Below are positions 1 to 48,926 of a stretch of DNA of 48,926 nt, in pieces. The notes under the pieces were generated by a model. That model was not told where the DNA came from, did not search any database, and worked only from the letters and a program-made list of their open reading frames with translations. The position numbers and the translations under genes are program-made. Source of the DNA: Ruminococcus sp. FC2018 (GTDB lineage Bacteria > Bacillota > Clostridia > Oscillospirales > Ruminococcaceae); contig NZ_JHXH01000017.1 of assembly GCF_000621805.1 (NCBI RefSeq), positions 1-48,926 on the forward strand, in the 5' to 3' direction. Every line of letters starts with the position of its first letter. Position 1 is the stretch's first letter.

Positions 1-198
1 GGCAACTGTCTTGATAATGCCTGTGCAGAAAACTTCTTCGGATTACTCAAGACAGAATTGCTGTATTTACAAGAATTCACATCAATAGAACACTTCATAT
101 CCGAGCTTCATGCTTACATAGAGTGGTACAATACAAAACGCATAAAGCTTAAACTTAACGGTATGTCACCTATTGAATACAAATTCGCTGCCGCATGA
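1..198 (+). CDS. IS3-family transposase OrfB, C-terminal fragment (5' end outside window)
   Basis: Frame 1 is open from the first base to a TGA at 196-198, giving 65 residues. It begins GNCLDNACAENFFGLLKTE, the rve-type integrase-core segment that carries the last catalytic Glu of the DDE triad (the E of AENFF). It ends with the family-typical stretch HAYIEWYNTKRIK...GMSPIEY. In the family this protein cuts and joins the IS ends as part of an OrfAB fusion made by frameshifting. Only the C-terminus is visible; the visible part is intact. The call to the IS3 family (IS150-like) is firm, the precise IS is not. Confidence 0.9.
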   Translation, partial: GNCLDNACAENFFGLLKTELLYLQEFTSIEHFISELHAYIEWYNTKRIKLKLNGMSPIEYKFAAA

Positions 199-200
199 CA

Positions 201-230
201 AAAGCGACCAAGATCTCTCTTAGTCGCTTT
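201..230 (+). terminator. Hairpin after the IS3 transposase
   Basis: The arms AAAGCGAC (201-208) and GTCGCTTT (223-230) pair perfectly around a 14-nt loop. GCATATTTTTT follows, 3 bp after the transposase stop. It probably ends IS transcription. It lies inside the IS, before the terminal repeat. Confidence 0.6.
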
Positions 231-300
231 GCATATTTTTTCTTTAAAAAGTTTGTCTAACTTTTTGGGGTCAGTTCACAACTGCGGTCCGGTACATATA

Positions 301-1569
301 TCACTTATTCAGGTATTTATCCACTATATGGCTGAAATCAAATGTTGCAAAATAATCAGCAGGAGTTTCTGCACGCCTGATAAGCTGAGCAGTTCCGTCC
401 TCCTTCAGAAGGATCTCTGCCGAACGAAGCTTTCCGTTATAATTGTAACCCATTGAGAAGCCATGAGCACCTGTGTCATGAATAACAAGGATATCTCCTA
501 TCTCGATCTTTGGAAGCATTCTGTCAATGGCAAACTTATCGTTATTTTCGCAAAGCCCCCCTGTAACATCATATTTATAGTCACAAGGCTCGTTTTCTTT
601 TCCCAGTACCGTAATATGATGATAAGCGCCGTACATTGCAGGTCTCATAAGGTTGCAAGCACAAGCGTCAACGCCTACATATTCTTTATAGATATGCTTA
701 AAATGCTTAACGGTGGTGATAAGATGCCCGTATGGAGCAAGCATATATCTGCCCAATTCGGTAAAAATAGCTACATCACCCATTCCTGCAGGAACAAGTA
801 TTTCATCAAACGCCTTGTGAACACCTTCACCGATAGCAAAAATATCATTTTCCGGTTTACCCGGCTCATATGTAATACCAACACCGCCGGAAAGATTTAT
901 AAACTTGAACTCTACACCGGACTTTTCTTTTATCTCAACAGCAAGTGTAAAAAGAATGCGTGCAAGTTCAGGGTAGTAGTCGTTTGAAACTGTGTTGGAA
1001 GCTAAAAAGGCATGGATACCGAAATATTTGGCTCCTTTTTGTTTAAGAAGTTTGAATCCTTCAATTATCTGATCGTGAGTAAATCCGTATTTAGCATCGC
1101 CCGGATTATCCATTATCTGATTTGCAATCTCAAATTTCCCGCCCGGATTATATCTGCAGCACACTGTTTCCGGAATGCCGCAAAGCTTATCAAGGTATTC
1201 TATGTGGGTAAAATCATCAAGATTTATATACGCTCCCAATTCTCTTGCTTTGAGATAATCCTCATCCGGTGTAACATTTGAAGAGAACATTATCTCACTG
1301 CCGCTGAAACCACAGCACTCACTCAGCATAAGCTCGGTCAGTGATGAACAGTCTACACCGCAGCCTTCCTCTTTAAGGATCTTCAGAATGTATGGATTCG
1401 GGGTTGCCTTGACAGCAAAGTATTCCTTAAAACCTTTATTCCAGCTAAAAGCCTTGTAGAGATTTCTTGCGTTTTCTCTTATTCCCTTTTCATCATAAAT
1501 GTGAAATGGAGTCGGGAAATCCTTTGTTATTTCCACGATCTGTTCTTTTGTTACAAAAGGTTTTTTCAT
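301..1569 (-). CDS. lysA: Diaminopimelate decarboxylase (lysine biosynthesis)
   Basis: PLP-dependent fold-III decarboxylase that converts meso-diaminopimelate to L-lysine, the last step of lysine synthesis. The PLP lysine is K54 in EYFAVKATPNP. The C-terminal barrel has the conserved VTGGLCENNDKFA segment and the GDILVIHDTGAHGFSMGYNYNG motif. The usual HIGS-type motif is replaced by GIHAFLASNTV, which I associate with a divergent clostridial LysA group. The start is the ATG at 1569, because GAGGAA sits 7 nt upstream; an in-frame start 15 bp further out would lie over this ribosome site. Length is 422 aa, normal for the family. It is monocistronic, with its own promoter at 1640-1668. An IS3 element lies right after its stop. 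A related fold-III decarboxylase such as carboxynorspermidine decarboxylase is less likely. Confidence 0.88.
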   Translation of the reverse strand: MKKPFVTKEQIVEITKDFPTPFHIYDEKGIRENARNLYKAFSWNKGFKEYFAVKATPNPYILKILKEEGCGVDCSSLTELMLSECCGFSGSEIMFSSNVTPDEDYLKARELGAYINLDDFTHIEYLDKLCGIPETVCCRYNPGGKFEIANQIMDNPGDAKYGFTHDQIIEGFKLLKQKGAKYFGIHAFLASNTVSNDYYPELARILFTLAVEIKEKSGVEFKFINLSGGVGITYEPGKPENDIFAIGEGVHKAFDEILVPAGMGDVAIFTELGRYMLAPYGHLITTVKHFKHIYKEYVGVDACACNLMRPAMYGAYHHITVLGKENEPCDYKYDVTGGLCENNDKFAIDRMLPKIEIGDILVIHDTGAHGFSMGYNYNGKLRSAEILLKEDGTAQLIRRAETPADYFATFDFSHIVDKYLNK

Positions 1570-1639
1570 ATAAATTCCTCGCAATCAATAACAATTTTTA
1601 CATCCTGATAATACTTAAAATCCTTCAAAATACATTAGA

Positions 1640-1668
1640 ATAATAACATTTTTTTAAATTTTAGTCAA
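1640..1668 (-). promoter_or_regulatory. Sigma-A type promoter of lysA
   Basis: Read on the minus strand: TTGACT (1663-1668), 17 bp, TATTAT (1640-1645). The leader to the lysA start is only about 60 nt, too short for a lysine riboswitch. Confidence 0.65.
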
Positions 1669-1779
1669 GCAAGAGAAAAAATATTTCTGTTTTTCAATAA
1701 TTTTGCGTTGATATTACCACAAGATATTGTGTAATCATACAATTATGGTAAGAAAAATGTATATTTCTCTATAAATTAG

Positions 1780-1808
1780 TTGATTTTTTCGTCTAAAATA
1801 GTTATAAT
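1780..1808 (+). promoter_or_regulatory. Sigma-A type promoter of the LCP gene
   Basis: TTGATT (1780-1785), 17 bp, TATAAT (1803-1808), followed by a leader of about 45 nt to the ATG at 1858 with GGAGGAG as ribosome site. The rest of the 288-bp divergent gap with lysA is AT-rich and shows nothing else I can name. Confidence 0.75.
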
Positions 1809-1857
1809 ATATCTGTGTGTAAAAATATTAAGACAAAAATGGAGGAGTGTAATCCAC

Positions 1858-3342
1858 ATGGACAGAGATGAAAACATTTTTGATAATACACCAAGCAATG
1901 ATGGTATAATCCCCGATAACACTGCGAATAACGCATCGTCGAATTCAGGCGATACTGATATAGCTAACAGACCAAATCCAAATACAAATCGCAGACCTCG
2001 TCCTAATGGTGAAAGAAGACCTAATCCCAATGGACACAGACGTCCAAGACCCCAGCAGGGAGACAGACCGGTCAGACCTGAAGGCGAAAGAGTTCCACGT
2101 ACTGATGGACAGCGCAGACCTCGCCCAAGCGGTGAAAACAGACCTGACGGAAACGGACAAAAACGCCAAAGACCTGTAAGACCGGATGGCGAAAGAGTTC
2201 CTCGTCCAAACGGTCAGCGCAGACCTCGTCCACAAGGAGCTGCCGCAAACAGGCCTCCGCAGAGAAATAATGTTGATGGTAAGTGGACAAAGAAGAAAAA
2301 GGCAATTATTATTTCAAGTATAATTATTGCCGCTTTACTGTTAGTTGCCGGAGTTATTATTTTTATTGTCTATAGATACATCAATATGATGAATATAGTT
2401 TCTGATGATGAAAGTGTAGAACTTCTTTCATCTATCCCTGTAGACTCAGAAGACTTAGCATCATCCAGAGCTGAATCCCCCGAGGAGGATAAAAAAGCAC
2501 TTGAAGAGGCTGTAAGAAGAAATCTGGAAGCCGGTGCTAAGGAACTTACCAGCGACGATAATGTTCTTAACATACTCCTTATCGGCTGTGACGGTCGTTC
2601 AAATGAAGAACTCGGTCGATCAGACAGTATGATCCTTGTTTCGATCAACAAGAATACTAAGAAAATAATAATGACATCTTTCCTGCGTGATACTTGGGTT
2701 GAGATCCCCAATGTCGGACAAAACAGACTTAATGCAGCTTATGCATTCGGTGGTCCTAAACTGCTGATACAGACTCTTGAGGATAATTTCCATATTCGTA
2801 TTGATAAATATGTAAGAGTTAATTTCTATTCGTTTATAGATGCAATCGATGCGTTGGGCGGAGTTGAAGTAAACGTTACTGAAGAAGAAGTATATCACGT
2901 TAATCTTAATTCAATTGAAGAATATAAACTTCTCGGTCAAACAGTTGACAGCAGCAAAGATATCAAGAAAGCTGGTTTACAAACCTTGGATGGCATTCAT
3001 GCTCTTGCATATGCTAGAATAAGAGCAATTGGCACTGATTTCGCACGTACTGAGAGACAAAGAACTGTTATGGAGCAGTTGTTCAAAAAAGCTCAAAATA
3101 TGAGCCTATCTGAGAAAAATGATTTTCTGGAGAGGGTACTACCCAACATTACCACAAATCTTGAAAAAGGTCAGATATTCTCATTGATACTTAATGCTTC
3201 TGATTATTTGACTTATGAACGTATACAGTTGTCGATTCCTAATCTTGACTCTGTAACAAACCTTGTTATTAATGGTATGTATGTTTTAGGTATAGACTTT
3301 GATAAGTATACTGCCGATTTGAAGAAAACTATATATGGATAA
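1858..3342 (+). CDS. LytR-CpsA-Psr (LCP) family cell-wall polymer ligase with basic repeat tail
   Basis: LCP proteins attach wall teichoic acid or capsule polymers to peptidoglycan outside the membrane. This 494-aa protein has three parts. Residues 1-145 are cytoplasmic and highly charged, with an R/P/N/G-rich tract (about 38-136) containing two near-identical 21-residue repeats. Residues 149-172 are a membrane anchor. From about 236 comes the LCP domain, with NILLIGCDGR, GRSDSMI, SFLRDTWVEIP and later YARIRAIGTDFARTERQR, which hold the conserved Asp/Arg residues of the phosphate-binding site. The start is the ATG at 1858 behind GGAGGAG, not the 26-codon upstream extension, which lacks a ribosome site and overlaps the promoter. 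It is a single-gene unit with a terminator. Which polymer it transfers cannot be told. Confidence 0.88.
   Translation: MDRDENIFDNTPSNDGIIPDNTANNASSNSGDTDIANRPNPNTNRRPRPNGERRPNPNGHRRPRPQQGDRPVRPEGERVPRTDGQRRPRPSGENRPDGNGQKRQRPVRPDGERVPRPNGQRRPRPQGAAANRPPQRNNVDGKWTKKKKAIIISSIIIAALLLVAGVIIFIVYRYINMMNIVSDDESVELLSSIPVDSEDLASSRAESPEEDKKALEEAVRRNLEAGAKELTSDDNVLNILLIGCDGRSNEELGRSDSMILVSINKNTKKIIMTSFLRDTWVEIPNVGQNRLNAAYAFGGPKLLIQTLEDNFHIRIDKYVRVNFYSFIDAIDALGGVEVNVTEEEVYHVNLNSIEEYKLLGQTVDSSKDIKKAGLQTLDGIHALAYARIRAIGTDFARTERQRTVMEQLFKKAQNMSLSEKNDFLERVLPNITTNLEKGQIFSLILNASDYLTYERIQLSIPNLDSVTNLVINGMYVLGIDFDKYTADLKKTIYG
2065..2232 (+). repeat. Two copies of a 63-bp coding repeat in the LCP gene
   Basis: Bases 2065-2127 and 2170-2232 encode the near-identical units RPVRPEGERVPRTDGQRRPR and RPVRPDGERVPRPNGQRRPR, each plus a final P. 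Shorter RRPRPNGERRPNPNGHRRPR units precede them. The array is arginine-, proline- and glycine-rich and in frame throughout. Confidence 0.85.
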
Positions 3343-3353
3343 TGAATAATTGT

Positions 3354-3381
3354 AGGGGCAGGACAACTGCCCCTGTTTTTT
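3354..3381 (+). terminator. Rho-independent terminator of the LCP gene
   Basis: AGGGGCAG (3354-3361) pairs with CTGCCCCT (3367-3374) around GACAA and is followed by GTTTTTTT. Confidence 0.9.
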
Positions 3382-3393
3382 TAGTAAGATATG

Positions 3394-3422
3394 TTGCATT
3401 GAATACAAAAAAGTGGTATAAT
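3394..3422 (+). promoter_or_regulatory. Promoter of the DUF951-prfA operon
   Basis: TTGCAT (3394-3399), 17 bp, TATAAT (3417-3422) with an extended TGG just before the -10. It lies directly after the LCP terminator. Confidence 0.75.
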
Positions 3423-3454
3423 ATCAATATAATTCTGAAAAGGAGCTGAGCAAA

Positions 3455-3643
3455 ATGGATATCATAAAAGGAGATATTCTCGTTATGAAGAAAAACCACC
3501 CGTGTGGTAATAATCAGATGCTTGTGCTCAGATCCGGAATGGATTTTAAACTCAGATGTACAAAGTGCCAGCGTGAGTTTATGGTACCTCGCAGCAAGGC
3601 GGAGAAAAATGTCAAGAAAATTATAAGAGAGGCTGAATCATAG
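3455..3643 (+). CDS. DUF951 family small protein
   Basis: A 62-residue protein with the DUF951 pattern: DIIKGDILVMKKNHPCG near the start, then LRCTKCQREFMVPR. C18 and the CxxC pair at 37-40 could bind a metal, but this is inference. The family is widespread in Firmicutes and has no settled function. The start is backed by AAGGAG 8 nt upstream. It is the first gene of a tight operon leading into prfA, 43 bp downstream. Confidence 0.85.
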   Translation: MDIIKGDILVMKKNHPCGNNQMLVLRSGMDFKLRCTKCQREFMVPRSKAEKNVKKIIREAES

Positions 3644-3686
3644 CTGATTTCAAGCATTTTAACTTTTTAATTACGGAGGAATAGCA

Positions 3687-4766
3687 ATGTTTGAAAAATT
3701 AAAAGCTATTGAGGATAAATTCAACGAGATAAATGAAAAACTGATGCAGCCTGAGGTAGTAAATGATAATTCGCAGTACGCTGCACTGATGAAGGAATAT
3801 AAACAGCTTGAACCTATTATCAATAAGCTGAACGAATACAAATCCGTCAAATCTTCATATGATGAAGCGTCAGATTTGCTGGATCAAGGCGGTTTGGACA
3901 AGGAATTCAAAGAACTGGTCCAGATGCAGTTTGATGAAGCAAAACAGCAGCTCCCCTCTCTTGAAGATGAGCTTAAATTGTTGCTTCTCCCCAAAGATCC
4001 AAACGACGAAAAGAATGTTATTATTGAGATTCGAGGCGGTGCAGGCGGTGAGGAAGCTGCTCTTTTTGCGGCAGCTCTGTATCGTATGTATTCCATGTAT
4101 GCTACATCAAAAGGCTGGCAGACTGAGGTAATGAGTGAAAACGAAACAGAGCTTGGAGGTTTTAAGGAAATAACCTTTATGGTTTCCGGCGATGGTGCAT
4201 ATTCCCGTTTTAAATACGAAAGTGGTGTTCACCGAGTTCAGAGAGTTCCGGAAACTGAATCTCAGGGTCGTGTACACACTTCAACTGCCACAGTTGCAGT
4301 TTTGCCGGAAGCTGAAGATGTTGAGCTTGAGATCAATGAGGAGCGTGATATTAAAATGGAGGTTTTTCGCTCTTCAGGTGCAGGCGGACAACATATAAAC
4401 AAAACTTCATCTGCGGTCAGACTTATACACATTCCTACAGGCACTGTTGTTGAATGTCAGAACGAGCGTTCCCAGTTTCAAAATCGTGAAAAAGCCCTTA
4501 AAATGCTTAAATCAAAACTGCTGGATGAAAAGGTAAGAGCCCAGGAAAACGAGATAGCATCAAACAGGCGTTCACAGGTCGGCACAGGTGACAGATCTGA
4601 AAGAATAAGAACTTACAACTACCCTGAAGGCAGAATTTCCGATCACCGTATCGGACTTACCATTTACAGACTTGAACAAGTCCTCAACGGAAACCTTGAT
4701 GAAGTCATAGATGCTCTTGCAACCGCAGATCAGGCTGCAAAACTCGCAAGCCAGCAGAGCGAATAA
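3687..4766 (+). CDS. prfA: Peptide chain release factor 1
   Basis: RF1 ends translation at UAA and UAG. The 359-aa length is standard. The recognition loop is PET at 188-190 within RVPETESQGRVHTS, the RF1-type PxT tripeptide rather than the SPF of RF2. The GGQ motif that triggers peptidyl-tRNA hydrolysis is at 233-235 in SSGAGGQHINK. The N-terminal coiled region and the downstream SDHRIGLTIYRLEQVLNG segment are intact. The start is clear, with GGAGG upstream. In many Firmicutes prfA is followed by prmC, which methylates the GGQ glutamine. Here a GNAT gene follows instead. Confidence 0.97.
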   Translation: MFEKLKAIEDKFNEINEKLMQPEVVNDNSQYAALMKEYKQLEPIINKLNEYKSVKSSYDEASDLLDQGGLDKEFKELVQMQFDEAKQQLPSLEDELKLLLLPKDPNDEKNVIIEIRGGAGGEEAALFAAALYRMYSMYATSKGWQTEVMSENETELGGFKEITFMVSGDGAYSRFKYESGVHRVQRVPETESQGRVHTSTATVAVLPEAEDVELEINEERDIKMEVFRSSGAGGQHINKTSSAVRLIHIPTGTVVECQNERSQFQNREKALKMLKSKLLDEKVRAQENEIASNRRSQVGTGDRSERIRTYNYPEGRISDHRIGLTIYRLEQVLNGNLDEVIDALATADQAAKLASQQSE

Positions 4767-4780
4767 AAAAGGAGATAACT

Positions 4781-5245
4781 ATGATAACAGAAAAAGCCGA
4801 TCTTGAGTATATAGATCAGCTGACAGATCTCAGAATAGCATATCTGACAGAGGATCACGGGAATCTTACCGAAGAAGAGAAAGAGCGTATCACCTCTTCC
4901 CTGCCCGATTATTATAAAAAACATCTCAATAACGACTTGTTCGTTTATATTTGCAGAACAGACAGTGAGATAGTCAGCTGCTGTTTCCTGCTTGTAACGG
5001 AAAAACCTGCAAATCCGGACTTTCTGAACGGAAAAACAGGAACGATCCTTAATGTATATACTAAGCCTGAACACAGGCACAAAGGGTATGCCAAAAAACT
5101 AATGGAAATGATGCTTGATGATGCAAGGATGATGGAGCTTGATTTTGTCGAACTGAAAGCGACAGAAGACGGGTATGGTCTGTATAAGAAAGTCGGCTTT
5201 AAGGATGCAGCATCTAAGTATCACAATATGAAATATGTGCTTTAA
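4781..5245 (+). CDS. GNAT family N-acetyltransferase
   Basis: A 154-aa single-domain acetyltransferase. The acetyl-CoA binding segment is TILNVYTKPEHRHKGYAKKLMEMMLDDA (motif A; the R-x-x-G-Y/x pattern is HRHKGYA), followed by a C-terminal GLYKKVGFKDA typical of GNAT motif B. The substrate is unknown. It starts 14 bp after prfA with AAAGGAG as ribosome site and is followed 15 bp later by the threonylcarbamoyl-AMP synthase, so it is co-transcribed with translation genes. A role in acetylating a translation factor is conceivable but only a guess. Confidence 0.85.
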   Translation: MITEKADLEYIDQLTDLRIAYLTEDHGNLTEEEKERITSSLPDYYKKHLNNDLFVYICRTDSEIVSCCFLLVTEKPANPDFLNGKTGTILNVYTKPEHRHKGYAKKLMEMMLDDARMMELDFVELKATEDGYGLYKKVGFKDAASKYHNMKYVL

Positions 5246-5260
5246 CAAAGGAAGATAAGA

Positions 5261-6277
5261 ATGTTTGAAACAAAGATCCTTTCTGCTGATGAAAGCTCGA
5301 TAAATGAAGCGGTCAACTTGCTCAAAAGCGGCGAAGTAGTTGGTATGCCTACCGAAACGGTTTACGGACTTGGTGCTGATGCTATGAACGAGAATGCAGT
5401 GCGCAAGATATTTGCCGCTAAAGGCAGACCTGCGGATAATCCTCTTATTGTTCATATATCACGCTTTGATATGATAGAGCCGCTTGTTACAGAAATTCCT
5501 GAGCTTGCTTATAAATGTGCAGAAGAGTTCTGGCCGGGACCTCTTACTATGATAATGCCAAAAAGTGACGCTGTTCCGGAAATAACAAGCGGCGGACTTG
5601 ATTCGGTTGGAATAAGAATGCCAAGCCATAAAGTTGCAAGAGCTATAATAAATAAGTGTGGCTTCCCTATTGCCGCACCATCAGCAAATCTCTCAGGCAG
5701 TCCTTCTCCAACGACGGCAGGTCACGTTTTTAATGATATGAACGGCAGGATACCTGCGATCGTTGACGGCGGTTTTTCGGCTGTAGGTGTTGAATCTACT
5801 GTTATTTCATTTGAAAAGGATGCAATAAGAATACTCAGACCGGGTTTTATTTCGGCTGAAGATCTAAAGGAGATCACTCCTGACGTAATAATTGATAAAG
5901 GTGTGCTGGGAAAGCTTGAAAATGGTGCTGTCGCTCGCTCCCCCGGCATGAAATACAAGCACTATGCGCCTAAGGCAGATATAACGATCATCGACAGCAG
6001 TCTTGGAGCTTACAGGACATACGTAAAAGAGCACGCTGATAAGGATACTGTTTGCATGGTTTTTAAGACGGATGACTGTGAGGATCTTGGTTTCAAAACG
6101 ATATGCTATGGAAGCAGTGACAGCGAGCAGGCGCATCTTCTCTTTGATACACTAAGAGAACTTGACAATATAGGAGCAAAAAAAGTCTTTGCAAGGTGTC
6201 CGAATAAAGATGGCATTGGACTTGCGGTGTATAACAGACTATTAAGGGCAGCGGCATTTCAGGTGGTGAAATTATAA
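5261..6277 (+). CDS. ywlC: L-threonylcarbamoyladenylate synthase (Sua5/YwlC type)
   Basis: Makes threonylcarbamoyl-AMP from threonine, bicarbonate and ATP, the first step of the t6A37 modification of ANN-decoding tRNAs. The YrdC domain (about 10-205) has GEVVGMPTETVYGLGADA, KGRPADNPLIVH and PSANLSGSPSPT, and a linker with SPGMKYKHYAPKA. The C-terminal Sua5 domain covers about 225-338, so this is the long Sua5 form (338 aa), not the short TsaC form. The stop overlaps the coaE start (TAATG), which implies translational coupling. Confidence 0.93.
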   Translation: MFETKILSADESSINEAVNLLKSGEVVGMPTETVYGLGADAMNENAVRKIFAAKGRPADNPLIVHISRFDMIEPLVTEIPELAYKCAEEFWPGPLTMIMPKSDAVPEITSGGLDSVGIRMPSHKVARAIINKCGFPIAAPSANLSGSPSPTTAGHVFNDMNGRIPAIVDGGFSAVGVESTVISFEKDAIRILRPGFISAEDLKEITPDVIIDKGVLGKLENGAVARSPGMKYKHYAPKADITIIDSSLGAYRTYVKEHADKDTVCMVFKTDDCEDLGFKTICYGSSDSEQAHLLFDTLRELDNIGAKKVFARCPNKDGIGLAVYNRLLRAAAFQVVKL

Positions 6278-6894
6278 TGAGCCATGTAATTGGTCTGACA
6301 GGTCAGAGCGGCGCAGGCAAAACAACCGTTTCTCGTATTTTTGAAGAAAATGGGTTTTCGGTTATCAACTGTGATGAGATCGCAAAGATATGTACACAGG
6401 ACGGCAGCGAATGCAATAAAAAGCTTGCGCAGGTCTTTCCCGGATGCTTTGACGAAAAGCTGTCTTTGGACAGAAAGGCAATATCAAAGATTATTTTTTC
6501 CGATAAAAATATGCTGAAAAAGTTTGATGATATAGTATATCCTTTTATTACACAGCTTATAATGGACAAAATAGATGAACTATCCACAACATCAGAGTTT
6601 ATTCTACTTGATGCACCTACGCTTTTTGAGTCCGGAACGGATAAGCTATGCTTTGTAAAGATAGCTGTGGTTGCAGATTTTGAGAAAATGCTGGACAGAA
6701 TAACTTTAAGAGACAAAATAGACAAAGAGCTTGCAAAAAAAAGATTTGCAAGTCAGCTCAGCTGTGACTTTTTTAAGAAAAACTGTGACTATGTGATTTA
6801 TAATAACGGTAAGCTCAGTGATACCGTCAGTGATGCACTTAAAGTAATCAGAATAATAAAGGAAGACATAAATGGCAAAGAAAAGAAGACGTAA
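6277..6894 (+). CDS. coaE: Dephospho-CoA kinase
   Basis: Phosphorylates the 3'-OH of dephospho-CoA, the last step of coenzyme A synthesis. The 205-aa protein opens with the P-loop GLTGQSGAGKTTV (GxxGxGKT at residues 8-15). It continues with the NCDEIAK segment that binds dephospho-CoA and a lid region RITLRDKIDKELAKKRFASQL. Its ATG shares a base with the preceding stop codon and its own 3' end overlaps the next gene by 23 bp, so the operon is very compact. Confidence 0.93.
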   Translation: MSHVIGLTGQSGAGKTTVSRIFEENGFSVINCDEIAKICTQDGSECNKKLAQVFPGCFDEKLSLDRKAISKIIFSDKNMLKKFDDIVYPFITQLIMDKIDELSTTSEFILLDAPTLFESGTDKLCFVKIAVVADFEKMLDRITLRDKIDKELAKKRFASQLSCDFFKKNCDYVIYNNGKLSDTVSDALKVIRIIKEDINGKEKKT

Positions 6895-7528
6895 AAAGAA
6901 GAGATCTTCGCATAAAGCAGTCTGGATAGCTATAATCGTATTTTTGCTTATTCTTGTAACAGCTGCGATAATTATAGCACTCAACTGGAAAAAGATCGTA
7001 AAAAAAGCTGAGGATCTGCTACCAAGCTCGTTTACATATCCTACCGATTACGAAGAGTTTGTTTTAAAATATTCTAAAGAATATAACGTGGATCCGGTCC
7101 TTATTTTTTCTATAATCAAAACCGAAAGCGGATTTGATCCCAAGGCAACTTCAGATGTAGGGGCACGAGGACTGATGCAGATCATGCCCGAAGCATTCAA
7201 CTGGCTGAAATTCCATATGAATGACAATAGGGATATTACATTTGACTCAATGTATGATCCGCAGACAAATATCCAGTACGGAACATATTTCTTAAGTTTT
7301 CTGATGCAAAGATACGATAATTCTATTGAACTGACGGCAGCTGCTTACCACGGCGGTTTTGGCGCAGTGGATGGCTGGCTTGAAAAAGGAATTGTCAAAA
7401 AAGGCGCATTCAGGATAGAGGACATCCCGAAGGAAAACGATATGACCGCAGAATATGTAAGAAGGATCACAAAAGCATATTCACGTTACAAAGAAGTTCT
7501 TAAAGAAAAAAAGATAATTAAAAACTAA
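6872..7528 (+). CDS. Membrane-anchored lytic transglycosylase (SLT domain)
   Basis: A 218-aa protein with a very basic N-terminus (KKRRRKKKR), one membrane helix at about 16-37, and an external goose-lysozyme-like SLT domain. The catalytic Glu is E86 in IKTESGFDPKATSDVGARGL, followed by MQIMPEAFNWL and YGTYFLSFLMQRY...TAAAYHGG. It would cut glycan strands of peptidoglycan to 1,6-anhydro ends. The start lies within coaE and has AAGGA upstream. No wall-binding repeats are present. The same architecture follows coaE in some other Firmicutes. Confidence 0.9.
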   Translation: MAKKRRRKKKRSSHKAVWIAIIVFLLILVTAAIIIALNWKKIVKKAEDLLPSSFTYPTDYEEFVLKYSKEYNVDPVLIFSIIKTESGFDPKATSDVGARGLMQIMPEAFNWLKFHMNDNRDITFDSMYDPQTNIQYGTYFLSFLMQRYDNSIELTAAAYHGGFGAVDGWLEKGIVKKGAFRIEDIPKENDMTAEYVRRITKAYSRYKEVLKEKKIIKN

Positions 7529-7548
7529 TAGAAACAGGAGGGTAACTT

Positions 7549-8955
7549 ATGCCAACAGAGAAAAAATCCAAAGGAGAGGCTTTGAGCAAAAAACTTCTTT
7601 CACAAAAAAAGAATGCAGTTTTAAGAATGACCGAAAAGGAGATCAAAGAGGCTGACACTTTTTGCGAAGGATACAAACAGTTTCTTGACGATGCCAAGAT
7701 AGAGCGTGAGGCTGTTGCGGAATCGGTCAGACTTGCTAAAAAGGCGGGATTCAAGGAGTTTGTTCAGGGAAAGAAATATAAACCCGGTGAAAAATTTTAC
7801 TATGTAAACAGGGGTAAAGCTATTATTCTGGGAGTAATGGGAAAAGAAAGCATTGACAAGGGTATCAGACTTGCTGCTGCTCACATAGACTCACCAAGAC
7901 TTGATATGAAGCAGAATCCTCTGTATGAGGACAAGGAGCTTTGCCTGTTCAAGACTCACTATTACGGTGGAATTAAAAAATATCAGTGGACAACTGTTCC
8001 TCTTTCCCTTCACGGCGTTATTATAAAGGGTAACGGTGAATCTGTACCGGTCAACATCGGAGAAGACAAAAATGATCCTGTGTTCTGTATCACAGATATA
8101 CTCCCCCACCTTGCTTCGGAACAGATGAAAAGGAATCTGGCTCAGGGCATTAAGGGCGAAGAGCTTAACATTCTCATAGGTTCAAGACCTTTTAAGGACG
8201 ACAAGGTGTCTAACAAAGTGAAACTCAATATAATGTCCATTTTAAATGATAAGTATGGCATTGTGGAGGATGATTTCATTTCTGCGGAGCTGGAGGCGGT
8301 TCCTGCTTTCAAGGCAAGTGATGTAGGATTTGACAGAAGTCTGGTGGGCGCATACGGTCAGGATGACAGAGTTTGCGCATACACAGCTCTGAGAGCAATT
8401 CTTGATTGTAAAGATCCTGATAAGACTTGTCTGACCTGTCTGACTGATAAGGAAGAGACCGGTTCGGACGGAAATACAGGACTTAATTCATCATATCTTA
8501 AATACTTTATCTGCGATCTGGCACAAGCTTTCGGATTTGAAGGACGACACGTTATTTCAGCTTCCGAATGTTTGTCCGCTGATGTAAACGCTGCTTTTGA
8601 CCCTACATTCCCGGAAGGATACGAATTCAGGAATGCCTGCCAGATCAATTATGGAGTTTGTGCTACAAAATTTACAGGCTCAAGGGGTAAGTCCGGAACT
8701 TCCGATGCGTCTGCTGAATTTGTGGGCAGAGTAAGAGCTCTGTTTGATAAGAACAAAGTTATCTGGCAAACCGGAGAACTTGGAAAGGTAGATGCAGGCG
8801 GCGGCGGAACAGTAGCTCAGTACATTGCTAACCTTGATATGGAAGTAATAGATGTTGGTGTTCCTGTTCTTTCAATGCACGCTCCTTTTGAGATCACTTC
8901 CAAAATAGACACATTTATGGCTTATAAAGCTTTTTCTGTTTTCTTTGCAGACTGA
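7549..8955 (+). CDS. M18 family aminopeptidase
   Basis: A 468-aa cytoplasmic zinc aminopeptidase of the aspartyl aminopeptidase/aminopeptidase I group. Visible metal-site segments are AAHIDSPRLDMKQNPLYED, GAYGQDDRVCAYTALRAI, TDKEETGSDGNTGLNS (the catalytic Glu-Glu region), SADVNAAFDPTFPEG and, at the end, VLSMHAPFEITSKIDTFM. It likely releases N-terminal acidic or neutral residues from peptides. The start has AGGAGG 9 nt upstream. It is the last gene of the operon, ending at a strong terminator. Confidence 0.93.
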   Translation: MPTEKKSKGEALSKKLLSQKKNAVLRMTEKEIKEADTFCEGYKQFLDDAKIEREAVAESVRLAKKAGFKEFVQGKKYKPGEKFYYVNRGKAIILGVMGKESIDKGIRLAAAHIDSPRLDMKQNPLYEDKELCLFKTHYYGGIKKYQWTTVPLSLHGVIIKGNGESVPVNIGEDKNDPVFCITDILPHLASEQMKRNLAQGIKGEELNILIGSRPFKDDKVSNKVKLNIMSILNDKYGIVEDDFISAELEAVPAFKASDVGFDRSLVGAYGQDDRVCAYTALRAILDCKDPDKTCLTCLTDKEETGSDGNTGLNSSYLKYFICDLAQAFGFEGRHVISASECLSADVNAAFDPTFPEGYEFRNACQINYGVCATKFTGSRGKSGTSDASAEFVGRVRALFDKNKVIWQTGELGKVDAGGGGTVAQYIANLDMEVIDVGVPVLSMHAPFEITSKIDTFMAYKAFSVFFAD

Positions 8956-8967
8956 TTATAAAAAATA

Positions 8968-9004
8968 TATCCGATCACACTAACGTGGTCGGATATTTTT
9001 TTGT
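8968..9004 (+). terminator. Rho-independent terminator after the aminopeptidase gene
   Basis: An 11-bp stem, TATCCGATCAC (8968-8978) with GTGGTCGGATA (8985-8995) and one G-T pair, a 6-nt loop, then a run of eight or more T. It separates the sporulation pair from the upstream operon. Confidence 0.92.
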
Positions 9005-9008
9005 GCTT

Positions 9009-9043
9009 TTGTGACTTTTTTCTCTTTGGGCTTATTTTATAAT
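9009..9043 (+). promoter_or_regulatory. Possible Spo0A-type promoter of spoIIGA-sigE
   Basis: TTGTGA (9009-9014) and TATAAT (9038-9043) are 23 bp apart, longer than normal sigma-A spacing. The B. subtilis spoIIG promoter is known for a 22-bp spacer that needs Spo0A. No clear 0A box is seen, so this stays tentative. Confidence 0.35.
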
Positions 9044-9075
9044 TAAAATAAACAAAACGCAAAGGAAAAAATAAC

Positions 9076-9903
9076 ATGAAGATATATCTGGACGTTTTAA
9101 TAATAACCAATACTGTCGTCACACTTATCTGTCTTGAAGCCACAGCAAGGATAGGTCATACACTTGTGGAAAACAGACGAGCTTTTCTTGCAAGCTCGGT
9201 GGGAGGACTGGTATCGCTTCTTATAATAGTGCCTGGAACGAACTATTTTTTAGCTCTGACGGTAACGATAACAAAGGCATTGAGCTTTCCTTTTATAACA
9301 CTTATTGCATTCAGATTTAAAAACAAAAGGTTCTTTATCAGAAATACATTATTATTCTTTGTATCAAACCTTGTTTACATTGCTTTGGTACTTATTTTAT
9401 GGGAGTTTTCCGATACAAAAATAATCTACATACGCAATTACACCATTTACTTTAACATTTCAATTTTAAAGATAACTATCTCGGTCATAATTATGTATAT
9501 TATACTGACTGCAGCGGATCTTATAAAAAGACATATTGAGCATAACGATAAATATACTGCTGAATACAGATGCGGAGATTACAAGCTTTCCCTGCCTGCT
9601 GTGTGCGACACCGGCAACAGGCTTTATGACAGCTTCACAGGAGTAGCCGTTGTTATTATATATTGTGACGATCTATACGAGCACTACTCTCTTGACTCTG
9701 TTGAAACAATAAAAAGCGGCAAATTCAGAATGCTTCCCTTTGAAACTATAAACGGAAGCGGACTGATCGCCGTTACATACAGCGGTAATGTAAGTATTTC
9801 AGGCAGCGAAGATACTTACTATGATCTGAACTGCTGCGTAGGGATAACAAGATCAAACGGAAAAAGGTCACAAGCTATATTTAATCCGCAAATTTTGGAA
9901 TAA
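9076..9903 (+). CDS. spoIIGA: Sporulation sigma-E factor processing peptidase
   Basis: Membrane-embedded aspartic protease that cleaves the pro-peptide of SigE in the mother cell after the polar septum forms. The N-terminal half (1-150) is a bundle of about five membrane helices starting KIYLDVLIITNTVVTLICLE. The C-terminal half holds the catalytic DTGN at 178-181 in LPAVCDTGNRLYDSFTG. The length of 275 aa is slightly below the Bacillus protein. It lies 12 bp upstream of sigE, the classical spoIIG pair. Confidence 0.95.
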   Translation: MKIYLDVLIITNTVVTLICLEATARIGHTLVENRRAFLASSVGGLVSLLIIVPGTNYFLALTVTITKALSFPFITLIAFRFKNKRFFIRNTLLFFVSNLVYIALVLILWEFSDTKIIYIRNYTIYFNISILKITISVIIMYIILTAADLIKRHIEHNDKYTAEYRCGDYKLSLPAVCDTGNRLYDSFTGVAVVIIYCDDLYEHYSLDSVETIKSGKFRMLPFETINGSGLIAVTYSGNVSISGSEDTYYDLNCCVGITRSNGKRSQAIFNPQILE

Positions 9904-9915
9904 GGGGATGGTATC

Positions 9916-10632
9916 ATGAATTGTATAGGATGGTTTACAGGCAGGATAGAAAGGCTTATCAACTATATTCTTGGAACAGAAAACAGGGTTGACTACATAA
10001 ACGGTGCAGACCAGCTGCCTCCGCCGTTATCAAAGGAAGAAGAACAAAAGACTTTTGAATTATTAAAGACCGATGAAAAGAAAGCACGAGAGCTCTTAAT
10101 TATACATAATCTCAGGCTTGTTGTCTACATAGCAAAGAAGTTTGAATCGACAGGTGTTGGTATAGAAGACCTGGTATCAATTGGAACGATCGGGCTTATA
10201 AAAGCGGTAAAAACATTCTGCCCGGATAAAAACATAAAACTTGCAACATATGCCTCAAGGTGTATTGAAAATGAGATACTTATGTTTCTTAGAAAAGCAT
10301 CGCAGCATAAAAACGATATATCCATTGATGAACCGCTGAATATAGACTGGGACGGTAACGAGCTATTGTTATCGGATATTCTCGGAACAGATGACGATGT
10401 AGTAAACAAAGGCATAGAAATGGAAACAGAAAAGCAGATCCTCAGACAAGAGATAAACAAACTGGACGAACGAGAACGTCAGATCATGGAGATGCGCTTC
10501 GGATTAGTCAACGGACATGAAATGACTCAAAAACAGGTTGCTGAAAAAGTAGGGATATCACAGTCCTATATATCCAGGCTTGAAAAAAGAATAATAAACG
10601 GGATTCGTGAAAAGCTGGAGAAAATCTGCTGA
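9916..10632 (+). CDS. sigE: RNA polymerase sporulation sigma factor SigE
   Basis: Sigma-70 family factor for early mother-cell genes, 238 aa. The N-terminal stretch of roughly 25 residues ([20 protein letters not shown]) is the amphipathic membrane pro-sequence removed by SpoIIGA. Region 2 has [33 protein letters not shown] and [19 protein letters not shown]. Region 4 has [17 protein letters not shown] and the helix-turn-helix [20 protein letters not shown]. In Bacillus and many Clostridia sigG follows; here a convergent replication gene follows instead. Confidence 0.96.
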
Positions 10633-10640
10633 CAGCAAAA

Positions 10641-10668
10641 AAGACAGGTGCAATAGACCTGTCTTTTT
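10641..10668. terminator. Bidirectional terminator between sigE and the dnaI-like gene
   Basis: The 9-bp stem AAGACAGGT (10641-10649) and ACCTGTCTT (10657-10665) has A-rich flank on the left and T-rich flank on the right, so it can end both converging transcripts. The stop codon of the minus-strand gene (10667-10669) lies beside the stem. Confidence 0.88.
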
Positions 10669-11635
10669 ATTTTTTTTCAAAACGGATATCATTGCCTATA
10701 AACGGCAGAACCTTAAACTCGCCGAAAAGTCTTGAAAAGATCCGCTCATTATATCTGGAATTTATCTGCTGTGCTGACATGTTAGTAGTAATGATCATTG
10801 GTTTATGCAGGTTTATTCTGTCATTTAATATCTGGTACAGCATAGGATCTGACTGATCGCTGAATTCAGAGCCAAGATCATCAAGAATAAGCAGATCGGC
10901 ATCTTTCAGATCTTCAAGGGTATTCCCTGTTCTTTTACCAAAGTGTTCAGCCAGAATATCCTCCATTACTTTCAGTATAGATCTGAATACAACGGTATAT
11001 CCTTTCTGAAGCACCGATTTAGCTATACAAGAGCACATAAAAGTCTTGCCAAGTCCGGTATTGCCAATAAAAAGCAAAGAATTACTGCGACAGTCAAAAT
11101 CGTTTACATAAGACAAACACTTCTGATAGATCTTGCTCATCTGGTCGTATGGATCACCCTCACTATTATGTTTCGGGTAAAAATCCATTTTGAACTCACT
11201 GAAATCATGAAGTTCAAATTCACAGTCTTTTGAACGTTCTTCAAAAGTAAACTCCTCCAGAAGCCTTGTAAAGCATTCACACCTGTGTCCGTCAACTTCG
11301 CCGGTATCCATACATTTTGAACACTGATATACAGGCTCAAGATAATCCGGAGGATACCCGATGCTTTTTAGTATATCTTCCTTCTTTTTGTGCGCTTGAA
11401 GGTTATTTTCCTTGATTTTCATAACGGCATCCTTTGCACTTACGCCTGCGGTCCTGTTGGAAATAGCCTTCAAAAGCTCAAAATTCAGACTTTTTATCTT
11501 TCTGTCAACTTCAATCAGCTCGTGAGAGATCTTACTTACCTCATCAAATCTTTTTTGTTGCTGCAATTCGGCGGTTTTACGTCTGTCAGAAAGTACAGCA
11601 TCAGCTTTCAAAAATGCTTGTTCAGTGTATTTCAT
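10667..11635 (-). CDS. DnaC/DnaI-like AAA+ helicase loader
   Basis: A 322-aa ATPase that likely loads the replicative helicase DnaB. The N-terminus is helical, followed by a cysteine cluster at about 104-121 (YQCSKCMDTGEVDGHRCEC), as in DnaI-type zinc-binding domains. The AAA+ core has Walker A GNTGLGKTF, Walker B LLILDDLGSE, and sensor/arginine-finger segments IITTNMSAQQI and RIFSRLFG. It starts inside the end of the dnaD-like gene, with GGAGGGG upstream, and forms a two-gene primosome operon with it. IstB-type transposition helpers share the core, but the context and zinc domain favour DnaI. Confidence 0.85.
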   Translation of the reverse strand: MKYTEQAFLKADAVLSDRRKTAELQQQKRFDEVSKISHELIEVDRKIKSLNFELLKAISNRTAGVSAKDAVMKIKENNLQAHKKKEDILKSIGYPPDYLEPVYQCSKCMDTGEVDGHRCECFTRLLEEFTFEERSKDCEFELHDFSEFKMDFYPKHNSEGDPYDQMSKIYQKCLSYVNDFDCRSNSLLFIGNTGLGKTFMCSCIAKSVLQKGYTVVFRSILKVMEDILAEHFGKRTGNTLEDLKDADLLILDDLGSEFSDQSDPMLYQILNDRINLHKPMIITTNMSAQQINSRYNERIFSRLFGEFKVLPFIGNDIRFEKK

Positions 11636-12663
11636 TTCTTATTGTCCCCTCCTTCGGAAGAGAAATTCTTGATCATATTCTCAACTTTATCCACACTGTA
11701 TGAATTGTCCTTATCGCTGCCGACAAACTTTTTCTTACTGTTTCTGAATTTTTCATCAACAGTTTCAACATCTTTAGGCGTTTTTACACCGTTTTTATTC
11801 CACTCAATAATTATCTTATCTATATATCCGAAATTGAGTTTACCGGAGGTTCCGTCAAGACATTTTTCTTTGGCTATCTCAAGTAAAGGCTCTCCGATAC
11901 CCATTGACTGCCATTTTTCGGCATATGCTTTTTGATTCTTAGTAAGCTTATACGACATTTCAAAGCATCTGCGAACCATATTCTCATAGTCATAAAACTC
12001 AGTAAGTCTGTTTATCTCCCGTTCAACATCGCTATACGAGGTTATCTCTCTTTCACTCCAATCTCTGAGAACGGAAGAAAGATAATTTACTGTACATTTA
12101 CCTACAAGTCTGAGATATTCGGCAGTGATAAGTATTGTGGGAACGTCAAAATTGTAAAGCTCATAGACCTCCACAAGCCTTGCAAGCTCAGTGCCGTTAA
12201 GGGTCTTTTTAAGAAAGCTCTGGATCTCATCAAATAGTTTTTTAAGATCAGGATCAGTATTTGCTTTTTCAAGAAGCTCTTTCTGAGTATATTTTATAGT
12301 GATTATTTTATCAGTCTTATTTAAAACATCAGATTTTTTACCAGCTCCGTTGGATAAAACGTCATTGTGGGGGATATAATTTGTTGAATCCGGTGAAATC
12401 ACTGAACCGGCACTGCTATTGATCCCTTCGGCTTTTATAACACCAAGGCTTGTCCAATGGATAACAGCATCCTCAACCACATTTATGTCAACTCCTGAGA
12501 TCTGAGATATATATTCAGAAGAAACAGTCCTTACAGGAGCGGCAAGTATACATAACAAAACCTTGACATAATCACCGTCGCTGGTCTTCAGGTATTCAGT
12601 TACAACGCTGCATGGAACAGAGAACTGTCCGCCCCAGTAATCAATGTCAAATTTATAATCCAT
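11632..12663 (-). CDS. DnaD-domain primosome protein
   Basis: A 343-aa protein with an N-terminal winged-helix-like DnaB/DnaD region (VKVLLCILAA...SQISGVDINVVEDAVIHWTSLGVI) and two DnaD C-terminal-type domains. These are about 155-225 (VYELYNFDVPTILITAEYLR) and about 225-300 (KNQKAYAEKWQSMGI...IDKIIIEWNKNGVKTPKDV). The role is to bring the helicase and its loader to origins or stalled forks. The ATG at 12663 is chosen because GGTGA lies 5 nt upstream. The next gene, the dnaI-like ATPase, overlaps its end. Confidence 0.85.
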   Translation of the reverse strand: MDYKFDIDYWGGQFSVPCSVVTEYLKTSDGDYVKVLLCILAAPVRTVSSEYISQISGVDINVVEDAVIHWTSLGVIKAEGINSSAGSVISPDSTNYIPHNDVLSNGAGKKSDVLNKTDKIITIKYTQKELLEKANTDPDLKKLFDEIQSFLKKTLNGTELARLVEVYELYNFDVPTILITAEYLRLVGKCTVNYLSSVLRDWSEREITSYSDVEREINRLTEFYDYENMVRRCFEMSYKLTKNQKAYAEKWQSMGIGEPLLEIAKEKCLDGTSGKLNFGYIDKIIIEWNKNGVKTPKDVETVDEKFRNSKKKFVGSDKDNSYSVDKVENMIKNFSSEGGDNKK

Positions 12664-12699
12664 ATCACTCACCGTAAAGCATTTAATAATTACTCATCA

Positions 12700-12728
12700 A
12701 TTATAACATATCCCGACAAATTTTGCAA
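12700..12728 (-). promoter_or_regulatory. Promoter of the dnaD-dnaI-like operon
   Basis: Minus strand: TTGCAA (12723-12728), 17 bp, TATAAT (12700-12705), with an extended TGT before the -10. It sits against the terminator of spoVM, so spoVM transcription is ended just upstream. Confidence 0.7.
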
Positions 12729-12735
12729 TAGCAAA

Positions 12736-12759
12736 AATCCGCAGGAAAACCTGCGGATT
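12736..12759 (-). terminator. Terminator closing the yicC-spoVM gene string
   Basis: A perfect 10-bp stem, AATCCGCAGG (12736-12745) and CCTGCGGATT (12750-12759), with a 4-nt loop. On the minus strand it is followed by a T run. It begins 6 bp after the spoVM stop. Confidence 0.9.
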
Positions 12760-12764
12760 CTGAT

Positions 12765-12851
12765 TCATGTACTTTCTTCTTTCTTTATTTTAAAAATCAA
12801 CCTTAGAATTCCAGAAACGATCTTAGGGCTTTTTACCACAACGACCTTCAT
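12765..12851 (-). CDS. spoVM: Stage V sporulation protein M (28 aa)
   Basis: A small gene of 28 codons. The ATG is at 12849-12851, GGAGG lies 8 nt upstream, and the TGA is at 12765-12767. The protein begins MKVVVVKSPKIVSGILRLIF and ends in a basic/acidic tail. It aligns without gaps with B. subtilis SpoVM, matching M1, K2, K7, P9, K10, G14, I15 and R17. SpoVM is an amphipathic helix that senses the curved forespore membrane and anchors the SpoIVA coat base. P9 is the helix-breaking residue known to matter. The position after thiN and before a terminator is that of Bacillus spoVM. Confidence 0.92.
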   Translation of the reverse strand: MKVVVVKSPKIVSGILRLIFKIKKEEST

Positions 12852-12927
12852 AAGTAATGCCTCCGTTCTTAATATAATGAAAAGCATGCACGCTTAATAC
12901 CATATTATTCACAATCACCATTATGGG

Positions 12928-13551
12928 TTACAAACGTGACATAACCACAAGAAGAAGCCCTTTTTCAAAGCTGATTTTGGCAGTTTCTCCTGTAATTTCA
13001 TTGGATACACCTATTGGAAAAGAATTTGTGATACATCCGTTTTCAAGAGGATATTTTACTCCTGAAAGATTTATACCACAGACATTTTCCGAATAACTGA
13101 AAAGAGAAAGCGAAAAGCCTTGCTTATTGCTTATTTCATACTCACCGGGGGCATATATTGCTGCGATGTCGCTGTCACTGATAAGACTTGCAGATGCACA
13201 GTTTTCAACAGCATAAGCCAATGCCTGTATATTACCTATGGTATGATCGAGACGACCGCCAAGGGCACCATAGATCATAATTTGTTTTTTTCCACGCTTA
13301 ATAGCTTCTTTTATCGCTATCATAAGGTCTGTATCGTCTTTTTCAGGTTTAAAACTTATGATCTCACATTCATTGTCAGGTTTATATCCCAACGAATCAA
13401 AATCGCCTACGATAAGGTCAGGCTCTATCCCAAGCTCATGAGCGTGCAAAACGCCTTTATCAGCGCATATTACAAACTTGTCATTCACAGATCCAACATC
13501 AAAATTACTGACATTCAATTCAGCGCCTGCAAAAATAATACAGTCACACAT
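12928..13551 (-). CDS. thiN: Thiamine diphosphokinase
   Basis: Transfers pyrophosphate from ATP to thiamine to make the cofactor TPP. The 207-aa protein shows the family motifs CADKGVLHAHELGIEPDLIVGDFDSLG and FKPEKDDTDLMIAIKEAIKRG, then YGALGGRLDHTIGN and a beta-rich C-terminal half ending SNEITGETAKISFEKGLLLVVMS. Its ATG lies inside the last codons of rsgA. No TPP riboswitch is seen here, as expected for a gene inside a long operon. In B. subtilis the same slot is yloS (thiN), between rpe and spoVM. Confidence 0.93.
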   Translation of the reverse strand: MCDCIIFAGAELNVSNFDVGSVNDKFVICADKGVLHAHELGIEPDLIVGDFDSLGYKPDNECEIISFKPEKDDTDLMIAIKEAIKRGKKQIMIYGALGGRLDHTIGNIQALAYAVENCASASLISDSDIAAIYAPGEYEISNKQGFSLSLFSYSENVCGINLSGVKYPLENGCITNSFPIGVSNEITGETAKISFEKGLLLVVMSRL

Positions 13552-14428
13552 TCTTATGCGCCCACTCCTTTAAAAGCTTGGCATTATCATACATCTTTAC
13601 GTAGCTATCATATCTCGACTGCTCGATCTGTCCGTTATCCACTGCTTCAATAACAGCGCATCCTTTTTCTTTGGTATGACTGCAATCGGGAAATCGGCAT
13701 TTATCCTTAAACGGCTTGAATTCGCAGAAGCAATCGGCAAGTTTTTCTTTATAAATGATATCATACCTATTAGTATCAAAAGATGAAAAACCGGGGGTAT
13801 CGGCAATATATCCCCCATTTTCAAGCTTATAGAGCTGCACATGGCGGGTAGTATGCTTTCCTCTGCCGAGCTTATCGCTTATCTCATTTGTAGCCAGTTT
13901 TAGATCGGGGAAAATACAATTCATAAGTGAAGACTTGCCAACACCCGTATTTCCTGTAAAAGCGGACAGCTTCCCTTCAAGATAAGATTTCAGTTCACCG
14001 CTTCCTTCAGAACTGATGTTGTTCACCTCAAATACATCTATACAAGCATTTCTGTAAATTGCTGAAAAAGCAGAGCTATCCTGTTTATCTATCTTGGTGA
14101 ACACAACAACAGGAACAATTCCTTTATACTCGGCAACAGCAATAAACCGGTCCAGCAGAAAAAGATTTGGTTTTGGCTCACATACCGAGGAAACAAAAAC
14201 AAGAACATCAAGGTTTGCCATAGGCGGTCTGATTATCTCGGATCTTCTGGGAAGTATCTCTTCTATAAGACCATAACCCATGTTTTCCACAGTAAACTCA
14301 ACCTTATCGCCGCAGCAAGGGGAAATACCTTTTTTGCGGAATATCCCCCGTGCTTTACATTCATAAATGCCGTCGGAGGCTTCCACTGTGTAGAGGCCTC
14401 CGATTGCTTTGATTATCAATCCATTCAT
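13544..14428 (-). CDS. rsgA: Ribosome small-subunit biogenesis GTPase RsgA
   Basis: Circularly permuted GTPase that checks late 30S maturation, 294 aa. An OB-fold (1-70) is followed by G motifs in permuted order: VVFTKIDKQD (G4), then FTGNTGVGKSSLMN (P-loop) and DTPGFSSFD (G3). The zinc-binding domain has C and H ligands in CRFPDCSHTKEKGCAV. It lies between prkC and thiN. In Bacillus the homologue CpgA is a substrate of PrkC, so co-location with the kinase is meaningful. The ribosome site is weak (GGAG about 16 nt upstream, at the prkC end), which suggests coupling to prkC translation. Confidence 0.95.
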   Translation of the reverse strand: MNGLIIKAIGGLYTVEASDGIYECKARGIFRKKGISPCCGDKVEFTVENMGYGLIEEILPRRSEIIRPPMANLDVLVFVSSVCEPKPNLFLLDRFIAVAEYKGIVPVVVFTKIDKQDSSAFSAIYRNACIDVFEVNNISSEGSGELKSYLEGKLSAFTGNTGVGKSSLMNCIFPDLKLATNEISDKLGRGKHTTRHVQLYKLENGGYIADTPGFSSFDTNRYDIIYKEKLADCFCEFKPFKDKCRFPDCSHTKEKGCAVIEAVDNGQIEQSRYDSYVKMYDNAKLLKEWAHKNV

Positions 14429-14437
14429 ATACTGATA

Positions 14438-16570
14438 TTATTCTCCGCCACCGTTTTCATCAGGCTTTTTTTCGGTGCTATCGGTATTTTTGGTGGTATC
14501 TTCCGTTTTCTTTGTCTCAGTGTTTTCGGTCTGTTTTGTAGTTTCCTTTGTGGTAGTCGGGGTTATCTCAAGGAACTTATCGGTAAACGGACCGGAAATT
14601 ATATTGGCTGTCTTCTTGTCAAAGTCAACATTATAGACAATATAAGGAGATGCAGTTTTACCTGTCTGGCTGTTTCTTACATGAATTGTAAACGACTGAG
14701 TCTTCTTGCCCTTTACAGAAAGCTCGAAATACGATCCTGCAACTGTTTCAGCCTTATCCATTGTTGTTGTTCCTACGATTCTTGCATTGTTATAAACAAT
14801 TACAGAATAAGAGCCCTCAGCACCGCTTGGTATAGGAAGTCTGAGCGTGAGAGTAGACTCATCTACTTCACCCTTGGATACGCTGATCACGATGTCAGAG
14901 CCTCTATTTACTCTTTCATCCGCATCTACGCTCTGAGCAATAACCATGCCCTTATCGCCTTCGTGTCCAACTTCCTTAACTACAGCATTAAGCTTATTCT
15001 CTTTAAGCAGGGCTTCTGCCTTTTCACGGGTAAGACCAACTACCTTTGGAACCTTTACCTGAGTATTGAACGGACCGTCACTTACAAATATCTTGATAGT
15101 TCCGCCAACATGGTATTCAGAACCACCCGCAGGCTCTGTCTTTGTTACATAGCCCTTAGGTACATCGTCATTATACTCACTTGTGAGGGATACAACAAAT
15201 CCCGCTGCTTTGAGTTCACTTTCAGCGACCTCTTTAGTCTTGTTTTTCTCTTCCGGTACAGTTGTCATCTGTTTACCTTTACTTACTTTCAAAGTACAGG
15301 TGTATCCTTCTTTAACAGTCTTGCCCGGTGTATCTGACTGCCAGAAGATGATCCCGGCATCGTACTCGCTGTTGTTCTCATTTGTTATCTCAAACTGCAG
15401 TTTATCCTTCCACTGCTGTTCAACATCAACAATACTCATTCCAACAAAGTTTGGTATCTCAACGGAGCTTGTGTGCATTCCGTTAGAACCGCCAAATGAT
15501 TTGAAAACGGTTATACATACGATAACTGAAGCCATTATTACTACAGCAACCGTTACAGCAAGAAGTATAGGAACTATATAAGAGCGTTTCTTCTGAGGAA
15601 CATCATCCTCATCATCGTCCTCATCGTCGTCATAATACTCATCGTCATAATCATCGTAGTAATTATCGTCATAATAGTTGTCGTTTTTATACAGTTCGTT
15701 GCTGACTGGTGCTGCACCGTTCTTATAACCGAAGACAACAGACTGATTGAGCTTGAATGTATCAATATCTCTGATCATATCAGCGGCAGACTGATATCTG
15801 TTATTCGGTTCCTTTTCCATGGCATGAACAACTATTTCTTCCAGTGCTTCCGGAACAGAAGGCATTATATCTCTTGGAAGAACAAGATCGTCCTGCATAT
15901 GCTTAAGGGCAATAGCTACAGGATTATCTCCGTCAAAAGGCTTATGTCCGGTAAGCATCTCGTAGAGCAAAGCACCTACCGAGTAGATATCTGATCTTTC
16001 ATCGGTAAGATCACCTCTTGCCTGTTCCGGCGAAATATAGTGAACAGAACCTATAGTCTTATCCGAAAGAGTTTTGCCGTCTATACGAGAAAACCTTGCA
16101 ATACCAAAATCCATGACCTTGATGGTACCATCGGTAAAGAGCATAATGTTCTGAGGCTTGATATCACGGTGAACAATACCCTTATCATGTGCATGCTGAA
16201 GTGCCCTGAGGATCTGAGTAACAAAATGAAGAGCATCCTTCCATTTCAACACACCCTGCTGTTCAATAAACTCCTTAAGGGTTATGCCGTCAATATACTC
16301 CATAACTATGTACTGTATCTCATCGGAAAAACCTACATCATAGATCTTAACGATGTTCGGATGAGAAAGGACAGCAATAGCCTTGCTTTCATTTCTGAAT
16401 CTTCTGAGAAACTCCTCATTTTCCGCAAATTCAGGTTTAAGTATCTTGACAGCTACCTCACGGTCCTCCATGACGTCAACAGCTTTATATACATCAGCCA
16501 TTCCGCCAACACCGATAAGCTCTGTTATCTCATATCTGCCGTCAAGCTTCTTACCGATATTAGAATCCAT
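14438..16570 (-). CDS. prkC: PASTA-domain Ser/Thr protein kinase (PrkC/Stk1)
   Basis: Membrane kinase that senses muropeptides or lipid II and phosphorylates growth, wall and translation proteins; 710 aa. The kinase domain spans about 10-270: glycine loop LIGVGGMADVYKA, catalytic Lys in VAVKILK (K42), HRDIKPQN (Asp 136) and DFG (154-156). An unusual Tyr/Asp/Glu-rich stretch at about 296-323 is followed by a membrane helix (about 331-356). Three extracellular PASTA repeats lie between about 370 and 575, then a beta-rich region and a Thr/Lys/Glu-rich tail. The ATG at 16570 is taken because AGGAG lies 8 nt upstream; a GTG three codons earlier overlaps that site. It is paired with its phosphatase upstream. 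Confidence 0.95.
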   Translation of the reverse strand: MDSNIGKKLDGRYEITELIGVGGMADVYKAVDVMEDREVAVKILKPEFAENEEFLRRFRNESKAIAVLSHPNIVKIYDVGFSDEIQYIVMEYIDGITLKEFIEQQGVLKWKDALHFVTQILRALQHAHDKGIVHRDIKPQNIMLFTDGTIKVMDFGIARFSRIDGKTLSDKTIGSVHYISPEQARGDLTDERSDIYSVGALLYEMLTGHKPFDGDNPVAIALKHMQDDLVLPRDIMPSVPEALEEIVVHAMEKEPNNRYQSAADMIRDIDTFKLNQSVVFGYKNGAAPVSNELYKNDNYYDDNYYDDYDDEYYDDDEDDDEDDVPQKKRSYIVPILLAVTVAVVIMASVIVCITVFKSFGGSNGMHTSSVEIPNFVGMSIVDVEQQWKDKLQFEITNENNSEYDAGIIFWQSDTPGKTVKEGYTCTLKVSKGKQMTTVPEEKNKTKEVAESELKAAGFVVSLTSEYNDDVPKGYVTKTEPAGGSEYHVGGTIKIFVSDGPFNTQVKVPKVVGLTREKAEALLKENKLNAVVKEVGHEGDKGMVIAQSVDADERVNRGSDIVISVSKGEVDESTLTLRLPIPSGAEGSYSVIVYNNARIVGTTTMDKAETVAGSYFELSVKGKKTQSFTIHVRNSQTGKTASPYIVYNVDFDKKTANIISGPFTDKFLEITPTTTKETTKQTENTETKKTEDTTKNTDSTEKKPDENGGGE
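15602..15685 (-). repeat. Low-complexity Asp/Tyr-rich coding tract in prkC
   Basis: The codons here spell runs such as NYYDDNYYDDYDDEYYDDDE followed by more D/E. On the plus strand this shows as reiterated ATCATCGT/ATAATCG units, an imperfect microsatellite that stays in frame. It forms a strongly acidic juxtamembrane segment between the kinase domain and the membrane helix. Confidence 0.85.
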
Positions 16571-16610
16571 TTTTTCCACTCCTATTTTCTTGTTTATGTT
16601 CTAATTCTTA

Positions 16611-17339
16611 CTAATTTGCAACAATAGCAACTGTTATATTATCCTTTCCTCCGCTGTCGTTTGAGTAACCTATCAGCTTTGCAGCTGCCTGATCCAGGTT
16701 CTTCTCAAAAACAGTATTGTAGATCAATTCACTGTCGCAATACTTTGACAAGCCGTCGGAACAGAGAAAAACTGTAAAGTTACCATATTCTTCAAGCTCA
16801 AAATAATCAACATCAACGTCTGCCTCTACACCGATAGCCCTTGTGATAACATTGCGAAGCTCATGGGTCTCTTTTTCCTCGGCAGTGATCTGACCGTTTC
16901 GATATAGCATTTCAACATAAGTGTGATCCGTAGTGATCTGCTTGATACCATCTTTATTCATAATATAAGCTCTGCTGTCGCCAACGCTGACGATATAGAC
17001 TTTTTTATCAACAACAAGGGCGGAAACAATTGTCGTTCCCATTCCGTTTTTCTCAATATCAGCCTTACTGTTTTCATAAACCACCGTATTTGCAAAATGA
17101 ACAGATGTAAGCATCATATTCCTTATGGAGTTTTCAGACATATCCTTTCTGAAATTTTCCTTGATACGGCTGATAAATGAATCAATGGCAAGCTGACTTG
17201 CCACACCTCCGGATGAGGCACCTCCCATACCGTCACATACAACCGAAATAGAAGCATTGTCATCAAGGAATTCAGCATATACACGGTCCTGATTTTCACT
17301 TCTCTTCATTCCGATATCGGTTTTATAAGATAAGAACAA
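16611..17339 (-). CDS. stp: PP2C-type protein phosphatase (Stp1/PrpC)
   Basis: Metal-dependent Ser/Thr phosphatase that reverses PrkC phosphorylation; about 242 aa. Family motifs are DIGMKRSENQDRVY, SVVCDGMGGASSGGVAS (metal Asp and DGMGG), GTTIVSALVV, VSVGDSRAYIM, ITRAIGVEADVDVD, CSDGLSKYC and GGKDNITVAIV. The start is probably TTG at 17339: the sequence AAAGGTGGTGA just upstream is a near-perfect ribosome site ending 5 nt before it. Two in-frame GTG codons (17351 and 17348) fall inside that ribosome site and are poor starts. It is followed by prkC. Confidence 0.92.
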   Translation of the reverse strand: MFLSYKTDIGMKRSENQDRVYAEFLDDNASISVVCDGMGGASSGGVASQLAIDSFISRIKENFRKDMSENSIRNMMLTSVHFANTVVYENSKADIEKNGMGTTIVSALVVDKKVYIVSVGDSRAYIMNKDGIKQITTDHTYVEMLYRNGQITAEEKETHELRNVITRAIGVEADVDVDYFELEEYGNFTVFLCSDGLSKYCDSELIYNTVFEKNLDQAAAKLIGYSNDSGGKDNITVAIVAN

Positions 17340-17385
17340 GCAATTCACCACCTTTCACTAACGTTTTTTCATTTTATTATCTTAA

Positions 17386-18432
17386 TCATATCTCATACTC
17401 TCTGCGAAGCTGTCCGCAGGCTGCATCTATATCAGCTCCAAGAGTACGTCTGACAGTTGCATTCATACCAAGCTCCTCAAGATACTTCTGAAATCTGTAA
17501 GCAGCCTTTCTGTCAGAATGATAGTCACGTTCCTTGATCTTGTTTACGGGAATTATATTGATATGACACACAAACCCTTTTAAGAGTTCATAAAGCTCAA
17601 GCGCATCTTTCCTGCTGTCGTTATGACCGTCTATAAGGGCATATTCAAAGGATATGCGCCTTCCCGTTGTTTTAAAATATTCTTTGCACGCCTTTATAAG
17701 CTCATTTATATCATACTTATCATTTATGGGCATTATTTCACTTCTTGACTTATTATTTGTCGAATGAAGTGATATAGAAAGAGTTATACCAAGTTTCAGC
17801 TTTGCAAGCTCATAGATCCTTGGAACAATACCGCAAGTCGATACAGACACATGGCGCAGCGACATATTCATTCCCTGACTGCATGATATTATGTTCAAGA
17901 AATTGACCACGTTGTCAAAATTATCCAGCGGTTCACCGATCCCCATAAGCACAGCGCCGTTGATCTTTCTTCCGCTAAGCTTCTGGGTCATGTAGATCTG
18001 TCTGAGAATTTCGGAGGAAGTAAGGTCTCTCTTGTACCCCGCTATGGTAGAAGCACAGAACCTGCATCCCATCTTACAACCCACCTGTGTAGATACACAA
18101 ATAGTGTTTCCGTGTTCGTATTCCATGAGCACAGATTCAATGTGATTTCCGTCAGAAAGCTCATATAAATATTTTACAGTATTATCGGTACAAGATTCAA
18201 GCCTTTTTACCTCAAATAGTGATTTTATACAAAATGAATCCTCAAGCTTACTGCGTAATTGTGCAGATATATCAGTCATTTCGGAAAAGCTGTCCACATG
18301 TTTTACGTGCAGCCAACTAAATATCTGTCCGGCTCTGAATTTCTTTTCTCCAAGCAACAGAATCTGCTCTTCAAGTTCCCCCGGAAGCAGCGCAAGAATA
18401 TCTATTTTTCCATTTTCATCAAAGATGACCAA
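17386..18432 (-). CDS. rlmN: Dual-specificity 23S rRNA A2503/tRNA A37 methyltransferase RlmN
   Basis: Radical-SAM enzyme that adds a C2 methyl to A2503 of 23S rRNA and A37 of some tRNAs; 348 aa. The [4Fe-4S] cluster motif is CKMGCRFC in STQVGCKMGCRFCASTIAG. Downstream are GIGEPLDN, VSVSTCGIVPRI, SLHSTN and the C-terminal NATVRRTLGADIDAACGQL, whose Cys forms the methyl-enzyme. The start is TTG at 18432, 4 nt after the rsmB stop, with AAGGTGAT as ribosome site; no earlier or nearby ATG is in frame. It sits between rsmB and stp, as in Bacillus. Confidence 0.95.
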   Translation of the reverse strand: MVIFDENGKIDILALLPGELEEQILLLGEKKFRAGQIFSWLHVKHVDSFSEMTDISAQLRSKLEDSFCIKSLFEVKRLESCTDNTVKYLYELSDGNHIESVLMEYEHGNTICVSTQVGCKMGCRFCASTIAGYKRDLTSSEILRQIYMTQKLSGRKINGAVLMGIGEPLDNFDNVVNFLNIISCSQGMNMSLRHVSVSTCGIVPRIYELAKLKLGITLSISLHSTNNKSRSEIMPINDKYDINELIKACKEYFKTTGRRISFEYALIDGHNDSRKDALELYELLKGFVCHINIIPVNKIKERDYHSDRKAAYRFQKYLEELGMNATVRRTLGADIDAACGQLRREYEI

Positions 18433-18436
18433 TTTA

Positions 18437-19753
18437 TCACCTTATCCTTCTGAACTTAGCTACAAAAAATCCATCAGAATTATACTTGCCCGGTGTAAGA
18501 GTTATACGGGTTTTATTTTTATCGTCACCAAAAGCGTCCCCAAGCGGACTACTTTCAAAATCCGGGTTCTCACGCAGAAAACGATCAACTACTTTGTCAT
18601 TTTCATCCCTTGACAAAGTGCAGGTCGAATACACAAGTATACCACCCATCTTAACATATCCGCAAGAAACTTTAAGTATATCATACTGTATCTGCGGAAG
18701 TCTTTGAAAGTCATTGGGATCCTTATATTTTATCTCAGGTTTACGGCGTATTACGCCAAGTCCCGAGCAAGGAACATCACACAAAACTCTGTCCGCCATC
18801 GGAAGACTGTCGGAAAAAACTTTTGCATCATTTTTTAATGCGCATATACAGGAAAGTCCCAATCTTTGAGCACCGGAGTTTATTAGCCTAACTCTATTAT
18901 CGTGAAGATCACATGAATAAACTTTTCCGGTATTATTCATCTTTTCGGCGATAGTAAACGACTTGCCTCCGGGGGCGGCGCAAAGATCCAGGACCGTTTC
19001 TCCCTCCATAGGATCCACAGCAGCCACACAAAGCTGACTTGCAATATCCTGCACGTGTATCAGACCTTGCTTATATGCCTGCGTATATTCAACACTGCCC
19101 GAGTAACAAAGATCAACAGCTTCAGGTATATGCGGTGATCTTTCAAAGGAAATGCCCTCGTCGGAAAACGCCCTTAGAACGTCATCCACCGACCTGCCAA
19201 CTGTATTGATCCTGACAGTATCCGGAGCTTTGCCTAAAGACGTTTCAAGCATTTGCAGGCACACAACCTCTCCATATTCACTCATCCATTTTCGGACAAG
19301 CCATTTAGGACATGAATACTCGATACAAAGACCGTCTATACGATCCCTACCCTTAGGCAGTTTCTTTCCTTTACGGAGAAACTCTCTGAGAATTGCATTG
19401 ACAAAACCGCTTACAGCAGGATTTTTATTCTTTTTAGCAAGCTTAACGCTTTCATCCACAGCAGCGTTATCAGGAACAGAATCCATGTAAAGCAGCTGAT
19501 AAAGACCACAGCGAATAGTATTTCTCAGATCAATGTTAAGCTTCTGAGAAGAATTCTTTGAAAGATCAGAAATAATCTCATCAAGTGTAAGCTTCCTTTC
19601 CAGCACACCATAGAACAATGCAGACGCAAATTTCTTATCCTGTGAAGAAAGATCATACTTTTTAAGTGCATCAGAAAGCAAAATATTAGAATAGGAGTTA
19701 TCCTTTTCTGTTTTTGTGAGCATTTTTACTACTATCTCACGTGCATTACTCAT
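18437..19753 (-). CDS. rsmB: 16S rRNA (cytosine-967-C5)-methyltransferase RsmB
   Basis: SAM-dependent enzyme that methylates C967 of 16S rRNA; 438 aa. An N-terminal NusB-like RNA-binding domain (1-135, with RNTIRCGLYQLLYMDSVPDN) is followed by the Rossmann methyltransferase domain. That domain carries VLDLCAAPGGKSFTIAE for SAM binding, LCDVPCSGLGVIRRKPEI with the first conserved Cys, and VYSTCTLSRDEND with the catalytic Cys. It begins 6 bp after fmt ends, and its stop is followed almost at once by the rlmN start. Confidence 0.95.
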   Translation of the reverse strand: MSNAREIVVKMLTKTEKDNSYSNILLSDALKKYDLSSQDKKFASALFYGVLERKLTLDEIISDLSKNSSQKLNIDLRNTIRCGLYQLLYMDSVPDNAAVDESVKLAKKNKNPAVSGFVNAILREFLRKGKKLPKGRDRIDGLCIEYSCPKWLVRKWMSEYGEVVCLQMLETSLGKAPDTVRINTVGRSVDDVLRAFSDEGISFERSPHIPEAVDLCYSGSVEYTQAYKQGLIHVQDIASQLCVAAVDPMEGETVLDLCAAPGGKSFTIAEKMNNTGKVYSCDLHDNRVRLINSGAQRLGLSCICALKNDAKVFSDSLPMADRVLCDVPCSGLGVIRRKPEIKYKDPNDFQRLPQIQYDILKVSCGYVKMGGILVYSTCTLSRDENDKVVDRFLRENPDFESSPLGDAFGDDKNKTRITLTPGKYNSDGFFVAKFRRIR

Positions 19754-19759
19754 AGGTTT

Positions 19760-20698
19760 TTACTCCATATCAAGCTTAGTGCCTTTAGCAATAGGGTTTC
19801 CACGGATATAGTCCTGCGTGTTCATTCTTTTTGACCCTTCTGCCTGTACAACGGTAAACCTCACAACTCCATCAGCACACTGTACACTGAAATCTCTTTC
19901 ATTCACAACTGTGCCCACAGGTGAATCAGCCGCTGTTCCCCTGCTGACTATTTCCGAACCGTAGACCTTCAGCCTTTTACCGTTAAGGAATGTAACTGCA
20001 CACGGCCAATCGGAAAGCCCGCATATCTTTTTGTGGACCTCAAAAACAGGCTTGTTAAAATCAAGCACGCACATATCCTTGCTGAGCATCTGAGCATAGG
20101 TCGCTTTGGAATCATCCTGTTTTACAGGCGTAATTTGTCCATTTTCAAGCTTTTCCAGAGTTTCTATAAGAAGATCTGCACCGATTTGTGCAAGTCTGTC
20201 AAAAAGCTGTGCGGCAGTTTCGTTTTCTCCTATTGGGGTGGATCTTTGCAGCAGGATATCACCTGTATCAAGACCTTCTCCCATGAGCATTGTGGTAATC
20301 CCGGACACTTCATCTCCGTTGAGAACAGACCATTGTATTGGTGCTGCACCTCTGTATTTTGGCAAAAGTGATCCATGAACATTGACACAATGAAGCTTTG
20401 GTATGTCCAGAACTTCCTTGGGAAGTATCTTTCCATAGGCAGCCACAACTATACAATCAGGTGCAAGCTTTTTAAGTTCTTCCCACATCTGCGGTTCTTT
20501 TTTCAGACTCTTTGGCTGATAAACAGGTGTACCGTGTTCAAGAGCGATCACCTTAACCGGAGGCGGCGTAAGCTTGTATCCCCTCCCCTTGGGTTTGTCG
20601 GTCTGTGTGAAAACAGCCACAACCTCATGTTTGCTCTCATAGAGTCTATTAAGTGTTGGAACGGCAAAATCCGGCGTTCCCATAAAAACTATTCTCAT
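19760..20698 (-). CDS. fmt: Methionyl-tRNA formyltransferase
   Basis: Formylates initiator Met-tRNA with 10-formyl-THF. The 312-aa protein begins RIVFMGTPDFAVPTLNRLYE. It has the family signature NVHGSLLPKYRGAAPIQWSVLNGD (catalytic Asn/His region), TTMLMGEGLDTGDILLQ, and the C-terminal OB-fold domain that binds tRNA. Its ATG overlaps the def stop (AAATGA), so formylation and deformylation enzymes are translationally coupled, the usual bacterial def-fmt pair. Confidence 0.97.
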   Translation of the reverse strand: MRIVFMGTPDFAVPTLNRLYESKHEVVAVFTQTDKPKGRGYKLTPPPVKVIALEHGTPVYQPKSLKKEPQMWEELKKLAPDCIVVAAYGKILPKEVLDIPKLHCVNVHGSLLPKYRGAAPIQWSVLNGDEVSGITTMLMGEGLDTGDILLQRSTPIGENETAAQLFDRLAQIGADLLIETLEKLENGQITPVKQDDSKATYAQMLSKDMCVLDFNKPVFEVHKKICGLSDWPCAVTFLNGKRLKVYGSEIVSRGTAADSPVGTVVNERDFSVQCADGVVRFTVVQAEGSKRMNTQDYIRGNPIAKGTKLDME

Positions 20699-21165
20699 TT
20701 AATATCTTCAACCTCAACAAATTCTTCCACGATCTCTGTAAAGATATGTCCGTCAAGGTGGTCAAGTTCGTGACAGACAGCCTGAGCAAAAAGACCCTCA
20801 GCCTCTTTTTCATACCATTCACCGTTTCTGTCCTGGGCTTTGAATCTGACTTTCATGGGTCTTGTAACATATCCCCACTCATTCGGACAGGACAAGCAGC
20901 CCTCAACAACACGCTGCGTCTCATCAGATTTCCAGGTGATCGTAGGGTTGATAAGCTCGTATACAGGCTCATCACCTATTTTTATTATACAAAGTCTGCG
21001 CAGCTTAGCAACCTGAGGAGCTGCAAGCCCAACACCGTTTGCCTGCTCCAGAGTTTCTGCCATATCGTCCAGCAGTTCCCAAAGCTTCTCATCAAACTTT
21101 TCCACAGGTTTACAAACCTTATGCAGAACATCCTCACGTTTATTCAAAATTGTTCTGATCGCCAT
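20695..21165 (-). CDS. def: Peptide deformylase
   Basis: Iron/zinc enzyme that removes the N-formyl group from nascent proteins; 156 aa. All three motifs are present: GVGLAAPQ, EGCLSCP (metal Cys), and QAVCHELDHLDG (metal HExxH as HELDH). The start has AAGGAAA upstream. It lies between priA and fmt. Confidence 0.97.
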   Translation of the reverse strand: MAIRTILNKREDVLHKVCKPVEKFDEKLWELLDDMAETLEQANGVGLAAPQVAKLRRLCIIKIGDEPVYELINPTITWKSDETQRVVEGCLSCPNEWGYVTRPMKVRFKAQDRNGEWYEKEAEGLFAQAVCHELDHLDGHIFTEIVEEFVEVEDIK

Positions 21166-21183
21166 TAGACATTTCCTTTCATT

Positions 21184-23649
21184 TCAAAGACCTATATCAC
21201 CATTTATATCCGCAAAAATACGGACATTGGAAAGATCTCTGTTTTTATAAAATTTATACAGCATATCCTTTATCATTTCTCTGAATTCTTTGCAGTTCCT
21301 TGTTTTAAGGATAAGTCTGTAACGATATCTGTTGTTTATCATTTCTATTGCACACGGTGCAGGACCGATAGCCCGAAGCGGAAAACTGACTTTATTGTTT
21401 TTAATGTACTCACTAAGGGTCTTTGTGACCCAGTCAGATGCTGCAATACAGCGGCTCTCCATCTGGGAGCTGAGACCGATAACGCACATATCACAAAACG
21501 GAGGGTACATGAGCGCCTGCCTCAGGGCGATCTCCTGTTCATAAAAGCCATCATAATCCTGTTTGGAAGCAAGCTCAAGCACATAATGGTCGGGAACAAA
21601 GGTCTGTATATATGCCTCACCCGGCTTGTCCCCACGTCCGCTTCTTCCAACGACCTGGGTAAGAAGCGAAAATGTACGTTCATAGCTTTTATAATCACCT
21701 GTAAAAAGCGACTTGTCAAGAGAGATAACGCCAACAAGTGTAACATTGGGAAAATCAAGTCCCTTTGCTATCATCTGAGTTCCAAGCATTATATCATATT
21801 CGCCTTTTTCAAAAGCAGAAAACTTCTCCTCGTAAGAATATCTCGACGACGTAGTATCGGCATCCATACGCAAAACTCCTGCATCCGGAAATAGCCTAAC
21901 GACCTCATCCTCTACCCTCTGAGTTCCAACGCCGCTCATCTGGAGCTTATCGCCGTGACACACAGGACAATGTCCGTCGAACTTCATCGTATAGCCGCAA
22001 TAGTGACACATCAGATGGTCATTCTTTTTATGATAAGTAAGCGGAATACTGCAATTCGGACAAGAAATGGCAGTTGAACAGGAAAGACAGCTGACTGTGG
22101 TCGTAAATCCACGTCTGTTCAGCAGCAAGATCGACTGTTCGCCTTTAGATAACCTGTCTTTGATAGCCTGAATAAGCTCAAAACTGAGCAAACCGTCATT
22201 TCCCGAAGCAGCCTGCTTTTGCATATCTACTATTTTGACATCAGGCAGCTTTGCATCACTATATCTTTTTTTCATCTCAAAAAGATGGAATCTGTTTGAC
22301 TTTGCGTAATAAAAGCATTCGAGAGACGGAGTAGCAGAGGCAAGTAAAAGGATACAGTTATTATGACCACATCGCTGTATTGCCACATCACGGGTATGGT
22401 AACGAGGGGAAGAATCCGACTTATAGGTTTGCTCCCCTTCTTCGTCCATAATAATTACGCCAATGTTTCTCAAAGGGGCAAAAACAGCACTTCTTGTTCC
22501 TATAACTATCCTTGCCGATCCGTTAAGAATCCGTTTGAATTCATCAGTACGCTGTCCCAGAGACAAAGAGGAGTGTAAAACAGCGATCGTCATACCGAAG
22601 TAAGATTTGAACCTGCTTAAAAGCTGAGGCGTAAGTGATATCTCCGGTACAAGAAGTATAGCCGTTTTACCGCTTTTTAAAACTTTATCGATCAGCTTGA
22701 TATAAACAAGCGTCTTACCGCTTCCAGTCACACCGTAAAGTAATGCACCGCAAGGGTTATTGCTATCAATAAGCTCCGATATCCCGTCGTAAACTGTCTG
22801 CTGCTCGTCGCTAAGCTCTATAAGCTCGGGCATATAGCTGTTTTCTGACTCACCGAGGGCATCACGGAAATGTTCGGTTTTAAAAGAATGCAGAACATTT
22901 TTATTTTCAAGCCTTTTTATTATATCCCCCGTGCAGTTGGTCATATACCTTACTTCTTTTTCACTTGCACAGCCAACTTCATCAAGAAGCTTGACTATAA
23001 GCGACTGTTTCGGAGTCAGAGTTGCAGTTATATTACCGTCAAGGTAATCGCGTGACAACTCTACCATCTTGATATTTTCATCTCCGACACGTCTTTTAAG
23101 GGTGTCGGACAATTCAATATATCCACGGTCGATAAGTCTATCGAGTGCCTTTTTACGCTTTTCATTACCTGTCAAGGATAAAAACTTGTCAACCTCACGC
23201 TGACTGGAAGAAGTGCGCATAAATGCGATCACTCCACGTTCCTCATCGGAAAGCTCAGATTCATCTATATAGGTATTAACCAGATTATAATGCAGATCTA
23301 TCCTATAAGAAAACCCGGTGGGCACAACAGTTTTATAAGCATCAAAATAAGTGCAGAAGGTGTTTTCCTTTAGCCAGAAGATAATTTTCATCATTTCCGG
23401 CGTTACAAGGCTTCTTTCGTCAACAACACTTTCAACCGGTTTAAGAGCACCGTTATACTCAGCGGACTCATATGTTCTGATGACAAATCCTATTGTTTTT
23501 TTGTTACCCTTTCCAAACGGAACAACAACTCTTATACCATCACTGATATACGGCTTGAGATCCTGAGGGACGCTGTAGCTATACTCGCTGTCAAAACCAT
23601 AATAAGCACAGCTAACTGCGATCTTAGCTACTGTAAAAACGCCTCGCAT
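21184..23649 (-). CDS. priA: Primosomal protein N' (PriA restart helicase)
   Basis: Superfamily 2 helicase that reloads the replisome at stalled forks; 821 aa. The N-terminal DNA-binding domains (1-240) include YSYSVPQDLKPYISDGIRV. Walker A is GVTGSGKTLVY. Motif II reads IMDEEGEQTYKSD, so the usual DEEH is DEEG here. The zinc-binding Cys pairs lie in CLSCSTAISCPNC and LMCHYCGYT...CPVCHGD. The helicase end has GLDFPNVTLVGVI and TQVVGRSGRGD. The ATG at 23649 has GGAGG 8 nt upstream. In Bacillus coaBC lies between rpoZ and priA; here only 16 bp separate them. Confidence 0.96.
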   Translation of the reverse strand: MRGVFTVAKIAVSCAYYGFDSEYSYSVPQDLKPYISDGIRVVVPFGKGNKKTIGFVIRTYESAEYNGALKPVESVVDERSLVTPEMMKIIFWLKENTFCTYFDAYKTVVPTGFSYRIDLHYNLVNTYIDESELSDEERGVIAFMRTSSSQREVDKFLSLTGNEKRKKALDRLIDRGYIELSDTLKRRVGDENIKMVELSRDYLDGNITATLTPKQSLIVKLLDEVGCASEKEVRYMTNCTGDIIKRLENKNVLHSFKTEHFRDALGESENSYMPELIELSDEQQTVYDGISELIDSNNPCGALLYGVTGSGKTLVYIKLIDKVLKSGKTAILLVPEISLTPQLLSRFKSYFGMTIAVLHSSLSLGQRTDEFKRILNGSARIVIGTRSAVFAPLRNIGVIIMDEEGEQTYKSDSSPRYHTRDVAIQRCGHNNCILLLASATPSLECFYYAKSNRFHLFEMKKRYSDAKLPDVKIVDMQKQAASGNDGLLSFELIQAIKDRLSKGEQSILLLNRRGFTTTVSCLSCSTAISCPNCSIPLTYHKKNDHLMCHYCGYTMKFDGHCPVCHGDKLQMSGVGTQRVEDEVVRLFPDAGVLRMDADTTSSRYSYEEKFSAFEKGEYDIMLGTQMIAKGLDFPNVTLVGVISLDKSLFTGDYKSYERTFSLLTQVVGRSGRGDKPGEAYIQTFVPDHYVLELASKQDYDGFYEQEIALRQALMYPPFCDMCVIGLSSQMESRCIAASDWVTKTLSEYIKNNKVSFPLRAIGPAPCAIEMINNRYRYRLILKTRNCKEFREMIKDMLYKFYKNRDLSNVRIFADINGDIGL

Positions 23650-23665
23650 TTCAATGACCTCCGGA

Positions 23666-23875
23666 TCAGTGATTTCTTATTTCGGGATCCTCAATAAAGC
23701 GGTATTCATTATTAGCAAATTCATCAACAGCAGTCTTTACCGGCTTTTCGTCCAGTATCACCTTATCCTCAAAGGCATCATCTGTTATTTCTCTTGCACG
23801 CTTTGCAACGGCAATAACGAGAGAATATGTGCTCTCATTGTTCTTTAAAATCTGACATACAGCTGGTCTAAGCAT
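23666..23875 (-). CDS. rpoZ: RNA polymerase omega subunit
   Basis: A 69-aa omega subunit that helps RNA polymerase assembly. It begins [20 protein letters not shown] and has AVAKRAREITDD, the conserved helix of the family. The start overlaps the last codons of gmk, with GGTGAT as ribosome site. The gmk-rpoZ pair is conserved in most bacteria. Confidence 0.93.
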   Translation of the reverse strand: MLRPAVCQILKNNESTYSLVIAVAKRAREITDDAFEDKVILDEKPVKTAVDEFANNEYRFIEDPEIRNH

Positions 23876-24503
23876 TTATAATCACCTTTTCAATCAATTT
23901 TATTGCATCATCACTTTCCAAACTGTGACGAAAAGCATCATTATTCTCAGCTCTTGCGGCATCCACGACGCACAGCAGATCTTCCACTGCCTGATCCAGA
24001 TCGTCGTTAAGGATAACATAGTCATATTTATAAGCTTTTGTTATCTCTCTGCGTGCCATCAAAAGTCTTTTATCGATTTCTCCCTTACTCTCGGTCCCCC
24101 GCTTTTGAAGTCTTCTCATCAATTCTCCCACCGAAGGCGGAAGGACAAACACAAGCACAGCATCTCTGTAAGACTGTTTTACCTGGAAGGCTCCCACAGT
24201 ATCGATCTCAAGGATAACATCTGTACCTCTTGCCAGATGTTCAAATACAGGGATCTTGGGGGTACCGTAGTAATTATCAACATATCTTGCGTATTCAAGG
24301 AAGTCTCTGTCGTCAATCATTTTTTCAAACTGTTTGCGATTGACGTAAAAATAGTTCACGCCTTCTTCTTCACCTTTACGTTTTTCTCGTGTGGTATAAG
24401 AAACAGAATAATAAACATCTCTGTTTTGAAACGCCTTTGCCAGAAGCGTTCCTTTTCCGCATCCGGACGGGGCAGAGATCACAAAAAGTCTTGCTCTATT
24501 CAT
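23868..24503 (-). CDS. gmk: Guanylate kinase
   Basis: Converts GMP and ATP to GDP and ADP; 211 aa. It begins [20 protein letters not shown] with the P-loop, followed by the GMP-binding segments [20 protein letters not shown] and [14 protein letters not shown], and the lid [15 protein letters not shown]. The ATG at 24503 is chosen because GATAAGGA lies just upstream and the P-loop then has its usual N-terminal position. A longer reading extends into remA without a ribosome site. It overlaps remA by 8 bp. Confidence 0.95.
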
Positions 24504-24753
24504 TTTCCTTATCCCCCTCGTCAATCGTAAATCTGCTGCCCACCGTCTCGGGCGCAACAGCTGAAAGGACTATATGATCGCTATCCATTATTATCACTGC
24601 ACGTGTACGCCGACCATAGGTCGCATCTATAAGCGTACCCTTATCCTTTGCCTCCTGTATCAGACGTTTTATCGGTGCAGATTCCGGAGAAACAATAGCT
24701 ATCAGTCTGGATGAGGAAACCATATTTCCGAATCCTATGTTGATAAGCTGCAT
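24496..24753 (-). CDS. remA: RemA/DUF370 family regulatory protein
   Basis: In B. subtilis RemA is a DNA-binding activator of biofilm matrix and osmoprotection genes. This 85-aa protein starts [20 protein letters not shown] and has [27 protein letters not shown], the family core with the basic DNA-facing TYGRRTR. The ATG at 24753 follows AAGGTGAT; an upstream in-frame GTG lies inside that site and is rejected. It sits between yicC and gmk as in Bacillus (yloC-remA-gmk). A matrix role here is inference, since no matrix genes are in the window. Confidence 0.92.
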
Positions 24754-24763
24754 ATTTATCACC

Positions 24764-25642
24764 TTATTCTATATTCTGAATTTGTTCCCTTATTTTTTCG
24801 ATCTCACTTTTAAGCTCTACAACCATTTTGGTTATGGACAGATCCTGAGCTTTTGAGCCGATAGTATTGACCTCACGGTTCATTTCCTGAACAAGGAAAT
24901 CAAGCTTTCTTCCCACCGGCTCATCGGAATCAATAAGGTTTCTGAACTGTGAGATATGGCTTCTGAGTCTGACTGTCTCCTCATCAATAGCAACTTTCTC
25001 CGAGAATATAGCAACTTCCGTCAGAACTCTTTGCTCATCTATATTTCTGTCAGCAAGGACCTCCTTGATCTTGGCATAAAGCCTATCACGGTAGCCTTCA
25101 CTTACACCGGGGGCTTGCGCCTCGATCTGCCCCACAGTCTGTTCGATAATATCAAGATGACCGGTAATATCCTCGTACATCTTTTTGCCTTCAACAAACC
25201 TCATCTCAACAAATCTGTCAAGAGCGACCTGTGCAACTGCTTTAACGTCATTCCAGATCACTTCTTCGTCATCTGTTTTCTTAACAACAGTAAAAACATC
25301 AGGCAGTCTCATAATACTGCTCAAAGTAAGGTCATCCTCAAGTGAGAGATTCTCAGCCGATCCTCTTAAAGCATTCAGATAGCCCTGTGCAACAGATTCA
25401 TTCAGTTCTATCTGAGCATCTGTTCCCTCTTGGTTGTAAATGGTCACAGAGACCTCGACTTTTCCACGGGAGATACCGCTTTTCATAAAAGCCTTGAGTT
25501 TTTCATCCAGGTATCCGTAAGATCTGGGAGTTCTGGCTGTAAACTCATAATATCTATGGTTTACCGATCTGATCTCAACGATCATTTCTCTGCCGTTTGC
25601 TAAAACATGCTCTCTTCCGAAGCCTGTCATACTTTTTATCAT
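24764..25642 (-). CDS. yicC: YicC/YloC family endoribonuclease
   Basis: A 292-aa protein with the YicC N-terminal start [33 protein letters not shown]. Its C-terminal DUF1732 part has [22 protein letters not shown]. Family members are reported as endoribonucleases in RNA decay. It is the first gene of the long minus-strand string, with its own promoter and AAAGGA ribosome site. Confidence 0.92.
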
Positions 25643-25687
25643 GACGATCTATCCTTTCGGGTATTATTCTGATATAGCCTGACACAT

Positions 25688-25716
25688 ATTATACCATTTC
25701 AGATTTCAGATGGCAA
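25688..25716 (-). promoter_or_regulatory. Promoter of the yicC-to-spoVM gene string
   Basis: Minus strand: TTGCCA (25711-25716), 17 bp, TATAAT (25688-25693), with an extended TGG just before the -10. With gaps below 50 bp downstream as far as thiN, it may drive about 13 genes. Internal promoters cannot be excluded. Confidence 0.75.
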
Positions 25717-25754
25717 GCAAATTTAACATCAAGTTAATAATGTTCATCATAATT

Positions 25755-26402
25755 TCATATATGCTGAAAAACATCAGTCAGACTGTTTCCGATATAAATA
25801 TGCGGATACTTTTCAAACTCCGTTTTATCTGTAGAACCTGTTGTCACTGCGGCAAAATCCACACCGGCGTTGACTGCGGTCTGTGCATCGATATAGCTGT
25901 CACCAATATACAGTACATCTCTCTTATCTGCATTGAATTTACTGATAATAAGATCAAGCCCCTGGGGATCAGGCTTTGGAATAGTTACATCTTCTCCCCC
26001 AACTATTATGTCCACAGGTAACGATGTTGTATGGTATCTGAATGTTTCTTCGATCCTGTATCTGAATTTAGTTGATACAATTCCCACCTTAACGCCTGCA
26101 CATTGCAGTATCTGGAGAATAGCAAGGGTGTCTGCGTAAAACACTGTATCCTTTGCCATGACTTCATCGGCTTTTGACACATATTCAACTCTAAGCTGTT
26201 CACGCTGAGGGTTATCGGGTATGCCTGTAAGTATATCAAACGAATCCACCAACGTTTTTCCAATAGTGTTGAAAACAGTCCTGTCGTCGGGTATATCATA
26301 ACCAAACTTGGACAGCGTATGCTTATAGCAGGTAAGAATAGCCTTTGAAGAATCGGCAAGTGTCAGATCAAAATCAAAAATACAGAATTTATATCTGCTC
26401 AT
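25755..26402 (-). CDS. HAD-superfamily phosphatase (phosphoglycolate phosphatase-like)
   Basis: A 215-aa HAD hydrolase. Motif I is FCIFDFDLTLADSS (nucleophile Asp and acid/base Asp). A helical cap follows, then motif II VGIVSTKF, motif III lysine in TIPKPDPQG and motif IV LYIGDSYIDAQTA. It resembles Gph/PpaX proteins that hydrolyse phosphoglycolate or pyrophosphate, but the substrate cannot be fixed from sequence. AGGAGG lies upstream of the start. It follows glmS across a terminator-like hairpin, so it may receive reduced read-through from the glmS promoter. Confidence 0.88.
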   Translation of the reverse strand: MSRYKFCIFDFDLTLADSSKAILTCYKHTLSKFGYDIPDDRTVFNTIGKTLVDSFDILTGIPDNPQREQLRVEYVSKADEVMAKDTVFYADTLAILQILQCAGVKVGIVSTKFRYRIEETFRYHTTSLPVDIIVGGEDVTIPKPDPQGLDLIISKFNADKRDVLYIGDSYIDAQTAVNAGVDFAAVTTGSTDKTEFEKYPHIYIGNSLTDVFQHI

Positions 26403-26414
26403 CAGAATCCTCCT

Positions 26415-26452
26415 AAAAAATCAAAAGGCAATCAAACAGATCGCCTTTTGAT
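26415..26452 (-). terminator. Terminator or attenuator between glmS and the HAD gene
   Basis: A 14-position stem (26420-26433 with 26439-26452) has one A-C mismatch and a 5-nt loop, and on the minus strand it is followed by six T. The HAD ribosome site AGGAGGA follows at once, so it acts as an intercistronic brake. Confidence 0.8.
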
Positions 26453-26456
26453 GGTA

Positions 26457-28295
26457 TTATTCTACTGTAACTGATTTTGCAAGATTTCTTGGCTTATCCA
26501 CATCAAGTCCCTTTGCAACAGACACATAGTATCCCAGCAGCTGGAGAGGAATAACAGCCAGACTTGCAGAGAACAGCGGATCCGTCTTAGGGATATATGC
26601 TGTAAAATCTGCCGTGTCTTCAACGCTGTAATTTCCATAGGTGGTCAGACCCATAATATATGCACCACGGCTCTTGCACTCAACCATGTTGGAAACAGTC
26701 TTTTCAAAAAGATCCTGCTGCGTCAGAACACTGATAACAAGCGTTCCGTCCTCGATAAGGGAAATAGGACCATGTTTGAGCTCACCTGCAGCATATGCCT
26801 CGGAGTGAATATAGCTTATCTCTTTCATCTTCAGCGAGCCTTCAAGGCTTACAGCGTAATCCACGCCTCTGCCTATAAAGAATGCATCATGTATGTTGGC
26901 AAACTTTGCTGCAAACCACTGGATCCTCTCTTTATCCTCAAGGATCTTCTCAACCTTTTCAGGCAAAGTCTGTATCTCATCAAGAAGCTGTGTAAATCTC
27001 TCATCGCTTATCTCTCCACGGACTTTAGCGAACTGCATTGCAAGCAAATATCCGGCAATAAGCTGTGTGCTGTACGCCTTTGTTGTTGCCACAGAGATCT
27101 CAGGTCCGGCAAGGGTATAAAATACATTATCAGCGTCTCTTGCGATGTTTGAACCGATTACATTAACTATGCCGAGGGTTTTAACACCGCTTTCCTTTGC
27201 AAGTGTAAGTGCTGCACGGCTGTCAGCGGTCTCCCCGGACTGGCTGATTATAATAGCCAGACTGTTTTTGGCAAGAGGCATTTTTCTGTATCTGAACTCA
27301 GATGCAAGCTCAACACGGACAGGTATTGTGGTAAGAGCTTCAATAACATACTGTGCAGCAACACCTACATGATATGCAGAACCGCAGGCTACAATATATA
27401 TCTGAGAAAGCTCCTTAACTTCATCATCGGTCAGACCAAATTCCGAAAGAACAATGTTTCCGTCCTTGACAACAGAGTTGATCGTATCCTTGATGACCTT
27501 TGGCTGTTCATGGATCTCTTTGAGCATAAAATGCTCGTATCCGCCTTTTTCAGCAGCTTCAGCATTCCATTTGATCTCGGTAAGCTCTTTTTCGATCTCA
27601 TCACGATCAATATTATAGAATGTTGCCTTACCCTTTTCAAGCTTCGCAATTTCCATATTACCGATGTAATAAACGTTTCTTGTATATTTCAAAATTGCGG
27701 GAACGTCAGATGCCACATAAGTATCACCGTCAGAAACACCGATTATCATTGGGCTGTCCTTACGTGCAGCATATATCTCGCCGGGAAAATCCTTGAACAT
27801 GATGCAAAGAGCATATGAACCGCGAATACGCATCATAGCTCTTGCGACAGAATCGACAGGACCCTCGTTATATTTTTTGTAATAGTAATCAACAAGCTTA
27901 ACAGCTACCTCTGTATCTGTCTGGGTCTTAAAGGTATACCCACGCTTTGTAAGCTTTTCTTTCAGTTCCTGGTAGTTCTCTATGATACCGTTATGTACAG
28001 CAACAACATTTTCATCATCACTTGCGTGAGGATGAGCATTAAGCACAGAAGGCTCACCATGGGTAGCCCAGCGGGTATGTCCTATGCCGCAGTTTCCCAC
28101 AACGGTTGAACCGTCATTGGTCATTTCCTGCAAAACTTTGAGCTTTCCTTTTGCCTTAACTATTTCAACTTCACTATCTGAATCACGAACAGCGATACCT
28201 GCCGAATCATAGCCTCTGTATTCCAACTTAGCAAGCCCGTCAAGAAGAACAGGTGCCGCCTGTTTATTACCGGTAAAACCTACTATACCGCACAT
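26457..28295 (-). CDS. glmS: Glutamine-fructose-6-phosphate transaminase (isomerizing)
   Basis: Makes glucosamine-6-phosphate from fructose-6-phosphate and glutamine, the entry to peptidoglycan and amino-sugar synthesis; 612 aa. It starts MCGIVGFTGNKQAAPVLLDG, with Cys2 as N-terminal nucleophile once Met is removed. The glutaminase domain has HTRWATHGEPS. Two SIS sugar-isomerase domains follow, the first with IVACGSAYHVGV and SQSGETADS, the second with GRGVDYAVSLEGSLKMKE. It ends KPRNLAKSVTVE as usual. No glmS ribozyme is present: the leader is short. Confidence 0.98.
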   Translation of the reverse strand: MCGIVGFTGNKQAAPVLLDGLAKLEYRGYDSAGIAVRDSDSEVEIVKAKGKLKVLQEMTNDGSTVVGNCGIGHTRWATHGEPSVLNAHPHASDDENVVAVHNGIIENYQELKEKLTKRGYTFKTQTDTEVAVKLVDYYYKKYNEGPVDSVARAMMRIRGSYALCIMFKDFPGEIYAARKDSPMIIGVSDGDTYVASDVPAILKYTRNVYYIGNMEIAKLEKGKATFYNIDRDEIEKELTEIKWNAEAAEKGGYEHFMLKEIHEQPKVIKDTINSVVKDGNIVLSEFGLTDDEVKELSQIYIVACGSAYHVGVAAQYVIEALTTIPVRVELASEFRYRKMPLAKNSLAIIISQSGETADSRAALTLAKESGVKTLGIVNVIGSNIARDADNVFYTLAGPEISVATTKAYSTQLIAGYLLAMQFAKVRGEISDERFTQLLDEIQTLPEKVEKILEDKERIQWFAAKFANIHDAFFIGRGVDYAVSLEGSLKMKEISYIHSEAYAAGELKHGPISLIEDGTLVISVLTQQDLFEKTVSNMVECKSRGAYIMGLTTYGNYSVEDTADFTAYIPKTDPLFSASLAVIPLQLLGYYVSVAKGLDVDKPRNLAKSVTVE

Positions 28296-28361
28296 TTATG
28301 CATGACCTCCTGATTTATTACAGTCATTTATATGACCATGTATTCACCATTTGACATAATA

Positions 28362-28390
28362 ATTGTACCATACAAATCAAAAAAAATCAA
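28362..28390 (-). promoter_or_regulatory. Sigma-A promoter of glmS
   Basis: Minus strand: TTGATT (28385-28390), 17 bp, TACAAT (28362-28367). The leader is about 60 nt, with AGGAGG before the ATG. The -35 lies in one arm of an inverted repeat (28381-28390 and 28397-28406). Confidence 0.7.
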
Positions 28391-28437
28391 GTTTTTTTGA
28401 TTTTTTGTTAAAAACCACTTTTATTTATCGGCAAAGT

Positions 28438-28447
28438 ATGGTATAAT
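28438..28447 (+). promoter_or_regulatory. Extended -10 promoter of the HD-domain gene
   Basis: TATAAT at 28442-28447 is preceded by TGG (28439-28441), an extended -10. No good -35 lies 17 bp upstream. It would drive the plus-strand genes from 28525. Confidence 0.55.
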
Positions 28448-28524
28448 GTATGCAAATCATGCGGATTTATTGTCTATTATGGTTAAAATATTATTCTACA
28501 GTTAAAAAAAGGAGGTCACTTGAT

Positions 28525-29118
28525 TTGGATCCTAATATGCTGAAAGATGCCTTTGTATCAATTTACAATGACAAAATACACAGACCCGGTGCTGAAAAGC
28601 TGCTGGAATATATGATGTCAAATAAGTGCGACTTTTTCACAGCTCCTGCTTCAACCAGATTCCACGGTTCATATGAGGGCGGACTTTGTGAACACAGTAT
28701 GAACGTTTATCATTGCCTTTGCAGCTATCTTGAACGTGAAAGAGTCAAAAACGAGTACGGAATGGAATACTCGGACGAGACCATTGCAATAGTCGCCCTT
28801 TTACATGATCTGTGCAAGACTAACACATACAAAACAAGCAAGCGCAATAAAAAAGATGAAAACGGAAAATGGATAGAGGTCCCGTATTACGAATTCAACG
28901 ACACTCTTCCATACGGACACGGCGAAAAATCCGTCTACATAATCAGCAGTTTTATGAGGCTTTCCCGTGATGAGGCAATGGCTATACGATGGCACATGGG
29001 CTTTTCAGGTGAAGAGAACACAAACACTATCGGCAAAGCTCTTGAAATGTATCCCCTCGCCCTTGCAACGCATATTGCTGACATGGAAGCAACATTTCTG
29101 ATAGAGGGCAAACCTTGA
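28525..29118 (+). CDS. HD-domain phosphohydrolase
   Basis: A 197-aa HD-superfamily metal hydrolase. The His/Asp ligands are visible in GGLCEHSMNVY, ALLHDLCKTNTYK, YGHGEKSVYI, IRWHMGF and LATHIADMEAT. It resembles the HD part of YhaM-like nucleases, but no OB domain is present and the substrate is unknown. The start is taken as TTG at 28525, because GGAGG lies 9 nt upstream; the next ATG (28537) is 21 nt from it. YaiI follows after 1 bp. Confidence 0.8.
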   Translation: MDPNMLKDAFVSIYNDKIHRPGAEKLLEYMMSNKCDFFTAPASTRFHGSYEGGLCEHSMNVYHCLCSYLERERVKNEYGMEYSDETIAIVALLHDLCKTNTYKTSKRNKKDENGKWIEVPYYEFNDTLPYGHGEKSVYIISSFMRLSRDEAMAIRWHMGFSGEENTNTIGKALEMYPLALATHIADMEATFLIEGKP

Positions 29119-29119
29119 T

Positions 29120-29554
29120 ATGGTTTACATTGATGCTGACGGATGTCCGGTCACAAAAATAGCTGTTGAAATATGCAGGAAGCTTTGCAAAGAGGTCACA
29201 CTCGTATTTGACACTTCTCATGCGTTCAGCGATGAATATGCCAAAACCATTATGGTCGATAAGGGTTCGGACAGTGCAGATATGAAGATCGCTTCTGTGG
29301 TACAAAAGAATGATATAGTTATAACCCAGGATTACGGTTTGGCTGCCATGTGTCTTGCCAAAGGCTGTATCTGTCTCTCGCAGGATGGCATGATATATGA
29401 TGAAAGCAATATGGATTCGCTACTTATGTCACGCTATATTGCCAAAAAAATAAGAAACAGCGGCGGAAGACTTAAAGGACCGCACAAAAGAAGCAATGAA
29501 CAGGATAAGCATTTTCGGGATGCTTTTATAAACATACTTAATGAAAAGAGGTAA
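29120..29554 (+). CDS. YaiI/YqxD family protein (DUF188)
   Basis: A 144-aa protein with the family opening VYIDADGCPVTKIAVEICRK, the NYN/PIN-like core IVITQDYGLAAMCLAKGC, and GGRLKGPHKRSNEQDKHFRD near the end. PIN-like folds are often nucleases, but this family has no settled function. It begins 1 bp after the HD gene stop, with GAGGG as weak ribosome site, and GH3 follows after 3 bp, so all three are coupled. Confidence 0.9.
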   Translation: MVYIDADGCPVTKIAVEICRKLCKEVTLVFDTSHAFSDEYAKTIMVDKGSDSADMKIASVVQKNDIVITQDYGLAAMCLAKGCICLSQDGMIYDESNMDSLLMSRYIAKKIRNSGGRLKGPHKRSNEQDKHFRDAFINILNEKR

Positions 29555-29557
29555 AAC

Positions 29558-31828
29558 ATGAATATTGATGCAATTATAAAAGAGCTTACACTTGAAGAAA
29601 AGGCGTCTTTGTGTTCCGGATTCGGTTATTGGCACACCGAACCAATAGAGCGTCTTGATATACCCTCAATAATGGTTGCTGACGGTCCTCACGGATTAAG
29701 AAAGAACGATGAAAATGCCGACGGTCCAAATGAATCAAAAACTGCTGTTTGTTTCCCCAGCGGATGCGCCACCGCCTGCTCATTCGACAAAGAGCTTTTA
29801 ACAACAATGGGTAAAGCACTTGGTCATACCTGCAAGGCTGAAAAAATATCTGTGCTCCTGGGACCGGGATGCAATATCAAACGTTCGCCTCTTTGCGGAA
29901 GGAACTTTGAATACTTTTCCGAGGACCCTTATCTTGCTTCGCAGATAGCTGCTGCTCACATAAAAGGTGTCCAGAGCGCTGGTGTTGGAACATCTCTGAA
30001 ACACTTTTGCTGCAACAACCAGGAAACCAGAAGAATGTCCTGCTCAGCAGATATGGATGAGAGAACTTTTTTTGAAATATATGCAGCTGCATTTGAAACT
30101 GCCGTTAAAGAAGCAAAGCCATACACAATTATGTGCTCATACAACAGGCTAAACGGTGTTTTCTGTTCAGAAAACGAGTTTACCCTTGATCAGGTTCTCA
30201 GGAAAAAATGGGGATACAAGGGTCTTGTAATGAGTGACTGGGGCGCAGTCAATGACAGACCAAAGGGGATAAAAGCAGGTCTTGACCTTGAAATGCCAAC
30301 AAGTTTTGGTACAAACGACGCATTGATAGTAAAAAGTGTTAAAGACGGAACTCTTGACGAAAAAAATCTTGATATATGCGTCAGAAGAATACTTGAACTT
30401 GTAGATAAAACAGACATGAGCTCACAGAATGAAAGTGAATGGGACATGGATGCGCAGCATGAGCTGTCCCGAAAGATAGCATCGGAATGTGCAGTTCTTC
30501 TGAAGAATGAAAACAGCATCCTTCCTCTGGACACTTCCAAAAAGATAGCCTTTATCGGAGATTTTGCAGAAAATCCTCGTTATCAGGGCGGCGGAAGTTC
30601 ACACATCAAGTCACACAAGATCACAAGTGCACTTGAGGCTGTAAAGCAGTATTGCGATGTGGAATATGCAAAGGGATATGTTTCAGATTCTGATGATATT
30701 GATGATTCTCTTATTGCACAGGCTGTAGAGTGCGCTAAGAAAAACGATATAGTCGTTATTTTTGCCGGTCTTACCGATCTGTACGAATCCGAAGGCTTTG
30801 ACAGAAAGCACATGAGAATGCCTGACAACCAGCTCAGACTGATAGACAGCGTTTGCGATGTAAACAGCAATGTCGTTGTTGTTCTTCACAACGGATCACC
30901 TATTGAACTTCCTTTTACTGACAAAGTAAGTGCTATGCTGGAAATGTATCTTGGCGGTCAGGCTGTTGGCGGAGCGACCTGTGACATTCTCTTTGGTAAA
31001 GTCAACCCCAGCGGAAAGCTTGCTGAAACGTTCCCCATGAAGCTTTCAGACAATCCTTCTTATCTTAACTTCCCGGGTTACAGAGATAATGTTGCGTACA
31101 ATGAAGGTATTTTTGTAGGATACAGATACTATGACTTCAAAGATATGGACGTGAGATTCCCATTTGGTCACGGTCTGTCGTATACAACATTTGAGTATTC
31201 GGATATTATGCTTTCATCAGGCTCTATAAGATCCGATGAAGAGCTTACCGTTACCGCAACGATTAAAAACACAGGAAACTGTGAAGGAAAAGAGGCAGTT
31301 CAGCTTTATGTGAGTGATGCGCAAAGCAGTATTGTCAGACCCGTAAGGGAGCTTAAAGGTTTTGAAAAAGTGTTCCTAAAACCGGGTGAAAGCAAAAAAG
31401 TAATGTTTAAGCTTGACAAACGTTCATTTGCTTTTTATAGCGAAGCTGCTCACGATTGGACTGTTGAGGAAGGCGATTTTATTATCTCGCTCGGTTCTTC
31501 ATCACGAGATATTCGACTGCAGGCAACCGTATTTGTTTCTTCTGACGAAGTTATACCATATCAGTTAACTCTCAACAGTACATTCGGCGATCTTGTATCC
31601 CTTCCTGAAGGCAAAAAAGTATTCGAACCTTACTTTGCTAAGATCAGTGAATATATGAGCGGAGATCAGGAAGGAGAAACAATGGGCTCAAGCACCAAGC
31701 AGATGGTTGAATCTATGCTTTGGGATATGCCGCTCAGAGGAGTTCTGACCTTTACCGATAAACCACTTATGACTCACGAAGAACTTGACAATATGATCGC
31801 CGATGTCAACAGCTCTTTACAGAAATAA
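29558..31828 (+). CDS. Glycoside hydrolase family 3 beta-glycosidase
   Basis: A retaining beta-glucosidase or xylosidase, 756 aa. The N-terminal TIM barrel carries VADGPHGLRK, GPGCNIKRSPLCGRNFEYFSEDP, KHFCCNNQE, and the nucleophile Asp227 in LVMSDWGAV. The alpha/beta sandwich domain (about 310-540) has GLTDLYESEGFDR. A fibronectin III-like domain covers about 570-680, with FPFGHGLSYTTFEYS just before it. A C-terminal extension of about 90 residues follows. There is no signal peptide, so it probably acts on imported oligosaccharides such as cellodextrins. The exact sugar is not fixed. Confidence 0.93.
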   Translation: MNIDAIIKELTLEEKASLCSGFGYWHTEPIERLDIPSIMVADGPHGLRKNDENADGPNESKTAVCFPSGCATACSFDKELLTTMGKALGHTCKAEKISVLLGPGCNIKRSPLCGRNFEYFSEDPYLASQIAAAHIKGVQSAGVGTSLKHFCCNNQETRRMSCSADMDERTFFEIYAAAFETAVKEAKPYTIMCSYNRLNGVFCSENEFTLDQVLRKKWGYKGLVMSDWGAVNDRPKGIKAGLDLEMPTSFGTNDALIVKSVKDGTLDEKNLDICVRRILELVDKTDMSSQNESEWDMDAQHELSRKIASECAVLLKNENSILPLDTSKKIAFIGDFAENPRYQGGGSSHIKSHKITSALEAVKQYCDVEYAKGYVSDSDDIDDSLIAQAVECAKKNDIVVIFAGLTDLYESEGFDRKHMRMPDNQLRLIDSVCDVNSNVVVVLHNGSPIELPFTDKVSAMLEMYLGGQAVGGATCDILFGKVNPSGKLAETFPMKLSDNPSYLNFPGYRDNVAYNEGIFVGYRYYDFKDMDVRFPFGHGLSYTTFEYSDIMLSSGSIRSDEELTVTATIKNTGNCEGKEAVQLYVSDAQSSIVRPVRELKGFEKVFLKPGESKKVMFKLDKRSFAFYSEAAHDWTVEEGDFIISLGSSSRDIRLQATVFVSSDEVIPYQLTLNSTFGDLVSLPEGKKVFEPYFAKISEYMSGDQEGETMGSSTKQMVESMLWDMPLRGVLTFTDKPLMTHEELDNMIADVNSSLQK

Positions 31829-31850
31829 ATAAACGGAGGAAGTGTTAATA

Positions 31851-32678
31851 ATGGATGGGAAGAAATCATCTTTTGCCAAGTATATTATAGCTTCTATAGC
31901 GGCGCTTATGGTTATAGGCGTTACAATAACAACCGTTATCATCAAATCCAATAAAAAAGATCAGCCAGTTGTACAGCCGTCCAATGACGGTTCAGATGTG
32001 TCGTCAGATGTAGATAAAGACAAAAGCAGTGTAGATTTTTCCTCTGATAAAGATACGTCATCGCACAATGTAAGCTCAAAGCAAGGAAAAAAGGATACCT
32101 CCGATAAAGAAACTGAAAAGCAAACGACCACAAAAGCAGCTGTGAGCTTCCCTATCGACGTAAACACTGCTGATAAAGAAGCTTTTTGCGCTATTGACGG
32201 TGTCGGCGAGTATCTTGCCGGTCAGATCATAAGCTATCGCAGCGAAGTGAAAGTAATTCATTCTGTGGATCAGCTTATAGAAGTAGACGGAATTGGAAAG
32301 AAAACGCTTGAACATATCCGCAGTTATCTTTATGTCAGTGATGATGTCAAACAGGTTTATACCACAACAAGAAAAACAACATCATCTAAAAAGAAAACTG
32401 TTTCTGCTAAACCTGCCGCTACAAAACAAACTACTGTAAAGACCTCGTCGACAAAACAGACAATAACCGAAGAGATGAAGGTTCTTAAATCGGTCAACAT
32501 AAATACAGCTTCTGCTCAGGAAATCGCTGACAGCCTTCTTATAACAACTGAGAATGCCCAGAAAATTGTGGATATGCGTGAAAAGATACACAAGTATTCC
32601 ACAAAAGAAGAGATACTTCTTACCGATGCGGTTACACAGGATTATTTCAATCAAATAAAGGATTATATCCTTGTATAA
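31851..32678 (+). CDS. ComEA-like membrane protein with two helix-hairpin-helix regions
   Basis: A 275-aa protein with one N-terminal membrane helix (about 10-32), then a Ser/Asp/Lys-rich linker. A ComEA-type HhH pair lies at about 101-162 (FPIDVNTADKEAFCAIDGVG, EVDGIGKKTLEHIRSYL). A second linker rich in Thr/Lys/Ser is followed by a more diverged HhH region at about 214-275 (SVNINTASAQEIADSLLIT). ComEA binds DNA at the cell surface in transformation, but no ComEC or pilin genes are nearby, and the SLBB domain is absent. The ATG at 31851 is chosen because GGAGG is 11 nt away; a GTG three codons earlier is only 2 nt from it. Confidence 0.8.
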   Translation: MDGKKSSFAKYIIASIAALMVIGVTITTVIIKSNKKDQPVVQPSNDGSDVSSDVDKDKSSVDFSSDKDTSSHNVSSKQGKKDTSDKETEKQTTTKAAVSFPIDVNTADKEAFCAIDGVGEYLAGQIISYRSEVKVIHSVDQLIEVDGIGKKTLEHIRSYLYVSDDVKQVYTTTRKTTSSKKKTVSAKPAATKQTTVKTSSTKQTITEEMKVLKSVNINTASAQEIADSLLITTENAQKIVDMREKIHKYSTKEEILLTDAVTQDYFNQIKDYILV

Positions 32679-32729
32679 TACTTAGGGCAATGTAAGCTAT
32701 ATTATTGTTCAAACGAAAAGAGGATTCAT

Positions 32730-33044
32730 ATGAAAAAAGTCTCAGTTAAAGTTAATACAAAAGCAGAAAAAGCTATTATTGTCACGACTTTATCCGCTAT
32801 GCTTGCGATCATTTTCGATCAGAAAAAGAAAAAGCCGGAAAAGCGCAAGAATTTTTTTCAGCGCACTAAAAAGCACTATAAAAGAATAGATAAGATCATT
32901 AGCAAGACCATAGCAAAAGACGTGGCTAAATACGAGGCTTTGGCAGCAGAAAACAAGGGCATTAAGTCTCCAAAGCTGAGAAAGCTGACAATAGAACCCT
33001 CGATACCTTTTGATCTGAAACTTGAGGATAAGGAAAATGACTAA
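32730..33044 (+). CDS. Small basic protein of unknown function
   Basis: A 104-aa protein that I do not recognise. It is strongly basic in the middle (QKKKKPEKRKNFFQRTKKHY) with a short hydrophobic patch at about 16-29 that might touch the membrane. The C-terminal half is helical and ends in acidic residues. AAAAGAGG lies upstream of the ATG. Its end overlaps the next membrane gene by 8 bp, so the two are likely made together. Confidence 0.7.
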   Translation: MKKVSVKVNTKAEKAIIVTTLSAMLAIIFDQKKKKPEKRKNFFQRTKKHYKRIDKIISKTIAKDVAKYEALAAENKGIKSPKLRKLTIEPSIPFDLKLEDKEND

Positions 33045-33390
33045 ATATCTGACACAGTATAAGGAGTTTATCATCAGGTGTTTAAGCGATGAAAATTACG
33101 ATTTCAGGCAGCTGCTTGACTATCACCGTGATAAGATCTCGTTTTTTTCCCATGAAAGACTTATCCACCTGATGGTGATGATACTATTTGCTATATGTAC
33201 AGTTATAACAATACTTGCGATCGTTATCTGGCAGACTCTTTCTTTGATCCCTCTTGCCGTTTTGCTGCTGGTTCTGCTTGTTCCTTATATAAAACACTAC
33301 TATTTTTTGGAGAACTCTGTTCAGCAGCTCTACAAATACTATGACGTTATCTATAAAAAAGTTTATGGGATAAATCAAGAGGATGAATAA
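33037..33390 (+). CDS. Small membrane protein of unknown function
   Basis: A 117-aa protein with two adjacent membrane helices (about 44-66 and 69-86) and charged cytoplasmic ends; no known family is evident. The ATG at 33037 is used because AAGGAAA precedes it directly; a longer start five codons upstream lacks a ribosome site. It lies within the ComEA-like to phospholipase gene group and stops right before the next gene. Confidence 0.75.
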   Translation: MTKYLTQYKEFIIRCLSDENYDFRQLLDYHRDKISFFSHERLIHLMVMILFAICTVITILAIVIWQTLSLIPLAVLLLVLLVPYIKHYYFLENSVQQLYKYYDVIYKKVYGINQEDE

Positions 33391-33993
33391 ATGTCTTACA
33401 AAAAGTATACAAAGCAAACCTGGAAAGGAAGCGTGCTCACCTCCCCTGTTCCGCCTACTCTGGTCACAAGCAGTTACAACGGTATAATCAATGTATTTAC
33501 TGTTGCATGGACAGGTATTATGTGTACAAAGCCGCCTGTGACATACATATCGGTAAGACCTGAAAGATATTCTTATGAATTGATCGACAAAAGCGGAGAG
33601 TTCGTTATTAACCTTGCGTCAAAGGAACTTGTTAAGGCAGTGGATATATGCGGAGTCAAGAGTGGAAAAAACACAAATAAATTTGAGCTTACAGGGTTGA
33701 CAACTTCCTCTGGCTCAAAGGTCAAAGCTCCTGTCATTGAACAATCTCCGCTCAGTCTGGAGTGCAAAGTCAGAGATAAGATCGAGCTTGGTACCCATAT
33801 GGTATTTGTTGCTGATATTGTTGCTGTCGACGTGGCACAGGAGCTGATTGACAAAGACGGCAGACTGGAGCTTGAAAAAGCTGATCTGATCGCATATTCT
33901 CACGGAGAATACTTTGAGCTTGGCAAGAGACTGGGTTCGTTCGGATATTCTGTACGAAAGAAAAAATCAAATAAAAGAGGTAGTAAAAAATGA
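33391..33993 (+). CDS. Flavin reductase-like FMN-binding protein
   Basis: A 200-aa split-barrel protein of the flavin reductase-like family. It has SPVPPTLVTSSYNGIINVFTVAWTG followed by TYISVRPERYSYELIDKSGEFVINLAS, the FMN-contacting region. The later segment is KCKVRDK-like (LECKVRDKIELGTHMVFVADIVAV). The C-terminus is basic (RKKKSNKRGSKK). It probably binds FMN and transfers electrons, but the partner is unknown. Its stop overlaps the next start by 4 bp (AAAATGA-type coupling). Confidence 0.88.
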   Translation: MSYKKYTKQTWKGSVLTSPVPPTLVTSSYNGIINVFTVAWTGIMCTKPPVTYISVRPERYSYELIDKSGEFVINLASKELVKAVDICGVKSGKNTNKFELTGLTTSSGSKVKAPVIEQSPLSLECKVRDKIELGTHMVFVADIVAVDVAQELIDKDGRLELEKADLIAYSHGEYFELGKRLGSFGYSVRKKKSNKRGSKK

Positions 33994-35138
33994 AAAAACT
34001 AATAACTGCGGCAGGTGCTGCGGCTGTTTGTTACAAATTAAGCAACATCAAGGCTCACGCTTGGGTGGGTGTTACCCACAGAGATATAATGAGCAAAGCT
34101 CTTGATCTGCTAAAAAAAGAAAACAAGATAAAGATCTATTCGTTTTTCAACGAATTTGCCCAGGAGCTGGAGGACGGATGCACTGCACCGGACAGAGGAA
34201 AGGACATCGATCACGGTGCCGGAATGCACTACTATTCATGTTCCAAGCCAAGAGGAAAAGAGCTTCCCGAAACAAACGGATATTATAAAAGCAGGCTGGG
34301 TAAATTCCTTCCAAATGCAAGGACTTTGATGGAGCAAAACTATGTCTCTGCTGTTTCTCTTTACCGCAGCGGTAAAAAAAGCGAAGCAATGACCTGCTTT
34401 GCAAGGGCTGCACATTTTGTATCTGATATGGGTTGTACGGTACACGTTTCAAACATCAGATGCTTTGACAGACGTGGAAATATACATAATGCATTTGAAG
34501 CCCACGCAAAGACAAACTGTAAAGCTTATACAGCAGAAAATTTAGATAAGAGGCTGACCAAACATTATGAAAAAGACACATTTCAGGATGCAATGAACAA
34601 GCTTATCAAGTTTTCAGCTCAATTTGTAAAACAGGTCAGAACACTTGATCCTCTCAGATTCAACGATATTGAACAGCAAACTTTGGTGGCTACACAGCAG
34701 AATGTGGCTGCTCTTATGATACGGTTTTACAATGACTGTACAAAAGACAGTGGGTACTGTCTTCTTGAAAACAGGAACTATTCAATAAATAATCTTTTCA
34801 GTGGACTTAATTTCACTGTTACAAATAAGGGCATTATACTCGCTGAAAATGATCCTGATCTGGATCAAAGACTGAGGTTTGAATGGAATGAAAAAGGATA
34901 CTTTAAGCTGGTGTCAACAGATAAAAAGTATATTTCCAGAAATTTCAGAAAACTTCTTGATAACGGTGACGACGAAAGAGTTGCACATTTCAGAGCAATG
35001 CAGGTGGGAAAGGATCAATTTGTTATTACCGTTGGTTCAAAAGAATTTAAAAGAGTGCTTTGCTGCTCAGGTTATGGAAATCTGAAAATAACAAAGTTTG
35101 ACCCACGTAAGCCGTCTCAGATCTGGAAAATAAAATAA
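33990..35138 (+). CDS. Secreted zinc-dependent phospholipase C-like protein with extra C-terminal domain
   Basis: A 382-aa protein. Residues 1-24 look like a short signal peptide ending KAHA, which would leave Trp25 as the mature N-terminus. The full set of zinc ligands known from PC-PLC and alpha-toxin appears in order: W25, H30, D68, H80, H142, D146, H152, H166, E170 (motifs AHAWVGVTH, APDRG, GMHYY, AAHFVSDMGCTVH, HNAFEAH). The C-terminal 115 residues are a separate domain, FTVTNKGIILAEND through SQIWKIK, which looks like a beta-trefoil/ricin-like repeat rather than the PLAT/C2 domain of alpha-toxin. It is the last gene of the operon, before a shared terminator. Confidence 0.82.
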   Translation: MKKLITAAGAAAVCYKLSNIKAHAWVGVTHRDIMSKALDLLKKENKIKIYSFFNEFAQELEDGCTAPDRGKDIDHGAGMHYYSCSKPRGKELPETNGYYKSRLGKFLPNARTLMEQNYVSAVSLYRSGKKSEAMTCFARAAHFVSDMGCTVHVSNIRCFDRRGNIHNAFEAHAKTNCKAYTAENLDKRLTKHYEKDTFQDAMNKLIKFSAQFVKQVRTLDPLRFNDIEQQTLVATQQNVAALMIRFYNDCTKDSGYCLLENRNYSINNLFSGLNFTVTNKGIILAENDPDLDQRLRFEWNEKGYFKLVSTDKKYISRNFRKLLDNGDDERVAHFRAMQVGKDQFVITVGSKEFKRVLCCSGYGNLKITKFDPRKPSQIWKIK

Positions 35139-35144
35139 TAATAC

Positions 35145-35183
35145 AGCCCGAATCAAGCATTTAAAGCTTAGTTCGGGCTTTTA
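35145..35183. terminator. Bidirectional terminator between the phospholipase-like gene and the GNAT gene
   Basis: AGCCCGAA (35145-35152) pairs with TTCGGGCT (35172-35179), with an inner AAGC/GCTT pairing. T-rich sequence lies on the right and A-rich sequence on the left. Confidence 0.85.
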
Positions 35184-35188
35184 TCATC

Positions 35189-35635
35189 TTATAGATTCTG
35201 TTCCATAGGTGTAAATCTCAGACCGTTTACAACTTGCTCTGTGTCTGTTTCTTTAAAACCAAGTCTGCGGTATATTTTAATTGCATAAGGTGACGAATTT
35301 ACAGTCATTTTATTGCAATTACAATTTGCACGGAGATATTCAAAAAGACTCTTTCCAATACCTTGCCTGTGATATTTTCCATCTACAAAGAACAGTGCAA
35401 TATGTGATCCCTCGTTCCGGGCGGCTATAACGCCGATCATACAGGAAATATGGAATGCACCGTAAAAATCAAGTTTTGAAACAAAGCTTTCATCATGGAT
35501 ACTTTTATAGAATTCATCCACACCTTCCCTTGTATAATCGGGAGCTTCATATTCTACAAAAACTCTCCATGTCAGATCGAGCGCATTTTCTATTTCATTT
35601 GCATTGAGCTTTCTGATACAGATATTTTCTTTCAT
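35189..35635 (-). CDS. GNAT family N-acetyltransferase
   Basis: A 148-aa GNAT enzyme with the acetyl-CoA motif ALFFVDGKYHRQGIGKSLFEYLRANCN and a C-terminal IKIYRRLGFKETDTEQV. It resembles short stand-alone acetyltransferases that act on small molecules or amine groups; the substrate is unknown. It follows spoVS by 2 bp with AAGAGAT as weak ribosome site, so it belongs to the ymdB-spoVS-GNAT operon. Confidence 0.85.
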   Translation of the reverse strand: MKENICIRKLNANEIENALDLTWRVFVEYEAPDYTREGVDEFYKSIHDESFVSKLDFYGAFHISCMIGVIAARNEGSHIALFFVDGKYHRQGIGKSLFEYLRANCNCNKMTVNSSPYAIKIYRRLGFKETDTEQVVNGLRFTPMEQNL

Positions 35636-35637
35636 AC

Positions 35638-35898
35638 CTATCTCTTTTCACATATAAAGATCATAGCAGTTCGTTCTTCATCATTGAGAATTACCTGTCC
35701 AAAGGAAGGAAAACATATAAGATCAATGTCCTCAGGTTCAAGGAAACCTCTTGCAACGGCAATAGCTTTAACAGCTTGGTTAATTGCACCGGCGCCTATT
35801 GCCTGTATCTCAACGCTGCTGTCTTTCCTTATAACACCGCAAATTGCTCCCGCAACCGAATTAGGTACAGAGCGTGATGAAACCTTCAATACTTCCAT
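35638..35898 (-). CDS. spoVS: Stage V sporulation protein S
   Basis: An 86-aa protein with the near-invariant SpoVS sequence MEVLKVSSRSVPNSVAGAI...IQAIGAGAINQAVKAIAVARG. In Bacillus it helps coat formation and septation in sporulation, and it is an Alba-like fold thought to bind nucleic acid. AAGGAGG lies upstream. In Bacillus it also follows ymdB, so the pair is conserved here. Confidence 0.96.
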   Translation of the reverse strand: MEVLKVSSRSVPNSVAGAICGVIRKDSSVEIQAIGAGAINQAVKAIAVARGFLEPEDIDLICFPSFGQVILNDEERTAMIFICEKR

Positions 35899-35909
35899 AT
35901 ATATCCTCC

Positions 35910-36677
35910 TTATCTTACAACCAGTCTTTTAATATCATTGGCTTTGCCTGTTTTCTCGTTAAAATCCACAACAACAGCATTGATAAAGCATTTTTCCGTG
36001 CTTTCAATAAATCTGACCGGCATTTTGTTCTTAAACTTATTGATAATAATATCCTTATCTATACCTAAAACAGAGTTCTCCGGTCCTGCCATGCCAACAT
36101 CGGTTATATAAGCCGTATGTCCTCCAAGTATGCACTCGTCTGAGGTCTGGACGTGAGTATGTGTTCCAAGTACAGCTGTTACCTTGTTTTGAAGGTAAAA
36201 ACCCATTGCCTTTTTCTCACTTGTGGCTTCAGCATGGAAATCAACAATAATGTTAGGTGTATCGATTCCTTTAAGAATATCGTCGATCACATTGAAAGGG
36301 TTATCAAAAGAATCAAGGTACATGGTTCCTATAAGATTTATAACTGCAATCTTATACGGCACTTTGTCTATGACTGTAATCCCCTTCCCCGGTGCACCCG
36401 CAGGAAAATTTGCCGGTCGGATCACACTTTCGTTGTGCTCATATATATCCATGGATTCTTTGCGCTTAAAGCAGTGGTTCCCTGTTGTTATCACATCAAC
36501 ACCCATTGAAAACAGAGAATCCATAGATCTGGGCGTAATACCGTTACCCTGAGCGGAGTTTTCACCGTTAACAACGGTAATATCGATGCTGTTTTCCTTT
36601 TTTATCTTATAGATATTCTTATACAGGAAATCACAGCCTGATTCGCCAACCACATCTCCAACAAATAGCAATCTCAT
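35910..36677 (-). CDS. ymdB: YmdB family metallophosphoesterase
   Basis: A 255-aa dimetal phosphoesterase reported in Bacillus to hydrolyse cyclic 2',3'- and 3',5'-nucleotides and to steer between motility and biofilm. Metal motifs are LLFVGDVVGESG, VVNGENSAQGNGITP, ITTGNHCFKR, VDFHAEATSEKKA and LGTHTHVQTSDE. The ATG at 36677 follows GAGGA; a GTG four codons earlier overlaps that site. In Bacillus the RNase Y gene rny lies upstream; here ftsH lies upstream behind a terminator. Confidence 0.94.
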   Translation of the reverse strand: MRLLFVGDVVGESGCDFLYKNIYKIKKENSIDITVVNGENSAQGNGITPRSMDSLFSMGVDVITTGNHCFKRKESMDIYEHNESVIRPANFPAGAPGKGITVIDKVPYKIAVINLIGTMYLDSFDNPFNVIDDILKGIDTPNIIVDFHAEATSEKKAMGFYLQNKVTAVLGTHTHVQTSDECILGGHTAYITDVGMAGPENSVLGIDKDIIINKFKNKMPVRFIESTEKCFINAVVVDFNEKTGKANDIKRLVVR

Positions 36678-36749
36678 TTGTGTCCTCACATTCTATTTCA
36701 TAAAAGCAAGTAATTTATCACAATATATAGGTCATTGGGATTTTACAAA

Positions 36750-36776
36750 AAAGAGGAGTTATACAAACTCCTCTTT
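36750..36776 (-). terminator. Terminator of ftsH
   Basis: An 11-bp perfect stem (36750-36760 with 36766-36776) and 5-nt loop, followed on the minus strand by TTTTTTG. It ends the rnj-to-ftsH string. Confidence 0.9.
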
Positions 36777-36781
36777 AAATT

Positions 36782-38710
36782 TTAATCTTCGCTTTCTTCC
36801 GAGGACTTTATCTCTGGTTCTGTTTCCTCAACAGGTTCCTCAACGCTATCAACGATCAAACTGCCTTCCATAAGCTTTTTGAAGGTCTCGCCGTCGATCT
36901 TTTCATGCTCCATAAGGTATCCTGCAAGCTCGTGAAGTTTATCAATGTGCTCTTTAAGGATAGCTTCGCACTTTTCAAAAGCATCCTCAACAACTGTACG
37001 GATCTCATGGTCGATCTCAGCAGCAACAGCATCCGAATAATCAGGGGTTGCACTGTAATCTCTTCCAAGGAACACCTCATGGTCTCCCCTGCCGTAAACG
37101 ATAGGTCCGAGGTTATCGCTGAAACCGTACCTTGTAACCATAGCCCTGGCAGTAGATGTTGCTCTTTCCAGGTCATTTGAAGCACCCGTTGAAATATCGT
37201 CAAGTATAAGCTTTTCAGCCACACGTCCGCCCAGAAGAACAATAATGCTCTCAGCCATCTGATTTTTGCTCACATAGCTGTCGTCCTTTTCAGGTCTGGA
37301 CATTGTAAAACCGCCTGCCTGACCACGAGGGATAATTGTTACATAGTGGACATCGTCCTGAGTCTTGCAATAATAATGACAAAGTGCGTGACCGCTTTCG
37401 TGATAAGCAGTGAGTTTCTTTTCCTTTTCTGTAACGATCCTGGACTTCTTTTCAGGACCCATTACTACCTTAAGGGAAGCTTCTTCTATATCTGCCTCGG
37501 TGATAGCCTTTCTGTTGTTCCTTGCAGCCAGAAGCGAAGCTTCATTTACAAGGTTTTCAAGGTCAGCACCTGTAAATCCTACTGTGGTTTTAGCAATAAC
37601 TTTAAGGTCTACGTCCGGTCCCAGAGGTTTCTTCCTTGTGTGGACCTTGAGTATCTCTTCTCTGCCCTTAACGTCAGGTCTGCCCACGACGATATGTCGG
37701 TCAAATCTGCCGGGTCTGAGCAATGCCGGATCAAGAATATCTCTTCGGTTTGTAGCTGCCATTACGATAACAGATGTGTTATCCTCAAAACCGTCCATTT
37801 CAACAAGGAGCTGGTTAAGAGTCTGCTCACGCTCGTCATGTCCGCCTCCAAGACCGGCACCACGCTGACGTCCGACAGCGTCTATCTCATCAATAAAAAC
37901 GATCGAAGGTGAATTCTTCTTAGCCTGTTCAAAGAGATCTCTTACTCTCGAAGCACCGACACCAACGAACATTTCAACAAAATCAGAACCGGAAATAGAG
38001 AAGAACGGTACTTTTGCTTCTCCGGCTACTGCCCTTGCAAGAAGGGTCTTACCGGTTCCCGGAGGACCCTCAAGAAGAACACCCTTTGGTATCCTTGCAC
38101 CGATCTCCACGTATTTCTTGTTGTCACGCAGAAAATCAACGATCTCCTGTAATTCTTCCTTTTCCTCATCAGCACCCGCAACATCTGCAAATGTAGCTTT
38201 TTTGGAATTAGGAGAAACTCTTGCATTGGATTTACCAAACGATGACATCTTGCCGCCGTTTGCGCTTTTCATCATAAACACAAAGAAGAAGATCATTACA
38301 CCCAGCATAAGTAAGGTAGGGATAAGATTAAGAATGAAGCTGTTATCTGAAATTGGCATCAGATCATACTTCAAAGGATCATCCTTATTTTCTGCATCAT
38401 ATCTCTTTCTGTAATTATTTTCGTTTTCTTCTCCCAGGATCTCGCTGGCAAAAAGTGAAACATTAGGGACCCTGTAAGTATGCATATTGCTGTTCTTGTC
38501 CTCGGTTTTGAGTCTGTATTTAAGCTCACCGCTGCCAAGATCAAGTGTAAACTCGGAAACGTTAAGCTTGTCAAACTGTCCCATAACCTCGGAATACTTT
38601 GTATCATCAGATTTCTTGCTCATGCTTGTAAGCATGAAAACAATTCCTCCCACAACACAAAGGGAAACCAGAAAATAGATCAGGAGTGTCTTTCCACCGC
38701 TGCTTTTCAA
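36782..38710 (-). CDS. ftsH: ATP-dependent zinc metalloprotease FtsH
   Basis: Membrane AAA+ protease for quality control of membrane and regulatory proteins; 642 aa. Membrane helix 1 is at about 9-29, a short extracytoplasmic domain follows, and helix 2 is at about 124-148. The AAA domain has Walker A GPPGTGKT (215-222), Walker [14 protein letters not shown] and RPGRFDR. The protease zinc motif is HESGH (437-441), with a downstream Asp in the [14 protein letters not shown] segment. The start appears to be TTG at 38710, with AAGG about 10 nt upstream, the only fitting start. The C-terminal tail is acidic. In Bacillus hprT lies between tilS and ftsH; here it is missing. Confidence 0.95.
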
Positions 38711-38791
38711 TATATCACAACCTTCTATTTATTTGTATTATTAAGCATATCAGATCTCAACAAAAAGTATTATAAAACACCTATGTGATAG

Positions 38792-40138
38792 TTATATGAT
38801 ATCTTTAATGCTAAAAACAACCACTTTTTTTGTATTATCCGTGATCTTTACACGATCTGCTGCACCGCTTTTTTCAACAAACACTGCACCCTCATCATCA
38901 TACATAACCACTGCACTGCTTCTCGTTGAAATATCAAATGATGAATTAAGAAGCTTACGCACAGATGAGGTGAAATCCCTGTTTACCAACTTTATACTGT
39001 CGCCGGGCTGCCTTGTACGGATAACAAGGCCGCCTTTAATTTTATCATAATCCATACAACAATTTGTGAATTTTTTATGAAAATTTGCGATATCAACATC
39101 AACATTGCTTATATCTAATAGTTCAAAATGTATTGTTCTGTTAAAATAACTATATTCTCCCATAGAGGTGATCTCCACGGTCAAATCATTTTCAGGCAAG
39201 CTTTTGCCCATTTGATCCAGCATCATCCAGCCTTTGCTGCATAATACGTAGTAGTCTCCGGAAATATTGAATTTTCCATTGTTCTGTGCTGTACGGACAA
39301 TAAAGGATATGTTATCTCTTGATATTTTAAACCCATTATCCTCCAGCCAACGGACAGCGACTCTGTCCCTTACAGGCGGGGCAAGCTTTAAAAAACCATC
39401 TATTTTTATCCTGTTGTTTATACACATTATAGAATAAGCATTTTCAGCGGTTTGGGAAAGATAATCCTCATCTGCCCTTAAAAATCCGATGGTATTCTCA
39501 TAGCTTTTAAAAAGCGACGGGTTTATACTTTCCAGAACCGGGATAACATTGTGTCTTATCTTATTTCTTGTATACTCGTCTGAAAGATTGGTTGAGTCAA
39601 CAACAAACTCTTGTCCTTTTGAGGACAAATACTCTGTGATCTCCTCCCGTGAGCAGTTGATAAGCGGTCTTACAATATTATCTCTTACAGGCGGGATAGA
39701 GCACAGTCCTTTCAATCCCGTTCCTCTTGCAAGATTGAATATAGTAGTTTCAAGACAGTCAGACAATGTATGCGCTGTACATATCTTATCGGCTTTTACA
39801 GACCTGAAAACTTCGTATCTAAGCTTTCTTGCACCTTCCTCTATGGATAGAGAGTGCTGTTTACAAAAGCTCTTTACATCAATGCGCTGTGTAAACAGTT
39901 CAATGCTATACTCAGCACAAAGATCTTCACAGAAACGTTGGTCACGTTCGCTTTCGTCTCCCCGAAGCTGATGATTGACATGACAAGCGCACACGCAATA
40001 TCCAAGATCTTTCAAGCAGAAAAGGAGTGAAACGCTGTCTGCACCGCCCGAAAGGCAAACCAGCAAGCGTTCACTCTTTTCAAACATTCTGTATTCACTT
40101 ATAGTGTTTTTTACTTTTTGCAGAAAACTATCATTCAT
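38792..40138 (-). CDS. tilS: tRNA(Ile)-lysidine synthase
   Basis: Modifies C34 of tRNA-Ile(CAU) to lysidine so that it reads AUA; 448 aa. The N-type ATP pyrophosphatase domain has SGGADSVSLL (PP-loop), ACHVNHQLRGDESERDQRF and CTAHTLSDCLETTIFNLARGTGLKGL. The C-terminal tRNA-binding domain has RTRQPGDSIKLVN. The start is the ATG at 40138, overlapping the dnaB stop region (GATGAATGA), so it is coupled to dnaB; a TTG three codons upstream has no ribosome site. Confidence 0.95.
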   Translation of the reverse strand: MNDSFLQKVKNTISEYRMFEKSERLLVCLSGGADSVSLLFCLKDLGYCVCACHVNHQLRGDESERDQRFCEDLCAEYSIELFTQRIDVKSFCKQHSLSIEEGARKLRYEVFRSVKADKICTAHTLSDCLETTIFNLARGTGLKGLCSIPPVRDNIVRPLINCSREEITEYLSSKGQEFVVDSTNLSDEYTRNKIRHNVIPVLESINPSLFKSYENTIGFLRADEDYLSQTAENAYSIMCINNRIKIDGFLKLAPPVRDRVAVRWLEDNGFKISRDNISFIVRTAQNNGKFNISGDYYVLCSKGWMMLDQMGKSLPENDLTVEITSMGEYSYFNRTIHFELLDISNVDVDIANFHKKFTNCCMDYDKIKGGLVIRTRQPGDSIKLVNRDFTSSVRKLLNSSFDISTRSSAVVMYDDEGAVFVEKSGAADRVKITDNTKKVVVFSIKDII

Positions 40139-41501
40139 CTTTAACAAACCTGTTTATAGAAGTGAAAAGGGTATATTCTCCCCTCCAGCCAAGCTCTACT
40201 GTTTTCAATTCACCGTGACGGTTCTTGGCAACTATGCACTCTGCTGTTGTCTGGTCATCGCTGTTAGTATCATAATAAGCATTACGATACAAAAACAGAA
40301 CAATATCCGCATCCTGCTCAATAGAACCTGACTCTCTCAGATCCGAGAGCATAGGACGCTTGTCCTCTTTTCTCTTTTCAGAATCTCTTGAAAGCTGTGA
40401 AAGAGCAATAACAGGCACGTTAAGCTCCTTAGCCATAAGCTTAAGCTGACGAGTTATCTCGGAAACTTCGGTAACACGGCTGTTATGTTTATTAGGAGAG
40501 GACATGAGCTGAATATAGTCGATAACAACCAGACCAAGGTTATGCCGCCTTCTCAGCTTTGCCTTCATCTGCGGTACAGTCACGCCTGCACCGTCGTCGA
40601 TATATATAGGAAGCCTGGAAATAACATCTGCCGCAACGGCAAGACGATCCCAGTCATCACGTCCGATGTTTCCGTTTCTTAAACTTGTATTATTAACAAG
40701 AGCTTCAGAAGCAAGTATTCTGGAGGCAAGCTGCTCCTTTCCCATTTCAAGTGAGAAAATTACAACATCTCGATTTGTCTTCTTACAACAGTTAACTGCC
40801 ATATTCAGAGCAAATGCAGATTTACCCATACCCGGTCTTGCAGCAAGGACTATAAGGTCCGTCTTGTTAAGACCTGTAGTAACGGCATCAAGATCAGCAA
40901 AGCCTGAGCTTGCACCGAGTTTCTCCGAGGCATCATTGCCTGTTATATCCTGCAAATGACCGATAGCACCTACAACTACTTCACTTATGTGCGACAATCC
41001 CTCAAAATTCTTGCCCTGACGAATGTTATAAATCTTCTGTTCCACATCATCAAGGAGGTTATCAGCAGATACTGAATTTTCGCTTGCTGTTTTGATCGCA
41101 TATTCCGACACATCCACAAGCCTGCGGACAAGTGCCTTTTCATTTATGATTTCACAATGTCTGTCAATATTAGCAATACTTGAAACATTCTGAACAAGAC
41201 CCATAAGATAGGTCCTTGCCATTTGTGAATCGTTAAAAACTCCGGCTTTTACAGACTCATCTATAATAGTTACAATATCATCAGCCTTGCCAACGGAATA
41301 CAGCCTCATTATTATTGAAAAAAGAGCCTGATGCTGCGGTCTGTAAAAACAATCCGGGCTTTTGATAAGCTCAGCAACCGTATCTATACACTTAGGGTCA
41401 TAAAGCATTCCGCCCAGAACAGCACCTTCGGCTTCCTGGGAAAACTGCGCTCCCGCCCCAATGATATCAGATGTCTGATAATCCTTTAATTCTGTTGCCA
41501 T
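40131..41501 (-). CDS. dnaB: Replicative DNA helicase DnaB
   Basis: Hexameric helicase of the replication fork, 456 aa. The N-terminal DnaB domain (about 18-120) begins PQFSQEAEGAVLGGML-like (AQFSQEAEGAVLGGMLYDP). The RecA-like domain has RPGMGKSAFALNMA (Walker A), VIFSLEMGKEQLASRIL, LGLVVIDYIQLMSS (Walker B) and DLRESGSIEQDADIVLFLYR. It lies 3 bp after rplI, as in Bacillus (rplI-dnaC). Its likely loaders, the DnaD- and DnaI-like proteins, are at 10.7-12.7 kb in this window. Confidence 0.97.
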   Translation of the reverse strand: MATELKDYQTSDIIGAGAQFSQEAEGAVLGGMLYDPKCIDTVAELIKSPDCFYRPQHQALFSIIMRLYSVGKADDIVTIIDESVKAGVFNDSQMARTYLMGLVQNVSSIANIDRHCEIINEKALVRRLVDVSEYAIKTASENSVSADNLLDDVEQKIYNIRQGKNFEGLSHISEVVVGAIGHLQDITGNDASEKLGASSGFADLDAVTTGLNKTDLIVLAARPGMGKSAFALNMAVNCCKKTNRDVVIFSLEMGKEQLASRILASEALVNNTSLRNGNIGRDDWDRLAVAADVISRLPIYIDDGAGVTVPQMKAKLRRRHNLGLVVIDYIQLMSSPNKHNSRVTEVSEITRQLKLMAKELNVPVIALSQLSRDSEKRKEDKRPMLSDLRESGSIEQDADIVLFLYRNAYYDTNSDDQTTAECIVAKNRHGELKTVELGWRGEYTLFTSINRFVKDE

Positions 41502-41504
41502 TTC

Positions 41505-41951
41505 TTATTCCTCAACAACTTTTATCTTGATATTACATGAAACACTATGTGAAAGCTTTATTGCAGCGGAAAAATCGCCATATGACTTGATATCTGAAGA
41601 AAGAGCTATCTTTTTCTTTTCCACATCAACGCCATACTGCTTTTTGATCTCATCGCTGACAGTTGAAGCGGTAACGGCTCCGAAAAGCTTTCCGCCCTGT
41701 CCTGCTTTAGCTTTGATAACAACATCTTTATCCTTGATCTTTTCAACAAGTGCCTTATTATCGGCGATCTCAACATCTATTTTATGCTGCTCGGAAGATT
41801 TTTTTCCCTGCAGATCGTTAAGATTCTTCTGCGTTGCTTCAAGAGCAAATCCCTTACCTATCAGATAATTTCTTGCATATCCGTCAGCAACATTAAGAAC
41901 ATCGCCTTTTTTTCCCGAACCCTTAACATCTTTTATAAGAATTACTTTCAT
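41505..41951 (-). CDS. rplI: 50S ribosomal protein bL9
   Basis: Ribosomal protein that binds 23S rRNA near the L1 stalk; 148 aa. It starts [30 protein letters not shown], the bL9 N-terminal domain, then a long helix and a C-terminal domain ([22 protein letters not shown]). It sits between gdpP and dnaB, the gene order of many Firmicutes. AAAGGTG lies upstream. Confidence 0.97.
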
Positions 41952-41967
41952 ACAGTATTCACCTTTC

Positions 41968-43941
41968 TTATCCGTTATTTTTAATATATTCGTCTATTGC
42001 CTTCTTCAGATTGACCATGGCGGTCTGAAGGTCGGTTTTAAGCTGGCAGGCAGCCATAGTGTGATGTCCGCCGCCGCCAAGAGATTCCATTATGACCTGA
42101 ACGTTGATAGCACCCATGCTTCTTGCAGAAATATTAACAACAGAATTTGACTCGTAAACCACAAACGATGCGAGAACATCAGTTATACCAAGCATATCGT
42201 CTGCTGCCTGAGAAGCAGCAATACGGATATTTGCAAAATTTTCTTTTGTATAGGCTATGGCGCAGTTACGGTAAACCTCAGCGGAATTTATAAGCATAGA
42301 CTTTTGCTGGTATGTTTCCATAGAGTTTGCAAATAGCTTTTTGACCGTTACAGTATCAGCACCCAGACGCTTCAGATAAGCAGCTGCCTCAAAAGTACCC
42401 GAGCCGGTCCTCATAACAAAGTTCTTGGTGTCAAGCATAATACCTGAGAGCAGTGCTTCGGCAGCAGGAACAGAGATCTTGCTTTTATCTCCAAAGTACT
42501 CAATAAGATCTGTAACAAGCTCACAAGCTGATGATGCACCCGGCTCAAGATAAGTCATCAATGTCGGTTCAATACCGTTGACCATTCTTCTGTGGTGGTC
42601 AATAACGATTATCTCCTTAGCCCTCTGAAGGATATCCGCAGACTCCACAAGATTAGGATTATGTGTATCCACAACTATAAGCAGGGTGTTGAAGTCAAGC
42701 ATTTCCAGACCCTGCTGAGGAGTTATGTAATAATTGGTCATATTGTTGTCCGTAATATGCTCAATAAGCGGTTTTGAAAGGTTATTTACCGGGTCAACGA
42801 CAACATACGCTTCCTTGACGAGAGGCTTGATCGCACAGCAAAGTCCTGTTGCAGCACCTACCGCATCAAGATCAGCAAAACGATGTCCCATGATAAGGAC
42901 CTTTTCAAACGAAGTGATCCTTTCATACATGGCTTTTGCTACCATTCTGACCTTTACTTTATTGTTTTTATCGCTTGAATTTGAAACACCGCCGAAGAAC
43001 TTGAACTCCCCGTCTTCATGCACAGCAGCCTGGTCACCGCCTCGACCCTGACACAGCTCCAGCGCCTGCTTAGCCTGTCTCTCGCTTACAGCAAGGTTTT
43101 CTCCGGTTCTTCCCACACCTATGGAAAGTGTAACATTGTTTCTGCCGTCTACAGTTATTTTCCTTGCCTGCTCGAGGATCTTAAATCTTGCCTCGATTAT
43201 AGGCGCAAGGTGACGCTCCTCCATGTAGATGTAAAATCTGTCAGAGGCGGTCTTTTTAGTAACTGCAGTTGTATTTTCAACAAAGTTTTCAATTAACTTC
43301 TCTATCTCAACAACGATATGTGCCTTTTCGCTTTCTCTGATATTAGCCATAACGTCGTCAAGATTATCAATGCTAACGATTATAACAGCCTTATGTGACT
43401 GCCTTGTTTCATATTTAAGCTCGATATAGTCGGATATATCGTTAAAGAAGATGAGCGACAGTGAGCCTTTTGCCTGTTCATTATGAACCGCTTTTGCCTC
43501 GTAAAACCTCTTTGAAAGACAAACCAGATCTCCGTTGGGAGTAAATACCTTTTGCATATCGATATTACCGATATCAGTCATCTTCCAGCCATAGGCTTCT
43601 TCAGTTGCAAGGATATCCATGGCAAAGCGTCTGTTATACCACAAAATCGTCGCCTTTGAATCAATAATAACAGCCGGAGCCGGAAAGTTCATAAGAGAAT
43701 TCTTTTCGGTTTTTGATATTGCCGTGGCAAGCTTAGCGATGCTCTTTCTTGTATGATTCTGAAAAACGATACCTTCAAAAATCAGCAGAAGAACAGATAT
43801 AACGCATAGCGTCAGCAATACCTTTCCGCTTGTAGCATAGTCAGGCGATCTGTTCAGCAAATATGCGGAAATAAGTCCCGAAAGCGCAACAACAGCTATT
43901 GTAAGTCTTATCAACGCATTCAGTCCGTTTGACCTTTTCAC
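41968..43941 (-). CDS. gdpP: Cyclic-di-AMP phosphodiesterase GdpP
   Basis: Degrades c-di-AMP, the second messenger that controls potassium and osmotic balance in Firmicutes; 657 aa. Two membrane helices (about 9-58) are followed by a PAS-like domain, a degenerate GGDEF domain (about 170-300, without GGDEF) and a DHH-DHHA1 phosphodiesterase. The metal motifs are [28 protein letters not shown] and IVIDHHRR, and the C-terminal [10 protein letters not shown]. The start is GTG at 43941 with AAGGAG upstream. It is followed 16 bp later by rplI. Confidence 0.94.
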
Positions 43942-43977
43942 TTCTCAACATCTCCTTGCTATTGTCCTGTCAGAATT

Positions 43978-45816
43978 TCACAGTTCCATAATTATAGGCA
44001 GGATCATAGGTGTCCTCTTTGTTTTTTCAAATATATAATTGGAAAGATTATCCTTCATCTTTGTTTTTATAGAGTTCCAATCTTTCAGATTTCTGTCAAG
44101 GCAGTCCTGCAAAGTCTCGGAAAGGAGTTTTTTTGCCTCTCCCAGCAATTCTTCGCTTTCTCTTACATAGACAAAACCTCTTGAAACAACATCAGGACCT
44201 GAAAGGATCATTCCGGTATCTCTGTCGATAGTTGCAACTGCAACGATCAAGCCATCCTCGGCAAGGTGCTTTCTGTCACGAAGGACAACAGAGCCTACGT
44301 CACCGACTCCCAATCCGTCAACAAAAACTCTGCCTGCGGGAACTGTACCGGTGACTTTAATATCAACATTATCGGTCTCAATAACAAATCCGTTGTCACC
44401 AAGAATAATATTGCTTTCCGGTATTCCAACAGCCATAGCTGTTGCCTTATGCTGGTAAAGGTGCTTATACTCTCCATGCACAGGAATAAAGAATTTCGGC
44501 TTTGTTATAGATAGGATAAGCTTTTGTTCCTCCTGGCAAGCGTGTCCGGAAACGTGTACCTCATAAATGTTCTCGTAAACAACATGAGCACCAAGTTTCA
44601 TAAGCTCATTTATTACCCTTGTTACCAGCTTTTCATTGCCCGGGATCGGATTTGCAGAAATGATAATGAAGTCATTTGGTGTAATAGACACCTGTCTATG
44701 CTCGTTATTAGCCATTCTGGTAAGAGCAGACATAGGTTCGCCCTGGCTTCCTGTGGTTACAATTACCATTTTGTCGGCAGGATATCTGGAAACCATCTCA
44801 ATGTCAACCAGCACTCCGTCAGGAACTTTCAGATAACCAAGTTCAATACCTACACTTATTACTTTGACCATGCTTCTGCCCGAAACTGCTACTTTTCTGC
44901 CTGTGGATACTGCATTGTTGATTATTTGCTGTATCCTATGGATATTCGAAGCAAATGTAGCGATTATAAGGCGTTTCCCTTCTGCCTGAACAAAGAGTTT
45001 TTCAAAGCTCTCGCCCACTTTTCTCTCACTCATTGTGAAACCGGGTCTGTCGGCATTGGTCGAATCGGACATAAGCGCAAGAACGCCCTTGCTTCCAAGC
45101 TCGGCAAACCGCTGAAGATCTATTATTCCTCCCTCAATAGGGGTGTAATCTACCTTAAAATCTCCCGTGTGTATAAGTATGCCGGCAGGTGTATGGATAG
45201 CCATACCAACTGCATCAGGAATAGAGTGGTTGACTCTTATAAATTCAACAGCCATACAACCAAGCTTGACGGTCTGTCCCGGGGTAACAACATTCAGCTT
45301 TGAGCCGGCAAGAATACCATGTTCCTCAAGCTTACCCTCTACAAGCCCCAGCGTCAGTCTTGTACCATATACAGGAACATTAAATTTTCTGAGAAAATAT
45401 GGAAGTCCTCCGATATGATCCTCGTGACCGTGAGTGAGGACAACACCTCTGAGCTTATCAATATTCTTCTCTACATACGAATAATCCGGAAGAACAATAT
45501 CAACGCCAAGAAGCTCGCTGTCTGGGAATGCCATTCCGCAGTCGATAATGAACATATCATTTGAGCACTCAATGACTGTGCAGTTCTTTCCTATCTCGTT
45601 AAGTCCACCAAGAGGAATGATCTTTACCGGTGTTTTGCGTGAAGGCTCCTTGGGCTTTCTGAGAACTGTTCGTTTCGAGGAAGAACGGGTCGTTTTTGAT
45701 GCGGAACTTTTCGTATTCTGTCTTCTTTTAGGCTCTGCTTTAGATTCGCCAGCCGGTCTGTTGTTTTTATTATTGCGTTTTAAAACGGGCTTTTTTACTT
45801 TATCTGTTTTATTCAT
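43978..45816 (-). CDS. rnj: Ribonuclease J
   Basis: Metallo-beta-lactamase RNase with endo- and 5'-exonuclease activity in mRNA decay and rRNA processing; 612 aa. A basic tail of about 60 residues (many Lys, Arg, Ser, Pro) precedes the usual start VKIIPLGGLNEIGKN. The zinc motif is LTHGHEDHIGGLPYFL, with ILIHTGDFKVDYTP and, in the beta-CASP part, VHVSGHACQEEQKL. The tail may bind RNA or membrane. A stop codon lies in frame 12 nt before the ATG, and the nearest ribosome site is 33 nt away; see the leader feature. It heads the rnj-gdpP-rplI-dnaB-tilS-ftsH string. Confidence 0.95.
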   Translation of the reverse strand: MNKTDKVKKPVLKRNNKNNRPAGESKAEPKRRQNTKSSASKTTRSSSKRTVLRKPKEPSRKTPVKIIPLGGLNEIGKNCTVIECSNDMFIIDCGMAFPDSELLGVDIVLPDYSYVEKNIDKLRGVVLTHGHEDHIGGLPYFLRKFNVPVYGTRLTLGLVEGKLEEHGILAGSKLNVVTPGQTVKLGCMAVEFIRVNHSIPDAVGMAIHTPAGILIHTGDFKVDYTPIEGGIIDLQRFAELGSKGVLALMSDSTNADRPGFTMSERKVGESFEKLFVQAEGKRLIIATFASNIHRIQQIINNAVSTGRKVAVSGRSMVKVISVGIELGYLKVPDGVLVDIEMVSRYPADKMVIVTTGSQGEPMSALTRMANNEHRQVSITPNDFIIISANPIPGNEKLVTRVINELMKLGAHVVYENIYEVHVSGHACQEEQKLILSITKPKFFIPVHGEYKHLYQHKATAMAVGIPESNIILGDNGFVIETDNVDIKVTGTVPAGRVFVDGLGVGDVGSVVLRDRKHLAEDGLIVAVATIDRDTGMILSGPDVVSRGFVYVRESEELLGEAKKLLSETLQDCLDRNLKDWNSIKTKMKDNLSNYIFEKTKRTPMILPIIMEL

Positions 45817-45974
45817 GTAATACGTTTAGCTTATTAAAGCGTATATTAACTCCTTTCAATGATTATTTATAATACAGCAGCAAAAACAATTTCTCTGCGC
45901 AAAAGCGCATTATCATAAACGTTATGTAGAACAAGAAAATGTTATGTCAGCCTTAATGTGCGCACAAATATCTA
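45817..45974 (-). promoter_or_regulatory. Structured 5' leader of rnj
   Basis: The predicted transcript starts near 45974. The leader has a 10-bp palindrome TGTGCGCACA (45957-45966). Two direct repeats AAACGTTATGT and AAATGTTATGT (45917-45927, 45937-45947) lie 20 bp apart. A TGCGC/GCGCA hairpin lies at 45896-45909. The ribosome site AAAGGAG (45850-45856) is 33 nt from the ATG. An inverted repeat ATACG/CGTAT (45820-45824, 45840-45844) lies between them and would shrink the effective spacing to 8 nt if folded. Confidence 0.5.
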
Positions 45975-45980
45975 AATTTC

Positions 45981-46009
45981 ATTATACCTCAATACAATTA
46001 TAATGTCAA
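45981..46009 (-). promoter_or_regulatory. Consensus sigma-A promoter of rnj
   Basis: Minus strand: TTGACA (46004-46009), 17 bp, TATAAT (45981-45986), a perfect match to the consensus. It is the strongest promoter seen in the window. The 382-bp gap between rnj and pcrA also holds the rnj leader and the pcrA promoter; the rest is AT-rich and shows nothing else. Confidence 0.88.
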
Positions 46010-46154
46010 GCAAATACAGCATACGTAGAAAGAAAATGTAAAAACAAATGACAAATGCGGATCGGCTGTATACAATAAATGATTGACTATCAAAGATTTT
46101 TTAAACATATAGGGATTTTTATTGCGTTACCCCCTTTTCAAATCTGCATTTATA

Positions 46155-46163
46155 TGTTATAAT
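46155..46163 (+). promoter_or_regulatory. Extended -10 promoter of pcrA
   Basis: TGT (46155-46157) followed by TATAAT (46158-46163); no good -35 is found 17 bp upstream. The leader is about 30 nt, with AAAGGAG before the ATG. Confidence 0.6.
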
Positions 46164-46198
46164 TAAGTGATACACATTGTGAAAGGAGTTGAAGCTAT

Positions 46199-48571
46199 AT
46201 GCCAAAAGACTTTGTTCAGTTGAAAATAAAAGCTCTTGAAAAATTCTTTTCAAATATCAATCCACAGCAGAAGAAAGCTGTATTTAAAATAAAAGGACCT
46301 CTGCTTATTCTTGCAGGTGCAGGAAGCGGTAAAACTACTGTTCTTATTAACAGGATAGCTAACATGATCTATTTTGGAGAAGCTTATACCTGTGCGGAGG
46401 GATACGCAAACGCCACAGATGAAGAGTGCAGATTCCTTGAGGATTATATCAGCGGCAAAACCGAAGATACAGCCAGGCTTTCTGAGATAATTGGATACAA
46501 CAACATAAATCCGTGGAATATTCTTGCTATCACTTTTACAAACAAAGCTGCCAACGAGCTTAAAGACAGGATCTCTTCTATGCTGGGCAAAGCCGGTGAA
46601 GGCGTAGCTGCTGCAACTTTTCACTCTGCCTGCGTAAGGATCCTAAGACGTGAATGTGAAGCACTTGGATATACAAGCAATTTTACAATATATGATACCG
46701 ACGACTCCCAGAGGACAATTAAAACCATTTTGAAGGATCTGGATATATCTGATAAGATGTTCCCTCCCAAGGTCATTTTTTCGGAAATATCAAGACAAAA
46801 GGATTCGATGGTCGATTGCGAGCAGTATGAGCAGATGTCAAGCACGGATTACAGGCTTTTAACTGTCTCAAAGGTCTATACCGAATATCAGAGAAGGCTT
46901 AAGCTTGCAAATGCCATGGACTTTGACGATATAATTTTTAACACAGTCAGATTGTTTAAAGAGTTTCCCGATGTACTTGATCATTATCAGAACCTGTATA
47001 AGTACATTATGGTGGATGAGTATCAGGACACCAACACCGCACAGTTCTTGCTTATCAAACTTCTTGCTGCAAAATTCAACAATATTTGTGTTGTTGGCGA
47101 CGACGACCAGAGCATATACAAATTCAGAGGGGCTACTATCGAAAATATACTCGGATTTGAAGAACAGTTTAACTGCGACCCGGAAAAAGACGTTATAAGG
47201 CTTGAACAGAACTACAGATCCACCCAGAATATCCTTACGTGTGCAAACACCCTGATCCAGAATAACAGCTCACGTAAAGGAAAACAGCTTTGGACAGATG
47301 CCGGTGACGGCGAAAAAGTTATAGTTTATAAAGCAGCAGACGAAAAGGGAGAGGCTAAGTATATCGCCGAGAAAATACTTGAATGTATTGAAAAAGGCGG
47401 CAAATACAATGACAACGCTGTTCTCTACAGAATGAACTCCCAGTCAAACAGCATTGAACGTGCGCTTGTACAAAGCGGTATCCCTTACAAAATATTCGGC
47501 GGTCTTAAATTCTATGACAGAAAAGAAATAAAAGATGTTCTGGCATATTTGCAGGTCATAAACAACCCACATGATATGCTCAGACTGAAAAGGATCATAA
47601 ATGAACCTAAGCGTGGGATCGGCGATGCTACAGTTGCTCTTTTGGAACAGATCTCATCTGATTTGGGAGAAAGCCCCATCGCCGTTATGAAAAACGCTGA
47701 GGAGCTTGCACCTATTGCAAAAAGGGCGAAACAGCTTACAAGTCTTTCGGATATGTTTACTCAGCTGACCGAATTTTCCCAGGAAAATACACTCGAAGAC
47801 CTCCTTGATGAGCTTCTTGATGTAAGCGGATACAGCGATTACCTGCAAATGCAGGGTGATGAAGGCATTGGCAGACTTGAAAATATTGCCGAACTCAAAT
47901 CCACAATGATACAATACGAAGAGGAAGAGGAAGAACCTTCCCTGTCGGGATTCCTGGAGCAGATCTCGTTGTTCACGGACATTGATAACCTGGATCAGGA
48001 TCAGGATTATGTTGCTCTTATGACTATGCACGCAGCAAAGGGTCTGGAGTTTAACAACGTATTTGTAACAGGAATGGAGGAAAACATATTCCCATCTTCA
48101 AGAAGCATGGACAGCGAAGCGGATATCGAAGAGGAACGGCGTCTTGCTTATGTTGCAATTACCAGGGCAAGGAAACAGCTTATACTCACACGTGCGTGTG
48201 AAAGAATGCTGTACGGTCATACTGACAGAAACAGAAAATCCCGCTTTATAAAAGAACTTCCGCCTGATTATATTGAAAAACAGGAACAGGAAGGCATTTC
48301 AGTGATTTCTTCGTCATCTGCGGGAGAAATGAATGCTGTTCGCAGCATGAGCCTTAAACAGCAGCTCAATCTTAAACGATCCGAGCGAAACTCCCAAAGC
48401 GTTACAGAACAAACCTTCAGTGTAGGCGACAGAATAAAGCATAAGATATTTGGCGAAGGAACTGTTCTAAGCGCAACTCCCATGGGCAATGACACACTTC
48501 TTGAAATTGCATTTGACTCAAAAGGTACAAAGAAAATAATGGCAAATTACGCAAAAGTAATAAAGCTGTAA
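46199..48571 (+). CDS. pcrA: UvrD/PcrA-type ATP-dependent DNA helicase
   Basis: Superfamily 1A 3'-5' helicase in repair and in clearing transcription or recombination obstacles; 790 aa. Motifs in order: Q-motif LNPQQKKAV-like (INPQQKKAVFKIKGP), Walker A AGAGSGKTTVLINRIA (40-46), AITFTNKAANELKDRI (Ia), FDDIIFNTVRLF, MVDEYQDTN (II), VVGDDDQSIYKFRGA (III), RLEQNYRST (IV), TMHAAKGLEFNNVFV (V) and AYVAITRARKQL (VI). A C-terminal Tudor-like region (VGDRIKHKIFGEGTVLSAT) matches the part of PcrA that binds RNA polymerase. It is monocistronic. Confidence 0.95.
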   Translation: MPKDFVQLKIKALEKFFSNINPQQKKAVFKIKGPLLILAGAGSGKTTVLINRIANMIYFGEAYTCAEGYANATDEECRFLEDYISGKTEDTARLSEIIGYNNINPWNILAITFTNKAANELKDRISSMLGKAGEGVAAATFHSACVRILRRECEALGYTSNFTIYDTDDSQRTIKTILKDLDISDKMFPPKVIFSEISRQKDSMVDCEQYEQMSSTDYRLLTVSKVYTEYQRRLKLANAMDFDDIIFNTVRLFKEFPDVLDHYQNLYKYIMVDEYQDTNTAQFLLIKLLAAKFNNICVVGDDDQSIYKFRGATIENILGFEEQFNCDPEKDVIRLEQNYRSTQNILTCANTLIQNNSSRKGKQLWTDAGDGEKVIVYKAADEKGEAKYIAEKILECIEKGGKYNDNAVLYRMNSQSNSIERALVQSGIPYKIFGGLKFYDRKEIKDVLAYLQVINNPHDMLRLKRIINEPKRGIGDATVALLEQISSDLGESPIAVMKNAEELAPIAKRAKQLTSLSDMFTQLTEFSQENTLEDLLDELLDVSGYSDYLQMQGDEGIGRLENIAELKSTMIQYEEEEEEPSLSGFLEQISLFTDIDNLDQDQDYVALMTMHAAKGLEFNNVFVTGMEENIFPSSRSMDSEADIEEERRLAYVAITRARKQLILTRACERMLYGHTDRNRKSRFIKELPPDYIEKQEQEGISVISSSSAGEMNAVRSMSLKQQLNLKRSERNSQSVTEQTFSVGDRIKHKIFGEGTVLSATPMGNDTLLEIAFDSKGTKKIMANYAKVIKL

Positions 48572-48579
48572 AAATGAAG

Positions 48580-48604
48580 AGCACCCGTAAGGGTGCTTTT
48601 TATT
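48580..48604 (+). terminator. Terminator of pcrA
   Basis: AGCACCC (48580-48586) pairs with GGGTGCT (48591-48597) around a 4-nt loop, then TTTTTATT. It begins 9 bp after the pcrA stop. Confidence 0.92.
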
Positions 48605-48691
48605 ATCCTGATAAAAAAACCACCTGCTATGCAGGTGGAATGTATAAACTTTAGTAAGAGCATAATCTGTCCCGCACAATAGACAAAAACG

Positions 48692-48747
48692 CCTCCTTGA
48701 TATACAATGTAATAGGCTACCAACCGTATTACAAAAAACCAAGGAGG
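48692..48747 (+). promoter_or_regulatory. Hairpin covering the tnpA ribosome site
   Basis: CCTCCTTG (48692-48699) pairs with CAAGGAGG (48740-48747), which contains the ribosome site. Inside it TGTAATA (48708-48714) pairs with TATTACA (48727-48733). Folded, it would hide the AAGGAGG and lower TnpA translation, as known for IS200 leaders. Confidence 0.75.
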
Positions 48748-48756
48748 GATCACCAG

Positions 48757-48926
48757 ATGGATAATAAATCTAATGATACGTATAGTTTAGCACATACGAG
48801 CTGGAAATGTCAATATCACATAGTATTTGCGCCAAAGTACAGACGAAAAGCTATCTACGGAAAGCTAAAACGAGATATTGGAGCAATACTGAGAGAGTTG
48901 TGCGAAAGAAAGCATGTGAGTATAAT
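48757..48926 (+). CDS. tnpA: IS200/IS605-family transposase TnpA, N-terminal part (3' end outside window)
   Basis: Single-strand Y1 (HUH) transposase. The ATG at 48757 follows AAGGAGG by 9 nt. The visible 56 residues start MDNKSNDTYSLAHTSWKCQY and run through HIVFAPKYRRKAIYG and KLKRDIGAILRELCERKHV, the family opening with the HIVFxPKYR motif. The HUH and catalytic Tyr lie beyond the window end. No truncation is seen within the visible part. Confidence 0.92.
   Translation, partial: MDNKSNDTYSLAHTSWKCQYHIVFAPKYRRKAIYGKLKRDIGAILRELCERKHVSI

Follow-up and report, generated by a model that had tools for sequence, protein, structure and literature searches.

The window, a 48,926-nucleotide stretch of the Ruminococcus sp. 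FC2018 genome, carries on its minus strand an 87-bp ORF (12765..12851) that is almost certainly spoVM, the gene for a tiny spore-coat protein, and as such an ordinary find in a gut Ruminococcus. It comprises 28 codons plus the stop, reads from an ATG at 12851 to a TGA ending at 12765, and its product is MKVVVVKSPKIVSGILRLIFKIKKEEST. This peptide matched NF033436, the NCBIfam equivalog for SpoVM (SpoVM_broad), with 48.8 bits (cut-off, 31 bits; E 4.9e-13), residues 1–26 covering the complete profile (1–26 of 26). In a six-frame search of the same genome, no other ORF exceeded the cut-off, the runner-up reaching 12.3 bits. SpoVM was above the cut-off in 27 of 29 genomes of the genus (the own genome counted); the NF033436 search did not find it in the other two (G007, 83% complete, and G020, 91% complete). 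The 27 peptides are 26 to 28 residues long and all start with ATG. The original prediction, which had identified the ORF as spoVM and named a search with the family HMM as the way to check it, is thus confirmed. Its remark that genes this short are missed by automatic callers holds historically, as annotations often leave out spoVM (omitted 70 times according to PMC3533761, which describes the gene as present in some, but not all, clostridia); a curated NCBIfam model has since become available. The 28-codon ORF adds one SpoVM to an already described family.

The spoVM gene and its place after thiN

Several features predicted around the ORF could be read directly from the window. A Shine–Dalgarno sequence, GGAGG (12860..12864, minus strand), is located 8 nt 5′ of the ATG, as had been claimed. 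The strong terminator claimed to follow the stop codon is there as a terminator-like hairpin, GAAUCCGCAGG-UUUU-CCUGCGGAUUU (12735..12760, minus strand, read from 12760), with a folding energy of −18.1 kcal/mol and a z of −5.8 which none of 200 shuffled sequences equaled, but its onset is 4 nt past the spoVM stop, not 6 nt; a consensus terminator scan of positions 12600–13000 listed no terminator. A longer in-frame ORF of 40 aa starting from an ATG at 12887 was ruled out as the gene because the start of the 28-aa form coincides with an ATG in each of the 27 genus homologues.

Directly upstream of spoVM, on the same strand, lies thiN (12928..13551), encoding thiamine diphosphokinase (TIGR01378, 172.4 bits over a cut-off of 76.4). 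The predicted string from yicC to thiN, closed by spoVM, was found; its order is yicC, gmk, priA, def, fmt, rsmB, rlmN, stp, prkC, rsgA, thiN, spoVM. Judged by eye, two small ORFs within it (24496–24762 and 23666–23875) resemble remA and rpoZ. In the genus, thiN immediately precedes spoVM in 26 of 26 readable loci, the 27th (L013) being ended by a contig edge. Outside the genus, the best 80 of the named loci matched by RsgA were considered. Ten of these without detectable thiN and one ending just past it were set aside, which left 69; this number takes in five loci with less than 700 nt after thiN because SpoVM was matched in them, and the one such locus lacking a match was left out. SpoVM was encoded within 700 nt after thiN and on the same strand in 56 of the 69, elsewhere in the locus in 3, and not at all in 10; when loci short of 700 nt after thiN were left out, it followed thiN in 51 of 64. 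The three at a distance from thiN are L040 (2208, minus strand), L071 (3224, minus strand), and L097 (4272), the first two positions referring to the reverse complement. Three loci titled Ruminococcus (L054, L069, and L070) contain thiN and gave no SpoVM match in the stretch searched. The predicted place after thiN is supported in the genus and in most of the best named loci; in B. subtilis, too, spoVM follows thiN.

A conserved promoter-like element upstream of spoVM

The part of the original prediction that did not survive concerns the promoter. Control by sigma-E had been suggested on account of a −10-like box, CATTATATT (12871..12879, minus strand). This box is present, but even when one mismatch is allowed, just 2 of 27 genus copies retain it, those of the window and its relative L009, and it was therefore rejected as the spoVM promoter. 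A different element is found in all 27. It consists of a −10-like core of the mother-cell type, AATAATAT (12902..12909, minus strand), preceded by a −35-like AC (12927..12928, minus strand) at a distance of 17 nt. The core conforms to [AC]ATA[AGT]TAT in 27/27 genus upstream regions (dinucleotide shuffles: mean 1.2, maximum 3), and the complete arrangement, AC-N16/17-[AC]ATA[AGT]TAT, is likewise present ahead of spoVM in 27/27 (AC in letter shuffles: mean 3.4, maximum 10). In contrast, an ATA of the sigma-E type at the −35 position occurs in 0/27 at a spacing of 16–18 and in 3/27 at 13–15, neither being above letter shuffles, from which the significance of both the AC and the ATA tests was derived. 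The A of the AC belongs to the stop codon of thiN in the window and in many other genus rows; where this stop is TGA or TAG (12 of 26 rows), the AC is retained at the same spacing.

As the AC had first been noticed on the same 27 rows in which it was then counted, 57 other named loci (from the best 80) constitute the more independent set. They correspond to the 63 SpoVM matches minus one whose profile start lies before the ORF and five apparently in genus genomes; one row (L080) is out of register in the AC and ATA counts. AC combined with a loose core, [AC]ATANNNT, was found in 38 of the 57 (letter shuffles: mean 2.8, maximum 9), and AC combined with the tight core in 10 (maximum 3). ATA with the loose core was found at 13–15 in 7 (maximum 5) and at 16–18 in 3 (maximum 6).

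The core was also searched for ahead of other sporulation genes, in upstream stretches that end near the profile match, start codons being unchecked. The exact sequence GAATARTATR, present in 24 of 27 spoVM upstream regions, did not occur in those of 20 spoIIID, 20 sipL, 20 ylbJ, and 19 SASP genes (one of 20 SASP stretches, 33 bases, was dropped), which rules it out as a general box of mother-cell genes. The relaxed form MATADTAT was found ahead of 8/20 spoIIID, 3/20 sipL, 5/20 ylbJ, and 7/19 SASP genes; because the counts for ylbJ and SASP are above or at the shuffle maximum, the core alone does not discriminate. A scan for sigma-70-type promoters returned two sites, with 1.8 expected from shuffling; it leaves room for a vegetative promoter of spoVM, because one of the sites, TTGTAA-18-AATAAT, overlaps the conserved element.

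According to PMC3789822, sigma-E and sigma-K share their −10 and differ in the −35, ATA versus AC, a difference tied to glutamine versus arginine in the sigma factor. The GIS(Q/R)SY motif reads GISQSYISR in SigE of the window and GISRSYVSR in SigK of the same genome, as this rule expects. Because an AC-type −35 precedes the core in all 27 genus copies and ATA is rare, the sequence of the element suggests, at about even chances, that spoVM has a mother-cell promoter of its own and is under sigma-K-type control. Some observations count against sigma-K: the first base of the −10 is A rather than C in 26 of 27 genus rows; AC with the tight core is limited to 10 of the 57 other loci; and ATA at 13–15 exceeds its shuffle maximum there. 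By this reading, the window would differ from B. subtilis, in which the gene is reported to be switched on by sigma-E (PMC517825), and from C. difficile, in which it is reported to depend on sigma-E (PMC5607322).

These published cases lend weight to a competing explanation, a serious one to which we assign a little under even odds: spoVM may be under sigma-E here too, either because sigma-E of this genus reads an AC −35, or because the two mother-cell sigma factors use the element one after the other. The −10 common to both factors would allow this, and so would the seven loci outside the genus with ATA at 13–15 and a loose core. The genus rows themselves, with AC at 16/17 throughout and ATA in none at 16–18 and in three at 13–15, speak against it, and so does the glutamine of the own SigE, the residue tied to recognition of ATA.

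Sporulation genes of the genome and the genus

In the window, spoIIGA, encoding the sigma-E processing peptidase (9076..9903, plus strand; PF03419, 120.5 bits over 28.4; TIGR02854, 91.2 bits, below 209.55), is followed by sigE (9916..10632, plus strand; NF006158, 351.9 bits over 339; TIGR02835, 331.5 bits, below 348.6). Elsewhere in the genome, SigK matched NF004471 with 286 bits (cut-off, 252) and TIGR02846 with 276.5 bits, under its cut-off of 298.65. SpoIVA matched TIGR02836 with 692 bits over 459.9 and has no internal stop; just upstream of it, two SipL domains are encoded in one frame. SpoIIID and a SASP were also found, both over cut-off. The genome thus pairs a thiN-adjacent SpoVM under selection (see below) with SpoIVA, SipL, SigE, and SigK.

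Four genus genomes (G002, G003, G005, and G013) contain sigK in two pieces. In G002, these lie 37 kb apart on one contig (C5:572503-572835 and C5:609631-609987; L236 and L237); in the other three, they are on separate contigs. An ORF for a large serine recombinase (L237, 1951-3645) adjoins the 3′ SigK piece, and the split sigK with the recombinase looks like a skin element.

PMC7801112 states that the prevailing view of Ruminococcus is that of a non-sporeforming genus, and it mentions spores made by an R. bromii strain and sporulation genes encoded by R. albus. That SpoVM has been kept merely by descent in a genus no longer making full spores, the peptide serving another membrane role or being a recent relic, is unlikely in our view. 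The distribution of SpoIIR would fit it: none of the 29 genus genomes was matched, although the window carries SpoIIGA and SigE, as opposed to 94 of 119 family genomes over the PF09551 cut-off, and the own genome reached 15.6 bits, the cut-off being 25. The sporulation program may thus not be intact. YlbJ (26/29) and SpoIIM (21/29) were found only below cut-off; R. albus 7, which lacks spoIIR among others, is listed in PMC3533761 among non-sporulating strains with missing genes; and one genome, G011, 99% complete, retains SpoVM without a match for SpoIVA or SipL. Against descent without function stand SpoIVA in 28/29, SipL in 27/29, SASP in 22/29, and SpoIIID in 29/29 genus genomes (nine of the last over cut-off). 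Moreover, both the codons of spoVM and its promoter element are conserved across the genus, and a relic would decay.

Selection on the spoVM codons

The conservation of the codons was quantified for 24 of them in 27 distinct genus sequences. The in-frame pN/pS was 0.21, whereas the two remaining sense frames gave 1.10 and 2.58 and the three antisense frames gave 1.32, 0.34, and 2.33. The lowest value obtained from 300 column shuffles (80 sampled pairs each) was 0.51. Variable columns were concentrated at third codon positions (23/24), with 12/24 at first and 7/24 at second positions, and over all 28 codons, the window differs from its nearest relative (L009) by 10 synonymous changes and 1 nonsynonymous change. 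The spoVM codons are under purifying selection; parity of synonymous and nonsynonymous change among relatives was not observed, and the coding status assigned to the ORF from the start stands.

That it is nevertheless a chance ORF, or a noncoding RNA in the 3′ region of thiN, is practically precluded by the equivalog match, the only one in the genome over the cut-off, its recurrence in the genus, and the in-frame pN/pS, notwithstanding the length of just 28 codons, the lack of a match to the 28-aa peptide in Pfam, PHROGs, and PDB (a profile search of PDB included), and the likewise low pN/pS in antisense frame 1, which is probably a shadow of the aligned third positions.

Residues of the peptide and its proposed role

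SpoVM is described as an amphipathic helix with a preference for convex membrane, to which SpoIVA is recruited; the P9A variant loses its localization (PMC12004969, PMC5607322). In B. subtilis SpoVM, K2, I6, and I15 are reported to be critical, with I6A blocking SpoIVA binding (PMC5607322). The window peptide has K2, V6, and I15; in the genus, K2 is present in 27/27, V6 in 26/27, and I15 in 8/27 peptides. Pro9, the curvature-sensing residue, is present in the window and in all 27, and it is, with K2, the only invariant one among the residues tested (K10, 18/27; R17, 22/27). For residues 10–24 of the window peptide, the hydrophobic moment, a measure of sequence only, is 0.71, a value as high being reached by 65 of 5,000 shuffled sequences.

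Compared with the B. subtilis peptide, M1, K2, K7, P9, K10, G14, I15, and R17 are identical; among them are the five residues (P9, K10, G14, I15, and R17) that the original prediction had put forward. Both peptides are amphipathic over residues 10–24, both carry a net charge of +5, and the window peptide matches NF033436 over its full length. They differ in length (26 residues in B. subtilis and 28 in the window) and at position 6, which is isoleucine there and valine here.

Among the 63 SpoVM matches in the named loci (best 80 matched by RsgA), position 9 is Pro in 59, Asn in 2, and Ser in 2. The two natural forms with Asn at this curvature-critical position (L038:5558-5644 and L039:1537-1623, plus strand) are both encoded beside thiN and scored 38.0 and 37.1 bits, respectively, against the NF033436 cut-off of 31; those with Ser are L074 and L085. 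The profile start falls on TTG in three homologues (L044, L049, and L067), on GTG in seven (L056, L061, L062, L065, L102, L106, and L109), and on ACG, which would be unusual, in one (L059).

By analogy with published SpoVM biology, the peptide would be made by the mother cell during sporulation and would insert into the convex outer forespore membrane, where the break at Pro9 may let it read membrane curvature; there, it would tether SpoIVA, the base of the coat, in this organism presumably alongside SipL. Counting against this role are the valine in place of I6, the presence of I15 in just 8 of 27 genus peptides, and the report that C. difficile largely does without SpoVM (PMC5607322). C. difficile and the organism studied here share a clostridial background and the presence of SipL and SpoIVA; the difference is that spoVM of C. 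difficile is reported to be sigma-E-dependent and largely dispensable (PMC5607322), whereas the element ahead of spoVM in the window looks sigma-K-type.

If the sigma-K-type reading of the promoter is extended, spoVM in Ruminococcus and much of the wider group might be a late sigma-K gene. SpoVM would then reach the forespore once the coat base had been formed by SipL and SpoIVA, the order of B. subtilis (SpoVM, then SpoIVA) would be reversed, and curvature sensing would be relaxed, letting natural Asn9 forms persist; we consider this scenario possible, yet doubtful. As it stands, spoVM in this genome is an ordinary and well-supported member of its family, the one detail corrected being its promoter. 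Control by sigma-K, if true, would also be consistent with SpoVM being less important in C. difficile than it is in Bacillus.
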